Source: a bacterium (GTDB lineage Bacteria; Cyanobacteriota; Vampirovibrionia; Gastranaerophilales; Gastranaerophilaceae). Taken from it: a stretch of 64,000 nucleotides of DNA. How positions within the stretch are numbered: the stretch's first letter is position 1; every line of letters starts with the position of its first letter. Location of the stretch: assembly GCA_017403285.1 (NCBI GenBank), contig JAFQOI010000057.1, positions 1 to 64,000 of the forward strand, written 5' to 3'. Positions 1-64,000 of this stretch are shown piece by piece. The notes beneath the pieces are model-generated. The model was not told the origin of the DNA. It searched no databases and worked only from the letters and a program-made list of their open reading frames with translations. A program made the position numbers and the translations under genes.

Positions 1-319
1 GATTGATAAATTTTTCAATTGTTGAATAGTCTACTTTATTTCCTTCATTATCAAAAAATTTGCACCTATCTGCTTTTGCATTTTTAGGATTAATGTCTGC
101 TCTATATTTTTTATTTTCAACAGTAAAGAAAATTTTGCCATAGTCTGATTTCGCAGGACAGAAGAATCCTTCTTTTATAAATTTCATTAAAGAACTTTTT
201 CCTGCCTCATTATTTCCGCAGATGAAATTTAACCCTGAAGAAAAGTCGTAGGATGTTCCTGTTTTTATGTCTTTTTCACTTTTTTCAATGTTTATTTTAT
301 CTATAATGAAATTTGTCAT
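1..319 (-). CDS. SbcC/YhaN-like ATPase, N-terminal part (cut by window edge)
   Basis: Only about the first 106 codons are in the window; the rest lies beyond position 1. Reading back from the ATG at 319, the protein has a Walker A loop with residues GNNEAGKSS near residue 30, the form typical of SMC-like repair ATPases of the SbcC/RecN/YhaN group. Its start overlaps the stop of the upstream metallophosphoesterase by four bases (ATGA), so the two are translationally coupled. In the SbcCD family the ATPase and nuclease form one DNA double-strand end-processing complex, and that role is inferred here. The coiled coil and Walker B cannot be seen, so the exact subfamily is open. Confidence 0.7.
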   Translation of the reverse strand, partial: MTNFIIDKINIEKSEKDIKTGTSYDFSSGLNFICGNNEAGKSSLMKFIKEGFFCPAKSDYGKIFFTVENKKYRADINPKNAKADRCKFFDNEGNKVDYSTIEKFIN

Positions 320-1581
320 TTCTCCATCCTTTCTTCATTATAGTAAACATTATTCGCCAAATTAAGACACTTATCTTTTACTTTTTTAGTTATCTTTTCT
401 TTTAATTCATTTAATTCACTATCAGAAAAATTGCAGTGATTTAAAATATTTTTAAATTCTTCAAGTGAAGTATTCACCGCCATAGTTGCATTTTCTTCTG
501 TTATTGTTCTATAAATTTCTCCAGAAATCCCATCATCTTCTTTTAAAACATTGGTATTTATTTTAGGTTGGGTGTTATTTATAATTTCTGATACATATAA
601 TAAGTTATTGAAATTTTCTTTTATTCTTTCATTAAGTGTGTCGAAAAAGCTTTGCGTTAATTCTGAATAAAAACCTATGCTACCAGTTAAAATTACTTTA
701 AGTAGTAGTAGTTTGTAATTTTTATTTTGTTCTGTTTCTATGAAACTGGTGATATTTTGCAAAATTAAATCAAAAGCAGTTGTACTCTCTTCTGCTTGGG
801 TTATATTAATTTCAAAATTTTCATATCTTATGACATCAATAGGAATTAAAATATTTTGAACAATATTATTATTTTCAACAACAATATATTTAAATCCATG
901 AGCACCTATTTCTTTAGTATTTCTACCTTGAATTGTTCCTGCGTACCCAATTTTTTCATTATCGGATGGAATATGAATATGTCCGAGTGCCCAATAATCA
1001 TAATTAAATTCGTTGAGCTCAGTTGTAGAAACAGGGAAATAAGGACTTGCTTTATCCGCATTCAAATCACAATGCAAGAGTCCAATATTGAATTTGTCAT
1101 TTGCTTTCGCTCTTTCAAAGTATTGAAGAGGATTTTCTTTTATATGATTTTCTTTATAACTAAATGCGTGTATTATAGCAAAGTCATTTACTTCAAATTG
1201 TCCATATTCAGGGGTATTAATCCCAACGATTTTTATATTTGAGTTTTCGTCAAAATTGAATGTAATTTTGTTATAAGCAAGGATTGGGTCGTGGTTGCCG
1301 CATATAAGAAATACTTTAATGCCTGCTAAATCAAGTTTTTTGAGCCCTTCTTTTAAAATTAATTTTGATTTAAAATCTTGCGCTGTATTATCAAATGTGT
1401 CGCCCGAAATAAGAACAAAATCAATATTTTTTTCAATTGCAAAATTAATAAAATTATTAAATGCTACTTCAACAGCGTTTTCATATAGTGACTTAATGCT
1501 TTCATCAAAAGAGTATGTAGATAGATTTGAGAACGCTCTACCTAGATGAATATCAGAAATATGAATGAATGAAAAAGCCAA
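316..1581 (-). CDS. SbcD/YhaO-like metallophosphoesterase (DNA repair exonuclease)
   Basis: The 421-residue protein has the calcineurin-type two-metal phosphoesterase motifs in order: DxH in HISDIHLGR (residues 7-15), GD in ISGDTFD near residue 60, GNHDP near residue 97, the isolated His in LLHCD, and GHIH in ALGHIHIP near residue 200. This set and the length fit Mre11/SbcD/YhaO nucleases. It is followed with a four-base overlap by an SMC-like ATPase, as in SbcDC operons, which supports a role in DNA end processing. The C-terminal 150 residues are poorly conserved, as expected for the capping and ATPase-binding part. The exact name (sbcD or yhaO) is not fixed by the sequence. Confidence 0.82.
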   Translation of the reverse strand: MAFSFIHISDIHLGRAFSNLSTYSFDESIKSLYENAVEVAFNNFINFAIEKNIDFVLISGDTFDNTAQDFKSKLILKEGLKKLDLAGIKVFLICGNHDPILAYNKITFNFDENSNIKIVGINTPEYGQFEVNDFAIIHAFSYKENHIKENPLQYFERAKANDKFNIGLLHCDLNADKASPYFPVSTTELNEFNYDYWALGHIHIPSDNEKIGYAGTIQGRNTKEIGAHGFKYIVVENNNIVQNILIPIDVIRYENFEINITQAEESTTAFDLILQNITSFIETEQNKNYKLLLLKVILTGSIGFYSELTQSFFDTLNERIKENFNNLLYVSEIINNTQPKINTNVLKEDDGISGEIYRTITEENATMAVNTSLEEFKNILNHCNFSDSELNELKEKITKKVKDKCLNLANNVYYNEERMEK

Positions 1582-1634
1582 AACGATAAATCCCTCATGT
1601 TCTAATAATAGTTTAGCATAAGGAGTAAAAAATA

Positions 1635-1662
1635 TTGAAATAAAATTTTTAGATGTTAGAAT
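1635..1662 (+). promoter_or_regulatory. Putative sigma-70 promoter of tRNA-Pro
   Basis: TTGAAA at 1635-1640 and TAGAAT at 1657-1662 are separated by 16 bases. The -10 box ends 14 bases before the tRNA-Pro 5' end, the expected distance for a tRNA promoter. Matches to both consensus boxes are good, but the local AT content makes chance matches common. Confidence 0.55.
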
Positions 1663-1676
1663 TTATGTGTAAATTT

Positions 1677-1750
<74 letters not shown>

Positions 1751-1819
1751 AATTTTTAGTTTTTTAAAGTGTTTAAATATGATAATATTAATATGAATCA
1801 ATGGTTGCAAGGTTTTTAA

Positions 1820-2818
1820 ATGTTGTATTGTAAAAATCCTTATATTAGTTGCGAAATAAATTGTGGGGGCGACGTCTTTCCTTGTTGTAATGACTGGTGT
1901 AGTTCCTATTCTTTTGGAAATGTGCTGGAACAGAGCATTGAAGAAATATGGTTTGGGGAGAAAGCTCAGAATTTCAGAAAACAGTTCGCAGAAAAAAATT
2001 ATCCTTATTGTCAAATGGATAAATGTTTGTACAATATGGAACAAAGAGAAGATGATATGTTGCCAGAAGTCAATTTGCCAAAAGTGTTGAGATTGGTATA
2101 TGACCGTTCTTGTAATTTACAGTGTAAATTTTGTAGATCGCAACCAATTACTACAGAAGATGATGATGCAGAAAAAATAAATGAAGTAGTAAAATCCTTT
2201 TTGCCCAAGATGAATATAACAGGTGGTATTATTTATCTTTGCGGTGCCGGTGAAGTTTTTAGTAGTAGATTAGCACTTGATATAATAAAAGACGTTGCTA
2301 CAAATTATGAAAATGTAAAATTTCATATTATAACAAATGGTGTATTGGCATCTGAAGAAAAATTTAAAAGTTTGAATTTAGAAAACAAGGTAAGATTTTT
2401 AGAAGTTTCTGTTCACGCAATGACAGAAAAGACATATAACAAATTAATTAAGGGTGGAAATTTTAAAAAACTAAGAACAAATATTGAATATATGGCAAAT
2501 CTTCTTAGGGAAAAAAAGATAGAAAAACTTTTTATGAATTATACGATTACGTCCGAAAATTTCCATGAGATGAAAGATTTTGTAATATGGGCAAAAAAGA
2601 TGGACGCACTTATTAGTTTTCTTCCTTTAGTTAAAAACAAAAGTTTAGAACTTGATGTGTTTAATGAGTTAAATATTTCTAATCCGTCGCATCCTAAATA
2701 TCATAAATTTTACAAGGTAATGCAAGATTCTATTTTTAAATCTGACAATATAGTCATTTCATCTGAATATTTTAATTTGCCAAAGCCTAAAAATTTTTTA
2801 AAAAGAATATTTTGTTAA
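1820..2818 (+). CDS. Radical SAM protein with N-terminal SPASM-like cysteine cluster
   Basis: This 332-residue protein has a CX3CX2C radical SAM motif at C98, C102 and C105 (CNLQCKFC), so it should bind a 4Fe-4S cluster and cleave S-adenosylmethionine. Ahead of it lies a cysteine-rich region (C4, C11, C15, C22, C23, C27, C64, C69) with the look of a SPASM module: a GDVFPCC run, a GNV turn, an EIW motif, then CX4C. SPASM modules normally follow the radical SAM barrel, so this order looks permuted. A paralogous layout occurs in the gene at 43073-44062. Start chosen at the ATG at 1820, with AAGG seven bases upstream. The substrate is unknown; peptide or protein modification is the usual SPASM role. 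A terminator follows directly. Confidence 0.8.
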   Translation: MLYCKNPYISCEINCGGDVFPCCNDWCSSYSFGNVLEQSIEEIWFGEKAQNFRKQFAEKNYPYCQMDKCLYNMEQREDDMLPEVNLPKVLRLVYDRSCNLQCKFCRSQPITTEDDDAEKINEVVKSFLPKMNITGGIIYLCGAGEVFSSRLALDIIKDVATNYENVKFHIITNGVLASEEKFKSLNLENKVRFLEVSVHAMTEKTYNKLIKGGNFKKLRTNIEYMANLLREKKIEKLFMNYTITSENFHEMKDFVIWAKKMDALISFLPLVKNKSLELDVFNELNISNPSHPKYHKFYKVMQDSIFKSDNIVISSEYFNLPKPKNFLKRIFC

Positions 2819-2821
2819 AAT

Positions 2822-2848
2822 AAAAGCCTCGATTTAATCGAGGCTTTT
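2822..2848. terminator. Bidirectional intrinsic terminator
   Basis: A perfect 12-base stem, AAAAGCCTCGAT against ATCGAGGCTTTT, with loop TTA. It lies between the convergent radical SAM gene and the 177-residue reverse-strand gene and carries A and T tracts on both sides, so it can serve both. Confidence 0.85.
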
Positions 2849-2854
2849 GGAATT

Positions 2855-3388
2855 TTACATATCTGATTTTTCAATTACGCCAGTTAAGGTTGCGTACTCT
2901 CTTTCTGAAATGACTTTTTTAGTTAATTCTAGAAGTTCAAAAGTTTCTGCTTTTGTTAATTCTGGATTGTTCCAGTTTTGTTTAAAAACTTCTTCTGCCG
3001 CGCTAGAAACTACGCCTTGAGATGTTTTATCTAATTTTCCAATTACTTTTTGTGATGATAAAAGTTGTCTAATAAAAGCGGCATTTGTAAATCCATTTTC
3101 TGTTGTACCGCAATTAACGATAGTATTTCTTACTGTTTCTCTTGCTTCATCACTAGCACACTTCCCGCCAAGTTTATTTCTTAAAAATTTAGTAAAAGGT
3201 GCTTCGCTAAAAATACCTTTTTTCTTAAAGAAATCTGGATTTTGGAATTCATTTGGTGTTGATAAGCATTCATATATGTCTGAACAGGATTGAGCAATAT
3301 GCATACCCTTTTCAGAAAATTTAGCAAGTCCAAAAGATACATGATTATTTCTGTTGATATTATTTGTTGCTGAAATAGTTAAATTCAT
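2855..3388 (-). CDS. Hypothetical protein with N-terminal VSFG motif
   Basis: A 177-residue protein that I do not recognise. The N-terminus is Asn-rich and low in complexity up to a VSFG motif at residues 17-20, followed by a soluble, mainly helical-looking domain. There is no clear signal peptide or membrane segment. Cysteines near residues 35, 77 and 92 have no familiar spacing. A strong AAGGAG ribosome site precedes the ATG, so it is probably translated well. The same VSFG motif after a disordered N-terminus occurs in the nucleotidyltransferase at 26385. It shares the terminator at 2822-2848 with the convergent radical SAM gene. Confidence 0.65.
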   Translation of the reverse strand: MNLTISATNNINRNNHVSFGLAKFSEKGMHIAQSCSDIYECLSTPNEFQNPDFFKKKGIFSEAPFTKFLRNKLGGKCASDEARETVRNTIVNCGTTENGFTNAAFIRQLLSSQKVIGKLDKTSQGVVSSAAEEVFKQNWNNPELTKAETFELLELTKKVISEREYATLTGVIEKSDM

Positions 3389-3446
3389 AGTCTACTCCTT
3401 ATTTTGTATTTAGATAAAACTTCAAAAAAAATTTTTTGCCATGTGC

Positions 3447-4271
3447 TTATTCTTTTATTCCGCCATTTAAAATATCGTTAATAAAATATTTCTTGCCAAG
3501 TAAAAATATGATTATTACTGGAATGCTACAAATTGCTGAATATGCACATAATGCACCCCAATTTGTTATTTCTCGAAAGCTTCCCTTGAATTCAGCAAGT
3601 CCAATAGGAAGTGTTCTTATTGCATCTGAATTTGTTACAATTAATGGCCACATAAAACTGTTCCAAGTCGTAATAAATGTGAAGATTCCTAATGTTACAA
3701 TAGCCGGCAATGCTAATGGAAGTGCTATTTTATAAAATACTTCAAATTCATTGCATCCGTCTATTTTTGCAGATGATTCCATATCATCTGGCATGGATTT
3801 AAACCATTGACGCATCATAAAAACGCCAAATCCACCAAATAAACCTGGAACTATTAAAGCATAATATGTGTCAATCCAATTAAATTGTTTCATAATAAAA
3901 AATAGCGGAACTATATTAACTTGAGGAGGTATCATCATTGATATTAAAACAAGTAAAAATAATAGTTCTTTGTATTTAAATTGAAATCTTGCAAATCCAT
4001 AGCCTGCCATTGCAGATATCAAAATTTGTCCAATTGTTGTCAAAACAGCAACTAACATACTGTTAAAGAAAAATTTTAAAATATTAGAATTTGTAAGTGC
4101 ATATTCATAATTTTCTATTGTAAAAGGATTTGGTAAAAAACTTATATCTCCTGCAAAAATTTGCTTGTCTGTCATAAACGATAATGCAAACATATAAATA
4201 AAGGGAACCAGCATAGAAAAGGCACCTAAAATTAAAATTGTATATCCCAATGCTTTGTATAATTTTTTCAT
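3447..4271 (-). CDS. Carbohydrate ABC transporter permease, MalG/UgpE type
   Basis: A 274-residue inner-membrane protein with about six hydrophobic helices, the first at residues 10-32. The EAA loop that docks the ATPase is at residues 165-185 (key residues E165, A168, D171, G172, with a downstream LP pair), close to the MalG/UgpE consensus. It would form a heterodimeric channel with a MalF-type permease for sugar import. No partner permease, binding protein or ATPase gene lies beside it: its neighbours are the VSFG protein and a divergent two-component operon. Partners must therefore be encoded elsewhere. The substrate cannot be told from the sequence. Confidence 0.85.
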   Translation of the reverse strand: MKKLYKALGYTILILGAFSMLVPFIYMFALSFMTDKQIFAGDISFLPNPFTIENYEYALTNSNILKFFFNSMLVAVLTTIGQILISAMAGYGFARFQFKYKELLFLLVLISMMIPPQVNIVPLFFIMKQFNWIDTYYALIVPGLFGGFGVFMMRQWFKSMPDDMESSAKIDGCNEFEVFYKIALPLALPAIVTLGIFTFITTWNSFMWPLIVTNSDAIRTLPIGLAEFKGSFREITNWGALCAYSAICSIPVIIIFLLGKKYFINDILNGGIKE

Positions 4272-4288
4272 AAAACTATAATATCAGG

Positions 4289-4316
4289 TTAACAATAAAT
4301 TTAAAATGTGTAATAA
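4289..4316 (+). promoter_or_regulatory. Possible promoter of the response regulator operon
   Basis: TTAACA at 4289-4294 and TAATAA at 4311-4316, 16 bases apart, lie in the 73-base gap between the divergent permease and regulator genes. This is a moderate match in a very AT-rich gap. Confidence 0.35.
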
Positions 4317-4344
4317 TAGAGTAAATTAATAAGAGGGTTATAGT

Positions 4345-5052
4345 GTGCCAAGACTTTTGATAGCAGATGATGATAATGAAATAAGAGAGTTGTTAGAATT
4401 TGACCTTTCTCACAGTGGCTATGAAACTGATATAGCGAAAGATGGGGAAGAGGCACTTCAAAAGGCGCTTATTAATAACTATGATTTGATTTTATTAGAC
4501 GTTATGATGCCTAAAATGAATGGCTTTGACGTATGTAAACATATAAGAAATTCTAAGCCAGAAATACCTATTTTAATGCTTACGGCAAAAGGTACTATTG
4601 GTGATAAAACACAAGGATTTGACTCTGGAGCTGATGATTATATTGTTAAACCATTTGATATACAAGAAGTTTTGCTTAGAGTGCGTGCACTTGTTAGAAG
4701 AAATCAATCACCTATTGAAAAAAAGTCTTCTCAAGAAATATTAAAAATAGGTGATATTGAGTTATTCCCTGATTCGCTTGAAACTGAAATAAAAGGGAAA
4801 CGAATTAAATTAACACCTACAGAATTTGAAATTTTATATTGTTTAATGCAACATTTTAATAGTGCGGTTACTTTGGCTGTCTTGTTAAACGAAGTTTGGG
4901 GTTATAATTCTGATGATGATGTTAGAATGCTTAGAGTTCATGTGGGGGGATTAAGGCAAAAAATCGAAGAAAATCCCAAAATTCCAGGGTATTTGCATAC
5001 TGTAACTAATGTAGGATATAAACTTACCCCGCTAGGAGAAAGTGATATTTAG
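4345..5052 (+). CDS. Response regulator, OmpR/PhoB family
   Basis: A 235-residue protein with an N-terminal receiver domain (acidic pocket D8-D10, phosphoacceptor D52, T80, K102 in the VKPF motif) and a C-terminal winged-helix DNA-binding domain (about residues 130-230, with the LTPTEFEIL start and VGGLRQK recognition region). It is a transcription factor controlled by phosphorylation. The start is GTG at 4345, with AGAGGG seven bases upstream. The 3' end overlaps the sensor kinase gene by 11 bases, so that kinase is its likely partner. Target genes are not evident. Confidence 0.92.
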   Translation: MPRLLIADDDNEIRELLEFDLSHSGYETDIAKDGEEALQKALINNYDLILLDVMMPKMNGFDVCKHIRNSKPEIPILMLTAKGTIGDKTQGFDSGADDYIVKPFDIQEVLLRVRALVRRNQSPIEKKSSQEILKIGDIELFPDSLETEIKGKRIKLTPTEFEILYCLMQHFNSAVTLAVLLNEVWGYNSDDDVRMLRVHVGGLRQKIEENPKIPGYLHTVTNVGYKLTPLGESDI

Positions 5053-6772
5053 GTTGTTTGTTATGATTCTGAAAAAAAGACTAAAAATTGTCGAACAAAT
5101 AATTATAATATCTTTAATTGCCGTTTTAATTCCGTCGGTTATTTCTTGGTTCATTATTAATAATGTTAGTCAACATTCAATTCGTCAAGAGCTTAGTAAT
5201 TCTGCCAAAATGATAGCAGATATTATTGAGAATAATATTGATTCAATAATAAGAGTTGAAGAAAATAGGTTAAATGAAATTATAATTGCACTGAAACACA
5301 TTCCTCAAAAAAATGAGCAAAATGTGTTTTTAAAAGATATTGCTATAAATTCCAATGTATTTAATGATTTTGAACTTGTTCGTCCATCTGAAAATAATGA
5401 TTTTAATGCCGAAAAAAGAATTCTTTATAAAATGGAAGAAAGCAAATTGTGGCTTATTGAAAAAATACATGATGATAAATATATTAAAGCAGAGGTAAAT
5501 ACTAAGAATTTAAAAGAAAGTATTTTTAATGATGTTTATGCTGAACAAAATCGTAGAATTTATGTTGTTGATAAAGATGGGAAATTAATATTTTCTCATA
5601 ATTATGATGAAGAAGATTTTAATGAATGTATAAAACAACTTCCAAATACGCTTATAAATAATATTGCAACACATTTTGAGCAAATAAAAAACCAACCAAG
5701 AGTATACTTAAAAATGGATGATATTGGACTTGTTGTAATGGTAAGTACGACAAGTCAACTTACTGAGTCTACAATTAATAAAGCAAGAGTAAAAATCCTT
5801 TTGGCTTTTTTAGTTGCTGCTGCGGTAACTATATTTTTAACATTACTTTATTCGTATTATTTGTATATCAATATGAGGCAGTTGTTTAATGGAATTACTG
5901 CTGCTTCAAAGGGTAATTATCAACGCCAAATTTCCCTTTTGACAAGTATTTTTACCCCAAGGGAAATTGTCTTTTTTTCCGATGAATTTAATAAAATGGT
6001 TGGAAAGATAAATGAATCTTATAAAGAGTTACAGCAAAAAAATAAAAGATTGAAACAACTTGATGCTTTTCGTTCAAATCTTGTAGATACCGTTAGTCAT
6101 GAATTAAGAACTCCACTTACAAGTATTCGTGGTTATACTTCAAGACTTTTGAGAACTGACATTGAAATAGATGAAGAAACAAAGCATAAATCATTACTTA
6201 TTATTAAAAAGCAATCTGAACGACTTTCTAGAATGATTGAGGATTTGCTCGTTATCCCAGACATTGAAGGAGCAAAACTTAATATTAATCTCGAAAGAGT
6301 TAATATTTTAAATATTGTTGAAACATCAATGTATTCTATTAAAAATCCAGAAGAACAGGATTTTGAAAATAACATTTCAAATGATTTTCCTGATGTTCTT
6401 GCTGATAAAGATAGACTTGAACAGGTTATGATTAATTTGTTTGGCAATGCTGAAAAGTATGCTTATGAAGGAACACCAATAAAAATCTTTGCAGAAATAA
6501 AAGATGGAAAGGCTATTATTAAAGTTGTTAATCAAGCGGATTTTATTGAAAAGAAAACGTTAGATACGTTGTTTGATAAGTTTATAAGACTAGATGATAA
6601 AACAACGAGAACAACTAGAGGAACAGGGCTTGGTCTTTTTATTGTAAAAGGACTTGTCGAGGCAATGCAAGGAAGTGTTCATCTTAAATCAAGAAAAGAC
6701 AATACATTCGAAACTCAAATAATTTTGAATTTGTATAACGAACAATCTTCGGAGGTTGTAGATGAAGCCTGA
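5042..6772 (+). CDS. Membrane sensor histidine kinase
   Basis: Up to 576 residues. A first membrane helix at about 17-40, an extracytoplasmic sensor domain at 42-248, a second helix at 251-275, a HAMP-like linker, the HisKA H-box with H353 (VSHELRTPL), then an HATPase_c domain with N box (NLFGNAEKYA) and G boxes (GTGLGLFIV). It should phosphorylate the upstream response regulator. The GTG at 5042 has AGGAG only three bases upstream. The ATG at 5063 (residue 8) has a weaker site and is a reasonable alternative. The signal sensed is unknown. Its end overlaps tadA by 11 bases. Confidence 0.9.
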   Translation: MIFRLFVMILKKRLKIVEQIIIISLIAVLIPSVISWFIINNVSQHSIRQELSNSAKMIADIIENNIDSIIRVEENRLNEIIIALKHIPQKNEQNVFLKDIAINSNVFNDFELVRPSENNDFNAEKRILYKMEESKLWLIEKIHDDKYIKAEVNTKNLKESIFNDVYAEQNRRIYVVDKDGKLIFSHNYDEEDFNECIKQLPNTLINNIATHFEQIKNQPRVYLKMDDIGLVVMVSTTSQLTESTINKARVKILLAFLVAAAVTIFLTLLYSYYLYINMRQLFNGITAASKGNYQRQISLLTSIFTPREIVFFSDEFNKMVGKINESYKELQQKNKRLKQLDAFRSNLVDTVSHELRTPLTSIRGYTSRLLRTDIEIDEETKHKSLLIIKKQSERLSRMIEDLLVIPDIEGAKLNINLERVNILNIVETSMYSIKNPEEQDFENNISNDFPDVLADKDRLEQVMINLFGNAEKYAYEGTPIKIFAEIKDGKAIIKVVNQADFIEKKTLDTLFDKFIRLDDKTTRTTRGTGLGLFIVKGLVEAMQGSVHLKSRKDNTFETQIILNLYNEQSSEVVDEA

Positions 6773-7193
6773 ATATATGAAGCAGGCTCTTGAACTTGCA
6801 AAAACTTCTGGTAATGATGTTCCCGTTGGAGCGGTAATTGTAAAAAATGGCGAAATAATAGCATTTGCTGTTAATGAAAAAGAAAAAATACAAGATGCAA
6901 CAGCGCATGCTGAAATTCTTGCGATACAAAGGGCATCTCTAAAATTAAAAAACTGGAGATTATCAGATTGCGAAATGTATGTCACGCTTGAGCCTTGTCC
7001 AATGTGTGCAAGCGCGATTATTCAATCAAGAGTTGGGAAATTGTATTTTGGCGCATATGATTTAGTTAATGGTGCTTTTGGTTCAAAAACTGATATGGCT
7101 GGCATTATGGGGATTAAGATAGAATATTTTGGTGGAATTTTAGAAGAAGAATGCTCTAGTATTTTAAAAGACTATTTTAAGGAATTGCGTTGA
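6762..7193 (+). CDS. tadA: tRNA-specific adenosine deaminase
   Basis: A 143-residue cytidine/deoxycytidylate deaminase-fold enzyme. The zinc site is complete: H49 and E51 in the HAE motif, C79 and C82 in PCPMC. TadA converts A34 to inosine in the tRNA-Arg(ACG) anticodon, and both the length and the LEPCPMCASAI signature fit it. GGAGG at 6751-6755 lies six bases before the ATG, inside the end of the kinase gene, so it is embedded in the two-component operon. Guanine or cytosine deaminases share the fold but are less likely. Confidence 0.92.
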   Translation: MKPEYMKQALELAKTSGNDVPVGAVIVKNGEIIAFAVNEKEKIQDATAHAEILAIQRASLKLKNWRLSDCEMYVTLEPCPMCASAIIQSRVGKLYFGAYDLVNGAFGSKTDMAGIMGIKIEYFGGILEEECSSILKDYFKELR

Positions 7194-7948
7194 TGTTAAA
7201 GACCCAATTAGATAATTATATTAAAGAATATGAGACAAAGTCTTTTATAGAAAATGACCCTATTCAATTTATACATCGTTTTGATTCAAAACAAGATAAG
7301 GAAATAGCAGGATTTATAGCTTCGATGTTTGCTTATGGGAAGAGGGAAATTTTTATTACCAAATTAAATCACATTTTTAATTTGATGGACAATAAGCCGT
7401 GTGATTATGTAAAATCATTTAACTATAAATCAAATAATATAACAGCATGTGATTACAGATTCTCCAAGGATTGTGATTTAATACAAATTTTGAAAATTTT
7501 AAATACATTATATTGCGAGAATGAAACGCTTGAATCATTGTTTCAATATTCGTATTCTCAAAATAGAGAAATATGGAATATGTTTCAATGTGTTGTGGAC
7601 TATTTTTATTCAAGACAAGATATAGAAATAACAAAAGGGTTTTACCATCTTTTGCCAAATCCTAGAAAAAAAAGCGCATTAAAACGAATGAATATGTTAA
7701 TGCGTTGGTTTGTTCGCAAAAGTGAGGTGGATATTGGGATTTGGAATTTTGTTAATAAATCTGAACTTTTAATTCCGCTTGATACTCACGTTGCAAAAAT
7801 AAGTAGAAAATTAGGATTGTTAAAAAGAAACGATAACGCCTATGAAAGCGTTATCGAACTTACTAATAATTTGAAAATGTTTGATTCAAGTGACCCTGTT
7901 AAATACGATTTTGCCTTGTTCGGCTACGGCGTAAATAACAAAATTTAA
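7193..7948 (+). CDS. TIGR02757/DUF2400 family protein
   Basis: A 251-residue protein that I recognise as the TIGR02757 (DUF2400) family by its N-terminal NDPIQFIHRF segment, the AYGKRE motif and the C-terminal LIPLDTHV and KYDFALFGYG segments. The family is uncharacterised; its fold is thought to resemble helix-hairpin-helix DNA glycosylases, so a nucleic-acid role is only a guess. I take the ATG at 7193, which overlaps the tadA stop by one base (TGATG), with AAGGA nine bases upstream. A TTG directly before it is in frame. It ends the operon, back to back with the reverse-strand gene. Confidence 0.8.
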   Translation: MLKTQLDNYIKEYETKSFIENDPIQFIHRFDSKQDKEIAGFIASMFAYGKREIFITKLNHIFNLMDNKPCDYVKSFNYKSNNITACDYRFSKDCDLIQILKILNTLYCENETLESLFQYSYSQNREIWNMFQCVVDYFYSRQDIEITKGFYHLLPNPRKKSALKRMNMLMRWFVRKSEVDIGIWNFVNKSELLIPLDTHVAKISRKLGLLKRNDNAYESVIELTNNLKMFDSSDPVKYDFALFGYGVNNKI

Positions 7949-8659
7949 CTATTTTTTATCTGTAAGTAAAAATAAACTTACAAGTTCATTTATTTGAGAA
8001 ATGTTCTTTTGGTAGTCTTGAACTGATTTTTCAAGTTGAAGAATGTTAGTTTTATATTCTTGAATTTTAAGCATACAACTTCTTGTAGAACTATTTAATT
8101 CTTCTTGAACTTCTTGTGCCTCTTTTAAGACATTTTGAATAGGAAGCCCCATCGCATCAAGAGTTTGTCTTATAATTTGAGCACCAGTTTGCTTTGTTAC
8201 TCCAACAGGAAGAGTTGAAATAAGTCTTTTTAAAACAAGTATATTTGAAGGAATTTCAACTGTTTCATTAAAAAATGAAGATAATATTTCTTCCTTTTGG
8301 CTTGTTGGAACTTCAATTTTTTCTTGTTCCGTTTTGAAGACTATTTGGGAAGTTGGTTGTTCTTCAACTTCTTCAATTGTTTGTTCAACTTCTTCAACTG
8401 CTTTTTCTTTATAAACACCTTGTGGCAGAATCGAAGACAAATCTTCTTCTTCAACAATTGTGTCATTGTCAAAAGAAGCCATTTTTTCATCAGTAACAAC
8501 TGTTTCTACATCTGGAAGATTTTCTATATCTGTAAGTGGTACAGAACTAGATATATTGTTGTTTCCTTCGTCTAAAAGTGTTATATCTGCTTCTGCTTGT
8601 CTTTTTAATGCTTCTACTATCTTTTTTCCTACGCCTTCAGGGAGTTGATTTTTAGTCAT
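7949..8659 (-). CDS. Hypothetical protein with three LPxGV motifs and C-terminal coiled coil
   Basis: A 236-residue protein of unknown function. It carries a short motif three times: LPEGV at 6-10, LPQGV at 78-82 and LPVGV at 150-154, about 72 residues apart. Each is followed by a Lys at +2 and, in copies 1 and 3, a helical K/I/V stretch. Between copies the chain is acidic and probably disordered (Glu/Val/Thr-rich at 40-125). Residues 172-225 look like a coiled coil. No signal peptide or membrane segment is visible, so a cytoplasmic scaffold or linker is possible. The regular spacing suggests a degenerate internal repeat. Confidence 0.65.
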   Translation of the reverse strand: MTKNQLPEGVGKKIVEALKRQAEADITLLDEGNNNISSSVPLTDIENLPDVETVVTDEKMASFDNDTIVEEEDLSSILPQGVYKEKAVEEVEQTIEEVEEQPTSQIVFKTEQEKIEVPTSQKEEILSSFFNETVEIPSNILVLKRLISTLPVGVTKQTGAQIIRQTLDAMGLPIQNVLKEAQEVQEELNSSTRSCMLKIQEYKTNILQLEKSVQDYQKNISQINELVSLFLLTDKK

Positions 8660-8732
8660 AATTCATCCTCTCTTTATGATAATCGAATTATACATAAAAA
8701 ATATTTTTAATACAATAAAGTCCGTTAGAGTA

Positions 8733-9137
8733 TTAATATCTTCTTACAAAATTTTCTTTGTCAGAGAAATATTTAATATCATTTACTTTTACTAAATGCC
8801 AACCTTCTGAAGTTTTAATTGGTTCAGATATTACGTGTTTTTTGCTAGAAAAAGCAATATCTGAAATTTCTTTTAAAATATCATCTCTTCCATTATATCC
8901 AATATCTCCACGTTGTTCAGCGGATGGACATTTTGAAAATTGTTTAGCGGCATCACCAAATAAATATTTTTTATCCAAAATTTCTTGTTTTAATTCTTTT
9001 GCTCTATCTTCTGTTTCAACAAGAATATGGGTTATTTTTACTTCTTTTTTATCACTATCAGAGTTAAAATAAGTAAATGGGAAGTAAAAACAATATATTG
9101 CCGCAAGTATGCAAAAAAGCTCTAATAATTTTCTCAT
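8733..9137 (-). CDS. Membrane-anchored parvulin-type peptidyl-prolyl isomerase
   Basis: A 134-residue protein: an N-terminal hydrophobic anchor at about 5-22, then a rotamase domain with the ITHILVE start, FGDAAKQFSKCPSA, a GDIGY segment and the SEGWHLVKV end. These are the conserved parts of the PpiC/parvulin fold. It probably helps fold exported proteins on the outer face of the inner membrane. I start at the ATG at 9137, because GAGG lies five bases upstream; the GTG at 9143 would overlap that site. It follows the ROK kinase gene by 30 bases and may be the last gene of the long reverse-strand operon. Confidence 0.85.
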   Translation of the reverse strand: MRKLLELFCILAAIYCFYFPFTYFNSDSDKKEVKITHILVETEDRAKELKQEILDKKYLFGDAAKQFSKCPSAEQRGDIGYNGRDDILKEISDIAFSSKKHVISEPIKTSEGWHLVKVNDIKYFSDKENFVRRY

Positions 9138-9167
9138 AATCACCTCGTCTATGTATTAATTATACTT

Positions 9168-10082
9168 TCAATATTTTTCTGAAGCAAGAAGCGCAGCGCC
9201 AATCATTCCTGAATAATTTCCTGCCTTTGCAAGTTTTATTTTGACAGGTGAAACTACAATTTCTGAATTGATTTTATTTTCCATTTCCTCTGTATTTATA
9301 AATTCGCCCATACCACCTGAGATTATAATGCTTTCAGGGTCAAATATGTTTGTTATATTTATTAACCCTACGACAAGGTCATTTTTCCAAGTCTCAAATA
9401 CCGCTTTAGAATATTCATCATTATTTTTTAATCCATTAATGATGTCATAGGTTGTTATATTTTTAGGTGTTTTGTCTTTATAAATACTTTCTTTAAAATA
9501 TTTACTTGTTAAAGCAAGTTCTTCTGCTGTCTTTTTAAGTCCTGTGCCAGAGGAGTAGCTTTCAAAACAATCTTTTCTGTTGCAAGTGCAGACTCTACCT
9601 CTGCCTTGAATTTTCATACTTCCTACCTCGCCGGCTCTTCCAGATTTCCCCCTTAATAATTTCCCATCAACAATAAAGCCACCGCCAACGCCAGTGCCTA
9701 GAGTAATAGTAATTGTATTATTTTCTCCTATTGCTGCACCTACTTTAAATTCTGCCCAAGCAGCGGCATTTGCGTCATTTTCAACAAAAACCGGTTTTTT
9801 ACTAAGAGTTGAAAAATCGATTGAATTATATCCGGTTGGTAAGTTTGGAGTAGATGAATCTACTCGAGTATTTTCTATATTGACCGCACCTGCTGTTGCG
9901 AACGCTGTTATATCTATATCATTTTCATGTTTAGTGATTATATTTTTAAATAAACTTATCAATTCTTCAATGTTTTTTGGAGTAGATGTTTTTTCTGGTG
10001 TCGTTAAAAAGTTGCCATTTTCATTTATCATAGCGTATACAATTTTTGTTCCGCCAACATCAATACCTAATATCTTTTTCAT
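9168..10082 (-). CDS. nanK: ROK family sugar kinase, probably N-acetylmannosamine kinase
   Basis: A 304-residue ROK kinase: phosphate loop GIDVGGTK at the N-terminus, ENDANAAAWAE with the catalytic Asp, the GTGVGGG loop, and the zinc site C-x-C-x4-C in CTCNRKDCFES. The gene starts two bases after the nanE stop, and nanE-nanK is the known order for sialic-acid catabolism, in which NanK makes N-acetylmannosamine-6-phosphate for NanE. ROK enzymes are hard to tell apart, so glucokinase is an alternative. I reject a longer upstream start because it would overlap nanE by about 60 bases and lacks the domain start. Confidence 0.8.
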   Translation of the reverse strand: MKKILGIDVGGTKIVYAMINENGNFLTTPEKTSTPKNIEELISLFKNIITKHENDIDITAFATAGAVNIENTRVDSSTPNLPTGYNSIDFSTLSKKPVFVENDANAAAWAEFKVGAAIGENNTITITLGTGVGGGFIVDGKLLRGKSGRAGEVGSMKIQGRGRVCTCNRKDCFESYSSGTGLKKTAEELALTSKYFKESIYKDKTPKNITTYDIINGLKNNDEYSKAVFETWKNDLVVGLINITNIFDPESIIISGGMGEFINTEEMENKINSEIVVSPVKIKLAKAGNYSGMIGAALLASEKY

Positions 10083-10083
10083 T

Positions 10084-10764
10084 TTAATTTCTTTCAATAA
10101 ATCTTTTTGTAATAAGTTGTGGTCTAGTAATAGCAGAGCCAATTACAACAGAATGTGCTCCAAGTGTAAATGCTTTATCAACGTCATTTGGGTTCCAAAC
10201 TCTACCTTCTAGTATGATTGGACAATCAAGTTCTTCAACTAGTTTTTCTAATAATTCAAAATCAGGAGTAGTAGAAGGACTTTTGGTGTAAGAAGTATAT
10301 CCAGAAAGGGTAGTTGATATCATGTCGAAACCAAGTTCTCTTGCTTTTATACCCTCTTCGAATGTCGAAATATCAGCCATAGCAAATTTATTATTTTGTT
10401 TGATATATTTTACTATTTCTTCGAGAGATTGATTTGGGCGTGGTCTTTGAGTTGCATCCGTTGCGATTATATCAGCACCGGCTTCAATAAGTTCACAAAC
10501 TTCTTTTAAAGATGGTGTTATATATACGATATCAAGCCAATTTTCTGGCAATTTATCAGGTTTAGTAAGCCCAATAATAGGAAAATCAAAGAGCTTCTTT
10601 GCATTTTTAACATCTCTAGCACCAGCCAATCTTAATGCTTTTGCACCACCATTTACTACTGATTGCATCATTGCAATAAGACATTCTTCCCTGTATAAAG
10701 GCTCGTTTGGCATTGCCTGAACAGAAACAATCACTTGATTTTTTAGTTGTTCAATTATATTCAT
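10084..10764 (-). CDS. nanE: N-acetylmannosamine-6-phosphate 2-epimerase
   Basis: A 226-residue TIM-barrel protein. The N-terminal VSVQAMPNEPL, the GGAKALRLAGARD segment, GLTKPDK, DATQRPRP and the C-terminal phosphate site VVIGSAITRP match the NanE family well. It converts ManNAc-6-P to GlcNAc-6-P in sialic-acid breakdown. It overlaps the end of the purine nucleoside phosphorylase gene by four bases and is followed at once by a ROK kinase, the usual partner. No sialate lyase (nanA) or transporter is in the window, so the pathway must be completed elsewhere, or the host supplies ManNAc. Confidence 0.92.
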   Translation of the reverse strand: MNIIEQLKNQVIVSVQAMPNEPLYREECLIAMMQSVVNGGAKALRLAGARDVKNAKKLFDFPIIGLTKPDKLPENWLDIVYITPSLKEVCELIEAGADIIATDATQRPRPNQSLEEIVKYIKQNNKFAMADISTFEEGIKARELGFDMISTTLSGYTSYTKSPSTTPDFELLEKLVEELDCPIILEGRVWNPNDVDKAFTLGAHSVVIGSAITRPQLITKRFIERN

Positions 10765-11561
10765 ATTTTTTTAATGAGTTCTGCTAATAATTTTTTAAAG
10801 TTTTCTTTTACTCTATTTGCTGTGTCAATTACTTCTTGATGATTTAGTGGGCTATCAGAAATACCAGCGGCATAGTTTGTTATACAACTTATTCCCAATA
10901 CTTTCATTCCAGACCATCTGGCGACGATTGCTTCTGGTACAGTGGACATACCAACAGCATCTGCGCCAAGCATTCTAAACATTTTTATTTCTGATGGTGA
11001 TTCGTAACTTGGACCAGTTGTTGAAAGGTATACACCTTTTTGATATTCAACATTTAGTTCTTCGGCAGTTTCTTCTGCTATTTCAATTAAATCTTTTGAA
11101 TAAACTTCACTCATATCTGGAAATCTTGTTCCAAGAGAATCATCATTCATTCCGATTAATGGATTTGTTCCCATAAAGTTAATATGGTCTGTTATAAACA
11201 TCAATTCTCCAGGGATGAAACTACCATCAACAGCACCTGCAGCATTAGTTACAATAAGAGTTTCTACCCCTAATTTACGCATAACCTTAACTGGGAATGT
11301 AACCGTTTTCATTGAATGTCCTTCATAAAAATGGTATCTTCCTTGCATCATAACAAGTCGTTTGCCATTAACTTCAGCGAAAACTAATTGTCCTTTGTGT
11401 CCTTTAACATTAGAGTTTTCAAATCCAGGAATGTCATTGTAAGGAATTATAATGGATTCAAAATCATCAGCGAAATCGCCGAGACCGCTTCCCAAAATAA
11501 CGCCTATTTGGGGTTTGAATTCTTTTATCTTTTCTTGAATATAATTTACCGTTTGTTCCAT
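10761..11561 (-). CDS. punA: Purine nucleoside phosphorylase (trimeric type)
   Basis: A 266-residue phosphorylase with GVILGSGLG near residue 20, GHKGQLV, the YHFYEGHS phosphate/ribose loop, LIVTNAAGAV and VGMSTVPEA, all typical of the trimeric inosine/guanosine-specific PNP family. It cleaves purine nucleosides to base and ribose-1-phosphate in salvage. It lies two bases after uppP and overlaps nanE by four bases in a dense operon. MTA phosphorylase is the nearest alternative, but the NAAG segment and the length favour PNP. Confidence 0.92.
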   Translation of the reverse strand: MEQTVNYIQEKIKEFKPQIGVILGSGLGDFADDFESIIIPYNDIPGFENSNVKGHKGQLVFAEVNGKRLVMMQGRYHFYEGHSMKTVTFPVKVMRKLGVETLIVTNAAGAVDGSFIPGELMFITDHINFMGTNPLIGMNDDSLGTRFPDMSEVYSKDLIEIAEETAEELNVEYQKGVYLSTTGPSYESPSEIKMFRMLGADAVGMSTVPEAIVARWSGMKVLGISCITNYAAGISDSPLNHQEVIDTANRVKENFKKLLAELIKKI

Positions 11562-11563
11562 AT

Positions 11564-12418
11564 TTAAAATTTGCCCGCAAACATATCAAAAAACACGAAA
11601 GTACCTATACCTATTATTATGCAGTAATAACCAAAAAATGCAAGTGAATACTTACCAACAAATTTTAAAAAGTATTTTATACAAATGTATCCAACAATTG
11701 CAGAGACAATGGTTCCCCATATAATTGATGACCAGTTAAATTGTGTAAATTCCGTCATATCTATTTTTATAAATGGATATAGCATTGATGCACCAAGAAT
11801 AATAGGAATGCTCAATAAAAAGGAATATTCTGCCGCTGCTGTTCTAGTTCTTTTGCTTAAAAGTCCTGTTGCAATTGTAAGTCCGGAACGAGAAAAGCCA
11901 GGAAGTGCTGCAAGCCCTTGTGCTATTGCCATTAGTATAGATGTTTTTAAATTAATATCAGTACATTTTTCAGTAAGTTTTTTTGAATACGCTTCACTAA
12001 AGAAGAGTATTCCTCCTGTTATGATGAGTAAAATCCCAACAATTGCTGGTGAAAATACTAAATTTTCTGCAACAGAATGTAACGGGAATGCTATAAATAC
12101 TGTTGTAATTGTACCAAATAATATATATAGCGCTAGTTTTGCATATTTTGAAGAAAAATCCTTTGTTTTTAATGCAATAAAAAATGCCTTTAATATTTTT
12201 AAAATATCTTTTCTGAAATAAATTAAAACTGCAATCAATGTCCCTAAATGAAGCATTATATCTAGGAAAATTTCTTGAGACGATTCTTGTGCTAGTTCAA
12301 TACCCGTTAAAACCTTATATATGTTTGAAACAATTACAAGATGTGCAGAACTAGAAATAGGTAAAAATTCGCTCAATCCTTGAACTATCCCCATTATAAT
12401 TGCCTGTAGAATGGACAT
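11564..12418 (-). CDS. uppP: Undecaprenyl-diphosphatase (BacA/UppP)
   Basis: A 284-residue polytopic membrane protein with about eight helices. Motif 1 is GLSEFLPISSSAH at residues 14-26 and motif 2 is PGFSRSG near residue 174; both are signatures of the UppP family. It recycles undecaprenyl diphosphate to the monophosphate carrier for peptidoglycan and surface-glycan synthesis and gives bacitracin tolerance. It sits two bases from each neighbour in the operon. Confidence 0.95.
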   Translation of the reverse strand: MSILQAIIMGIVQGLSEFLPISSSAHLVIVSNIYKVLTGIELAQESSQEIFLDIMLHLGTLIAVLIYFRKDILKILKAFFIALKTKDFSSKYAKLALYILFGTITTVFIAFPLHSVAENLVFSPAIVGILLIITGGILFFSEAYSKKLTEKCTDINLKTSILMAIAQGLAALPGFSRSGLTIATGLLSKRTRTAAAEYSFLLSIPIILGASMLYPFIKIDMTEFTQFNWSSIIWGTIVSAIVGYICIKYFLKFVGKYSLAFFGYYCIIIGIGTFVFFDMFAGKF

Positions 12419-12420
12419 TT

Positions 12421-12780
12421 TTACTCCTCAAAATAACTTGCGCAAGCCTTTTCTGTTTCCCATACGGACACTTTGTAAGTTTGAGGGATTTTCTCTTTCA
12501 TTTTTTTGTAAATGTATTTTGAAAGAGTTTCGCTACTTGGGCTTATTCCATTGAAATCATCAAGAGTGTTGATATCCTTGTGATCAAGTAAATCCAATAT
12601 AGAATTAAGTTCTCTTTTGAGCACTTTGAAGTCAACTAGTAAATTTGCTTCATTAAGTTCAGTGCCTCTTATGTATAATTCAACTTTCCAGTTGTGTCCA
12701 TGTTGATTTTCGCACTCGCCATCATAATTTAGCAGATGATGAGCAGCAGAAAATGAACTTTCTATTTTTAATTCGTGCAT
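12421..12780 (-). CDS. queD: 6-carboxy-tetrahydropterin synthase (QueD/PTPS family)
   Basis: A 119-residue T-fold enzyme. The zinc histidines are in SAAHHL (H14/H15) and HGH (H27, H29), and the catalytic Cys is C23 in the CENQHGH motif typical of QueD. The acidic anchor is in the C-terminal VWETEKACA segment. It would make CPH4 from dihydroneopterin triphosphate on the queuosine path. No other queuosine genes are nearby; it sits inside the malQ-uppP operon with gaps of one or two bases. 6-pyruvoyl-tetrahydropterin synthase is an alternative within the family. Confidence 0.88.
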   Translation of the reverse strand: MHELKIESSFSAAHHLLNYDGECENQHGHNWKVELYIRGTELNEANLLVDFKVLKRELNSILDLLDHKDINTLDDFNGISPSSETLSKYIYKKMKEKIPQTYKVSVWETEKACASYFEE

Positions 12781-12781
12781 A

Positions 12782-14698
12782 CTACATTATACTTTCAAGT
12801 TTTCTGATAATTTCTTGGTTTTCAGAAGCAAATTGATTTCCTCTTGCTTCGATTGCAAGTTTTAATATTAAAGGTAGATTTAGTGCTTTACCTTCTTTTA
12901 GATTGTTGTTGTAAACTTCTTCATAGTTATTAGGTATTCTTAACGACCAGTTTTGATCACCAGAAGTTCCTGGACGATTGTATACGTCATATAGCCCTAG
13001 CAAGTCAGTAAAGAATATTTGAATATTTTCTGCTTTGCAAGCAAATAACTCTACAAATTTAGTTTGAGTTAAGAATGGAGCATCTTTTGATATTCTTACA
13101 GCAACTTGTTCTTTTTCTTCAGCACTTGCATCTGGATATAAGTCTTCAGCAAGGTTTTTGCCGTTTAAATAACCTGCTTCAGTATTAACAGTAGCATTAG
13201 CCCACATCGCAATTGGTTCATTGTCGTGAGTTCCAACCATTGCCCAGCTTCTTTCGTTGATGTTTTTGCATCTATATGGGTGCATTGGTTTTTCTGGTAC
13301 TACGAATTGGATTAATTTCATACCTTGTAAGTCATATTCTTTCATAACGCTTACAACAGGCATTGTTAATGTTCCTAAGTCCTCACATACGATAGAGTCT
13401 TTGTCAAGGCCAACTTCTTGAGCGGCTCCGATAACGATTTTTTCAACTAATCTGCCATACAATCTAATTTGTTCGTCAGTTAATTTTAAAATCCTTTCTT
13501 CTTTATCTGCTTCAACTTCGTGGTTTAAATCGTCTAAAGTTGCTACAGCATATTTAGATAAAACAGGATGCTCTGGAGAAGAATATAATCTTCCTGCACC
13601 TTCTTCAACTTTTGGTTTTCTTCCAGAAACGTAAACCCAAGGGTCAATCAATCCAACCATATGGTCAATTCTTACCCCGCCAGGGTTTTCTGTAAACATT
13701 TTCTTATAAAGTTCTTTCATCAAGATACCACCTTCACCCAAAGAACCATCTTGATTGAATAATTTTTCGGGATCCATTACAGGGAAGCCCCACATTTGAC
13801 CATCTTCAGAGAAATAGTCGGGAGGACAACCAAGACACCAACCTGGCAAAAAGTATGATTGATAAGCCCAGTTGTCGCGGTCGGAGAATGCAACTTGACG
13901 ATCTGCAATCATCTTTAACCCTTTTGATTGAGCATATTCTCTTGATTCTGTATTTTGGACTGATATTACGAATTGGCAGAATGAATAGAAATCAATTGCT
14001 TCAGCATATTTTTCTTGTAATTCTTTTATTCTTGCCCCAAATTGTGCTTTTTCTTCATTGTTTTGTGGGTTGTATAAACGTTTATCAATTTCATTATTCC
14101 ACATTGGCCAATAGTCATTGTTATGTTCTATTGATAAAGCTTCGTATAATGAGTCTTTTTCTAACCAGAATTTATTGGCTTCTTTGTATTTTTCGAATTG
14201 TGCTTTTAATTCTTCGTAATTAGCATTTTTAAAATTATTAAATGCTTCCTTTAATGCTTCTTCTTGAACATTAAAAATATAAGAATAAGCTGTTCTATTT
14301 GTATCTTTTTTTGGATTATTTTGTGTAATTCTATTGTAAGTTTCTAAAGAAAGGATATTAAACCATTTTTCAGTTGTTAATTGTTCCAAATCAATAAACA
14401 AAGGATTGTTTGAAAAAATAGTACCAGTATATGGGGATGCGTCAATAGATTTTGTTTTACCTGCTGGTCCAAGTTGAACATCAGTGAATATACCAGATAA
14501 AAAGTCCATCAATTTTTTTGCTGCATTTGAGTTTATGCTGCCAAATCCTGTATTTTTACCTTCTTCGGCAGGAAAACTATTTGCGTGTGCAATAAATGCC
14601 AAATGTTTCTTTCCTAATGTTTTTAGTGCTTCTGAAATTATATTTTTTGATTCTACATTTGAAAATGGGCTTTGTTTTTGTTCATTACAATAAGTCAT
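12782..14698 (-). CDS. malQ: 4-alpha-glucanotransferase (GH77, MalQ)
   Basis: A 638-residue GH77 enzyme, longer than the usual 500 or so residues of bacterial MalQ. The nucleophile is D345 in the GVRIDHMVGL motif, the acid is in the VCEDLGT segment, and GTHDNEP holds the third carboxylate. It transfers maltodextrin units in glycogen or maltose metabolism. The N-terminal HANSFP and GFGS segments match the family start. It is the first gene of the reverse-strand run malQ-queD-uppP-punA-nanE-nanK. The extra length seems spread over internal loops (about 100-250), not added as a separate domain. Confidence 0.9.
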   Translation of the reverse strand: MTYCNEQKQSPFSNVESKNIISEALKTLGKKHLAFIAHANSFPAEEGKNTGFGSINSNAAKKLMDFLSGIFTDVQLGPAGKTKSIDASPYTGTIFSNNPLFIDLEQLTTEKWFNILSLETYNRITQNNPKKDTNRTAYSYIFNVQEEALKEAFNNFKNANYEELKAQFEKYKEANKFWLEKDSLYEALSIEHNNDYWPMWNNEIDKRLYNPQNNEEKAQFGARIKELQEKYAEAIDFYSFCQFVISVQNTESREYAQSKGLKMIADRQVAFSDRDNWAYQSYFLPGWCLGCPPDYFSEDGQMWGFPVMDPEKLFNQDGSLGEGGILMKELYKKMFTENPGGVRIDHMVGLIDPWVYVSGRKPKVEEGAGRLYSSPEHPVLSKYAVATLDDLNHEVEADKEERILKLTDEQIRLYGRLVEKIVIGAAQEVGLDKDSIVCEDLGTLTMPVVSVMKEYDLQGMKLIQFVVPEKPMHPYRCKNINERSWAMVGTHDNEPIAMWANATVNTEAGYLNGKNLAEDLYPDASAEEKEQVAVRISKDAPFLTQTKFVELFACKAENIQIFFTDLLGLYDVYNRPGTSGDQNWSLRIPNNYEEVYNNNLKEGKALNLPLILKLAIEARGNQFASENQEIIRKLESIM

Positions 14699-14769
14699 AA
14701 TCTATCAATATCCTTACCTTAGTTTTATACGCTCTTTATTTTATATTCTTTAAAAATAATTTACAAGTT

Positions 14770-16293
14770 CTATTTCATATTATCCATAATGTTAAAGCCA
14801 TTAAAAATCGCTTTAATGTTTGCCATAAAGGTATTTTCATCACAACCTCTAGATACAATTGTTTGTCCAGATGGTACTTTAAAGTACATAATTGTCATAC
14901 CAATGGCATCTGAACCCATATTTAAAGCTTTTTGTTCGTAATTTAAAAATTCAATATTAAACCCTGAACTTTGAAGTGCTTTTATACAAGAGTCAATTGG
15001 TCCATTACCATGGGCTTCTACATTAAACTCTTTATCTTTATACATAAAATTAATTTTTATGCCGTCATTAGCCAATTTTTCCATATTAATGAACTTGAAA
15101 CCACCTTTAACGGTAAGAACATTGTTGTAGTATATGTCAATTATGTTTCTGGTTGAAAGTTCGCCGATTTTTTCAGCTGCTTCTTTAGCAAATGGTGCAA
15201 TTCTTTGTGCTTCTGCAAGAGTAATAGGATAGCCTGCACCTGTGATAATTTCGTATATTGCGGTTTTTCCTGATTGAGAAGTAAATCCAAGTTTTTCATC
15301 ATCTTTTCTTCCAATAAGTGCCGGATGAATAGGTCTATAAGCACCTTTTTCCATATCTTTAGTTTTTACGGCACCATCTTGGTGGATACCACTTCTGTGA
15401 GCTAATGCGTCAGGTCCAATTAATGCTGCTTTTTCATATATTTTTACACCTGACATATCTGCAATAGTAAGTGCTGTCTCATATATTTTGTTAAGGTTTA
15501 ATGGAACATTGACTCCAGAATTGTGAAGAGCAATGGCAACTTCGTATAGATTTGTGTTCCCTGCACGTTCGCCTAAGCCGTTTAATGCGCATTCTAATTG
15601 AATGGCACCAGCGAAATAACTTTCGACAGTTGCTGCAGTTGCCATACCTAAATCGTTATGGTTATGAACAGCAATTGTAATGTCTTTTGGCAATGCCAAG
15701 TATACTTTTTCTACAAGTTCAACAAATTTTTTAGGGCGTGTTCTTTCTACTGTATTTGGCAAGTTTATGATTGTAGCCCCTGCTTTAACAACTTCTTTAA
15801 GTGAATCAATAACGAAATCAATATTTTCGTGGCAGTCACCAAAGTGCTCTATAGAAAATTGAACTTCACCGCGTTTACCTATTGTTTTTTTTGCAAACTC
15901 AACTGCTTCTATAGCAATTTTGCGAACTTGTTCAGGCGTTTTGTTTAATACATATTGCATATTAAATGGACTCATTGCAATAAATGTGTGTATTCTTGGT
16001 TTGTTAGCCGGTTCAATTGCTTGCGCAACTTTTATTATGTCGCTTTCAACTGCTCTTGCTAAACCTGAAATAACAATATTGTCTGGTGCTATTTTAGCAA
16101 GTCGATTGCAAGCTTCAAAATCCATATCAGATGCAGCAGAAAAACCAACTTCAACACCTTGAACTCCGAGTTCAACAAGTAAGTTAAAAATGATTTCTTT
16201 TTCACTTGTATTCCAAGGTTTTTTTAATGACTGATTTCCATCACGAAGTGTAATATCATAAAAAAATGGCTGTCTACTTGATGTTGTGCTCAT
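14770..16293 (-). CDS. leuA: 2-isopropylmalate synthase
   Basis: A 507-residue protein of the DRE-TIM/HMGL-like family. The LRDGNQS motif with R17 and D18 starts the barrel, HNHNDLGMA carries the metal histidines, and NGLGERAGN follows. The C-terminal part (from about residue 390) is the LeuA dimerisation/regulatory domain with the GNGPIDSC loop, typical of leucine-feedback control. It condenses acetyl-CoA with 2-oxoisovalerate in leucine synthesis. leuB, leuC and leuD are not nearby. AAGGAG lies before the ATG. Citramalate or homocitrate synthases share the fold, but the full C-terminal domain favours LeuA. Confidence 0.85.
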   Translation of the reverse strand: MSTTSSRQPFFYDITLRDGNQSLKKPWNTSEKEIIFNLLVELGVQGVEVGFSAASDMDFEACNRLAKIAPDNIVISGLARAVESDIIKVAQAIEPANKPRIHTFIAMSPFNMQYVLNKTPEQVRKIAIEAVEFAKKTIGKRGEVQFSIEHFGDCHENIDFVIDSLKEVVKAGATIINLPNTVERTRPKKFVELVEKVYLALPKDITIAVHNHNDLGMATAATVESYFAGAIQLECALNGLGERAGNTNLYEVAIALHNSGVNVPLNLNKIYETALTIADMSGVKIYEKAALIGPDALAHRSGIHQDGAVKTKDMEKGAYRPIHPALIGRKDDEKLGFTSQSGKTAIYEIITGAGYPITLAEAQRIAPFAKEAAEKIGELSTRNIIDIYYNNVLTVKGGFKFINMEKLANDGIKINFMYKDKEFNVEAHGNGPIDSCIKALQSSGFNIEFLNYEQKALNMGSDAIGMTIMYFKVPSGQTIVSRGCDENTFMANIKAIFNGFNIMDNMK

Positions 16294-16302
16294 TTTAACT
16301 CC

Positions 16303-16331
16303 TTGCTCTACTTTTTTTATTATTGTAAAAT
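16303..16331 (+). promoter_or_regulatory. Putative purB promoter
   Basis: TTGCTC at 16303-16308 and TAAAAT at 16326-16331 with a 17-base spacer, 25 bases before the purB ATG. It overlaps the leuA ribosome site on the opposite strand, as the divergent gap is only 62 bases. Confidence 0.5.
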
Positions 16332-16355
16332 AAACTTTGTAAAAAAGGAAGTTAT

Positions 16356-17648
16356 ATGATTGAAAGATATTCTAGGGAAGAGATGAAAAAAATTTGGGAA
16401 CTTGATTCAAAGTTTCAATATTATCTTGATGTTGAGCTTGCAGTTTGCAAGGCATACAATAAAAAAGGTCAAATCCCAAATGAGGCTATTAATGATATTC
16501 TTTCAAAGGCCAAATTTTCAGTTGATAGAATTGATGAAATAGAACAAGAAGTTCGTCATGATTTAATTGCTTTTTTAACCAATGTTAATGAAAATGTTGG
16601 TGATAACTCTCGTTACATACACATGGGGATGACAAGTTCTGATGTTATAGATACTGCTTTGGCTCTTCAAATGAAAGATGCTGGAAAGATAATAATTAAT
16701 GATATTAACAATATCATCGCTACAATTCGTGAGAAAGCAAAAAAACATAAAGATACAATCTGTATTGGACGCTCACATGGTATACACGCCGAACCAATGA
16801 CTTTTGGTGTAAAACTTTGTGGATGGTTGGATTTGTTTGAGCGTAATAGGCGTAATTTTGAAAAAGTACTTGAAGAAGTGAGTGTTGGACAAATTTCAGG
16901 ACCTGTTGGCACCTATAGCAATATTGACCCTGAAATTGAAAAATTGGCTTGTGAGTGCTTAAAGCTGCGACCAGCTAAATTTTCAACTCAAGTTATTGCT
17001 CGTGATGTTCACGCTCAATATATTCAAGCTCTTGCTTTAATTGCAAGCGTTGTTGAGCAAATTGCTGTAGAACTTCGTCATCTTCAAAGAACAGAAGTTC
17101 TTGAGGTAGAAGAGGGTTTTTCATCTTCTCAAAAAGGTTCTTCTGCTATGCCTCATAAGAAAAATCCAATTTCAGGTGAAAATCTTTCTGGACTTGCAAG
17201 GGTTGTTCGTGCAAATTCTCTTGCTGCAATGGAAAATATTCCACTTTGGCATGAAAGAGATATATCTCATAGTAGTGTAGAAAGAATTATTTTCCCTGAT
17301 TCTACAATTCTTGTTGACTATATGCTCGTAAGGCTAGATAACGTAATAAAAAATCTAGTTGTACACAAAGAAAATATGCTAAAAAATACCGATTTGTTTG
17401 GCGGTATAGTCTTTTCTCAAAGAGTTTTATTAAAGCTTTGTTCAAAGGGTTTGTTGAGAGAAGAATCGTATAAATTGACGCAAAAAAATGCTCTTGAGGC
17501 ATTTAATAACAATGGAAACTTTAGAGATAATTTGTTAAATGATAAAGAAGTTTTGAAATATCTCTCAATAGAAGAAATTGACGATTGTTTCAATGTTGAA
17601 GATTATCTTAAAAATATAGACGCCATTTATAGAAGATTTGATGTTTGA
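16356..17648 (+). CDS. purB: Adenylosuccinate lyase
   Basis: A 430-residue fumarase/aspartase-superfamily enzyme. The signature loop SSQKGSSAMPHKKNP is at about residues 254-268, TSSDVIDTAL is near 90-100, and GRSHGIHAEP holds the catalytic His. PurB acts twice in purine synthesis, releasing fumarate from SAICAR and from adenylosuccinate. AAGGAAG precedes the ATG. It stands alone, divergent from leuA and convergent with the SGNH-like gene one base away. Confidence 0.95.
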   Translation: MIERYSREEMKKIWELDSKFQYYLDVELAVCKAYNKKGQIPNEAINDILSKAKFSVDRIDEIEQEVRHDLIAFLTNVNENVGDNSRYIHMGMTSSDVIDTALALQMKDAGKIIINDINNIIATIREKAKKHKDTICIGRSHGIHAEPMTFGVKLCGWLDLFERNRRNFEKVLEEVSVGQISGPVGTYSNIDPEIEKLACECLKLRPAKFSTQVIARDVHAQYIQALALIASVVEQIAVELRHLQRTEVLEVEEGFSSSQKGSSAMPHKKNPISGENLSGLARVVRANSLAAMENIPLWHERDISHSSVERIIFPDSTILVDYMLVRLDNVIKNLVVHKENMLKNTDLFGGIVFSQRVLLKLCSKGLLREESYKLTQKNALEAFNNNGNFRDNLLNDKEVLKYLSIEEIDDCFNVEDYLKNIDAIYRRFDV

Positions 17649-17649
17649 T

Positions 17650-18594
17650 TTATAATTCCAGTTTTTCAATGATTTTGGGAGTTAATAAATCCCAAACAGC
17701 TTCTGTTGGATGAAGGGTTTGTGGTGAAAAGTATTTCTCTGTGAACAAGTCTTCGTTTGTTAATTCTTGCATTTTTATTACTTTAAAATTATTTTTTTCG
17801 AGTTTTTCTTTTAACATATCTTGATGGCTTTGCCATGTGTTATAAAAGATAACAACAAAATCTATTTTTCTGTTCCACATTTTTTCAAGATTTTTTCTTG
17901 TTTCTATGAAATATAATAATGCTTCATCAGTCAATTTTTCGGCATTTTGGGGGTCATTGATGTATAAGTCTACCCATTTATTTTTTAGATGTTTGAATGT
18001 ATATGTTGAATTTACAAAATATTTTATTGGATTACTGAAATCTTCTTTTACTAATTTATCCCCTACTTTTTTGTAGGTGGTTTTCATCGCATTATCGGTT
18101 ACATTTAGGTAATTTAATTTCATTCTTCGATAATGGTCCTCAATCATTATATATATTACCAAATCAGATGCTGGAACTTCTCTATAAAATGACTCATTCT
18201 CACTTTGATAATACATTTTTGAAAAGCCTTTTGCGGGTACACTTCTATTGTACACAGGACGTTTTAGGCTGTGTGCTAATTTATAACTAAATGTTTGGTT
18301 GTAGTTTAAATATTGTCCGTGTGCATACGAACATCCAAAAATAGTAATTGGTGTGGAATTGTATTCAAGTCCATCTGGCTTTCTTCCGAAAGTAGTATTG
18401 TTTTCGCCATTAAAGTAGTTGTTCATATTAGGCCAATAAGTTTCTTTGAAAGAATAAGAAAATTTATTTGGCGGTCTGTCATTTATTACTTTGCGAAACT
18501 CTTCAATCGATGCAGTGTATACAAGGTATTCTATTGCCAATAGGACGAGAAGAATGCCAATTATATTTGCTACGATTAAAAAAAATTTTTTCAT
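17650..18594 (-). CDS. Membrane-anchored SGNH/GDSL-like protein
   Basis: A 314-residue protein. An N-terminal membrane helix at about 5-26 is followed by an extracytoplasmic domain. The segment ITIFGCSYAHG (S89) resembles block I of SGNH hydrolases, and the C-terminal LHPTEAVWDLL with H295 resembles block V. This suggests an esterase or acyl-transfer enzyme acting on envelope glycans, but blocks II and III are not clear. I choose the ATG at 18594 because AGGA lies six bases upstream; the longer start has no ribosome site. The substrate is unknown. Confidence 0.65.
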   Translation of the reverse strand: MKKFFLIVANIIGILLVLLAIEYLVYTASIEEFRKVINDRPPNKFSYSFKETYWPNMNNYFNGENNTTFGRKPDGLEYNSTPITIFGCSYAHGQYLNYNQTFSYKLAHSLKRPVYNRSVPAKGFSKMYYQSENESFYREVPASDLVIYIMIEDHYRRMKLNYLNVTDNAMKTTYKKVGDKLVKEDFSNPIKYFVNSTYTFKHLKNKWVDLYINDPQNAEKLTDEALLYFIETRKNLEKMWNRKIDFVVIFYNTWQSHQDMLKEKLEKNNFKVIKMQELTNEDLFTEKYFSPQTLHPTEAVWDLLTPKIIEKLEL

Positions 18595-18922
18595 ATTTTT
18601 TCCTATGTGTTCCAATTAAAATATTATTTAGTTAATCTATGTGTGTCAAATTGAATTAGAATAAAAAATCAAAATACAATTGTTTTAATAAAAATAGAAA
18701 ACTTTAATATGTAAATAAAAATTTACAATTTGGCTGAAAAATAATAAAAATGGCTTTTTCGAATAATCAAGAAATAATTGATAGTTTCGTAAGTTTAAAA
18801 AAACAATCTAAATGAAATGTAGATAAAAAGCCAAAAAATTATGTAATAACTGAAAAAAGGGTACTTGATTTCAAATTTTGAACATGTACGATAGAGATAA
18901 TCAGCCGTAAGACGAGGAAGGT
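18595..18922. other. Non-coding gap upstream of infA with a 9-base inverted repeat
   Basis: These 328 bases are very AT-rich. TGGCTTTTT at 18751-18759 is repeated inverted as AAAAAGCCA at 18825-18833, able to close a long stem-loop. Inside is a 21-codon ORF from ATG at 18750 with no ribosome site. A possible promoter is noted at 18865-18892. The gap probably holds the promoters of the ribosomal operon and of the SGNH-like gene. Confidence 0.5.
18865..18892 (+). promoter_or_regulatory. Possible promoter of the infA ribosomal operon
   Basis: TTGATT at 18865-18870 and TACGAT at 18887-18892, 16 bases apart, about 30 bases before infA. GATAAT at 18896 is an alternative -10. A moderate match only. 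Confidence 0.35.
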
Positions 18923-19138
18923 ATGTCTAAAGACGTAATTGAATTTGAAGGAACGATAATAGAATCACTACCGAACGCAATGTTCAGAGTAGGATTGGAA
19001 AATGGGCACGAAATACTTGCTCATATATCGGGAAAAATCAGAAAGAATTTTATTAAAATATTGCCTGGCGACAAGGTAAAGGTGGAAATGACACCGTATG
19101 ATTTAACAAGAGGTCGCATTACATACAGATTGAAATAA
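18923..19138 (+). CDS. infA: Translation initiation factor IF-1
   Basis: A 71-residue OB-fold protein with the family pattern [18 protein letters not shown], then HISGKIRKN and GDKVKVEM. It occupies the ribosomal A site during initiation. GAGGAAGG precedes the ATG. It opens the ribosomal/RNA polymerase operon, the usual place after secY and map in other bacteria, although those genes are not here. Confidence 0.97.
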
Positions 19139-19161
19139 CACGAAAATAAAGGAAAACGGAA

Positions 19162-19275
19162 ATGAAAGTTAGAGCTTCAGTAAAACCGCTTTGTGATAAA
19201 TGCAAAGTAATTAAAAGAAAAGGCAGAGTAGCAGTTATTTGTGAAAATCCTAAACATAAACAAAGACAAGGTTAA
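19162..19275 (+). CDS. rpmJ: Ribosomal protein bL36
   Basis: A 37-residue protein, [14 protein letters not shown] at the start and ending in a basic KHKQRQG tail. The four zinc ligands C11, C14, C27 and H32 are intact, so this is the zinc-binding form. GGAAAACGGA precedes the ATG. It lies 23 bases after infA, the standard neighbour. Confidence 0.97.
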
Positions 19276-19408
19276 TGATATTCCAGAGAAATGGAATTTT
19301 AAAACAATTTTCCGTAGGGTAGAATTAAGTAAAGCAAGCGAACCCAAAGAAAATTAAGAACAAAACACAACAAAAATCTAAAAGAAAGATAAAGTAAAAG
19401 GAGACACT

Positions 19409-19774
19409 ATGGCAAGACTTGCCGGGGTAGATTTACCTCGTAATAAAAGAATGGTAATTGCACTGACTTATATTTTTGGTATAGGCCCTGCACGTAGTAA
19501 GAAAATCTTAGCTGCTTGCGGTATATCCGAAGATTTAAGAACAGACGATTTAACTGATGACAACATCAAAAGTTTAAGAGAAGAACTCTCTCACTACACC
19601 ATCGAAGGTGACTTAAGACGTGAAGAGACAATGAACATCAAGAGATTGAGCGAAATTAACTCTTACAGAGGAATGCGCCACAGAAGAAAACTTCCTGCAA
19701 GAGGTCAAAGAACAAAGACTAATGCAAGAACAAGACGCGGTAAAAAAACAGGCCCAATCGCTAAGAAGAAATAA
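19409..19774 (+). CDS. rpsM: Ribosomal protein uS13
   Basis: A 121-residue protein with the [13 protein letters not shown] start, the helix-two-turn-helix [13 protein letters not shown], and the basic C-terminal tail [14 protein letters not shown] that reaches the P-site tRNA. AAAGGAG precedes the ATG. A 133-base gap separates it from rpmJ, larger than elsewhere in the operon and without a clear hairpin. Confidence 0.97.
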
Positions 19775-19794
19775 TTGAAGGAGTAATATAAACA

Positions 19795-20181
19795 ATGGCT
19801 AGACCAGTAAAAACAAAAAAGAAAGAAAAGAAGAATGTATTACAAGGTGTTGTACATATTCAGTCAACATTCAACAATACAATCGTAACTTCAACAGATA
19901 CTCAGGGTAATGCTATTGCTTGGGCTTCTGCCGGCGGCTGCGGTTTTAAAGGTGCAAGAAAAGGCACTCCATTTGCAGCTCAATCAGCAGCAGAGAAAGT
20001 TGCAAAACTTTCTATTGACCAAGGTATGAAAAAAGTTGAAGTTTATATTAAAGGTCCTGGTTCAGGCAGAGAAACTGCTATCAGAGCAATTCAAGCTGCA
20101 GGACTTGAAATCACTTTAATCAAGGACGTTACACCAATCCCTCATAATGGTTGCCGTCCTCCTAAAAGACGTAGAGTATAA
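19795..20181 (+). CDS. rpsK: Ribosomal protein uS11
   Basis: A 128-residue protein. The conserved core ([31 protein letters not shown]) and the tail [11 protein letters not shown] are typical of S11, which lies on the small-subunit platform near the E site. Twenty bases after rpsM, with its own ribosome site. Confidence 0.97.
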
Positions 20182-20205
20182 CATAATAACGTAAGGAGTC
20201 AAACA

Positions 20206-20808
20206 TTGGCTAAGTATACAGGCCCGTTAAATAAATTATATCGTAACTATGGTGTTACTGATTTATCAAATAGAAAGTTGGTTTCTTCACTAAGACAAAA
20301 TGCTTCAGGGCAGCATGGCGCAGCAAGAAAGAAACTTTCAGACTATGCTATTCACTTAAATGAAAAGCAAAAAATTCGTTTAACATATCTAGTTAACGAA
20401 AAACAATTCGTTAGATATTACAACGAAGCAAGCAGAAGAAAAGGTGTTACAGGTACCATTCTTTTGCAATTATTAGAATCAAGATTGGATAACATTGTTT
20501 TCAGAACAGGATTTGCTGTTACAAGAAAACAAGCAAGACAAATCGTTAACCACGGTCACATTCTTGTAAATGGTAAGAGAGTTGATATTCCATCTTACCT
20601 AGTAAAAGCAGGTGATGTTATCACTTTCAAAGCAGGCAGCAGTGATTTTATTAAAACTGTTTTAAGTTCAATTGATATGGCAATTGCGCCAGCTTGGATG
20701 ACTGTTGATAAAGAGGCTTTAAAAGTTACTTTTGACAGAATCCCAGAAAGAGAAGAATTAGACCCAGAACTTAAAGAGCACCTCGTAATCGAGTTTTATT
20801 CTAAATAA
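20206..20808 (+). CDS. rpsD: Ribosomal protein uS4 (TTG start)
   Basis: A 200-residue primary 16S-binding protein with the S4 RNA-binding domain (residues about 90-155: LESRLDNIVFRTGFA and VNHGHILVNGKRV). It lacks the N-terminal zinc cysteines, so it is the zinc-free form. Translation starts at TTG, with AAGGAG seven bases upstream; no ATG is available nearby. In many bacteria S4 represses its own operon, but no leader target is evident here. Confidence 0.96.
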   Translation: MAKYTGPLNKLYRNYGVTDLSNRKLVSSLRQNASGQHGAARKKLSDYAIHLNEKQKIRLTYLVNEKQFVRYYNEASRRKGVTGTILLQLLESRLDNIVFRTGFAVTRKQARQIVNHGHILVNGKRVDIPSYLVKAGDVITFKAGSSDFIKTVLSSIDMAIAPAWMTVDKEALKVTFDRIPEREELDPELKEHLVIEFYSK

Positions 20809-20824
20809 TTGTAGGAGATTAATA

Positions 20825-21799
20825 ATGGAACTTAAAATTAAATGTATTAATACAACAACAGGTTCAGACGGTTCTCAATACGGTAAATACGTTATTGAAC
20901 CAATGGAAAAAGGTTTTGGTACAACAGTTGGTAACGCTTTAAGAAGAGTTTTATTATCTTCTCTTGAAGGTGCTGCTGCAACATCTATCAGAATTGAAGG
21001 CATTACTCACGAATACACTTCAATTCCTGGCATCGTTGAAGATGCAATTGACATTATGCTTAATTTAAAAGGCTTAACTGTTAAAACTGAAGACAAAGAC
21101 CCACAACATCTAAGATTAGAAGTTGATAAACCAGGTCCTGTTCTTGCAAATGATTTACAATTACCAGCAGGTGTTAAAGTAGTTAATCCTGATTGGCACA
21201 TTTGTACAATCTCTGAAGGTGGAAGCATCTCTGCTGATATCGTTGTTGAAACAGGTAAAGGCTACAGAGCAGTTGATGTTCTTAAAGAAAATAAAGGCAA
21301 CATTCCTATCGACTTACTTCCTATCGATGCATCATTTATGCCTATTAAAAGGGTAAGCTACAATGTTGAAAATACACGTGTAGGTGATGTTGTTGACTAT
21401 GATAAATTAACTCTTGAAATTTGGTCTAACGGAAGCATTGATGTATCAAGCGCTTTAAGCCAAGCAGCTAATTTATTAATAGAACACTTTATGCAAATCG
21501 CTTCAATAACAGGTCAACCTGCTGTTTTAGCAAGCCCACATATTATTGAAGAGGTTGAAGAAGAAGAACAAGCTCCAAGTATTTCTATTGAAGATTTAGA
21601 ATTATCTGTAAGAGCATACAATTGCTTAAAGAGAGCAAGTATCAATTCTTTAGCAGAATTATTAAAGAAATCAGAACATGATTTATTGAACATTAAAAAC
21701 TTCGGTAAAAAATCTTCTGATGAAGTAATAGAAAAATTACACCAAGTTGGGTTGGAACTACAACCAAATCCAGAAGGTGTAGAATTGGAAGAAGTATAA
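20825..21799 (+). CDS. rpoA: RNA polymerase alpha subunit
   Basis: A 324-residue protein. The N-terminal assembly domain has GFGTTVGNALRRVLLSS, the Glu-rich linker is around residues 235-250, and the C-terminal domain (about 255-315) has the helix-hairpin-helix LELSVRAYNCLKRA...LLNIKNFGKKS that contacts UP elements and activators. Its place between rpsD and rplQ is the common bacterial order. Confidence 0.97.
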   Translation: MELKIKCINTTTGSDGSQYGKYVIEPMEKGFGTTVGNALRRVLLSSLEGAAATSIRIEGITHEYTSIPGIVEDAIDIMLNLKGLTVKTEDKDPQHLRLEVDKPGPVLANDLQLPAGVKVVNPDWHICTISEGGSISADIVVETGKGYRAVDVLKENKGNIPIDLLPIDASFMPIKRVSYNVENTRVGDVVDYDKLTLEIWSNGSIDVSSALSQAANLLIEHFMQIASITGQPAVLASPHIIEEVEEEEQAPSISIEDLELSVRAYNCLKRASINSLAELLKKSEHDLLNIKNFGKKSSDEVIEKLHQVGLELQPNPEGVELEEV

Positions 21800-21818
21800 T
21801 TACAAAGGGACAAATACA

Positions 21819-22247
21819 ATGAGACACCAAGCAAACAGAAACAGATTGTCCAGACCTCAAGATCAAAGAAAAGCATTATTGCGCTCTTTGGCTACTGAGT
21901 TGTTCTTACATGGTGAAATCAAAACAACACTTTCAAAAGCAAAAGCATTAAAACCTTATGCTGAAGAAATCATCACTCTTGCAAAAAGAGGCGATTTACA
22001 TGCAAGAAGACAAGCTGCTAAATTTATATTTGATGTAGAAACATCAAAATTTGTTGATCGTGAAACAGGTGAAGTTTTTGAAGCAATGCAAGAAGGTAAA
22101 AAATTAATACCTCAAACAGTGTTAAGAAAATTATTCTCTGAAATCGGTAAACAATACGAATCAAGAAATGGTGGATATACAAGAATATACCACTTGCCAC
22201 CAAGACGTGGTGATGCTGCAGAAATGGCTTTAATTCAATTAGTATAA
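21819..22247 (+). CDS. rplQ: Ribosomal protein bL17
   Basis: A 142-residue protein with the MRHQANRNRLSRPQDQRKA start and the GGYTRIYHLPPRRGDAAEMA C-terminal motif of L17. A long inserted loop (about 78-100) is within family range. Its stop overlaps the truA start by one base (TAATG). Confidence 0.96.
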   Translation: MRHQANRNRLSRPQDQRKALLRSLATELFLHGEIKTTLSKAKALKPYAEEIITLAKRGDLHARRQAAKFIFDVETSKFVDRETGEVFEAMQEGKKLIPQTVLRKLFSEIGKQYESRNGGYTRIYHLPPRRGDAAEMALIQLV

Positions 22248-23026
22248 TGCAAAGATACTTACTTGTTTTAGAGTACATTGGAACAGATTATCAAGGGAGC
22301 CAAAAGCAACCCAAAGAAATGCCTAACTCGGCAAAACTTATTACAACAGTACAAGGTGAAGTCGAGAAAGCAATCAGTACATTGACAAAAACAAAAATCA
22401 AAACAATATTCTCCGGTCGAACCGATGCCGGTGTTCACGCTCAAGGGCAGACTGCCCACTTTGATACAGAGCTTGAACTTAGTCCGAGTAAGTTCATTAA
22501 TTCTATGAACGGGATTCTTCCAAAAACAATAAGCGTTAAAGAATTAAAAAAAGTCGAGAGAACATTCCATGCACAAAAGAGCGCAAAGGCAAGGCATTAT
22601 AGATATACCATTGCAAACAGAAAGCAGCGAAGTGCATGGGATGCACATTGTTTGTTGGTTCGGTTTCCGTTAAACATTGAAAGAATGAATGAGGCGTTAT
22701 CTTATTTAATAGGAGAACATGACTTTTCTTCTTTCAGAAAAGTAAGAACGACGAATCCGGCTAGAATTTGCAATATGTATAAAGCAGAAGCATCACAAGA
22801 TGGTGATTTTATTTATATTGATTTTATTGCAGACAGATTTTTGTACAATATGATCAGATTGATCGTCGGAACTCTCCTTGAAATCGAAGGAAAGTCTTTA
22901 GCCCCAAAGACACTAAAAGACATCTTAGATTGTCGGGATATAACAAAAGCAGGTTCGACCATAAGTCCAGAAGGGCTGACATTAGTAGAAGTAATTTACA
23001 ATAATATAGACGGAGAAAGCAAATGA
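22247..23026 (+). CDS. truA: tRNA pseudouridine(38-40) synthase
   Basis: A 259-residue enzyme. The catalytic Asp lies in [14 protein letters not shown] near residue 60, and [14 protein letters not shown] is the conserved C-terminal RNA-binding segment. It modifies U38-U40 in tRNA anticodon arms. It is coupled to rplQ (TAATG) and to rplM (ATGA). truA before rplM-rpsI is a common bacterial arrangement. Confidence 0.95.
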
Positions 23027-23463
23027 AAACATATTCAGCTAAACCTCTTGAAGTTGAAAGGAAATGGTATCTGATTGATGCTGAAGGTCAAACTTTAGGT
23101 AGACTAGCAGTATTAGCAGCTAACATTTTAAGAGGAAAAAATAAACCAGAATTTACTCCTAACGTTGATACAGGCGATTTTGTTATCGTAATAAACGCTG
23201 AAAAAATCAAAGTTACAGGTAAAAAAGAAACAGACAAAATGTATTATCACCACACAGGTTTTCCTGGCGGTTTAAAATCAGCATCATTTAGAGAATTAAT
23301 GGAAAAAAATCCTGCATTAGCTATTGAAAAAGCAGTTAAGGGTATGCTTCCACACAATACTTTAGGTCATGAACAATTTTTGAAATTAAAAGTATACGCA
23401 GGTGCTGAACATCCACATGCAGCACAAAAACCAGTTGTATACACAGAAGGGAAGGCTGAATAA
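23023..23463 (+). CDS. rplM: Ribosomal protein uL13
   Basis: A 146-residue protein with the [16 protein letters not shown] start, [18 protein letters not shown], the HTGFPGG turn and [12 protein letters not shown]. It binds 23S rRNA early in assembly. It overlaps truA by four bases and rpsI by one (TAATG). Confidence 0.97.
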
Positions 23464-23858
23464 TGGCAGATAAAGAAATAATGGCAACCGGAAGAAGAAA
23501 AACTGCCATTGCAGTTGTTAAACTTGTAAAAGGTAAAGGCAGAGTTTTTGTTAACGGTAAAACATTTGGTGATTACTTTGGTAACAGAGCAGCTTTAGAA
23601 ATGATGGTTTATCGTCCTTTAGCATTAACTGATAATCAAGAAAAATTTGATGTAAGAGTTAAAGCAGTTGGCGGCGGTGTTTCTGCTCAAGCAGGAGCAA
23701 TTAAACATGGTATCGCTAGAGCATTGTTAAAAGTAAATGAAGAATACAAATCAGTTCTTAAATCAGAAGGTTTATTAACCCGTGATGCTCGTGTTAAAGA
23801 ACGTAAAAAATATGGACGTAAAAGAGCAAGAAAAAGATTCCAATTCTCAAAACGTTAA
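23463..23858 (+). CDS. rpsI: Ribosomal protein uS9
   Basis: A 131-residue protein with the ATGRRKTAIAVVKL start, AVGGGVSAQAGAIKHGIARAL and the basic tail ending in RFQFSKR that touches the P-site tRNA. It is the last gene of the ribosomal operon, followed by a strong terminator. Confidence 0.97.
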   Translation: MADKEIMATGRRKTAIAVVKLVKGKGRVFVNGKTFGDYFGNRAALEMMVYRPLALTDNQEKFDVRVKAVGGGVSAQAGAIKHGIARALLKVNEEYKSVLKSEGLLTRDARVKERKKYGRKRARKRFQFSKR

Positions 23859-23874
23859 TATTTCAATACAAATC

Positions 23875-23902
23875 AAAAAACTCCCGAAAGGGAGTTTTTT
23901 TA
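23875..23902 (+). terminator. Intrinsic terminator of the ribosomal operon
   Basis: ACTCCC and GGGAGT pair around the tetraloop GAAA, flanked by runs of A and then T (23895-23902). It is 17 bases after the rpsI stop. Confidence 0.9.
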
Positions 23903-23920
23903 ATTCTTTTATATATGTAA

Positions 23921-23948
23921 AAAAGAGCACTCAAGAGAGGGCTCTTTT
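23921..23948 (+). terminator. Second, weaker terminator-like hairpin
   Basis: AAAAGAGC at 23921-23928 pairs with GCTCTTTT at 23941-23948 around a 12-base loop. It may back up the first terminator. Confidence 0.5.
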
Positions 23949-24106
23949 ACAAGAAGATTTTATTAAATTGAGTTATTATTTATCTTCTTATTTTTTTACA
24001 GGGTCAGATTCAACATCTGTTTTTGAGGATACTTTTTGATTGATATCTATCGGCAACCTCTTTTTGTCTATTCCATTCCGTTTTCTTTAACCTAGCTTTC
24101 GTCCTT

Positions 24107-24385
24107 TTATAGTTTTTCTATATATATTTTTTCATTTTCGATTTTTTTTACTTTTATTGGAATTAGGGGATTGATTTTTTCTTCAGATAAATTCACCGCT
24201 TCTAGAATAGAGAGTTGATTGTCGTAAACAATTTCTATTTTCCCTTGTCCGTTCGGTTGAAAATCCGTATACGTCCGTCCTTGTTTGTTTACAAGATTTA
24301 TTATATTCTTATTCTTTTTTTCTTTATACTTAAATAAAGTCAAGCCTAGAATAAAAATTAATCCTGTAATTAAAAAGTATTTCAT
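24107..24385 (-). CDS. NfeD C-terminal-like small membrane protein
   Basis: A 92-residue protein: one membrane helix at 3-18, a basic stop-transfer KYKEKKNKN, then a short beta-barrel-like domain whose GQGKIEIVYD, VNLSEEKINPLIPIKVKKIEN and IYIEKL pieces resemble the OB-fold C-terminus of NfeD proteins. NfeD normally pairs with a stomatin/flotillin protein in membrane organisation; none is next door. It follows the sensor kinase gene by about 95 bases on the same strand. The similarity is by eye and the domain is short, so the call is tentative. Confidence 0.5.
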   Translation of the reverse strand: MKYFLITGLIFILGLTLFKYKEKKNKNIINLVNKQGRTYTDFQPNGQGKIEIVYDNQLSILEAVNLSEEKINPLIPIKVKKIENEKIYIEKL

Positions 24386-24480
24386 ATTCCAAATTCCAAC
24401 GAATACATTCTATAATATTTTTCAATTTTGTGTATCGTATGTTTAAATTATTTTATTTGTTTTGTTGGATTACATAAAAT

Positions 24481-26250
24481 TTATACTAATTCCGTTTCAT
24501 CAACTTCAAGAGGAAGAATAACTTTAAAGGTAGAACCTTCATTTTCTTTGCTTTCTACTGTAATCTTTCCGTGATGATATTCTTCAATTGTCATTTTAAC
24601 AAGATGAAGTCCAAGCCCAGTTCCCTTTATTGTGTGGGTTGCATTTTCAATGCGATAAAATCTATCAAAAATTTTCTCTTGATGTTCTTTTGCTATACCG
24701 ATACCATTATCTATTACGCTAAATTCAATATTTTTGTAGTCAGGGGTTTGGCTTATATTAATAGTAATATCTTTCCCTTCTAAAGAATACTTTATAGCAT
24801 TTGAAAGAAGATTTCTTATAACTCTATCCATACTTTCAACGTTAATTGGTACTGTTGGAATATTTTCTGCTGTATTGAAAATAATTTTTATATTTTTTTC
24901 ATCAGCTAAAATTTTTATAGAGTTAATATTTTGTTCTATTAGATTAATTATATTAGAGTATTCTTTCTTCAATATTGCTTTTCCTGATTCCATTCTAGAA
25001 AAATCAAGAATATCATTTACCATTGTGTGAAGTCGTTTTGCTTCAGTATCAATTGTATTCATAAATTCTTTTTTTGTTTCTTCATCAAAATCATCACCAT
25101 TATTACAAAGAGTATCTATATAAGTTCTTAAAACAGTAACTGGAGTTCTTAGTTCGTGAGAAACATTTGAAATAAATGTATTTTTAAGTTTACTTACTTC
25201 TGTTTCTCTTGTTATGTCAATTAAAACAATGATATAGCCAACATAATCTTGCATTTGAGAGAACATAGGTGAAATCATTGATTTTATAGTTTTTTTGCCA
25301 ACTTCTATATTAAATTCTATGGGTTTATTTTCTATAATATTAAGAGGGGTATCTTTAAATTCTTCAATTTTTTCTTCAAAACATTTTTGTCCATGCGAAT
25401 CAATGTAGTTTTGTATTTTTTTGTTAATAATATTATGTTCTTCAACATCAAGCATTTTTAATGCTGCAGAGTTTGTCATAACAACATTGTCAAAATTATC
25501 ACAAACAATAACTCCATTTATAATACTCATAAGAACAGCTTCCAGTTTATTTCTCTCCAACGTGAGTTGTTCAATATTTTGTTCTTCGTATTTGGAAAGG
25601 ATATTTGACATATCATTAAAAGCATCAGTTATTTCTGCTATATTTTCAGATTCTAATTTATATCCAAATTGACCTGTTGATATTTGCTTCACGCCTTTAT
25701 AGATTTTTTTTAGTTCTCTAGACATTAGTAAATAATTTGTAGAAATTAATAGAACAAAAATAATCCAAATTAATGCGAATGTGAGAAATAGAGATTTTTG
25801 AAGTATTGAAGTTGTTGAGTTAATACTTTTTCCACTCATTCCAACAGAAATATAACCAGATAAAGCGTTATTAAAAAGCACTGGTGCGCTAATATTTATA
25901 ACTGTTTCATTGTCATCAACAGGGAAATCTTGTTTAGAAGAATATATTACTTTATTATTGACGTCTTTATATTCTATGAATGAAATATCTTGGTTTTCTT
26001 TTATAAGTTGAGAAAATTTTTCAGAAAACAAGATAGATTTTTTTTCAGGTGTAGTTCCACTCCAATCAGTTGCTTCCGTAGCTATTGTTTTGGTTAGAAG
26101 CTGTGCGAAATTTGCATAGGTTTTATCCATTTTATTTTGGACGTTGCTAATTGCAAAATGAGAAATACTGCCAATTATAATACTACTCAATATTAAAATG
26201 GCAAAAATATATTTACTTCTTTTGTCATAATTAAAAAATTTCTTATCCAT
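24481..26250 (-). CDS. Sensor histidine kinase with HAMP and PAS domains
   Basis: A 589-residue kinase. Membrane helices at about 14-33 and 155-178 frame an extracytoplasmic sensor domain. A HAMP linker (about 178-230) is followed by a coiled coil, a PAS domain (about 235-345), the H-box VSHELRTPVTVL with H365, and an HATPase domain with NLLSNAIKYS and GTGLGLHLV. The layout matches WalK/PhoR and cyanobacterial NblS-type kinases. No response regulator is adjacent, so it is an orphan. I take the ATG at 26250 over the TTG six bases upstream; neither has a good ribosome site. Confidence 0.88.
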   Translation of the reverse strand: MDKKFFNYDKRSKYIFAILILSSIIIGSISHFAISNVQNKMDKTYANFAQLLTKTIATEATDWSGTTPEKKSILFSEKFSQLIKENQDISFIEYKDVNNKVIYSSKQDFPVDDNETVINISAPVLFNNALSGYISVGMSGKSINSTTSILQKSLFLTFALIWIIFVLLISTNYLLMSRELKKIYKGVKQISTGQFGYKLESENIAEITDAFNDMSNILSKYEEQNIEQLTLERNKLEAVLMSIINGVIVCDNFDNVVMTNSAALKMLDVEEHNIINKKIQNYIDSHGQKCFEEKIEEFKDTPLNIIENKPIEFNIEVGKKTIKSMISPMFSQMQDYVGYIIVLIDITRETEVSKLKNTFISNVSHELRTPVTVLRTYIDTLCNNGDDFDEETKKEFMNTIDTEAKRLHTMVNDILDFSRMESGKAILKKEYSNIINLIEQNINSIKILADEKNIKIIFNTAENIPTVPINVESMDRVIRNLLSNAIKYSLEGKDITINISQTPDYKNIEFSVIDNGIGIAKEHQEKIFDRFYRIENATHTIKGTGLGLHLVKMTIEEYHHGKITVESKENEGSTFKVILPLEVDETELV

Positions 26251-26335
26251 ACTCAAATATTATTATAACATGTAAAAAATTGTAAACAAATTATGCATTT
26301 AGGTTAAAAAAGGTCAAAATAAGTTTTCAGGGGTT

Positions 26336-26364
26336 TTAACATAAGAGCGACCAGTGTTTATTAT
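26336..26364 (+). promoter_or_regulatory. Putative promoter of the nucleotidyltransferase gene
   Basis: TTAACA at 26336-26341 and TATTAT at 26359-26364 with a 17-base spacer, 20 bases before the ATG at 26385, which has AAAAGGAG upstream. Confidence 0.5.
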
Positions 26365-26384
26365 TGTGAAAAAAGGAGTATATA

Positions 26385-28218
26385 ATGATAAATAAGATTG
26401 ATTCAGTAAATCTAAACGCAAAAGCATCAATGCCTGCTAAAGTTAAAAAACAAGCAAATAAAGCGGCTCAAAATGTAGAAGCACAACAACTTTCTGGAGC
26501 TAAATTTGCTCAAGCATACCAAGCAATGAATGGTGTAAGTTTTGGTGCAAAGAAAACTGCTCTTACAGCATATGAACAAACATTTATTGGTAAAAAAGAA
26601 ATTAGAATTCCAAATCTTTTAGATATAAAAGAAAATTTGGATATTCCTTATACATTAATGCCAGCAGACGCAAAACATCTTAATTCGGCAGGTTTGAATG
26701 TTGAAAAAGTACAAGATGGAACAAAAGAATTGTTTAAAATTTCTAACGACAAAGGCGATCGTATTTTTGAAGGCGTTGTTGATAAAGCAAAAGCAAAAGA
26801 TTTACCTGTATTAACATATAAGCAAGGTAAATTTATGCCTGAAATTACTGTTAAAGATACTTCAGTTATGCCTAACAAATCAATCAAAATGTTAGCAGGA
26901 AGTACATTAGAAGGTGAAGGTTTCAAATTCCATATGATTGGTGATTACACACCAACTCCAGATGCAAAAACAAAAAGCGTAGGCGTATCTTTTAAAGGCA
27001 GAACAGTAATCACTACATTGAATAAAGAAGAAAGAACTCTTAATGCTGTAGATTCTTATAAAGATTCAGGTCTTCAATCACAAGCAGTAAAAGGTGATTA
27101 TTACGATATGATGAAAGCAGATGACCCTACAATCGTAATTCCAGCAGGTGGTTTCGGTGAAAGATTCTTTAACATTACAAGAGAACATGAAAATAAACCA
27201 TCAGCAAAATTACCTACAGACGAAAGATTCCGTATTATTGGTACTACATTAAACTTGGCTGCTTCAGCAGGTATTATGAATGGTGATGATAGTGACTCAA
27301 TAATTTATTTAAGCCAAGCACACGAAATTGAAGAAGGCGAAAATATTAAACATACATCTAAATATAAAACAGATGGTGGTGCTATAGCAGAAGGTCTAAG
27401 ACGTGATCTTATCCAAAATGATAAACCAGCAGTAATCTTAAATGCTGACATTTTCACAAACGCAGATATTACTCGTACATATAAAGCATTAAAGACTCTT
27501 CCAAAATGCTGCACTTGTAATTCCTTATTATCCAGTAAATGCTCAAAGAGCGAAAGCGTTCGGTCTTTTAGGTATTGAAAAAGATGATAATGGTAACTTA
27601 CAAATTAAAGAATTCTTAGAAAAACCAAAATATACATCAGATGCTCCAAAAAATTCAGAATTTGCTGAGCAAGGTGAATATGATAAAGCAATGGAAAGCT
27701 TCATGAAGGTTCAAACAGCAGTTAATCCTAACGACGAAAGCACATTCCTTGCAAACCCTGGTTTCTATTTCTTAAGCCCACAAGCACAGAAAGTTCTTAT
27801 GGCAAAAGGTATCTTAGAACCAAATGCAACTGGTCTTGGCGCACACGTTATGCCTGCAATTGTTGATCTTGCTAATAAAGGTGAATTATTAGATGCTGAA
27901 GGTAATCAAATGAAAGTATATACAGTTCCATTAGAAACAAAAGGTGGAAAAACCGCAGTTTGGGATGATATCGGAACAGCAGAAGCATACTTAAAACTTA
28001 TAAAAGATGTTGGTGCAGAATATAGAACACATGGTAATACTTCTGAAAACAAATACTATGGTATTCCAGAGTTCGTAATGGCTGACTTTGCCGAAAATGC
28101 TGACCCTGAGACTGGTATTGTATACGATTCAAAAGAAGCAAAAACAGGTTTTGACGCATTCTGCGAAAAACATAATGTAAAAGTTGCTGAAGGTAATATC
28201 TTCGTAGCAGGTCAATAA
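26385..28218 (+). pseudogene. Sugar-phosphate nucleotidyltransferase with extra N-terminal domain, split by one frameshift
   Basis: Two reading frames (26385-27578 and one running to 28218) join into one 610-residue protein if one A is removed from the AAAA at 27503-27506. The joined product has an Ala/Lys-rich start, VSFG at 51-54, an unfamiliar domain to about 240, then a nucleotidyltransferase core: IPAGGFGERF near 252, KLPTDERFRIIG, LNADIF, FLEKP, NPGFYFL and VWDDIGTAEAYL. These fit the GlgC/GalU fold, probably acting on a hexose-1-phosphate, but substrate and nucleotide are unknown. Codon use is the same on both sides, so the break is recent or a sequencing error. It lies between the sensor kinase and rpoB, with a terminator after it. 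Confidence 0.75.
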
Positions 28219-28240
28219 CCGAAAAAATAAGGAAAAATTA

Positions 28241-28267
28241 AAGCACCGGACACTCCGGTGCTTTTTT
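28241..28267 (+). terminator. Intrinsic terminator after the nucleotidyltransferase gene
   Basis: AAGCACCGGA and TCCGGTGCTT form a perfect 10-base stem with loop CAC, followed by a T run. It separates the gene from rpoB. Confidence 0.92.
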
Positions 28268-28392
28268 GTTTTTGTTTTAAGGGGGTTGACACTCTATTTC
28301 AATAAATATGGGAATTTTGCCCCCATTGATTTTTGTTTGTATCTTTTTGTAAATATTTTTTTAACAATTACATATCAAAAAAAGTTTTTTGC

Positions 28393-28420
28393 TTGACGGA
28401 GGTATTTTAGCAAGTATCAT
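28393..28420 (+). promoter_or_regulatory. Putative rpoB operon promoter
   Basis: TTGACG at 28393-28398 and TATCAT at 28415-28420, 16 bases apart, leaving a leader of about 90 bases before rpoB. Confidence 0.55.
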
Positions 28421-28518
28421 TTAATAATGGCTAGGATTGTCTTTAGCTAAAATTAAGAAACATTAAAGATAAAAAAATTATATAGTTTGTAGTACACCAC
28501 ATAACGAGAGGTGATTGA

Positions 28519-31500
28519 ATGTTAAAGAAAACATATTCTGAGAGAGTAACTCCGATGGGCATGCCCAAGACAAGATTGGATGATCTACCGGATTTAATCG
28601 AAGTTCAGAAAAAATCATTTGAGTGGTTTTTAAAAGAAGGGTTAAAAGAAGAGTTTCTTTCATACTCTCCTATTAAAGACTATACGGGAAGGTTAGAATT
28701 ACATTTTCTTCCAAATTATACTTTTGATAATCCAAAGTATTCACTTGAAGAAGCAAGAATCCATGATGCTACTTATGCAAAACAGTTAAGAGTTATGGCG
28801 CGTCTTGTTAATCGTGACACTGGGGAAATTAAAGAACAAGAAGTATACATCGGTGATATTCCGACAATGACAAACAAAGGTACTTTTATTGTAAATGGTG
28901 CTGAACGTGTTATTGTATCTCAAATCGTACGTTCTCCTGGTATTTACTTTAAGAGAGAAATTTCTCCTACAGGTAAACGTTTATTCAACGCAACTTTGAT
29001 TCCAAATAGAGGTGCGTGGATGAAGATTGAAACAGATGCTAATGATATCATCTATGTAAAAATTGATAAAAATAGAAAAATCTTGGCAACAACATTGTTG
29101 AAAGCTCTTGGTATAACAGTTTCTGAAATGGAAACATTGTTTACGCATTTTGAGTTTTTAAAGAAAACACTTGAAAAAGACCCAACAGAAACAACAGATG
29201 ATGCATTAATTGAAGTTTACAAAAAATTGAGACCTGGAGATCCTGCATCTGCTGCTGGTGGTCGTTCAATTATTGAGTCAAGATTCTTTGATGATAAAAA
29301 ATACGATATCGGAAGAGTTGGTCGATATAAGTTAAACAAAAAATTAAACTTAAACGTTGCAGAAACACAAAGGACTTTAACAATTCAAGATTTAGTTGCT
29401 GCTGTTGAATATTTAATCAACTTGACTTATGACGAAGGAAGTTGTGATGATATCGACCACTTAGGAAACAGAAGAATTCGTTCAGTAGGCGAATTATTAC
29501 AAAACCAATTCAGAGTAGGTTTATCAAGAATTGAAAGAATAGTTAAAGAAAGAATGACTCTTCAAAATTCTGAAACACTTACTCCATTAAATTTGTTAAA
29601 TACAAAACCATTAATAGCGTCATTAAAAGAGTTTTTTGGTTCATCGCAATTATCACAATTTATGGACCAAACAAACCCACTTGCTGAATTAACTCATAAA
29701 AGACGTATTTCAGCATTAGGACCAGGTGGTTTGGTGAGAGAAAGAGCAGGATTTGCTGTTCGTGATATTCACCCTTCTCACTATGGTAGAATATGTCCAA
29801 TTGAAACACCTGAAGGACCTAACGCTGGTTTGATAGGTTCGTTGGCTACACACGCTAGAGTTAATGATTATGGTTTTATTGAAACACCTTATTTTGCAGT
29901 TAAAGATGGTGTTGTTACAGATGAAGTACATTATATGAGTGCTGACGAAGAAGAAAACTTCCGTGTAGCACCTTCTGACTTAACATTGAATGAAGATAGA
30001 AGTATCAAAGCGCAATACGTACCAGTTCGTTATAAATCTGAATTTACAATGGGTGAATCAAAACGTGTTGACTATATGGGTGTATCTCCAATTCAGGTTA
30101 TTTCAGTTGCTACTTCAGTAATTCCATTTATTGAACACGACGACGCAAACCGTGCATTGATGGGTTCAAACATGCAACGTCAAGCAGTACCTCTTCTTAT
30201 AACAGATAGACCAGTTGTTGCAACAGGTCTTGAAAAGAGAGCTGCGAAAGACTCTTGTATGGTTGTTGTTTCAGATGTTGATGGTACAGTTGAAAAAGTT
30301 GTCGGTGAAGAAATCTGGATTAAAGACAAATCAAACAAATTACATAAATATCAATTAATGAAATATGTAAGAAGTAACCAAGATACTTGTATCAACCAAA
30401 AACCTATTGTAAAAGAAGGTGATAAGGTTAAAGCGGGTGATGTTATTGCCGATGGTGCATCAACTCACTTTGGTGAACTTTCATTAGGTAAAAATGTTCT
30501 TGTAGCATATATGCCTTGGGAAGGATACAATTTCGAAGATGCTATCTTACTTTCTGAAAGATGCGTACATGATGATATCTTTACATCATTACACATTGAA
30601 AAACTTGAAATCGAAGCACGTCAAACAAAATTAGGACCTGAAGAAATTACAAGAGAAGTTCCTAATGTTTCAGAAGAAGCTTTAAGACACCTTGATGAAA
30701 GAGGTATCGTAAGAATTGGGGCAAGAGTATATGCAGATGATATTCTTGTTGGTAAAGTTACACCAAAAGGTGAATCTGAACATCCACCAGAAGAAAAACT
30801 TTTAAGAGCAATCTTTGCTGAAAAAGCAAGAGATGTAAAAGACAACTCATTAAGAGTTCCACACGGTGAAGGTGGTCGTGTTGTTGACGTTAAAGTATTT
30901 GACCGCGAAAAAGGTGATGAATTATTACCAGGTGCAAATACATTGATTAAAGTTTACATTGCACAAAAACGTAAAGTATCTGTAGGTGATAAACTTGCTG
31001 GACGTCATGGTAACAAAGGTATTGTATCAAGAATTCTTCCTAAAGAAGATATGCCATTCTTACCAGATGGAACTCCTGTAGATATCGTACTTAACCCACT
31101 TGGCGTACCTTCTCGTATGAACGTTGGTCAAACATATGAATGCTTATTAGGTTTGGCAGCATATCTAACAGGCGATTACTATGAGGCACCTTCTTTCGAC
31201 GAAATGTATGGCGAAAATAAATCTGAAATATCTACTAAGTATGAACTTATGAGAGGTATCAAAGAATCTGGTTGTGATTGGGTTGGTGAAGATGGTAAAG
31301 TTAGACTTTACGATGGTAGAACAGGTGAACCATTCGATAGACCAGTTTCAGTTGGTATTACATACTTCTTGAAATTAGTTCACTTAGTTGACGATAAAAT
31401 CCACGCAAGATCTACAGGTCCATACTCATTAGTTACACAACAACCTTTAGGCGGTAAGGCTCAATTCGGCGGACAAAGATTCGGAGAAATGGAAGTTTGG

Positions 31501-31833
31501 GCTTTAGAAGCATATGGTGCTGCTTATACTCTTCAAGAAATGTTAACAATCAAATCAGACGATGTTAACGGACGTTCAAGAGCATATGAAGCAATCGTTA
31601 AAGGTGACAATATACCAAGACCAGGTATTCCTGAATCATTCAAAGTACTTGTAAGAGAATTACAAAGTATCGGTCTAGATATATCAGTATCTAAGAAGAG
31701 TGGTGAGGAAGTAGACTTGATGTCTGATACAGATGATTTAAGAAAGTCAGCTCCTAAGAGAATTCTTTCTGATTTAGATTCTGAATTATTAAACATCAAT
31801 TTTATGGAAACACCAAGCGCATTTAAAGAGTAG
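28519..31833 (+). CDS. rpoB: RNA polymerase beta subunit
   Basis: A 1104-residue subunit, close to cyanobacterial RpoB length and shorter than the E. coli form, so the large lineage inserts are missing. Conserved parts include the fork/rifampicin region ([20 protein letters not shown], then [11 protein letters not shown]), [17 protein letters not shown] and the C-terminal switch region [18 protein letters not shown]. It forms the catalytic cleft with beta-prime. The rifampicin pocket looks wild type. AGAGGTG precedes the ATG. It is first in the rpoB-rpoC1-rpoC2 operon. Confidence 0.98.
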
Positions 31834-31871
31834 GCGCAGGACAAAGATAAGAAATTAAAGGAGATATAAAA

Positions 31872-33590
31872 TTGTCTACAAGTATAGATTATTTTGATTA
31901 TATACGAATAAGCATCGCTTCTCCAGAACGTGTGCTTAAATGGTCGTATGGTGAGGTAACAAAACCAGAAACTATTAACTATCGTACGTTAAAACCAGAA
32001 AGAGATGGTCTGTTCTGTGAAAGAATTTTTGGACCAACAAAGGACTGGGAATGTTACTGTGGTAAATATAAAAGAGTAAGACATAAAGGTATTATATGCG
32101 AACGCTGTGGTGTTGAAGTTACTGATTCAAAAGTAAGACGTCACAGAATGGGACATATTAAACTTGCAGCACCTGTCAGCCATATTTGGTTCTTAAAAGG
32201 TATTCCATCTTACTTAGGTCTTTTATTAGACATGACACTAAAAGATTTAGAGCAAGTAATTTACTTTAATAACTATGTTGTTATTGACCCTGCTGATAGT
32301 GACTTTAAAAAATACCAATTACTTTCTGAAGAAGAATATGAAGACTTCATGTTAGAAAATGAAGAATCTCAATTAAAAGTTGGTATTGGTGCTGAAGCAA
32401 TTAAGGAATTGCTTGGAGAAATTTCTCTTCAAGAAATGGCAGAATCAATCAGAAGTGAATTATCAGGACTTTCAGGTAGTGTTCAAAGAAGAGCAAAATT
32501 AATTAAGAGATTAAGATTAGTTGAATCTTTGCTTGAAAGTAATACTGAACCAACATGGATGATTATGGATGTACTTCCTGTTACACCTCCTGACTTAAGA
32601 CCAATGGTACAGTTAGATGGTGGTCGTTTTGCTACATCTGATTTAAATGACTTATATAGACGTGTTATAAACAGAAATAATCGTTTATTAAGACTTCTTG
32701 AAATGGGCGCACCAGAAATCATTGTAAGAAATGAAAAACGTATGCTTCAAGAAGCAGTTGACTCATTAATTGATAATGGTAGAAGAGGAAGAACAGTTGT
32801 TGGTCCAAGTAACAGACCATTAAAATCATTGAGCAACATTATTGAAGGTAAACAAGGTCGTTTCAGACAAAACCTATTAGGTAAACGTGTTGACTATTCA
32901 GGTCGTTCAGTTATCGTTGTAGGGCCTAAATTAAGTCTTAACCAATGTGGTTTGCCAAAAGAAATGGCTATTGAATTGTTCAAGCCATTCGTTGTAAACA
33001 AATTAATTGAAAGAGGGTTTGTACAAAATATAAAATCAGCTAAGAAGAAAATAGAACGTTCTGAAGCTGTAGTATGGGATATACTTGAAGAGGTAATTGA
33101 AGGACACCCAGTGTTATTGAACCGTGCTCCTACTCTTCACAGACTTGGTATTCAGGCATTTGAACCAGTATTGGTAGAAGGACGTGCTATCCAACTTCAC
33201 CCACTTGTTTGTACAGCGTTCAATGCTGACTTCGATGGTGACCAAATGGCTGTTCACGTACCACTATCAATAGAAGCACAAGCAGAAGCAAGAATGTTGA
33301 TGTTAGCAACAAACAATATTTTGGCTCCAGCAACAGGTAAACCAATTATCGCGGCTTCTCAAGATATGGTTCTTGGTATGTACTATTTAACATTGATGGC
33401 TGAAGACGATGAAGAAAAACAATTAAAATATTTCTACAGTTTTGAAGATGCAATTGCTGCACATGAAACAGGTGTGATTAGCCTTCACGAAAGAATTGTA
33501 GTTCGTGATGAACAAGGTGAAAGATTTGAAACTACAGTAGGAAGAATAATCTTCAACGAAACAGTAAGAAATGCAATTTTTGCAAAATAA
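31872..33590 (+). CDS. rpoC1: RNA polymerase beta-prime N-terminal half (gamma subunit), TTG start
   Basis: A 572-residue protein holding the clamp, zinc ribbon (C61, C63, C76, C79) and the active-site [12 protein letters not shown] loop with D453, D455 and D457, which bind the catalytic magnesium. It ends where the beta-prime chain is cut in Cyanobacteria and plastids. The start is TTG, with AAGGAG upstream. The stop is followed by a 45-base gap and a separate ribosome site for rpoC2, so the split is real and not a frameshift. Confidence 0.97.
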
Positions 33591-33635
33591 CTTACTCTTC
33601 GGCAATAGATTTTATAAGTAAAAGGTGAAAATAAC

Positions 33636-36600
33636 ATGGAAACAATGGTTCGTAAAAATTCAAAAAAATCGTTTGATTTCATCAATGAACAGGTGAATAA
33701 AAAATCGATTAATAAATTGTTAGCCCAAGTATACCTTGAATTCGGCGGAGCAAAAACAGCAACACTTGCTGATAATCTTAAGAATTTGGGTTATCGTTAC
33801 GCTACAAAATCAGGTACTACAATCTCTATCGCAGATTTGTCAGTTCCTGCTGATAAAAAAGAACTTTTAAAAGATGCTGAGCAAGAAATTGAAAAATCAA
33901 CTCACAGATATTTAAAAGGTGATATTACAGAAGTTGAAAGATATACAAAAGTTATCGACACTTGGTCTGAAACAACATCAAAATTAACTGAAAAAGTAGT
34001 TGAAAATTTCGACAGACTAAATCCAGTTTATATGATGGCATTCTCTGGCGCTAGAGGTAACTTATCACAGGTATCACAACTTGTTGGTATGAGAGGTTTG
34101 ATGGCAGATGCTCAAGGTCAAATCATCGACTTACCTATTAAATCAAACTTTAAAGAAGGTCTTTCAGTTACTGAGTACATCATTTCGTCATATGGTGCAC
34201 GTAAAGGTCTTGTAGATACAGCGTTAAAAACAGCAGACTCTGGTTACTTAACTAGACGTTTGGTTGACGTTGCTCAAGATGTTATTATTCGTGATCATGA
34301 TTGTGGTACACATAGTGGTATTTTAATGACAGATATTTCTGATGGTGAAAAAATCGTTGCACCTTTGTCTGAAAGATTATTAGGTAGAACGATTGCAGAA
34401 GATATTAAAGATGCTGAAGGCAATGTAGTAGTTGCTGTAGGTACAACTATTGATAGAGATGATATTAAGAAAATAAAACCTCTTAACCTTCATCAATTAC
34501 TAGTTCGTTCTCCATTAACTTGCGAACTAGAATATGGTATTTGCCAAAAATGTTATGGTTGGGCAATGACAACTCAAAAATTAGTTGATATCGGTGAAGC
34601 AATTGGTATTATCGCTGCTCAATCAATTGGTGAGCCTGGTACACAGCTTACCATGAGAACATTCCACACTGGTGGTGTATTCAAAGGTGCTGGCGCTATG
34701 AAAGAAATCATCGCTGATGTTGATGGTAAAGTTGTGACAAAAGTATTCACAAGAGATTTAAGAACAAGACATGGTGATAACGTTGCTATTACAGTTCAAG
34801 AATCAGATTTGGAAATCAAAGCAGGTTCAAAAACTAAAAAATATCACGTTCCATCAGGTGCTATCCTTTTTGTTAACGAAGGACAAGAAGTTAAAAAAGG
34901 TGATAAAATCGCATCTTATGAACCCGTTTCAGGTGGAGATGGTAGCCGTTTAACAGAAAAAGCCACAAAAGATATTACTTCTGATCTATCAGGCGAAATT
35001 ATATTTGAAGATTTCGTTGCTGATGAAAAGAAAGATAGACAAGGAAACGTTTCTAGAACAGCAAGTAAAAACGGAATCGTTTGGGTTTTAGGTGGCGACG
35101 TTTATAACCTTCCAGGTGGTTCTACTGTTCTTGTTAAAGATGGTAAGGCGGTTAAGGCTGGTGAAAAATTGGCTGAAATACATATCATCTCTGAACATGG
35201 TGGTGAAGTTAGACTTGGCGATAATTTAGTTGTTGAAGATGTTAAATTTGATGGCGAAAAAATTAAAAAAATAGTTCAAGGTAAAGAACTTACAATTGTA
35301 ATCGCTTCAATTTCTGCTTCAAATGCTGAATTTGAACAAACTAAAAAAGAACAATTATGGACAGTTAACAAAACAGGCGAAAAATATATCGTTAAAGCTC
35401 CAATTGGTACAGTTGTTGAAAGCGGTATGATTATTGCTGAACTTGTTGACGAAGAATACACAGTGCCTTCAAGTGGTGAAATCAGATACAATGGTATCGA
35501 AGTTGATGAAAATCAAATCATTACAAAAGCAGGTGAATTAATATTTGTTCCTGATGAAATTCATCAAGTTAATAAAGATTCTGCTTTGAAAATGGTTGAA
35601 TCTGGTACATTTGTAACTGCTGGTACTGAAGTTGTAAAAGACTTATATGCTCACATTGATGGTATTGTTGAAATAAAAGAATTCAATGATATGATTCATG
35701 AAGTTGTAATTCGCCCTGGTGAAATATACAACCTTTCTGGTATCAGTGAGTTAAAAATTGAAGAAGGCGAAGTTGTTAAAAAAGGAACTGAAATTGCTCC
35801 TAAAATTAAAGCAAAAGCTGATTCTATCGTTACAATTTTAGATAATGAAAAGGATAATCTAGAAATAGATGACTTAGAAGAAGATTTAGGCGTTGCTGCA
35901 TTAGATGAGAAATCAATATCTAACCAACCAATACAAATTCTTGTAAGACCTGTTCAAAGATTTAAAATTGAAACAAAAGATGTTTCTATCAAATTTAATT
36001 CTACAGATGAAGCAATTGATTTAGTTCCTGTAACTCAACTTCAATATAAAGATGGCGCAAGAGTAAGAAACTTAGATGGTGGTGTACTTACAAGAACAAG
36101 TTTAGTTCTTCAAATGCAAAACTATTTAAGCCACTTAAAAGGTCAAGTAGAACTTGATAGCAACAATAACTTAAAAATCGTTGTCCTTGAAAACTTGATT
36201 GTAAGAAGAGAAGTAGAAGGTTCATCAAAAATGGCTGCTTCTATGCAAACAGAACTTTTAGTTTCTGATGGTCAAGTAATTGAGCCAAAAACACCAGTTG
36301 CTAAAACGCAAGTTCTTGCTATAAGTGATGCTGTTGCAAGTATAAAAGATAACAATCAAGATGTAAGAAGAATTCTTCTTGTATCACCTGATAATGAGAC
36401 ACAAATTAAACTTAAATCAAAAGCAATTGTTAAAAAAGGTGATTTAGTTAAGATGGATGCTGTTATCTCTGAAAGCGGAGAAACATCAGAAATTTCGGGT
36501 CTTGTAGTTGCTGTTGATAAAAACTCAGTAACATTAAGGGTAGGTCGTCCATACTTAATCAGCCCTGGTACAATGCTTCAAGTTTCTAATGGATCACTTG

Positions 36601-37487
36601 TTTTAAGAGGTGATATGATTGCTACATTGGTATTTGAAAGACAAAAGACCGGTGACATCGTTCAAGGTTTGCCTCGTGTAGAAGAACTTTTAGAAGCAAG
36701 AAATCCAAAAGATTCTGCAATTGTTGCTGAATATTCTGGAAAAGCAGAAATTGAATTTGAAGATGATGTTCCTCGTTTATTCTTAAATGGCGAAAATGGA
36801 AGACAAGAGATTAAGTTCTCTATCGATTCAAATATCATTGTGGCTAACGGTCAGGATGTTAAAGTTGGGCAAGCATTAACTGGCGGTCCTTTAAATCCAC
36901 ACGACGTTATAAGATTGAATGGTGTTGAAGCAGCACAACAATACTTAGTTGATGAAGTTCAACGTGTATACCGTTCACAAGGTGTAGAAATTGCTGATAA
37001 ACACGTTGAAGTTATTGTTAGACAAATGACTAAGAAAGTTAAAGTTATTGAATCTGGCGATACAAAGCTTCTTCCTGGCGAATTTTTAGAACTAAAAGAA
37101 GTTCTTCAAGAAAACAAATTTGTTCAAGAAGCAGGTGGACAAGAAGCAACTTATGAAGCAGTTCTTTTGGGTATTACAAAAGCAAGTTTGAATACTGAAA
37201 GCTTCATCTCTGCAGCATCATTCCAAGAAACAACAAGAATTCTTACTGAAGCAGCAGTTGACGGAAAACGTGACTTGTTAAGAGGTTTGAAAGAAAACGT
37301 TATCATCGGTAGATTAATACCTGCTGGTACTGGATTCTATCACTTAACAAATGCTTCTGAAGAAAAAGACAGAGAAGCACAAAAAAGAGCAGCAGAAAAG
37401 AACAATGCCAGAAAACCTTCTGCTATTTTGGAAGAAATTGAAGGCATGTTTGGTGCTCCTGAATTAACTGACTATACAATTGAATAA
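33636..37487 (+). CDS. rpoC2: RNA polymerase beta-prime C-terminal half
   Basis: A 1283-residue protein. Residues 1-350 have the second zinc site (C223, C296, C303, C306), the bridge region and trigger helix ([13 protein letters not shown], 336-347). The conserved end resumes near 1004 with [19 protein letters not shown]. Between lie about 650 residues of lineage-specific insertion in the trigger loop, made of repeated beta-rich units with a VPSGAI...G..VKKGD pattern, as in the cyanobacterial SI3 insert. This part is Lys/Glu/Val-rich. A terminator follows. Confidence 0.97.
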
Positions 37488-37508
37488 TTTGTTGATTCAA
37501 TAAAAAAT

Positions 37509-37542
37509 AACAACAGTCTGTGCAAACAGGCTGTTGTTTTTA
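37509..37542 (+). terminator. Intrinsic terminator of the rpoBC1C2 operon
   Basis: AACAACAGTCTG (37509-37520) pairs with CAGGCTGTTGTT (37527-37538; one G-U pair) around TGCAAA, followed by T's. Confidence 0.88.
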
Positions 37543-37553
37543 TTGGAGAAATT

Positions 37554-38015
37554 ATGAAAAATTTTTTAGCAGTTTTATTTTTTTTGTTATTTGGCAATAT
37601 TTCTTTTGCAAATGATACTGAAGATTTAATGCAATTTTTTAATGAATATGTAAATGCCGCAAACAGTTATAGTTGTAATTATTTTGATTTTTATACAAAT
37701 AATGCAAAAATAATTAGAGTTGTTGAAAAACCAGATGGAACACAAGAGTCTGTATTTATTCCATTAGAAAAATACAAAAGTGAAGCAAAAAAGTCTACTA
37801 AACTGGCAAAGCTTAGGAACTATAAAAATAAATATTTAAACATTAAAATAACAAAACAAGGTGAAGATTATAAAATAGCAGCAATGAGAATGCCATCTAC
37901 TAGTGATTATAAAATTCCGGCTCATTTTATAGTAGGGAAAGATTCGGATGGGAATTGGAAGATAAAAGAAGAATCAATGAACACAAAAGTCCAGAGATTT
38001 TTAAATTGCAGTTAG
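37554..38015 (+). CDS. Secreted hypothetical protein, possibly NTF2-like
   Basis: A 153-residue protein with a signal peptide (MKNFLAVLFFLLFGNISFA, cleavage likely after residue 19). The mature part begins with a helix (LMQFFNEYVNAAN) and ends with strands and a DGNWKIKEESM segment, a pattern common in periplasmic NTF2-like or DUF4440-type folds. Two cysteines (about 42 and 152) could form a disulfide. TTGGAG precedes the ATG. It has no linked neighbour; the function is unknown. Confidence 0.6.
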   Translation: MKNFLAVLFFLLFGNISFANDTEDLMQFFNEYVNAANSYSCNYFDFYTNNAKIIRVVEKPDGTQESVFIPLEKYKSEAKKSTKLAKLRNYKNKYLNIKITKQGEDYKIAAMRMPSTSDYKIPAHFIVGKDSDGNWKIKEESMNTKVQRFLNCS

Positions 38016-38039
38016 ACTATTCTTTTGCTTTAATGTATT

Positions 38040-38387
38040 TTAGTAAATGTTGTTATTATCATCAATTTGAACAATTGTTGGTTTAAATGCTTTTGCTTCT
38101 TCTGGAGTCATTTGTGCATATGAACAGATAATTATTTTATCACCAATTTGTGCTTTTCTTGCAGCGGCTCCATTTAGGCAAAAATCTTTATTACCACGTT
38201 TACCGGCTAAAATATAAGTTTGAAATCTTTCACCATTATTAATATTAAGTATATCTACTTTTTGTCCTTCTGAAAGATTTGCTTTTTCTAAAATATTTTC
38301 ATCAACAGTAATAGAACCGACATAGTTAAGATTTGCATCAGTTACTGTTGCTCTATGTATTTTTGAGTATAAAAATTCTAATAGCAT
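38040..38387 (-). CDS. panD: Aspartate 1-decarboxylase
   Basis: A 115-residue zymogen with the self-cleavage site YVGSIT: the chain breaks between G24 and S25 to make the pyruvoyl group. K9, H11 and the [12 protein letters not shown] loop are conserved. It makes beta-alanine for pantothenate and CoA. It lies 23 bases after the pseudouridine synthase gene and is probably co-transcribed with it. panB and panC are not nearby. Confidence 0.95.
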
Positions 38388-38410
38388 ATCGTTATTCTAA
38401 CAAAAACATA

Positions 38411-39157
38411 TTATTTTGAATTATTTTTGTTTAATTTTTTTAAATAATTTTTAATTTCCTGAATTTGTTTTGGTTTCAAATATTTAAATTGACCTTTTTT
38501 AAGTCCAGATAAATCTACTGGTCCAAAACTTACACGTTTAAGTGAAATAACTGGATGGCCTAGTATATCAAGCATTTTTCTAATTTGTCTATTTAGTCCT
38601 TGATAAAGCATTATTTCAAGAACTGAATTTTTTCCTTCGAAATCAACAATCCTTGCAAGTGCATATGCGATTTTATCTTTTTCAATTTCAATCCCTTTTT
38701 CCATTAAAACTAAATCGTTTAATGTTAATTTCCCTGTTGCACATACTCTATATACTTTTGGTACTTTAACTGATGGATGTGCTAATTCATTTATAAAATC
38801 GCCATCATTTGTCATTATCAATAAACCAGTAGAGTCTTTATCTAGTCTTCCAACAGGCTTTAAATTTTGCACTTCTTCTGGAAGAATGTCATATATGGTT
38901 TTTCTACCTTTTTCGTCAGACATTGTAGTTATATATCCAGCCGGCTTATAATATTTGATATATGTTAAATTTTTAGGTTTTATTATTTCCCCATTTATGG
39001 TTACTTTGTCTTTTGATTTTATAATAAAACCAAGTTCTGTTACTTTTGTCCCATTGACAGATACTTTGCCTGCTTCAATATATTCATCCGCTTTTCTTCT
39101 TGAGCAAAATCCTGTTGAAGCAATATATTTATTAAGTCTTAATTTCTCATTTTTCAT
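38411..39157 (-). CDS. rRNA pseudouridine synthase, RsuA/RluB family
   Basis: A 248-residue protein. An S4 RNA-binding domain (residues 5-60: LNKYIASTGFCSRRKADEYI) precedes the catalytic domain with GRLDKDSTGLLI (catalytic Asp near 105) and the C-terminal GLNRQIRKML. RluB modifies 23S U2605 and RsuA modifies 16S U516; the sequence alone does not decide, but RluB-like is more common in such genomes. It precedes panD on the same strand. Confidence 0.9.
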   Translation of the reverse strand: MKNEKLRLNKYIASTGFCSRRKADEYIEAGKVSVNGTKVTELGFIIKSKDKVTINGEIIKPKNLTYIKYYKPAGYITTMSDEKGRKTIYDILPEEVQNLKPVGRLDKDSTGLLIMTNDGDFINELAHPSVKVPKVYRVCATGKLTLNDLVLMEKGIEIEKDKIAYALARIVDFEGKNSVLEIMLYQGLNRQIRKMLDILGHPVISLKRVSFGPVDLSGLKKGQFKYLKPKQIQEIKNYLKKLNKNNSK

Positions 39158-39273
39158 AGTTTTATAATAACAAATATATATAATATTTTAAATAGTTTGT
39201 GTAAGAGGCGTTTTAAATAATGAATTTTAACTTTATTCCGACACTAGATTAAAATTTTGTGCTATTATTGTCT

Positions 39274-39279
39274 TATAAT
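39274..39279 (+). promoter_or_regulatory. Possible -10 box of the glucokinase-holA-holB operon
   Basis: A perfect TATAAT 22 bases before the ATG at 39301, with AAGGAG between. No clear -35 box is 16-18 bases upstream, so the promoter is incomplete. Confidence 0.4.
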
Positions 39280-39300
39280 GAGATTATCTAAGGAGTTAAG

Positions 39301-40263
39301 ATGGCTATCGTTTCAAAAAAATACAAAGTCGGAGTTGATGTAGGTGGAACAAATGTAAAGGTTGCTTTGGTTGATAAAACAGGGCGCATTGTATATTCGG
39401 ATACAGTTCCTACTCGTGCAGAAATGGGATATGAGTATACAATTTCAAATATTATTACGGCAATTAAAAATTTGATGAAAGAGTCAAAAACAAATAAAGA
39501 TATGATTGAGGGAATTGGTTTTGGTTTCCCAGGTCAAATAGATTGTGATAATGGTATTGTTAGATTAGCGCCAAACATTCCAGGATGGGTTAATATTCCT
39601 ATTGCTGATATTGTATCAAAAGAATTTGATATTCCTGTTAAAGTTGATAACGATGTAAGATGTGCTGCGTTGGCAGAACTTAATTATGGTGCTGGCAAAG
39701 GGGCTAAAAATCTTATTTGTATTACTGTAGGAACAGGTATTGGTTCTGGTTTAATTGTTAATGGAAAACTTGTTCGTGGTGCAAGTAATGCTGCAGGTGA
39801 ATTGGGACATATAAAACTCCAAATGGATAATGGTCCTATTTGTGGTTGTGGTGACAGAGGCTGTTTGGAAGCTTTTGCTTCGGGTCCTGCTGTTGTTGCT
39901 ATGGCTCAAGAATACATATTAGGTGGCAAATCTACAAAATATAGAGAATTGGCTAATCCAGAAATTACACCTTATATCGTTGCAGAAGCAGCAAAACAAG
40001 GTGATGTAGTTGCAAAAAAGATTTTTGAAACAATTGGAAACTATATTGGTATTGGTTTGGCTAGTGTTGTTAACCTTTTAAATCCAGAAAAAATTGTTAT
40101 TGGTGGCGGTGTTGCTGATGCTGGAGATTTATTATTTGTTCCAATTAAAGAAACACTGAAAAAACGTACAATGCCAATTCAAGGTGCTGCGGTTGAGGTT
40201 GTGCACGCTGAACTTGGTAATACCGCTGGAGTTATCGGAGCAAGTTTATTAATTGAAAATTAG
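39301..40263 (+). CDS. glcK: ROK family glucokinase
   Basis: A 320-residue ROK kinase: phosphate loop GVDVGGTNVKVAL (11-23), VDNDVRCAALAE with the catalytic Asp, GTGIGSG, the HIKL zinc His, and CGCGDRGCLEAFASG with the three zinc cysteines. This full zinc motif and GPAV tail are typical of ROK glucokinases feeding glycolysis. It starts the operon with holA (three bases apart) and holB. The second ROK gene (9168-10082) is more diverged in its zinc motif. Confidence 0.88.
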   Translation: MAIVSKKYKVGVDVGGTNVKVALVDKTGRIVYSDTVPTRAEMGYEYTISNIITAIKNLMKESKTNKDMIEGIGFGFPGQIDCDNGIVRLAPNIPGWVNIPIADIVSKEFDIPVKVDNDVRCAALAELNYGAGKGAKNLICITVGTGIGSGLIVNGKLVRGASNAAGELGHIKLQMDNGPICGCGDRGCLEAFASGPAVVAMAQEYILGGKSTKYRELANPEITPYIVAEAAKQGDVVAKKIFETIGNYIGIGLASVVNLLNPEKIVIGGGVADAGDLLFVPIKETLKKRTMPIQGAAVEVVHAELGNTAGVIGASLLIEN

Positions 40264-40266
40264 AAA

Positions 40267-41235
40267 ATGGCTGTATATTTATTTTTCGGACAAGAAGAAT
40301 TTTTGATGAATAAAGAAATCAAGAAGCTTAAAGATGAGCTTCTTGATGTTTCTTTTTTATCAATGGCTTATAAAGTATTTGATAATCCATCATTTGATAA
40401 ACTTTTAGAGTGCTTGCAAGCGGCTCCTTTAATGTTTGGGAAAACGTTAAGTATTGTCCATGTAGATAAATATTTAATTGGGAACAAGTTATCACTTGAT
40501 GATAAGCAAATAGCAAGTCTTGATGAGGCGTTAACTGTTGTTAATGAAAATGTTAACATAATATTTGTTTGTAAAGTCCCTAGAGATGAAAATAAAAAGC
40601 CAGATTCAAGAAAAAAATTATATAAAACACTTTCAAAGTATTCTCAAGTTAAAGAATTTGTTCAGTATAAAAGTTATGATAAAACTTTGCCGGCTGTAAT
40701 AATAAAAATGGCAAAAGAAAAGGACCTTACAATTGCATCAGATGGAGTTTCTTTTTTGATTGAGCAACTAGGAACTAATCTTACTTTGATTGATTCAGAA
40801 CTTGAGAAACTTAAAGTTGCCTTATTCCCAGAAAAAACTGTTAATAAACAGGCTATAAAAAAATATTGTACATCTTCTGAAGATGTTTTTATTCTTGCTG
40901 ATTTAATTATTGACGGAAATAAAAATGAAATATTAAAACAATATAATCTTTTAACAGAAAAACGTCATCCACTAGAAATTTTTTCTGTTTTGCAAAGCAA
41001 TTTTCAAAGATTTATTTTCATAAAAAACTATGAAAAAAGAATGAGCGCAAAGGATATGTCACTTAAGTTGAAGTTGCATGAATTTATTGTTATTAAAACA
41101 CAAGAAAAACTAAAAAGAATATCTTTTGAAAGGCTTATTCAGATAAGAGAAAATCTTATAAATGCTGAGTATAAGTTAAAAACAGGGCAGACTGCCGCAA
41201 GTGATATAGTGCTTGAATTGGCACTTTTGGGTTAA
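40267..41235 (+). CDS. holA: DNA polymerase III delta subunit
   Basis: A 322-residue clamp-loader subunit. The N-terminus (YLFFGQEEFL), a KVPRDENKKPDSRKKLYK segment, EQLGTNLTLIDSELEKL and the C-terminal AEYKLKTG...DIVLELALL match HolA. Delta opens the sliding clamp. It sits three bases after glcK and three before holB, so both clamp-loader genes should be co-expressed. Confidence 0.92.
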   Translation: MAVYLFFGQEEFLMNKEIKKLKDELLDVSFLSMAYKVFDNPSFDKLLECLQAAPLMFGKTLSIVHVDKYLIGNKLSLDDKQIASLDEALTVVNENVNIIFVCKVPRDENKKPDSRKKLYKTLSKYSQVKEFVQYKSYDKTLPAVIIKMAKEKDLTIASDGVSFLIEQLGTNLTLIDSELEKLKVALFPEKTVNKQAIKKYCTSSEDVFILADLIIDGNKNEILKQYNLLTEKRHPLEIFSVLQSNFQRFIFIKNYEKRMSAKDMSLKLKLHEFIVIKTQEKLKRISFERLIQIRENLINAEYKLKTGQTAASDIVLELALLG

Positions 41236-41238
41236 ATT

Positions 41239-42189
41239 ATGAGTGAAGTATTAAATAAAAAATATCCATATTTGAGTAATTTTTTTAAAACGGCGATAAA
41301 CGAAAATCGTTTGTTTCATTCACTTATTCTATATGGCAGTAATAATTTGATTCAGTATGGATTGGCACTAGAAATTGCAAGGCAACTAAATTGTTTGGGT
41401 GATAAAAGTGAAAATTGCCAGTGTCAAAACTGCAGATGGATTAGAAGTAATAAACATCCTGCTGTTATGACTATATCAAAAATTGATAATAAAACTGATT
41501 CAAGCAAAACAGTAATTTCTGAAGAACAGATTAATATGGTACTAGATACTTTAATTAATTCTTCTGATTATCATAGGGTATTTATCTTTTGTGATGCAGA
41601 AATGAAAAATCTTTCTGAAAGTGAAAAAAGTGAGTATTTTGAGTTTAATCAGACAGGCTTTGTATCTCCTCAAGAAAATACCGATGAAAAATATTGGTAT
41701 CCAACAGGAATAAATACTGGTTGTTTTTCCTCTGTAGCAGCAAATGCGATGCTAAAATCGATTGAGGAACCACCATCTAATGTTACTTTTATCTTTTTGA
41801 CTAATGACAAAAATAATTTATTACAGACAATAGTATCTCGTTCGCAGGCTTTTTATGCTGCTGATACAAAAATAACAGAATATAAGACGGATTTTTTGGC
41901 GCCATATTTTAAAAATTATCCAATATTTAGCAAGCAAAGTGTTTTAGATTTTTCAAATTATCTTTTGACATATCAAAACGAGAATGATTTAGAGCCTAAA
42001 TATGTTATTGATTGTATTCAGTATTATCTAATGAGGCTTGCGAAAGCTAATAATAACAACAGAGAACTTTTAAGTGTTATTTATAGAGATATGGAAAAGA
42101 CTCAAAATTCAAAGAAAATGGCGGATTCATATATTAAAGAACAGACGATTTATGAAGATTTAGCATTTTATTTTGCTAAAAGGGTTTAA
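41239..42189 (+). CDS. holB: DNA polymerase III delta-prime subunit
   Basis: A 316-residue AAA+-like protein. The Walker A place is degenerate (YGSNNLIQYG), as in delta-prime, which does not hydrolyse ATP. The zinc module has C52, C60, C62 and C65. KSIEEPPSNVTFIFLTN and SRSQ, the arginine-finger motif, follow. It completes the clamp loader with delta and DnaX. It is the last gene of the operon, with a terminator downstream. Confidence 0.9.
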   Translation: MSEVLNKKYPYLSNFFKTAINENRLFHSLILYGSNNLIQYGLALEIARQLNCLGDKSENCQCQNCRWIRSNKHPAVMTISKIDNKTDSSKTVISEEQINMVLDTLINSSDYHRVFIFCDAEMKNLSESEKSEYFEFNQTGFVSPQENTDEKYWYPTGINTGCFSSVAANAMLKSIEEPPSNVTFIFLTNDKNNLLQTIVSRSQAFYAADTKITEYKTDFLAPYFKNYPIFSKQSVLDFSNYLLTYQNENDLEPKYVIDCIQYYLMRLAKANNNNRELLSVIYRDMEKTQNSKKMADSYIKEQTIYEDLAFYFAKRV

Positions 42190-42267
42190 TTTTATTTTCG
42201 TCAATATGATAATATTGATTGCTAAAAATCAGAACAAAATTATGTTTTTTGTCTTAATATTTATAAA

Positions 42268-42290
42268 AAAAGACCCTTGTGGGGTCTTTT
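42268..42290 (+). terminator. Intrinsic terminator after holB
   Basis: AAAAGACCC and GGGTCTTTT pair around a short TTGTG-type loop with T's following. It lies just before the reverse-strand tRNA-Leu and may also end that transcript. Confidence 0.85.
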
Positions 42291-42295
42291 AAATT

Positions 42296-42381
42296 TGCCG
42301 AAGGCCGGACTCGAACCGGCACGCAGGGTGAGCTGCGTCAGATTTTGAGTCTGATGCGTCTACCAATTTCGCCACTCCGGC
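42296..42381 (-). tRNA. tRNA-Leu (anticodon CAA)
   Basis: An 86-base class II tRNA with a long variable arm. The acceptor GCCGGAG pairs with CTTCGGC (one G-U), the anticodon loop CTCAAAA carries CAA (codon TTG), and the T arm has GTTCGAGTC. CCA is not encoded. It lies 23 bases after the HAD phosphatase stop, so it may be cut from a transcript that begins at tRNA-Gly. Confidence 0.95.
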
Positions 42382-42404
42382 TTATTGCATCCGCTGAAAT
42401 AATA

Positions 42405-43070
42405 CTATATTAAATATAATTTTTTTTCAATTATTTCTATAATATTATTTGGAACTTTTGCTAAATTTTTTGCACCTTTTTCAATTAAAAAGGTTTCTTC
42501 TTTGTATCCCCAAGTTACGCTTATGCACTCTATTCCTACATTTTGCGCTGTTTCTATATCTACATTTGAGTCGCCAACAAATATTGAGTTTTCTATAGTT
42601 GAATTAAGTTCTTTTATTACTTTTAATGTTCCGCTAGGATCCGGTTTCTTTTTTATTCCATATCCTTCACCAATCGCAATGTCTACTAATTCTTTAAAAT
42701 AATGATTACATAGGTTCTTAACTGCAATATCATATTTATTTGATACAACAGCAATTTTAAATTTTTTAGATTTTAACTTATATAACATTTCTAAAATGCC
42801 ACTGTATGGTTTTGTTTTTTCGTACATATGATTAGCATAATACTCTTTGAATATTTCATTAATCTTTTCAAGTTTTTCTTTTTCAACAACTTCATTTATT
42901 GCTCGTTCAATAGCCTTTTTCGTGCCATTGCCCACAAAAGACCTTATTTCTTCTTTTGTTCTTGTAGGATAACCAAATGATTTTATTGCATAATTAAATG
43001 CAATGTATAAATCCTCAAGAGTGTTTAAAAGTGTTCCGTCTAAGTCAAAAATTACTGTATTTTTTTTCAT
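42405..43070 (-). CDS. HAD-family phosphatase, phosphoglycolate phosphatase-like
   Basis: A 221-residue HAD hydrolase: motif I DLDGTLLNT (D9, D11), motif II VVSNK, motif III KKKPDPS with the Lys, motif IV VGDSNVDIETA. A helical cap (about 18-85) makes it the Gph/PGPase subfamily. It probably removes phosphate from 2-phosphoglycolate or a similar small substrate. It begins two bases after the radical SAM gene and is followed by tRNA-Leu. Confidence 0.85.
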   Translation of the reverse strand: MKKNTVIFDLDGTLLNTLEDLYIAFNYAIKSFGYPTRTKEEIRSFVGNGTKKAIERAINEVVEKEKLEKINEIFKEYYANHMYEKTKPYSGILEMLYKLKSKKFKIAVVSNKYDIAVKNLCNHYFKELVDIAIGEGYGIKKKPDPSGTLKVIKELNSTIENSIFVGDSNVDIETAQNVGIECISVTWGYKEETFLIEKGAKNLAKVPNNIIEIIEKKLYLI

Positions 43071-43072
43071 AT

Positions 43073-44062
43073 TTATATTTTCTCAAGTAAATATTTATCA
43101 ACTACAAATTTTGTTCTTTCCCAAAAAATCATATTGATATTATTTTCTTTGCATAATTGTTCAAAATGCAAATACAAATCTTTATAATGCTTAGGAAGCG
43201 GAGTTTCATCCAAATTTGTAAATAATAAATACTTATTATCAATCATAAATTCAACGGCGCTAATTCCTATTCTTTTCATAAGATTTATAAAATTCGTTAT
43301 TTCATCTTTATTATCATTAAGATTTTCTATAAGAATGTATTTGACATGAACTTTGCCACCATTTTTGCTTTTAGCGTACTTCTTTAAGTTGTCCACAGAC
43401 TGATTAAATTTATCAACACGTTTTAATTTTTTATAAAGTTCACGATTTGCACAATCAAGTGCGGTTACGTAATGAACAATATCTTTATCTAATAATTTTT
43501 TTATAATTGGCTGATATTTTATATTATTTGAAAGGATATAAAATTCTTTGACTCCTTGTTTTAAAAACTCTTTAACCATTGGTTCAAACTCTTTTAAAAC
43601 AGAAATGTCACCACCTTGAATAAAAGCTGTAAGGTTTTCTTTATCTAAAAGATCTTCTTTATACAACTCTTTTAGAAGAGGTAAAAAATCGTAGTATTGG
43701 CTTTTTTCTAATTTGTGTGATATTTCCCCTTTTGAGTCAAGCATTCTCGCACAGTATATGCAACCACAGTTACATTGCGTCCAATGACTTACATTTATTA
43801 GTTTGAATTTAGGCGAAATAATGTCTGATTCTTTTCTTTCTCTTAAGAAGAAACAATTTTTACAAGGTGATTTATCAATATCTCTTTCATTTAATAATTC
43901 AAATGCTTTATATTTTATTTGTCTAAATTTATCCCAATTTATTTTTTCTCCACGATAACCTTCGTAATAAACCGGACCGATTTGTCCTGAACAACAGGAC
44001 ATAATTCTGTCGTGAAAACAAGATAAGACGTTATTTAATTCATCACAAAAATAGTACTTCAT
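43073..44062 (-). CDS. Radical SAM protein with N-terminal SPASM-like cysteine cluster
   Basis: A 329-residue protein with the radical SAM motif CX3CX2C at C97, C101 and C104. Ahead of it are C6, C15, the pair C23-C24, and C67-x2-C70, a layout very like the protein at 1820-2818 (pair at C22-C23, C64-x4-C69, motif at C98). The cluster resembles a SPASM module placed before the barrel. I start at the ATG at 44062; a longer frame runs into tRNA-Gly and is not real. The gene begins 13 bases after tRNA-Gly. The substrate is unknown. Confidence 0.78.
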   Translation of the reverse strand: MKYYFCDELNNVLSCFHDRIMSCCSGQIGPVYYEGYRGEKINWDKFRQIKYKAFELLNERDIDKSPCKNCFFLRERKESDIISPKFKLINVSHWTQCNCGCIYCARMLDSKGEISHKLEKSQYYDFLPLLKELYKEDLLDKENLTAFIQGGDISVLKEFEPMVKEFLKQGVKEFYILSNNIKYQPIIKKLLDKDIVHYVTALDCANRELYKKLKRVDKFNQSVDNLKKYAKSKNGGKVHVKYILIENLNDNKDEITNFINLMKRIGISAVEFMIDNKYLLFTNLDETPLPKHYKDLYLHFEQLCKENNINMIFWERTKFVVDKYLLEKI

Positions 44063-44075
44063 AATTATCACAAAA

Positions 44076-44147
44076 AGCGGGCGATGGGGCTCGAACCCAC
44101 GACATTTTGCTTGGGAAGCAAACATTCTACCACTGAATTACGCCCGC
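44076..44147 (-). tRNA. tRNA-Gly (anticodon CCC)
   Basis: A 72-base tRNA with perfect acceptor GCGGGCG/CGCCCGC, anticodon stem TTTGC/GCAAA, loop TTCCCAA (anticodon CCC, codon GGG), and T arm GGTTCGAGCC. CCA is not encoded. A good promoter lies upstream, and the radical SAM gene starts 13 bases after the 3' end. Confidence 0.95.
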
Positions 44148-44155
44148 ATAACTCA

Positions 44156-44184
44156 ATTATAATAATTAACAAAAAAAAATACAA
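44156..44184 (-). promoter_or_regulatory. Promoter of the tRNA-Gly unit
   Basis: On the reverse strand TTGTAT (44184-44179) and a perfect TATAAT (44161-44156) with a 17-base spacer, eight bases before the tRNA 5' end. Confidence 0.7.
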
Positions 44185-44247
44185 ACTATTGTTATTTTTT
44201 TTTCATCTGGGGAATTATAAAGTATAATGTGAACTGGAGGGTGAGTT

Positions 44248-44658
44248 ATGAAAGAAATAGCAGTTAAATATTTTTTAGAAGGTTATTCTTGTTCTGAAGC
44301 AGTTGTACAAGCTGCAATTGATAAAGGTTATTCTCCAATTGAACTTTTAGCGGCAGCAACACCTTTTTCTGGTGGTATGGGAGTTAAATGTTTATGTGGT
44401 GCTGTTGCAGGTGCAATGCTTGTAATTGGTTCTATGTTTGGGAAAGATGCTCAACATGACGGAAAAAAAGCACGATTGATTGCTAAACAATTTAATGAAA
44501 GATTTTCGCAAAAATATAAAGTTAATTGTTGTAAGGTTTTAAGTTCTGGTTTTGATGATTTTCATTCTCAAGAACGTAAACATCATTGTTGCTCTATGGT
44601 TAGTGATAGCAGTGAAATAGTGGAAGCGCTTCTTAAGGAAAATTTTGTGCAGTCATAA
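44248..44658 (+). CDS. C_GCAxxG_C_C family protein
   Basis: A 136-residue protein of the C_GCAxxG_C_C family: C15 in GYSCSEAV, the CLCGAVAGA segment (C48, C50), then NCCKVL and HHCCSMV near 93 and 115. The family has conserved cysteines and is thought to be redox-active, often tied to metal or oxidoreductase genes, but its role is unknown. GGAGGGTG precedes the ATG, with TATAAT at 44223-44228 close upstream. It is followed by a zinc-ribbon protein gene. Confidence 0.85.
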   Translation: MKEIAVKYFLEGYSCSEAVVQAAIDKGYSPIELLAAATPFSGGMGVKCLCGAVAGAMLVIGSMFGKDAQHDGKKARLIAKQFNERFSQKYKVNCCKVLSSGFDDFHSQERKHHCCSMVSDSSEIVEALLKENFVQS

Positions 44659-44693
44659 ATTGACTTTGAAAAAAATATAATTATAGATAAAGT

Positions 44694-45077
44694 ATGCTAT
44701 TTGATTTTTTTAAAGTAAAACGTGAATGTTCTCATAGAAATGTTCCAATAGATGTTGAAGAAGCTTATTGTCCTGATTGTGGTAAATTAGTGCGTAATAA
44801 ATGGTATCTTGTTCGCTGTTCTTGCTGTAATATCAAACGCAAATCACATATTAAATACAACGATATAATACCAAATACAAATTATTGTCCAAATTGTGGA
44901 AGTACTGATTTTTATGTTGAAGAGTTAAGCAACATAAATTTTATGGATCTGAATTATGCTGTTTATAAAAAAATAGTTGTTCAACAAGATCACTTTGTAA
45001 CCAGACAAATCTGGGTAGAAGAGAGCGAGGAGCAAAAATTTTTAAGTATGATAAATCCTAAAGAATTTGCATATTAA
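44694..45077 (+). CDS. Zinc-ribbon hypothetical protein
   Basis: A 127-residue protein with three CxxC-type pairs: CPDCG near 26-30, CSCC near 42-45 and CPNCG near 65-69, plus C12. This could bind two zincs. The C-terminal half has no known motif. Start at the ATG at 44694 with no strong ribosome site; it lies 35 bases after the C_GCAxxG gene. A terminator follows at 45099. The function is unknown; nucleic-acid or protein binding is possible. Confidence 0.65.
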   Translation: MLFDFFKVKRECSHRNVPIDVEEAYCPDCGKLVRNKWYLVRCSCCNIKRKSHIKYNDIIPNTNYCPNCGSTDFYVEELSNINFMDLNYAVYKKIVVQQDHFVTRQIWVEESEEQKFLSMINPKEFAY

Positions 45078-45098
45078 GTAGGATTAGGGGTAAGTATG

Positions 45099-45124
45099 AA
45101 AAAAGACCACTTGTGGTCTTTTTT
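45099..45124. terminator. Bidirectional intrinsic terminator
   Basis: AAAAAAGACCA and TGGTCTTTTTT pair around CTTG. It serves the convergent zinc-ribbon gene and DHH phosphoesterase gene. Confidence 0.85.
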
Positions 45125-45131
45125 ATTATCT

Positions 45132-46073
45132 TTATCTTTCTTCTTCTTTTGTTTTTAGTTCTGAAATTAATATTTCTATAATTTCATCTGCTTTATCATT
45201 ATCAACTTGCATTGTTCCGGCATGAGAATGACCACCGCCTTGGAATTTTTCATATAATAATTTACCAATATCAATATGACAAGGTTTATTTATAATTGAT
45301 TTTCCTATTGCAATTACAGTATTTTGTTTGTTTAAACCAGAGAACACTGTTATTGATACATTACATTCTGGGAACAAAGAATATAACATGAATCTGTTAC
45401 CAACGTGCATAACAAGTTCATCTCTTAAATCTAGTATCGCAATATTGTTTTCTATTCTTGTACATCTTTTAAGTTGAAGTCTAAAATCTTTTTGTTCCTC
45501 AAAATAAATATTAACTCTTTCTTTCACATCAGGGTCATTAAGTATTTTTTCAATTGTTTGTGGACCTAATAAACCTACCAATTTATGCATTAAAGCAAGG
45601 TTAGATATTTTAAAGATTTTATGGTATCCAAATCCTGTTCTTGGATCCATAATGTAGTTTAGTAAAACCCATTTTTCAGGTTCTAAAATATCTTTTTCGT
45701 TATATGTTGTACAGTCTGCTATATCAACAGCATCAAGAACATCTTCCCAATCAGAATCAAATTTATTCTCTCCGCCAAAATATTCATATATTATTCTTGC
45801 GCAAGAAGGTGCAGATGGTTCAAAAATAAAATTCTCTTTTTCTTCAGCAATTCTGACACTTTCACTTGAGTGGTGGTCGAATGCCATATATACACCATCT
45901 CTATATGCAAGACAAGCAGTAATTGAATTTTCTTTTATTTCTATTTTTCCGTCTTGAAAATCTTTAGGATGTACAAATTTGACTTCATCAATAAGCCCTA
46001 TTTCTTTTAATAATGCCGCACAAACAAGACCGTCAAAGTTGCTTCTTGTATATAGTGTATATATTTCGTTCAT
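45132..46073 (-). CDS. DHH/DHHA1-family phosphoesterase
   Basis: A 313-residue protein. SNFDGL (D14) replaces the usual DxDG start, the DHH motif is at 66-68 (AFDHHSS), DAVDIAD is near 113-119, and the DHHA1 substrate loop GGGHSHAGT is near 283. These place it in the DHH superfamily (RecJ, NrnA and exopolyphosphatase relatives). With NFDG in place of DxD, one metal ligand may differ. A single-gene unit; the substrate could be an oligoribonucleotide, cyclic dinucleotide product or other phosphoester. Confidence 0.82.
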   Translation of the reverse strand: MNEIYTLYTRSNFDGLVCAALLKEIGLIDEVKFVHPKDFQDGKIEIKENSITACLAYRDGVYMAFDHHSSESVRIAEEKENFIFEPSAPSCARIIYEYFGGENKFDSDWEDVLDAVDIADCTTYNEKDILEPEKWVLLNYIMDPRTGFGYHKIFKISNLALMHKLVGLLGPQTIEKILNDPDVKERVNIYFEEQKDFRLQLKRCTRIENNIAILDLRDELVMHVGNRFMLYSLFPECNVSITVFSGLNKQNTVIAIGKSIINKPCHIDIGKLLYEKFQGGGHSHAGTMQVDNDKADEIIEILISELKTKEEER

Positions 46074-46183
46074 TTAATAATTATCCTAAATGGTAAGTTT
46101 TCTATATGAATATAATACTATATTTTTATCAAATATCAATAAAAGTCAGTAATAAAGTAAAAAATAGTGGTTTTTGGTTTAAG

Positions 46184-46210
46184 AAAGGGAGCGATTTTTG
46201 TGCTCCCTTT
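46184..46210 (-). terminator. Intrinsic terminator of valS
   Basis: AAAGGGAGC (46184-46192) pairs with GCTCCCTTT (46202-46210), a few bases beyond the valS stop on the reverse strand, ending in a T-rich stretch. Confidence 0.75.
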
Positions 46211-46213
46211 TGT

Positions 46214-48862
46214 TTATACTTTTAGCGAATTTATTAAGTTGTTAATTGTATTTTCTTGAACTGTTAATTCTTCAATTCTACTTTTTGTTTGTTCAATTAA
46301 TTCTGGTTTTGCATTTGCCATAAATTTTTCATTATTTGTTCTTGCAAGTAGGCTATTTTTTTCTGCTAAAAGTTTTTCTAGCTTTTTGTTTTGACGTTTA
46401 ATTTCTTCATTTAAATCAATTAAACCAGCAAGTGGAACAATGATTTTTGAATTACTTACAACAGCAGAAGCAGATTGTTTAAGTGTTTTATGGTTTTCAT
46501 CAACATACTTAATGTCTTCAACTCTAGCTAAACGATGAAGATATGCTTCTACTTTTTTAAAGATTGCTTCTTCTTGATTATTGGCAATAACTTCAATATT
46601 AACTTTTGTTGAAACAGGAATGTTGAAGCTTTGTCTTACATTTCTTAGTGATTTAATTGTTTCAAATACAAATTCCATTTGCGTATTTTCATCCATAAAT
46701 GTAAGTTTTTCTTCATATACAGGATAATCAGAAAGCATAATTGCTTTAACATCTTTATTATTTGGCATTAATTGCCAAATAGATTCTGTGATATGTGGCA
46801 TTACTGGATGTAATAGTCTTAGTGTCATATCAAGAACATATCTTAAAACTCTTTGTGTGTTTAATTTTAAAGCATCATCTTGAAGTTGAATTTTTGCAAT
46901 TTCAACATACCAATCACAATATGAATTCCAGAAGAAATCGTATAGTGTGTGTGCCATTTCACCAATTCTATAATTTTTGATATTTTCATTTGTTTCTTTT
47001 GCAGTTTCATTTAATTTGTTCAAAATCCATTTATCTGCAATAGTTAATGTATCAAAATCGATAGCATTATTATCAACACCGTCAAGGTTCATAAGTACAA
47101 ATCTTGAAGCGTTCCAAATTTTGTTTGCAAAATTTCTACCATATTCAAATTTTTCATCACTAATTTTGATATCTTGACCACCATAAGTACAAAGTGATGT
47201 TAAAGTAAATCTTAAAGCGTCACAGCCATACTTATCAATAATGCCAACAGGATCAATTGTATTTCCCTTTGATTTAGACATTTTTTGACCGTGTTCATCA
47301 CGAATTAAACCGTGGATATAAACAGTTGAGAATGGTGCTTTTTGGGTAAATTCTTCGCCCATTGTAATCATTCTAGCAACCCAGAAGAAAATAATATCAA
47401 AACCTGTTACAAGTGTTGATGTAGGATAGAATTTTTTGAAATCTTCACTTTCAGTATTTGGCCAACCCATTGTAGAAAATGGCCATAATCCTGATGAAAA
47501 CCAAGTATCAAGAACATCAGAGTCTTGAGTGTATTTTGTTGGATCTGGATTTTCTTTAGCTACAACCATTTCTCCTGTTTCATTATGGTAATAAGCAGGT
47601 ATTTGATGTCCCCACCATAATTGACGTGAAATACACCAGTCACGAATATTTGTCATCCATCCAAGATAATTTTTTGTCCAACGTTCTGGTACAAATTTGA
47701 TATCTCCACTTTCAACTGCTTTTATTGCTGCTTTTGCAAGTGGTTCCATTCTTACAAACCATTGTTCTGATAATAATGGTTCAATTGTAGTATTGCATCT
47801 TTGGCATTTGCCTACATTGTGTTCAATAGGTTTTATTCTTATCAAACTATTGTTGTATTTTAACAAATCAACTGTTTTTTGACGTGCTTCTTCTCTTGTA
47901 AGCCCTTGAATATCTGGATGAACTTCAGGACAATTTTTCATTTTGCCTTCTTCATCAATAACCCAAATAGGCTTCAATCCATGACGTTTACCTACTTCAT
48001 AGTCGTTTGGATCATGTGCGGGCGTGATTTTTAGGGCACCAGTTCCAAAGTGTCTATCTACATAATCATCTGCAATAATAGGAATTTCTCTTCCTGTTAA
48101 AGGAATTAGAACTTTCTTTCCTATTAAATCTTTGTATTTATAGTCTTCTGGATGAACAGCAATTGCTGCATCGCCAAAAATAGTTTCTGGTCTTGTTGTT
48201 GCAACAACAATTGCACCTTGTTCGTCTTTTAGAGAATAACTTATTTCCCAAAGATTGCTTTGTTCTGTTTCATAATCAGTTTCTATGTCAGAAATTGCGC
48301 TTTGGCAACGTGGGCACCAGTTTACTATATATGCGCCTTTGTATATTAAATCTTTTTCGTATAATTTAACAAAAACTTCTTTAACTGCTTCTGAGCAACC
48401 TTCATCTAAAGTGAAGCGTGCTCTTGACATGTCAAATGAAGCACCAAGTCTTTTGCATTGGTGTAATATGGCATTTTTATGTTCATTTGCCCATTCCCAA
48501 GTAAGGTCAATAAATTTTTCTCTACCTAAATCAAATCTTGTTTTGCCTTCTTGTCTTAATTTTTTTTCAACAACATTTTGTGTTGCAATACCGGCGTGGT
48601 CTGTCCCTGGCATCCATAATGTTTCATATCCAGCCATTCTGTGGTATCGAACAAGGATATCTTGCAATGTTTCATCAAGTGCGTGTCCCATATGAAGTAC
48701 GCCAGTTACGTTTGGTGGAGGTATGACTATTGAATATGGTTCTTTTTCTGATTTCGCATTTGCTTTAAAACAGTCATTTTTTTCCCAAAATTTGTAAATG
48801 CTTTCTTCTGTTTCTTTTGCGTTATAAACCGTTGGTAAATCTTCAATTTTAGTCAAACTCAT
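46214..48862 (-). CDS. valS: Valyl-tRNA synthetase
   Basis: An 882-residue class I synthetase. PPPNVTGVLHMGH holds the HIGH motif (57-60), KMSKSKGN is near 530, the editing domain lies between with TTRPETIFGD, and NCGxx-type zinc pairs (CPRCQ, CQRCN) are present. The C-terminal coiled coil (about 815-880) is typical of ValRS. It charges tRNA-Val. No T-box leader is seen in the short upstream gap. Confidence 0.97.
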   Translation of the reverse strand: MSLTKIEDLPTVYNAKETEESIYKFWEKNDCFKANAKSEKEPYSIVIPPPNVTGVLHMGHALDETLQDILVRYHRMAGYETLWMPGTDHAGIATQNVVEKKLRQEGKTRFDLGREKFIDLTWEWANEHKNAILHQCKRLGASFDMSRARFTLDEGCSEAVKEVFVKLYEKDLIYKGAYIVNWCPRCQSAISDIETDYETEQSNLWEISYSLKDEQGAIVVATTRPETIFGDAAIAVHPEDYKYKDLIGKKVLIPLTGREIPIIADDYVDRHFGTGALKITPAHDPNDYEVGKRHGLKPIWVIDEEGKMKNCPEVHPDIQGLTREEARQKTVDLLKYNNSLIRIKPIEHNVGKCQRCNTTIEPLLSEQWFVRMEPLAKAAIKAVESGDIKFVPERWTKNYLGWMTNIRDWCISRQLWWGHQIPAYYHNETGEMVVAKENPDPTKYTQDSDVLDTWFSSGLWPFSTMGWPNTESEDFKKFYPTSTLVTGFDIIFFWVARMITMGEEFTQKAPFSTVYIHGLIRDEHGQKMSKSKGNTIDPVGIIDKYGCDALRFTLTSLCTYGGQDIKISDEKFEYGRNFANKIWNASRFVLMNLDGVDNNAIDFDTLTIADKWILNKLNETAKETNENIKNYRIGEMAHTLYDFFWNSYCDWYVEIAKIQLQDDALKLNTQRVLRYVLDMTLRLLHPVMPHITESIWQLMPNNKDVKAIMLSDYPVYEEKLTFMDENTQMEFVFETIKSLRNVRQSFNIPVSTKVNIEVIANNQEEAIFKKVEAYLHRLARVEDIKYVDENHKTLKQSASAVVSNSKIIVPLAGLIDLNEEIKRQNKKLEKLLAEKNSLLARTNNEKFMANAKPELIEQTKSRIEELTVQENTINNLINSLKV

Positions 48863-48933
48863 CTTTTTTTCCTCTAATATTTATTTATAAGTATATGATA
48901 CTATAAATATTAAATTATATATATTTTAAAAAC

Positions 48934-48960
48934 AAAAAGCCCCTTTTTAGAGGGCTTTTT
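48934..48960 (-). terminator. Intrinsic terminator of gpmI
   Basis: AAAAAGCCC (48934-48942) pairs with GGGCTTTTT (48952-48960). It lies just beyond the gpmI stop and also upstream of valS. Confidence 0.82.
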
Positions 48961-48973
48961 ATATGTTATTTAA

Positions 48974-50515
48974 TTATTTACTGCTTGTAACAAGTTCCTT
49001 GATTAAAGAATTTCCATCCATTTCTTCTGGTTTTTCAATTCCCATTAATTGAAGAACGGTTGGAGCAATATCGCACAATGCACCAGTTTCTTTTAATTCA
49101 ATATTGCCTGCATTCATGACAAACAATGGTACACGATTTGTTGTGTGTGCAGTGTATGGGGCGTGAGTTTCTTTGTCTTCCATACATTCAGCGTTTCCAT
49201 GATCCGCTGTTAAAATAACAGCGATATCATTTTCTTTTGCTTTTTCAACAATTTTTCCAACACAAGTATCAACTGCTTCACATGCTTTAATTGCTGCTTC
49301 CATTACTCCTGTATGCCCAACCATGTCAGGATTTGCAAAGTTTACCAAGATAAAGCCGTAATCTTTGTTATCTATTGCTTTTAATACTTCATTACAAACT
49401 TCATATGCACTCATTTCTGGTTGTAAGTCATAAGTTGCAACTTTGGGAGAATTGATTAAAACACGAGTTTCTAATTTATTAGGCTCATCAATTCCACCAT
49501 TGAAGAAGAATGTTACATGTGCATATTTCTCAGTTTCAGCAGTTCTGAATTGTTTTACATTATTTTTGTCTAAAACTTCACCAAGTAAATTAACTAATGG
49601 TTGTGGTTCAAATGCAACTGGGAATGGGAAAGTCGCATCATATTGTTTGAATGTTACGTAGTAAAGATTTTTTCTTACTGCTTTTCTGTTGAAACCATCA
49701 AAATCTTCAAACATAATTGCTTTAGAAATTTCTCTTGCTCTATCTGGTCTAAAGTTGAAGAAAATCACTGCATCATTATCTTCAATTCTAGAATTTGGAA
49801 CATTGATAATGGTAGGTTCAACAAATTCATCATTTACACCATTGGCGTATGATGCCTGAACTGCTTCAACAGCGGAATTTGCTTTGTTTCCTTCTCCTAG
49901 AACAAGCATATTATATGCTCTTTCAACTCTGTCCCATCGATTATCTCTATCCATAGCATAATATCTGCCTGTTACAGATGCTATAGGGGGAAGACCTGCT
50001 TCTTTTAATTTTTCTTCAACTTGTTTTAAATATTCAATTGCGCTTTGAGGTGGAGTATCGCGACCATCTAAGAAAGCATGAAAATATACTTTTTTAAGTT
50101 CTTGTTGTTTTGCAAAATCAATTAATGCCAAAATATGATCCAAAGAAGAATGAACACCTCCAATGGAAACAAGACCATACATATGAAGAGATGAGTTGTT
50201 TTTCTTAACGTGTTCAACAGCGTTTAAGAATTTTTCGTTCGTGAAAAATTCACCATCTTTTATTGATTTATTAATTCTAGTTAAATCCTGATAAACAACT
50301 CTGCCAGCACCTATATTTAAGTGTCCCACTTCAGAATTGCCCATTTGTCCATCTGGTAATCCAACATGCTCTCCATCAGCATATATTTGGATATTTGGTT
50401 CTTCTTTATAAAATCTATCCATGTTTGGTGTATTGGCAACAAGTGTAGCATTTTTAATGCTGTCATTATCTATGCCCCAGCCGTCCATAATACAAAGTAA
50501 TACTCTCTTGGTCAT
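48974..50515 (-). CDS. gpmI: 2,3-bisphosphoglycerate-independent phosphoglycerate mutase
   Basis: A 513-residue alkaline-phosphatase-superfamily enzyme. D11 in IMDGWG and the phosphoserine S61 in GNSEVGHLNIGAG are the metal and catalytic residues. HAFLDGRDTPP, GRYYAMDRDNRW, NFRPDRAREI and TADHGNAE follow. It interconverts 3- and 2-phosphoglycerate in glycolysis. A ribosome site of AAGGGGA precedes the ATG. An 11-base inverted repeat lies at its promoter. Confidence 0.97.
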   Translation of the reverse strand: MTKRVLLCIMDGWGIDNDSIKNATLVANTPNMDRFYKEEPNIQIYADGEHVGLPDGQMGNSEVGHLNIGAGRVVYQDLTRINKSIKDGEFFTNEKFLNAVEHVKKNNSSLHMYGLVSIGGVHSSLDHILALIDFAKQQELKKVYFHAFLDGRDTPPQSAIEYLKQVEEKLKEAGLPPIASVTGRYYAMDRDNRWDRVERAYNMLVLGEGNKANSAVEAVQASYANGVNDEFVEPTIINVPNSRIEDNDAVIFFNFRPDRAREISKAIMFEDFDGFNRKAVRKNLYYVTFKQYDATFPFPVAFEPQPLVNLLGEVLDKNNVKQFRTAETEKYAHVTFFFNGGIDEPNKLETRVLINSPKVATYDLQPEMSAYEVCNEVLKAIDNKDYGFILVNFANPDMVGHTGVMEAAIKACEAVDTCVGKIVEKAKENDIAVILTADHGNAECMEDKETHAPYTAHTTNRVPLFVMNAGNIELKETGALCDIAPTVLQLMGIEKPEEMDGNSLIKELVTSSK

Positions 50516-50525
50516 AATGTTCCCC

Positions 50526-50562
50526 TTTTTATATCGTATATTTTTATTATCCGATATAAAAA
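50526..50562 (-). promoter_or_regulatory. Perfect 11-base inverted repeat upstream of gpmI
   Basis: TTTTTATATCG at 50526-50536 and CGATATAAAAA at 50552-50562 with 15 bases between. On the reverse strand the interval holds GATAAT, a candidate -10 box, so a repressor bound here would cover the promoter. Symmetry and place are seen directly; operator function is inferred. Confidence 0.45.
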
Positions 50563-50633
50563 AAAGATTTAAAGACCTATTTAGAGTGTCTGAATAAAAT
50601 TTTACGATAAGTCAATGATGTATGAATGTAAAT

Positions 50634-50762
50634 TTAACTTATAACTGATAAAGAAGTGCTAGAATTTACAATAACCATAGGTAATTTTTTATCTTCAGCA
50701 ATAACTAGTGCAGTTGATGGTGATTTTATCATTTGCGGAACCATTACAAAACCTGTTTGCAT
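50634..50762 (-). CDS. Small ORF, 42 residues, hypothetical
   Basis: ATG at 50762 with AGAGG five bases upstream, running to TAA at 50634. The product begins MQTGFVMVPQ and ends in a Ser/Val-rich tail. It has no signal peptide and no cysteine; its middle part AEDKKLPMVIVN could form two strands. It is intact and has a good ribosome site, which supports real expression, but I do not recognise it. It lies between the TPR gene and gpmI, and the bases upstream hold a direct and an inverted repeat (50769-50819). It might be regulatory or a chance ORF. Confidence 0.45.
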   Translation of the reverse strand: MQTGFVMVPQMIKSPSTALVIAEDKKLPMVIVNSSTSLSVIS

Positions 50763-50768
50763 AATAAC

Positions 50769-50819
50769 CTCTTATATAAACTCTACTCTTATATAAAAAC
50801 AATTCCCATATGTAGAGTT
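50769..50819 (-). repeat. Direct and inverted repeats upstream of the small ORF
   Basis: CTCTTATATAAA occurs at 50769-50780 and 50786-50797, a 17-base period. AACTCTAC (50779-50786) is repeated inverted as GTAGAGTT (50812-50819). They overlap the probable promoter of the 42-residue ORF. Confidence 0.45.
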
Positions 50820-50869
50820 GATATAACAATGGACTTTGTTAAAAACAATTAAGATGTTTCAACAAAATC

Positions 50870-52279
50870 TTATTTGCCAAAGAATTTCATTATTTTGTCA
50901 ATAAAACCTTCTTCACTGTTTGCTTCTGCGTATGTGGTTGAACTATCTAGTTTTGATAATTTTTCTTTTATTTTTTCAGTATCTGGTGATAAAGGTGCTT
51001 TCGCAAGATACTTTTCATACGATTCTTTTGCTTGTGTATTATTTTTAATTTTTTCATAGCAGAAGCCTAATTGTCTATATGCCTCATAATTATTTGGCTC
51101 TGTTTTTGCGAGTTTTTCGTAGTATTCTATTGCGTTTTTAAATTCGTACATATTTGCATAAATATCGCCTAAACCTTTTAGCGCAATAGGATTATCTGGT
51201 TCTTGTCTATATAATTTTTCATAAAATTCCATTAAGCTTGTATTGTCACCTAAAGTTTCATTGATTTTGATAATCTCTTTTATTGCTTCAGTTCCATTTT
51301 GGTCGAAACGATGTGCGTTTAGATATTCGGCTAATGCCATTTCATAATTTTGTCTATATGAATAACATCTTCCCATATAGTAATGATAACCATAGTCATC
51401 ATTATTTTCTTCGTGAACTAAAGCAAGCATTTGATATACTAATGGATTTTCTGGTGATAATTCTCTAAAATCGCTGATATATTTGCGACAATTATCCCAA
51501 TCTTTTAAGTTGAAATAATATTCAGCCATTAAAGCAGGATAATTTGCGTTTTTCTTATCTTCAATACTATTTAATACCTTTATTGCAGATTCGTTATCGC
51601 CTTTCATCAAGTATATTTTTGCTTTTGAAAAATCGTGTACCGCATGTTCAAGAGCCTTGTCAAACTGACCGTCACGCATTAAAAGATTTGCAAAAAATTC
51701 GTTTAATTCAACATTATTTGGAAATACTTTTGTACCTTTGTCTAAGATATTTATTGCAGAAAAATTATCATTCATTTGAACATACATATCAGCTAATTTG
51801 TAATATATAGCCATATCATCTTTGTATTCAAGAATTCTATAATAATCATCAATTGCGCTTTGAGTTTTTCCTAAATGCTCGTATGATTTTGCTCTTAAAA
51901 ATCTTGCATTTATAATTTCTTCTTCCACATCCGTAGAGTCTATTGCTTTTTTATAATCATCAATTGACTGGGAAACTTTTTCGTTCAGGATTTTATATTT
52001 TGCTCTTGTGACGTAGTACTTGTATTTATTTTTTTCGTTATAAATATCAAGTAATTCAGAATATGCAACAATAGAATTGGGATTAAGTGCGATTAGTTCT
52101 TCCCAATATTTTGCTGCATCTTCTGTTTTTTCTAAAGTTTTTGCTGTAAGTGCTATTTTTTCGATATATTCTTCATTATTTTTTAGTTTGTCGTAGGATC
52201 CTTCTAAAAGTTCATACGCATTTTCATATTGTTCTTGGTCTATAAGCATTTGTGCTTGATCTAAAATAGCATTACTCAT
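50870..52279 (-). CDS. Tetratricopeptide repeat protein
   Basis: A 469-residue protein built of about a dozen TPR-like helical pairs from residue 1 to about 440. Repeat signatures include AKYWEELIALNPNS, AIEYYEKLAKTEPNNYEAYRQLG and ALAEYLNAHRFDQN. The last 30 residues are Ser/Glu-rich, ending with a short amphipathic KIMKFFGK. There is no signal peptide, so it is probably a cytoplasmic scaffold. Partners are unknown. It sits alone, 108 bases from the small ORF downstream. Confidence 0.85.
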   Translation of the reverse strand: MSNAILDQAQMLIDQEQYENAYELLEGSYDKLKNNEEYIEKIALTAKTLEKTEDAAKYWEELIALNPNSIVAYSELLDIYNEKNKYKYYVTRAKYKILNEKVSQSIDDYKKAIDSTDVEEEIINARFLRAKSYEHLGKTQSAIDDYYRILEYKDDMAIYYKLADMYVQMNDNFSAINILDKGTKVFPNNVELNEFFANLLMRDGQFDKALEHAVHDFSKAKIYLMKGDNESAIKVLNSIEDKKNANYPALMAEYYFNLKDWDNCRKYISDFRELSPENPLVYQMLALVHEENNDDYGYHYYMGRCYSYRQNYEMALAEYLNAHRFDQNGTEAIKEIIKINETLGDNTSLMEFYEKLYRQEPDNPIALKGLGDIYANMYEFKNAIEYYEKLAKTEPNNYEAYRQLGFCYEKIKNNTQAKESYEKYLAKAPLSPDTEKIKEKLSKLDSSTTYAEANSEEGFIDKIMKFFGK

Positions 52280-52375
52280 TGTTTTTCCTTTATCCCCTTG
52301 CTTAATCTATTATACAACCAAAAGAGAAATAGACAATTAGAAAAGTGGAAATAAAGATTTTTGCTCTATTTGACA

Positions 52376-52565
52376 ATGGATTAGAAGATTTTGTTAAACG
52401 TACATACTACTTTTATACGAAAAAATTCTTTTAAGAACTAATTTATTCATAATTACGTATGATTTAAAAACTAATTTGCACTGCTAGAATTAACCTATAT
52501 TCCTTGGAAAAAACGATGATACACATATCCCTAATCTACAGCTATGACAACATCATAGCTTTTTT
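52376..52565 (+). ncRNA. Candidate small RNA ending at an orphan terminator
   Basis: The gap between the reverse-strand TPR and glycosyltransferase genes holds a forward-strand terminator (52540-52565) with no forward gene upstream. A TTGACA box at 52370-52375 with GTTAAA 17 bases later could start an RNA of about 160 bases. The body has small potential hairpins (TTCTT/AAGAA, TCATA/TATGA). No known RNA family is recognised. Confidence 0.3.
52540..52565 (+). terminator. Orphan forward-strand intrinsic terminator
   Basis: AGCTATGA pairs with TCATAGCT around CAACA, followed by six T's on the forward strand. On the reverse strand the hairpin is not followed by T's, so it does not suit the glycosyltransferase gene. 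Confidence 0.7.
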
Positions 52566-52573
52566 CTTTTTTA

Positions 52574-53971
52574 TTATTTTTTTTTGTAAATTGAGAATAT
52601 TTCATTATATTCAGTTAAGTTAATAATATTAGGGTCTGATTGAAAAATTTTGTCGTAGTCTTGTCCTATTGTATAATTCGCAACTGTGATGTAGTATTGA
52701 CTATCGGATTTTGGCATTTTTTGCGCTTTTTTATCTGTATCAAAAGAATAATATGTTATGTAGTATTCTTTATTTATCATATACAGTTTTTTATCTGGCA
52801 AATACGCTGATATTGATGAGAAACAAAATGGATAACCCCAAACATTGAATTCTTTTTCATTATTATGGTTTTTTCTTATATAGTCTGCTAATTGTTTACT
52901 GCCAGAGTATTGGTAATCTTTTTCAAGCATTATATTAAAGGGTGCTGAAATAAAACTTAGAATAAAAAATATCATTGTAAGACTGGTTAATAATTTTGAT
53001 TTTTTGTCATTCCCTTCTGTGTAAATCCAATAACAAAATAGGATAACGAGCATTAGTAAAAATGATTTTTGATAAACAATACCTATGTACCATATTTTGT
53101 AGTAAATGAACCATTGAAAACCAAGTGCACATAGTAAAATTAAAAATATTTTTTTATCATTTTTGAAATAAAAACCGAGTGTTAGAAATGTTAGTATATA
53201 AAATAAAGGTACGCTAAACCAATCAGGAAGCATACTTAGTGGGAATAAGAAAAATATTTGAGCAAAAAATACAATTGCTGTTGTAATATCTTTTGGACTT
53301 TGCGCGTACATTGTTGTTGCATAATTTACATTTTGCATATTGTAAAAACATAAGAATAAAAAAGTGAAATTGGCTAATAGTAGAAAAATTGCAACAATTT
53401 TTGTCTTATCAAGTTTTTCTTTTGTTAAATCGATAGCAAAAATAAGAGATAAAATTAAACAAAATCCAAGAGTTAAGATATGAGTATTCGTAAGAAAAAC
53501 TATGATAATCGAATATAAAATTGGATTTTCTTTTCTTTTTTGGAATAAACTTGCTGCTAGAAATATAAATATTGGTATTAAGCAGTAATTTCTTGAAATA
53601 ATTGGCATGTAATATAATAGCCCCGAACTGAAAACAACAAAGGTTTTAAGAAAATTATTGCAAGGTGCTTTAAAAACAAAGATTATAATTGCAACAAAAA
53701 CAAGTAATAAACTTATTATTTGCATTGTTAATACATCTGCACCTAGTTTTGCAAATGGTGTTAAAATTAAATACCAAAGGAATGGATGCCCCTCAACCCT
53801 TGCTGTTTGAAAAATTTGAGTAAAATCCATGTCTCTTACAATGCACCATACTTGCGCTTCATCTCTCCAAAGTTCGTGATGAAACATAGTGAAAATTGCA
53901 ACAATAAAATATAGTGCAATGATTGTGAAGTTAAATTTATTATTTTTTAAAAAGTCAATTACTTTATTCAT
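52574..53971 (-). CDS. GT-C fold membrane glycosyltransferase (GT39/ArnT-like)
   Basis: A 465-residue protein with about ten membrane helices. The first loop has WRDEAQVWCIVRD with the catalytic-type Asp/Glu pair, then VEGHPFLWYLIL, the arrangement of PMT/ArnT-like lipid-linked sugar transferases. A soluble C-terminal part (from about 355) faces outside. The sugar and acceptor are unknown. No glycan cluster surrounds it. Confidence 0.75.
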   Translation of the reverse strand: MNKVIDFLKNNKFNFTIIALYFIVAIFTMFHHELWRDEAQVWCIVRDMDFTQIFQTARVEGHPFLWYLILTPFAKLGADVLTMQIISLLLVFVAIIIFVFKAPCNNFLKTFVVFSSGLLYYMPIISRNYCLIPIFIFLAASLFQKRKENPILYSIIIVFLTNTHILTLGFCLILSLIFAIDLTKEKLDKTKIVAIFLLLANFTFLFLCFYNMQNVNYATTMYAQSPKDITTAIVFFAQIFFLFPLSMLPDWFSVPLFYILTFLTLGFYFKNDKKIFLILLCALGFQWFIYYKIWYIGIVYQKSFLLMLVILFCYWIYTEGNDKKSKLLTSLTMIFFILSFISAPFNIMLEKDYQYSGSKQLADYIRKNHNNEKEFNVWGYPFCFSSISAYLPDKKLYMINKEYYITYYSFDTDKKAQKMPKSDSQYYITVANYTIGQDYDKIFQSDPNIINLTEYNEIFSIYKKK

Positions 53972-54042
53972 AACAAGGTTATATCATAAAGCGATATAAA
54001 AGGTTTTTTTGTAACACTTTGTAAGCCAGATGGCTTATTTTA

Positions 54043-54071
54043 TTGTGCTGGAAGTTTGTTTTTATTATCCT
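54043..54071 (+). promoter_or_regulatory. Possible promoter of the amino-acid transporter operon
   Basis: TTGTGC at 54043-54048 and TATCCT at 54066-54071, 17 bases apart. A TAAGCC/GGCTTA hairpin (54022-54037) lies just upstream. Moderate match. Confidence 0.4.
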
Positions 54072-54115
54072 AAGATACGCAGGCCGAAAACCTAAAATTT
54101 GAGAGGAAGAGGAAG

Positions 54116-55660
54116 ATGAGATTAAATAAATTAGTAATGTGTATTTTTAGTTTATTCTTAGGCTTGGTTGGTTTACCTCAAAAAGTATTTGCACTTGGAA
54201 TTGATGCAACAGTAGAAAAATATTTTTCTCCTTTTTCTGATAAATTTTCAGAAGTTATATTTTTTCCAATAAATATTTTTGGTGCTGAAGTTCCAATCTT
54301 GATATTTATAATGATAGGAACAGGCATATTCTGTACTTTTTATTTAAGAGGTATTTCGATTTGGGGCTTTAAACACTCTTTGTTCCAAATTTTTCATAAA
54401 AAAACAGATGATAATCACAAAGGAGAAGTATCTTCATTAGGTGCTTTGGCTACAGCGCTTTCTGGTACCGTTGGAATTGGTAATATGGCGGGTGTTGCCA
54501 TTGCTATTTCTATTGGTGGACCAGGGGCAATGTTTTGGATGTGCGTTGGTGCATTTTTTGGTATGGTTCTTAAATTTTGTGAGGTTACGCTTTCTTTAAA
54601 ATATAGAACATTTAATGAAGATGGTTCTGTATCTGGTGGTCCAATGTATTACATTGAAAGAGGACTTGCACAAAAAGGATTTCATAAAATTGGTAAAACA
54701 TTTGCTTACATATTTGCACTTGCTTGTATTCCTGGAACATTTGGCGGTGGATGTATGCTTCAAACAAATCAAGCCGCACAACAGTTCGCTCTTATAACTG
54801 GAGGGCAAGGTAGTTTCTTTGATACTAATAGTTGGGCTTTTGGGCTTATTGTTGCTGTTGTTGTTGGGCTTGTTATTGTCGGTGGTATCAAAAGTATCGC
54901 AAGGGTTACATCTAAAGTCGTTCCTGTGATGTGTATAATATATGTTCTTGCAAGTTTAGTGGTTATACTTGCGCATTTTATGGATATTCCTCAAGCAATT
55001 TGGACGATTATACATGAAGCGTTCTTTCCTAAAGCAGTTGCTGGCGGTATTATTGGTTCTATAATCATCGGTTTAAGACGCTCAGTTCAATCAAATGAAG
55101 CAGGTATTGGTTCTTCTCCAATTGCTTATGCTGCAGTAAAAACAAATGAACCTATTTCTCAAGGTTTTGTTTCAATGATAGAACCATTTTTGGATACAGT
55201 TATTGTTTGTTCAATGACAGCATTTGTTATTGTTTTAACAGGTGCATATAAAAATTATACGGAAGGCATATCTGGCATCGAGTTGACTTCTGCTGCTTTT
55301 GAAAGTGTATTACCTTTCTTTCCATACATTTTGGCAATTGTTATAATTTTATTTGCGCTTTCAACAATTTTATCTTGGGCATATTATGGACAAAAAGCTT
55401 GGACATTCCTTGTCGGTGAAGGGAAGAAAAGAATTATTTTTTATCAACTTATTTTCTGTTTGTTCATAATAATAGGTTCATCTATGAACATCAAAAGTGT
55501 TATAGATTTTACTGATGCAACATACCTTGTTATGGCAGCACCAAACCTTGTTGCAATTATTGTTCTTGCAAAAGATATAAAAAGAGATTTGAAAGAATAC
55601 TGTAAAAAACATGGTTTGATTTTTAGAATGAACAAAACTTGGTTTAATAATGAGCAATGA
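54116..55660 (+). CDS. Sodium:alanine/glycine symporter (AGCS family)
   Basis: A 514-residue polytopic protein with about eleven helices. The AGCS signature TALSGTVGIGNMAGVA lies near 113-128 with GGPGAMFWM after it, and the NEAGIGSSPIAYAA stretch is near 325. An N-terminal signal-like helix precedes the first transporter helix, as is usual. It takes up alanine or glycine with sodium. GGAAGAGGAAG precedes the ATG. It overlaps the next transporter gene by 11 bases. Confidence 0.92.
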   Translation: MRLNKLVMCIFSLFLGLVGLPQKVFALGIDATVEKYFSPFSDKFSEVIFFPINIFGAEVPILIFIMIGTGIFCTFYLRGISIWGFKHSLFQIFHKKTDDNHKGEVSSLGALATALSGTVGIGNMAGVAIAISIGGPGAMFWMCVGAFFGMVLKFCEVTLSLKYRTFNEDGSVSGGPMYYIERGLAQKGFHKIGKTFAYIFALACIPGTFGGGCMLQTNQAAQQFALITGGQGSFFDTNSWAFGLIVAVVVGLVIVGGIKSIARVTSKVVPVMCIIYVLASLVVILAHFMDIPQAIWTIIHEAFFPKAVAGGIIGSIIIGLRRSVQSNEAGIGSSPIAYAAVKTNEPISQGFVSMIEPFLDTVIVCSMTAFVIVLTGAYKNYTEGISGIELTSAAFESVLPFFPYILAIVIILFALSTILSWAYYGQKAWTFLVGEGKKRIIFYQLIFCLFIIIGSSMNIKSVIDFTDATYLVMAAPNLVAIIVLAKDIKRDLKEYCKKHGLIFRMNKTWFNNEQ

Positions 55661-57032
55661 TTTAAAAAGAACACTTAATTTAAAAGATTCCGTATCAGTA
55701 GTTGTTGGTTCAATGGTTGGATGCGGGATTTTTATCGTGTCTGCTGATATTGCAAGACAAGTTCAATCTGCAACTTTCTTGCTTTTGGTTTGGCTTATTG
55801 CTGGTCTTTTTTCTTTTGCAGGTGCAGTCGCTTATTCGGAACCAGTACTCAACATAAAAGAAGATGGAGGTCAGTATATTTTTCTAAAAAAAATGTATAA
55901 TGACCTAGTTGCATTTATATATGGTTGGACATTTTTAATTGTTATACAAACGGCGACAATTGCAGCCGTTTGTATAGCAGTTGGAAAATTTTTGGGAATA
56001 TTATTCCCTTTTGTAAGTTCTCAGAACTATATTATAAATTCTCCGTTTTTTCAAGTTTCAACACAGCAATTGGTTGCTCTTTTGATATGTATTATTCTTA
56101 CATATATTAATTCAAGAGGCATTAAATATGGAGTTATTACCCAAAACATTTTTACTATTACTAAAATTTTATCAATAGTTGGTATTATAATTTTGGGTCT
56201 ATTTTTGGGTTGTAATTATGATGTAATATCAAGTAATTTTCAACATATATTTTCTATTAGTGATTTGACATTTGGCAATTTGGAAGTTATTGCTACAGCA
56301 TCTGTTGGGGCAATATTTGCTATGGTTACTTGGAATAATATAACTTTTATTTCTGCGGAAGTGAAAGACCCATATAAAAATATACCGCTAGCACTTGTTT
56401 GGGGTGTTATTATTGTAACCGTTTTATATTTACTAATTAATTTGCTATATGTTTTTTCAATTCCACTTGAACAAATACAAAATGCGCCAGAAGATATAGT
56501 CGCAGTTGTGTTAATGCAAAAAATAACAGGAGCAGTTGGTAAATTAATAATTGCGCTTATTATCATGATATCTGCTTGTGGAAGTGCAAATGGGCTCATT
56601 ATGACTGGGGCAAGAGTCTATTATCAAATGGCAAAAGATAAATTATTGTTTAGACGTCTCGCTGTTATTAATAAAAAAACAAAGGTTCCCGTTAATTCGC
56701 TTTTGCTTCAATGTTTTTGGGTAAGTGCTTTTATTTTGTTTTGTGGAAATTATAGTCAGTTACTTGATTATGTTATATATGCAGCTTTAATTTTCTACGT
56801 CTTAACGGTTATTGGTATTTTTGTGTATAGATTTAAATATAAAAAAGAGGATTTACATAAAGTTAATAGCATTTTTGGAATATTCTTTATTATAGTAGGT
56901 TTATTTATAATATATTCATTATCGATGTATAAAACGCTCCATTCAATGCATACATTCTTGCTGATTTCTACAGGAGTCCCTGTTTATTATGTTTGGAGGA
57001 AAATAAAAAGTATAAATACTTGTACAAAATAG
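55650..57032 (+). CDS. APC-family amino acid permease
   Basis: A 460-residue protein with about twelve helices. The first helix carries the substrate loop VGSMVGCGIFIVSADI, typical of the APC superfamily (LAT/YjeM-like); later SAEVKDPYKNIP is the usual loop after helix 6. The substrate is unknown. Its start lies inside the end of the AGCS gene, so both are made from one transcript. Confidence 0.87.
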   Translation: MSNDLKRTLNLKDSVSVVVGSMVGCGIFIVSADIARQVQSATFLLLVWLIAGLFSFAGAVAYSEPVLNIKEDGGQYIFLKKMYNDLVAFIYGWTFLIVIQTATIAAVCIAVGKFLGILFPFVSSQNYIINSPFFQVSTQQLVALLICIILTYINSRGIKYGVITQNIFTITKILSIVGIIILGLFLGCNYDVISSNFQHIFSISDLTFGNLEVIATASVGAIFAMVTWNNITFISAEVKDPYKNIPLALVWGVIIVTVLYLLINLLYVFSIPLEQIQNAPEDIVAVVLMQKITGAVGKLIIALIIMISACGSANGLIMTGARVYYQMAKDKLLFRRLAVINKKTKVPVNSLLLQCFWVSAFILFCGNYSQLLDYVIYAALIFYVLTVIGIFVYRFKYKKEDLHKVNSIFGIFFIIVGLFIIYSLSMYKTLHSMHTFLLISTGVPVYYVWRKIKSINTCTK

Positions 57033-57048
57033 AATAAAAAGGTATCAT
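57020..57048 (+). promoter_or_regulatory. Putative pilT promoter
   Basis: TTGTAC at 57020-57025 and TATCAT at 57043-57048, 17 bases apart, 32 bases before the pilT ATG, overlapping the end of the permease gene. Confidence 0.55.
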
Positions 57049-57080
57049 ATTTTTATTAAGTATGAAAAAAGGGGTCATAT

Positions 57081-58154
57081 ATGGTAATAGATGATTTACT
57101 AAAAGAGGTAATGGAATATGGTGCGAGTGACTTACACGTTTCCGCAGGTATGCCTCCTATAATAAGAGTTGATGGTGGTTTATTAAGAACGAAACATGAA
57201 GCTTTCAATGCTAAAACTATAGAAGAATTATTATTCCCAATGTTGAACAATGAACAAAGAAGAACATTAGAGCAAAATTGGGAATTAGATATGTCGTATG
57301 GTTTATCTGGCGTTGGTCGTTTCAGGGTAAATTTATATAAAAATCGTGGTACATATGCAGGTGCATTCAGAACGATTAATACAGTTGTTCCTAGTTTTGA
57401 ATCATTAGGACTATCAGATGTTGTTAGAAGTATTACAATGCGTCCAAGAGGTCTTGTTCTTGTAACTGGACCTACTGGTTCTGGTAAATCAACAACATTG
57501 GCTGCTATGATTGACTATATTAATGAAACAAGAAATGAGCATATTTTGACAATTGAGGACCCTATCGAGTTTGTGCACAAATCTAAAAAATGTGTAATAC
57601 ACCAAAGAGAACTTGGTCAAGATACGCGTTCATTCGCAAATGCATTGAAATCTGCATTAAGAGAAGACCCTGATATTATCCTCGTCGGCGAAATGCGTGA
57701 CCTTGAAACAATAGGTCTTGCTTTAACAGCCGCAGAAACAGGTCACCTTGTGTTCGGTACACTTCACACCTCTTCTGCCAGCCAAACAATTGACCGTATT
57801 ATTGACGTATTTCCAGAAGGTCAACAACAACAAATAAGAGTTCAACTTGGTAATACACTTGAAGCGGTATTCTCTCAAACATTGCTTCCTAAATTACAGT
57901 CAAATGGTGTTAAAAAAGGTCGTGTAATGGCACAAGAAATTATGATTAAAAATAACGCTATTTCTAACCTTATCAGAGAGGGTAAATCAGCACAAATTTA
58001 TTCTGCTATTCAAACAGGTGCTGGACAAGGTATGCAAACCCTTGAAACTGCTTTAAGTGATTTGTATAAACAAGGTCTGATTACTAAAGAAGATGCTATT
58101 ACAAAATCACAAAGACCAGATGAGTTCAGAAGACTTGCTGGTATCCAAAATTAA
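57081..58154 (+). CDS. pilT: Type IV pilus retraction ATPase
   Basis: A 357-residue hexameric ATPase. N-terminal SDLHVSAGMPP, Walker A GPTGSGKS at 130-137, Asp box TIEDPIE, Walker B LREDPDIILVGEMRD, and the His box GTLHTSSA are intact; the tail has RPDEFRRLAG. PilT retracts type IV pili and drives twitching and DNA uptake. No other pilus genes are nearby. It overlaps the convergent mlaE gene by four bases. Confidence 0.95.
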   Translation: MVIDDLLKEVMEYGASDLHVSAGMPPIIRVDGGLLRTKHEAFNAKTIEELLFPMLNNEQRRTLEQNWELDMSYGLSGVGRFRVNLYKNRGTYAGAFRTINTVVPSFESLGLSDVVRSITMRPRGLVLVTGPTGSGKSTTLAAMIDYINETRNEHILTIEDPIEFVHKSKKCVIHQRELGQDTRSFANALKSALREDPDIILVGEMRDLETIGLALTAAETGHLVFGTLHTSSASQTIDRIIDVFPEGQQQQIRVQLGNTLEAVFSQTLLPKLQSNGVKKGRVMAQEIMIKNNAISNLIREGKSAQIYSAIQTGAGQGMQTLETALSDLYKQGLITKEDAITKSQRPDEFRRLAGIQN

Positions 58155-58891
58155 AACGGATTAACATAGAATAATAAAGTAATAATCAAGTCAGCCATCA
58201 AGAGGAAAACAGTCGCTTTGATGGCTGCTTTTGTTGTTGATATACCAACACCTTTTGCGCCACCTTTTGTTTCGTATCCTTGTGTTGCACAAACAAGGGG
58301 GATAATAATACCGAATATAAATCCTTTTAATATGCTTATATAAATATCTCTTGTGTTTAACCATTGCCATACAGATGTCATATATCTGTTTGGATGTAGA
58401 CCTATAGTTGCATACGAAATCAGCATACCGCCTAAAACACCAAATAATTCTGCTAATATTACTATCATTGGTACTGTTAATGCTCCAGCAAGTATTCTTG
58501 GTGCAAAAAAGTAGCCAACAGGGTCAACTTTCAGTGTTTTTATTGCATCAACTTGTGAAGTAACTTGCATGTTCGCGATTTCTGCGCTTATTGCTGTTCC
58601 TGCTCTTGCACTAATTGCTAATGCCGCAAATCCAGGTGCGAGTTCCCTTACCAATGCTACGGCTAAAAATCCGCCTACATAACTTTCTGCTCCAGATAAT
58701 AAAAATTGTTTTGATACTTGAAGCGCAATTACAACTGCCGCTATGAATACTATGCTTAGTGCAATTGGAAGTGAATCATAACTTATCATTGCTGCTTTTG
58801 ATATGATTGAACTGATTTTTGTATTCCCATCCAAAACATACTTAATTGTTTGTATTAAATTTTTTACGCATAGACCTAAAAAACTAATCAT
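58151..58891 (-). CDS. mlaE: MlaE-family lipid ABC transporter permease
   Basis: A 246-residue membrane protein with about six helices. The family segment SARAGTAISAEIANMQVTSQ, then DAIKTLKVDP and PRILAGALTVP are characteristic of MlaE/YrbE. It moves phospholipids between inner and outer membranes with an MCE protein and ATPase, which supports a diderm cell. Neither mlaF nor mlaD is adjacent. It overlaps mutL by four bases (ATGA), an unusual partner. Confidence 0.92.
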   Translation of the reverse strand: MISFLGLCVKNLIQTIKYVLDGNTKISSIISKAAMISYDSLPIALSIVFIAAVVIALQVSKQFLLSGAESYVGGFLAVALVRELAPGFAALAISARAGTAISAEIANMQVTSQVDAIKTLKVDPVGYFFAPRILAGALTVPMIVILAELFGVLGGMLISYATIGLHPNRYMTSVWQWLNTRDIYISILKGFIFGIIIPLVCATQGYETKGGAKGVGISTTKAAIKATVFLLMADLIITLLFYVNPF

Positions 58892-60684
58892 TTGTTAATT
58901 TTCTCCAAATTTCTTGCAAAGAATGAAGCTATTTCTTTGTGAGAAATGTAGTGTGAAATAGTTCTGCCATGAGGGCAAGTATATGGATTTTTTGTTGTTC
59001 TTAATTGTTTTACTATTTCTTCCATTTGCCACAGTGTCAATTTTTCTCCTGCTTTTACTGATGCTTTACAAGCTGTTGTTATTAATATCTTTTCTTCAAT
59101 TGTGCCTAGATTATTATCTGGTGCATCTTTTAGGTTGTGTAAAAGTTCTGATAATATATCTTGAGGTTTTATTTTTGAAAGAAGTTGTGGTATTTTCCTA
59201 AAAATTATTTGTTTTTCTGATATTTTTTCTATTTTATATCCGAATTTTGCTAAGTTTTCTTTTGCATTATCAAGAATATCTATTTCCTCTGGCATTATGT
59301 CTAGAACATCAGAAATGATTAAAAGTTGCGAAGTTACTTCTCTTTGTTTTTTTAATTTTTCGTAAATATAGCGCTCTTGTGCAATGTGTTGATCTATAAT
59401 TTCTAGATTGTCTTCGTTTTCAACTAAAATATATGTGTTTTTAAACTGACCAATAACATTAATGTGTTTTGATTCTGTATGTTGCTCAAAATTAATTTCT
59501 ATTTTTGTTTGTTTTATTTCTTCTTTTTCTTCTTCGATAATTAAAGGTTTACTAGAAAATCTATTAATAAAACTATTTGTTGGAATGTAGGTATCATCAA
59601 TTTCTTCTTTTTTGTCAAATTGGAAATCTATAGATTTATTTTGATTAAAATCTATAATTCTGTTATCTTCCGTAGTATATGATGTTTCATTTTGTACTGT
59701 AGCATTTAATGCATAACTTATAGCACTTTGTATGAAATTGAAAATTTGATTCGGATTTTTATATCTTATTTCTCTTTTTGTTGGATGTGCATTTACATCA
59801 ATTTCCAGTGGATTTATTTCTAAATTTAACACAACGAAAGGATATCTTCCGTTTGGCATCATATTTTTGTATGCAATATCAATGGCTTTCATTATTATTG
59901 GACATTTGATAGTTCTTGAATTTACGAACATATACATTGTTTTTTTGCTGGAGCGTGTATATGATGGAACAGAAATATATCCAGTTAGATTTATACCAGA
60001 AAGATTGTCTGTCTTTTGAACTTCTTTTAATTCATTTACTATATTTTCTGGGAAAAGTTCTGTTATTCTCGTTAATAACTCTGCATTTTGAGTTGTTGAA
60101 ATTACTGTTTGATTATTGTTTTTCAATATAAAAGCAATTGTAGGATTTGAAAGCGCTAATGAAAAAACCAATTCTTGAATGTATGCAAATTCTGTTTTCG
60201 CACTTTTTAAAAATTTTAGTCGTGCAGGTTGGTTGAAGAAAATATCATTTACTTCCATAATTGTACCTTGCGCACATCCAACTTGAGTTGTTTTTATTAT
60301 AGAATTTTGGGATTCTACTTTTGTTCCGTAGTCAAAATCTTTTGTTCTTGTTGTACAAGTAACTTTTGCGATAGAAATTATACTTGCAAGGGCTTCTCCC
60401 CTGAAACCTAAGGTTTTTATATTGAAAAGACTTTCTTCATCTGTTAATTTACTTGTTGCATGTTTTGTGAATGCCAATTCTATATCGTCAGGGTGTATAC
60501 CAGAACCATTATCTGCAATTCTTATGTTTCTACATTCATTTGAAATACTTATCTCTACTTTTGTTGCTCCGGCATCAATAGAATTTTCAACAAGTTCTTT
60601 TACTATGCTGCATGGGCGTTCAATAACTTCTCCTGCCGCAATTTGATTTATTAAGTTAATGCTCAGTTGTTTTATTCTTTTCAT
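58888..60684 (-). CDS. mutL: DNA mismatch repair protein MutL
   Basis: A 598-residue GHKL ATPase. Motif I is IAAGEVIERPCSIVKELVENSIDAG, motif II NGSGIHPDDIELAFTKHATSK, motif III LGFRGEALASI. A long disordered linker (about 330-420) leads to the C-terminal domain, where DQHIAQERYIYE stands for the endonuclease motif DQHAxxExxxxE (Ala to Ile), with ACKASVKAG and CPHGRT also present. So it is the nicking type found without MutH. It is co-transcribed with mlaE. Confidence 0.95.
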   Translation of the reverse strand: MKRIKQLSINLINQIAAGEVIERPCSIVKELVENSIDAGATKVEISISNECRNIRIADNGSGIHPDDIELAFTKHATSKLTDEESLFNIKTLGFRGEALASIISIAKVTCTTRTKDFDYGTKVESQNSIIKTTQVGCAQGTIMEVNDIFFNQPARLKFLKSAKTEFAYIQELVFSLALSNPTIAFILKNNNQTVISTTQNAELLTRITELFPENIVNELKEVQKTDNLSGINLTGYISVPSYTRSSKKTMYMFVNSRTIKCPIIMKAIDIAYKNMMPNGRYPFVVLNLEINPLEIDVNAHPTKREIRYKNPNQIFNFIQSAISYALNATVQNETSYTTEDNRIIDFNQNKSIDFQFDKKEEIDDTYIPTNSFINRFSSKPLIIEEEKEEIKQTKIEINFEQHTESKHINVIGQFKNTYILVENEDNLEIIDQHIAQERYIYEKLKKQREVTSQLLIISDVLDIMPEEIDILDNAKENLAKFGYKIEKISEKQIIFRKIPQLLSKIKPQDILSELLHNLKDAPDNNLGTIEEKILITTACKASVKAGEKLTLWQMEEIVKQLRTTKNPYTCPHGRTISHYISHKEIASFFARNLEKINK

Positions 60685-60703
60685 AATTATATTTTAATAC
60701 AAC

Positions 60704-60760
60704 TTATGAATTTTAAAAATTTGTTCATTATTTTATTGTTTAAATGTAACAAATTCATAA
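60704..60760. repeat. 10-base inverted repeat in the mutL/NAGPA divergent gap
   Basis: TTATGAATTT (60704-60713) and AAATTCATAA (60751-60760) are a perfect inverted repeat with 37 bases between. It lies just upstream of the mutL start and may be an operator or RNA hairpin; AT-rich sequence makes this less certain. Confidence 0.4.
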
Positions 60761-60777
60761 TAAAGCCTAGTGATAAC

Positions 60778-60812
60778 TTGAAAAACCACTACAAAAATGT
60801 TACAATTGTAGT
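60778..60812 (+). promoter_or_regulatory. Promoter with overlapping operator-like repeat, NAGPA gene
   Basis: TTGAAA at 60778-60783 and TACAAT at 60801-60806 have a 17-base spacer. ACTACAA (60788-60794) and TTGTAGT (60806-60812) form an inverted repeat over the spacer and -10 box, as repressor sites often do. Confidence 0.55.
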
Positions 60813-60827
60813 ATAAGGAACATTAAT

Positions 60828-62048
60828 ATGTATGCATTGGCTCAACAAAGTAATTTTTGTTTTGAGAAAATGGTCTACAAGCTTGGGATAGTTATATCGG
60901 CGATAGCGGTTTTCTCAGGTACAGGTATGAGATTAAATGCGACAGAAAGTGTTTTAGGTTATTATGTACAAGATAAAATTATGTTAAAAGAGCAATCAAT
61001 TGCTCTTTTTTTATTGAATGAAAAATGGAAAAAGGAAATAGAAGAAAAATATTCTCAACATAAAATTAGAGAAATTGCTGATGGAATAGTATATGTTCGA
61101 ATGACAAAAAAGATAAATTCAAGAAAAGTTAAAATTAATGTTGCAGAGATTAATAGAAACGTAAATCCGCAAATAGATATTACTCCAAAACTTGCATCAA
61201 CGAAACTTCATTCAAGAAAAAAGATTAATACAATTGCACCAAAGGCAAAAATAGCAGTAAATGGAACTTATTTTAAGCAGGATACAGGCACTCCTTTGGG
61301 GACTTTGGTTATTGATAATAAAATTATAACTGGCCCAATATATGAAAGAGTTGCATTTGGTATTAGTGAAAATGGATTTAAAACATCAAGAACTGCTTTT
61401 GATGGTTATATAAAAACAAATAATGGTGTTATAAAAATTGATAATATAAATCAGCCAAGAATGTTGTTTTCTCAAGTTCTTCTTTATACACCGGTTTGGG
61501 GTGAAAAATCTCCAGTAACAAAGGTTAAGAGTTTACATATATCGGTTTCTGCTGGGAAAATAAAGCAAATTTCAAACTCTCCTGTTGTAATCCCTAAAGA
61601 TGGTTATGTTATTTCTGCCAGTGTCGATAAATTAAAAAATTTGAGAAAGGGTGATAAGATAACTGCTGAGTATAAAATAGCACCGGCATGGAAAAATGTT
61701 AATCATATAATAAGTGGTGGTCCATATCTTTTAAAAAATGGAAATATATTTATTGATGTTACAAGCCAAAAATTAAATGGTATAACAGGTAGAAATCCTA
61801 GAACCGCTATAGGTTATACAAAAGATAATGTGATGATAATTGTAACTGTTGATGGGCGTAAAGAAAATGTCTCAGGTGTAACTCTACAAGAACTTGCAGT
61901 TATTTTAAAAGATTTAGGCTGTTATGAGGCAATAAATTTAGATGGTGGAAGTTCGACAGTTATGTACGTTGATGGAAGCGTAGTAAGTGGAAGCAACATA
62001 ACATCTGCTTCTATTAGTAATGCATTAACAGTTAATATTAAAGGATAA
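60828..62048 (+). CDS. Phosphodiester glycosidase (NAGPA) domain exported protein
   Basis: A 406-residue protein with a hydrophobic export segment at about 17-36 and a C-terminal NAGPA domain: AVNGTYF near 145, SGGPYLLKNG, GRNPRTAIGYTKD, VDGRKENVSGVTLQELA and NLDGGSSTVMYVDG. Family members remove GlcNAc or act on envelope polysaccharide phosphodiesters, in the periplasm or outside. AAGGA precedes the ATG. A terminator-like hairpin (60986-61012) lies inside its first 60 codons. It is convergent with a MacB-like operon, one base apart. Confidence 0.82.
   Translation: MYALAQQSNFCFEKMVYKLGIVISAIAVFSGTGMRLNATESVLGYYVQDKIMLKEQSIALFLLNEKWKKEIEEKYSQHKIREIADGIVYVRMTKKINSRKVKINVAEINRNVNPQIDITPKLASTKLHSRKKINTIAPKAKIAVNGTYFKQDTGTPLGTLVIDNKIITGPIYERVAFGISENGFKTSRTAFDGYIKTNNGVIKIDNINQPRMLFSQVLLYTPVWGEKSPVTKVKSLHISVSAGKIKQISNSPVVIPKDGYVISASVDKLKNLRKGDKITAEYKIAPAWKNVNHIISGGPYLLKNGNIFIDVTSQKLNGITGRNPRTAIGYTKDNVMIIVTVDGRKENVSGVTLQELAVILKDLGCYEAINLDGGSSTVMYVDGSVVSGSNITSASISNALTVNIKG
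60986..61012 (+). terminator. Terminator-like hairpin inside the NAGPA gene
   Basis: AAAAGAGCAA (60986-60995) pairs with TTGCTCTTTT (61000-61009) around TCAA, followed by T's to 61012. It falls in codons about 53-62. It has all parts of an intrinsic terminator, but termination is not shown. Confidence 0.45.
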
Positions 62049-63278
62049 TTATTCGTATCTTAAAGCGTCGATAGGATTTAAAAGAGAAGCTTTATATGCT
62101 GGATAATATCCAAAGCCTATTCCTACAAGTCCTGAAAAACCAAGTGATAAAATAATAGAGAATAAAGAAATAGAAACGCTCATTCCATCAGAGAATAATT
62201 CAACGGATTTTGCGCCTAATATTCCTGTTAAAACACCAATTAATCCACCAATAATAGATAACAAGAAGGATTCTATTAAAAATTGCCAACGAATGTCAGA
62301 TGCTCTTGCGCCAATTGCCATTCTTATTCCAATTTCTTTTGTTCTTTCGGTTACAGAAACGAGCATAATATTCATAATGCCGATACCGCCAACCAAAAGG
62401 GAAACAGAAGCAATCGAGGCAAGTAGTATTGCAAAGGTTTGCACAGTAGACTTCATTCGTTCTTGAAATTCTGCAGAATTTCTTATTTCAAAGTCATTTG
62501 TTTGATTTTTTCCGATGCTATGACGTATTTTTAAAAGTTCTTCAGTATCTTTTTCAACATCTGAAAGGGTATCAGGGTCAGTTCCTTTTACCACTATCAT
62601 TTTTACTGTACCAGGGAATACCACTCCAAATAATTTTTTTTGAGCAGTCGTAATTGGAATAAAAATTAAGTCATCATTGTCCATTGGACCCGAAGAGCCT
62701 TTTGTCTTTAATGTCCCAAGTACTTTAAATGGAACATTCCCAACCCTAATTATTTTATTTATAGGTGAAACATCCCCAAAAAGTTCTGTTGCAACGGTTG
62801 AACCTAATATAGCAACTTTTGCGCTATTTTTAACATCTTCAAAGTTAAATCCTCTACCAGATTCGATTTCATAGTTTTTTATATATAAATATTGGGGAGT
62901 TGTTCCATATACAGTGGTTTGCCAGTTTTGATTTCCGTACATCAATTGTTTGCTTTCATTTGATACAGGAGCAACGGCATCAACGTTTGCAATAGTTTTT
63001 TGTATGGCATCAGCATCTTTTAACGTTAAAGATGGTCTCGTTCCTGCTCCCATATTTACTCCACCTGTTTTTATAGATGATGAACGGATTGTTAATAAAT
63101 TAGAACCCATTGATTCCATATTTTGCTGAACTTTTTGACTTGCACCTGTTCCTATCGCAAGCATTATAATTACAGCACTTACCCCTATAATTATTCCTAA
63201 GCTAGTTAAGGCAGAACGAAGTTTGTTCACTTTTAGTGAATTTATAGCCATTTTCATAGTTGATTTGAAATCTATCAT
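62049..63278 (-). CDS. MacB-like ABC transporter permease
   Basis: A 409-residue protein with the MacB layout: a cytoplasmic N-helix, membrane helix near 20-45, a large periplasmic domain (about 46-280) and three C-terminal helices (FtsX domain; ERTKEIGIRMAIGAR between helices 2 and 3). It uses ATP hydrolysis by the partner to work on periplasmic substrates, such as macrolides, peptides or lipoproteins. It begins one base after the ATPase stop. A MacA adaptor or TolC gene may lie beyond the window. Confidence 0.9.
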   Translation of the reverse strand: MIDFKSTMKMAINSLKVNKLRSALTSLGIIIGVSAVIIMLAIGTGASQKVQQNMESMGSNLLTIRSSSIKTGGVNMGAGTRPSLTLKDADAIQKTIANVDAVAPVSNESKQLMYGNQNWQTTVYGTTPQYLYIKNYEIESGRGFNFEDVKNSAKVAILGSTVATELFGDVSPINKIIRVGNVPFKVLGTLKTKGSSGPMDNDDLIFIPITTAQKKLFGVVFPGTVKMIVVKGTDPDTLSDVEKDTEELLKIRHSIGKNQTNDFEIRNSAEFQERMKSTVQTFAILLASIASVSLLVGGIGIMNIMLVSVTERTKEIGIRMAIGARASDIRWQFLIESFLLSIIGGLIGVLTGILGAKSVELFSDGMSVSISLFSIILSLGFSGLVGIGFGYYPAYKASLLNPIDALRYE

Positions 63279-63279
63279 A

Positions 63280-63996
63280 TTATGTCTGCCTTGTTCTTGA
63301 TTTGAGCCATTCTTCTTTTGATTGGTCTGATATTATTTTGCCATCTTTAAAGCGAATTATTCTTTTGCAATATTCTGCAATATCTGGTTCGTGAGTAACT
63401 AAAACAATTGTTTTTCCTGTTTTATTATTTAATTCAACAAAGAAATTCATAATCTCAATACTTGTTTTTGTATCTAAATTACCTGTAGGTTCATCGGCAA
63501 GAATTATTGGCGCATCATTTACGATTGCTCGCGCAATGGCAACTCTTTGTTGTTGACCGCCAGACATTTGATTTGGCATATGGTCTTCACGATTTTCTAG
63601 CCCTACTATTTTTAATGCTTTTCTTGCTCTTTCGTGGCGTTCTTCTTCTGGAATTCCTTTGTATATCATAGGAAGTTCAACGTTATCAAGTGCAGAAGTT
63701 CTTGAAATTAAATTGAATCCTTGAAAAACAAATCCGAGTTTTACATTTCTAATATCAGAAAGTTCGTCAGGAGAAAGAGAAAAAACATCAACCCCATCTA
63801 GAAAATAACTTCCAGAGTTTGGTTTATCTAGTGTCCCAAGCATATTCATACAGGTTGATTTGCCACTTCCTGATGTTCCCATAATCGCAACAAATTCACC
63901 TTTTTCTATGCTCAAAGAAATATCATCTAGTGCATTAAAATGATCATCACCAGTTTTATATGTTTTTATTGCATGTTTTACATCAATTAAGCTCAT
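63280..63996 (-). CDS. ABC transporter ATPase, MacB/LolD type
   Basis: A 238-residue ATPase: Walker A GTSGSGKST near 42-50, Q-loop VFQGFNLI, signature MSGGQQQRVAIARA, Walker B IILADEPTGNLD, and the H-loop VLVTHEPD. It is typical of the LolD/MacB/FtsE group. Its start is four bases from the window edge, so an upstream partner such as a MacA-type adaptor may exist. It overlaps none of its neighbours and precedes the permease gene. Confidence 0.93.
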   Translation of the reverse strand: MSLIDVKHAIKTYKTGDDHFNALDDISLSIEKGEFVAIMGTSGSGKSTCMNMLGTLDKPNSGSYFLDGVDVFSLSPDELSDIRNVKLGFVFQGFNLISRTSALDNVELPMIYKGIPEEERHERARKALKIVGLENREDHMPNQMSGGQQQRVAIARAIVNDAPIILADEPTGNLDTKTSIEIMNFFVELNNKTGKTIVLVTHEPDIAEYCKRIIRFKDGKIISDQSKEEWLKSRTRQT

Positions 63997-64000
63997 TTTA

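Follow-up and report, generated by a model that had tools for sequence, protein, structure and literature searches.

N-terminal-twitch radical SAM proteins of a Gastranaerophilales genus: a catalogued module order in two greatly multiplied families

Two genes, A and B, in a 64,000-nucleotide stretch of DNA from a Gastranaerophilaceae bacterium (the window; contig JAFQOI010000057.1 of assembly GCA_017403285.1) encode radical SAM proteins in which a twitch module precedes the barrel. Both belong to families that have been multiplied within one genus of gut Gastranaerophilales, and this expansion is restricted to that genus. The multiplication appears to be the new and surprising part, and appears to be undocumented in the open-access papers that we searched, none of which dealt with an expansion of radical SAM genes in these bacteria. 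We give about an even chance to the reading that A and B are N-twitch radical SAM enzymes that modify glycans and so diversify the cell surface; both the glycan substrate and the reaction are what we infer.

Results

Modules and cysteines of gene A

Gene A has the boundaries, the length and the motifs that were initially described for it: a GDVFPCC...GNV...EIW...CX4C stretch followed by CX3CX2C at residues 98-105. The features at this locus are as follows.

1820-2818, + strand: gene A, N-terminal-twitch radical SAM protein of 332 aa (open reading frame; Pfam SPASM match followed by Radical_SAM; colinear with NF033640, below its cut-off)
1829-2026, + strand: module of gene A assigned as twitch (half-SPASM), residues 4-69 (PF13186; conserved cysteines; aligns with BtrN 169-238)
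2105-2581, + strand: radical SAM barrel of gene A, residues 96-254 (PF04055; AlphaFold model)
2111-2134, + strand: CX3CX2C of gene A, C98/C102/C105 (invariant in alignments)
2823-2848, no strand: inverted repeat AAAAGCCTCGATTTAATCGAGGCTTTT with convergent genes on either side, a probable shared terminator (read directly in the sequence; absent from the terminator-scan output)

The Pfam SPASM model (PF13186) matches residues 4-69 of A with an E value of 1.5e-13 (51.2 bits, gathering score 21.5), or 7.8e-15 when the N-terminal part is searched alone; by this measure the resemblance to SPASM is far above chance. Radical_SAM (PF04055) matches residues 96-254 (42.8 bits, gathering score 29.5). The SPASM-like module that the initial annotation had placed ahead of the barrel is therefore present, although it starts at residue 4 and not at residue 15.

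In an alignment of 31 relatives of A, C4, C22, C64, C98, C102 and C105 are invariant, the position of C69 holds either this cysteine or a CX2C variant, and C11, C15 and C27 show no conservation. Because C4, C22, C64 and C69 are the only conserved cysteines of the A N-terminus, and the full two-cluster SPASM set is absent from A and B alike (four conserved N-terminal cysteines in each), the module is best described, on sequence, as a one-cluster twitch like that of BtrN rather than a two-cluster SPASM, with these four residues as candidate cluster ligands. The SPASM label that it had been given thus holds for the type of module, but what is present is half a SPASM. The cysteine plan is well kept in homologues: CX3CX2C in 81 of 82 A and in 193/193 B, and the four twitch cysteines in 192/193 B and nearly all A.

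tRNA genes lie directly upstream of A and of B, on the same strand in each case (Pro, 1676-1751; Gly, 44076-44147). A general association of the paralogues with tRNAs was considered and rejected, as 374 kb of paralogue loci hold only 6 tRNAs. A phage or viral origin was likewise dropped after A found no match in phage records or viral contigs.

Gene B and its relation to gene A

The second gene of the same layout, also reported initially, proved real.

43073-44062, − strand: gene B, 329 aa, the second radical SAM protein with an N-terminal twitch (open reading frame; Radical_SAM at residues 92-258; AlphaFold pLDDT 94.9)
43853-44047, − strand: twitch-like module of gene B, residues 6-70 (invariant C6, C23, C67 and C70; profile alignment with A)
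43289-43789, − strand: radical SAM barrel of gene B, residues 92-258 (PF04055)

B has a seven-cysteine plan (C6, C23, C67, C70; C97, C101, C104) and matches PF04055 with 40.4 bits (gathering score 29.5). The SPASM profile search, positive for A, gave no match at the B N-terminus in any of 49 members. Profile-profile alignment nevertheless joins A and B over 254 columns, the N-terminal module included, with 98.7 % probability. The AlphaFold models of both proteins are confident (pLDDT 88.5 for A), and each shows a strand, a hairpin and a helix with the cysteines placed as in the twitch of SkfB and BtrN (PMC6231123). Assignment of the B N-terminus as a probable twitch is thus supported by its alignment with A and by confidently predicted secondary structure. 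A single common origin of A and B was considered and not retained, since the barrel tree leaves the deep branches unresolved.

Putative redox proteins with a C_GCAxxG_C_C pattern adjoin radical SAM paralogues twice in the source genome (window 44248-44658, + strand; locus L009 10394-10918, − strand), which may be coincidence.

Module order compared with known systems

BtrN (PDB 4m7s, 4m7t) is an aminocyclitol dehydrogenase and a twitch radical SAM enzyme that shares the four-cysteine twitch with A, but carries it at the C-terminus where A carries it at the N-terminus. In a phmmer search of the PDB, residues 4-73 of A align with BtrN 169-238 and residues 92-201 with BtrN 10-119, the barrel part being weak by itself. 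The twitch of BtrN is matched by the A profile at an E value of 2.9e-12, and BtrN is the best PDB sequence match of that profile. The A profile likewise matches proteins from sister genera and Brachyspira whose twitch is C-terminal, as two pieces in reverse order; in the protein of locus L151, profile positions 77-267 come first, followed by 4-79. The permuted order proposed for these genes is, on these PDB and profile alignments, real relative to BtrN and to the sister-genus C-terminal-twitch proteins; it may have arisen by circular permutation or by domain shuffling. Brachyspira was discarded as an N-terminal example: a tblastn match had merged two neighbouring open reading frames, and its proteins have a C-terminal SPASM.

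The order is nonetheless already described. NF033640 (N_Twi_rSAM) has the twitch ahead of the barrel, and residues 3-299 of A match model positions 4-338 in one colinear stretch; each of the 31 aligned A proteins also matches the model. A reaches only 40.2 bits against a curated cut-off of 170, no gene of the source genome attains that cut-off, and A and B differ further in their shorter length and great multiplication. Because they share the NF033640 order and score below its cut-off, we regard A and B as divergent variants of a known arrangement, so that the permuted family of the initial annotation has at least two genes in the window but an order that had been catalogued before. Our literature search, of open-access papers only, found none on an N-terminal SPASM or on NF033640.

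N-twitch proteins occur elsewhere. That of Methylomagnum scores above the NF033640 cut-off (174.4 bits), and those of Manganitrophus and Paracoccus have the same order with scores under it. The Paracoccus zhejiangensis plasmid protein WP_101754483.1 has the N-twitch layout with A-like cysteines, adjoins glycosyltransferases and branches in the barrel tree as the sister of all A (99/96); it differs in about 145 additional N-terminal residues, has 23 % identity to A and occupies one place in its record. Sister-genus B-type proteins (L145-L148) share the B cysteine plan and order and are sister to all B (99/99), but number 0-2 per genome. Spiro-SPASM (TIGR04321), which we take from its name and from general knowledge to be another unusual module order, matches A weakly and in the barrel only (45.7 bits, cut-off 250).

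Expansion within one genus

The layout recurs across related genomes to an extent not visible from one window. The source genome (G000; 2.23 Mb, 97 % complete) contains 6 A and about 42 B genes, that is, about 48 paralogues. Its Radical_SAM matches number 76, and four expanded genomes have 76-85, compared with 18-23 both in five sister-genus genomes and in three congeners that lack the expansion (G008, G019, G033); the sister genomes are roughly equal in size to the expanded ones. Among 34 other genomes of the genus, 31 have B-type genes (6 to at least 37 each) and 30 have A-type genes (2-13 each), while other genera of the family and order have 0-2 B-type genes. When copies sampled from the genus are placed in the barrel tree, A forms one clade (99/97) and B another (99/85); judged from this tree, each family is a large radiation of single origin.

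Copies occur in arrays and singly. An array on contig C159 of the source genome has nine copies in a row, and a pattern bABA...AbB, tandem and of mixed orientation, recurs across relatives. Most copies of the source genome are single and lie between unrelated housekeeping genes. At the proC-purH junction (L183-L212), a B gene sits exactly between the two genes in four genomes (L060 5666-6622 in the source genome), with a start codon that overlaps the proC stop codon or directly adjoins it, while in at least 17 other genomes no B gene is present and purH starts 2-12 bp past proC. The copies are under purifying selection where tested, because dN among B orthologues is 0.10-0.22 while dS is about 3 or saturated, and the dN of the proC-linked copy is similar to that of proC.

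Genome G352, from a different genus in the family, carries tandem arrays of C-terminal-twitch radical SAM genes (L153 3644-9186, L154 5853-8005), a separate radical SAM multiplication. The proteins of these arrays have an N-terminus that resembles a signal or lipobox (MERRDFIKNGLCLGC...SGC).

Glycan neighbourhoods and companion families

Outside the genus, the surroundings of the closest relatives are suggestive of surface glycans. In sister genera, B-type genes are fused to family-2 (GT2) glycosyltransferase genes or adjoin them, stand beside polysaccharide pyruvyl transferase, NeuB or PGA_cap, or carry a hexapeptide transferase domain, and the N-twitch proteins of Paracoccus, Manganitrophus and Methylomagnum are all encoded among glycosyltransferases. 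Within the genus, GDP-mannose dehydratase, epimerase and GT2 genes form part of the arrays' neighbours. A B-type radical SAM domain shares one open frame with a MATE transporter (PF01554, E 2.8e-45) at L057 6491-8776 on contig C100 of the source genome.

A membrane-anchored family accompanies the expanded copies and has one member in the window:

17650-18615, − strand: member of a tentatively SGNH-like, membrane-anchored family, not adjacent to A or B (profile match, E 1e-91)

Its members (L077, L078, L083, L085 and others) lie inside arrays, and in several genomes the family is fused to an A-type radical SAM protein. Genomes of the genus carry as many as 23 copies; 23 genomes from elsewhere carry none. 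Pfam finds almost nothing in these proteins, AlgX in one member at an E value of 0.041 being the only match; we apply the SGNH label tentatively and on the basis of motifs, the family having a GDSL-like FGCS..G block and an HPN..W motif close to the C-terminus.

Large polytopic membrane proteins with the look of GT-C glycosyltransferases are encoded in or beside the arrays (L078 5296-6873, L084 5272-6882, L097 6238-7893); the two of the three that were scanned had no Pfam match. An N-terminus of the form MxISx(n)VSFG/FKG is found on unrelated proteins (window 2855-3388, − strand, and 26385-27578, + strand; L058 7476-8885; L009 11570-12373) and is possibly a lineage-specific N-terminal signal. 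These proteins were considered as radical SAM substrates and rejected, being only scattered neighbours.

Discussion

The glycan reading is favoured because the nearest relatives from outside the genus are located in loci for surface polysaccharide, one of them fused to a glycosyltransferase, and because the twitch resembles that of BtrN and the expanded copies accompany the SGNH-like membrane family. According to this model the CX3CX2C cluster would cleave SAM to give a 5'-deoxyadenosyl radical, and the four-cysteine twitch would hold an auxiliary cluster that accepts or donates an electron, as in BtrN; the small module makes BtrN-like chemistry a plausible analogy. The ancestors of both families probably worked in surface-polysaccharide loci. 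Likely targets would be lipid-linked glycans or the units from which glycans are built, altered for instance by oxidation or epimerisation of sugar residues, and if each paralogue had its own substrate the cell surface would be diversified. Two observations count against such a role: most copies of the source genome are outside glycan loci, and the best NCBIfam scores of A, all far under their cut-offs, are to metalloenzyme maturases.

The other readings (ALTERNATIVES), namely RiPP maturation, cofactor maturation, viperin-like defence and self-spreading, each lack a defining feature or have similarity in the barrel only. That A and B mature RiPPs or proteins, acting on a peptide or protein target encoded elsewhere in the genome, seems to us unlikely. 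Peptide maturases are numerous among SPASM/twitch enzymes (PMC6231123), and the folds of A and B align with SkfB, SuiB and PFL activase. However, array neighbours are mostly 0-80 bp apart and no precursor-like small gene stood out, the dispersed copies have no common partner gene, and no peptide-recognition domain was seen at the N-terminus, which is occupied by the twitch. The peptide or protein modification first suggested for these genes is not supported, given arrays that are for the most part too tight for precursor genes and out-of-genus relatives whose neighbours concern surface polysaccharide.

We see a rather small chance that the expansion is mainly that of a self-spreading or neutral gene family, most copies of which have little separate function. 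Seamless insertion among operon genes, as between proC and purH, and the tandem, mixed-orientation arrays are what such a family might produce, but inspection by eye revealed no flanking repeat or shared end motif at the copies and no transposase was noted beside them, and further points against it are that the copies tested evolve under purifying selection and that the cysteines are almost completely retained.

Cofactor or metalloenzyme maturation, the activity of the best-scoring NCBIfam models, is very improbable: the top scores of A (TIGR04317, 66 bits; TIGR04311, 62 bits) compare with cut-offs of 380 and 400 bits and their best stretches cover the barrel only, and about 48 copies suit no single cofactor pathway. 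It is scarcely credible that these are viperin-like antiviral enzymes producing altered nucleotides, even though viperins are among the top fold matches and PADLOC pVip gives A a weak 38 bits in the barrel, as the NCBIfam viperin model scores 34.2 bits against a cut-off of 180, again in the barrel only, there are no defence genes among the listed neighbour families, and no viperin is known to have an N-terminal twitch.

Returning to glycan modification, a bolder form of it would have some 50 enzymes of diverged substrate in each 2 Mb genome act together with the SGNH-like family in a combinatorial, radical-chemistry decoration of the surface, spread by seamless insertion of single genes into housekeeping operons. 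We consider this possible, with the odds somewhat against it.

Taken by itself, the order of the modules is a curiosity that had been catalogued, which cannot be said of the copy number. If A and B modify glycans, they would constitute a natural library for how twitch radical SAM enzymes choose their substrates. The enzymes also allow a test of whether placing the auxiliary-cluster module at the other end of the chain alters the chemistry, and they may bear on surface display in these little-studied, non-photosynthetic relatives of cyanobacteria.
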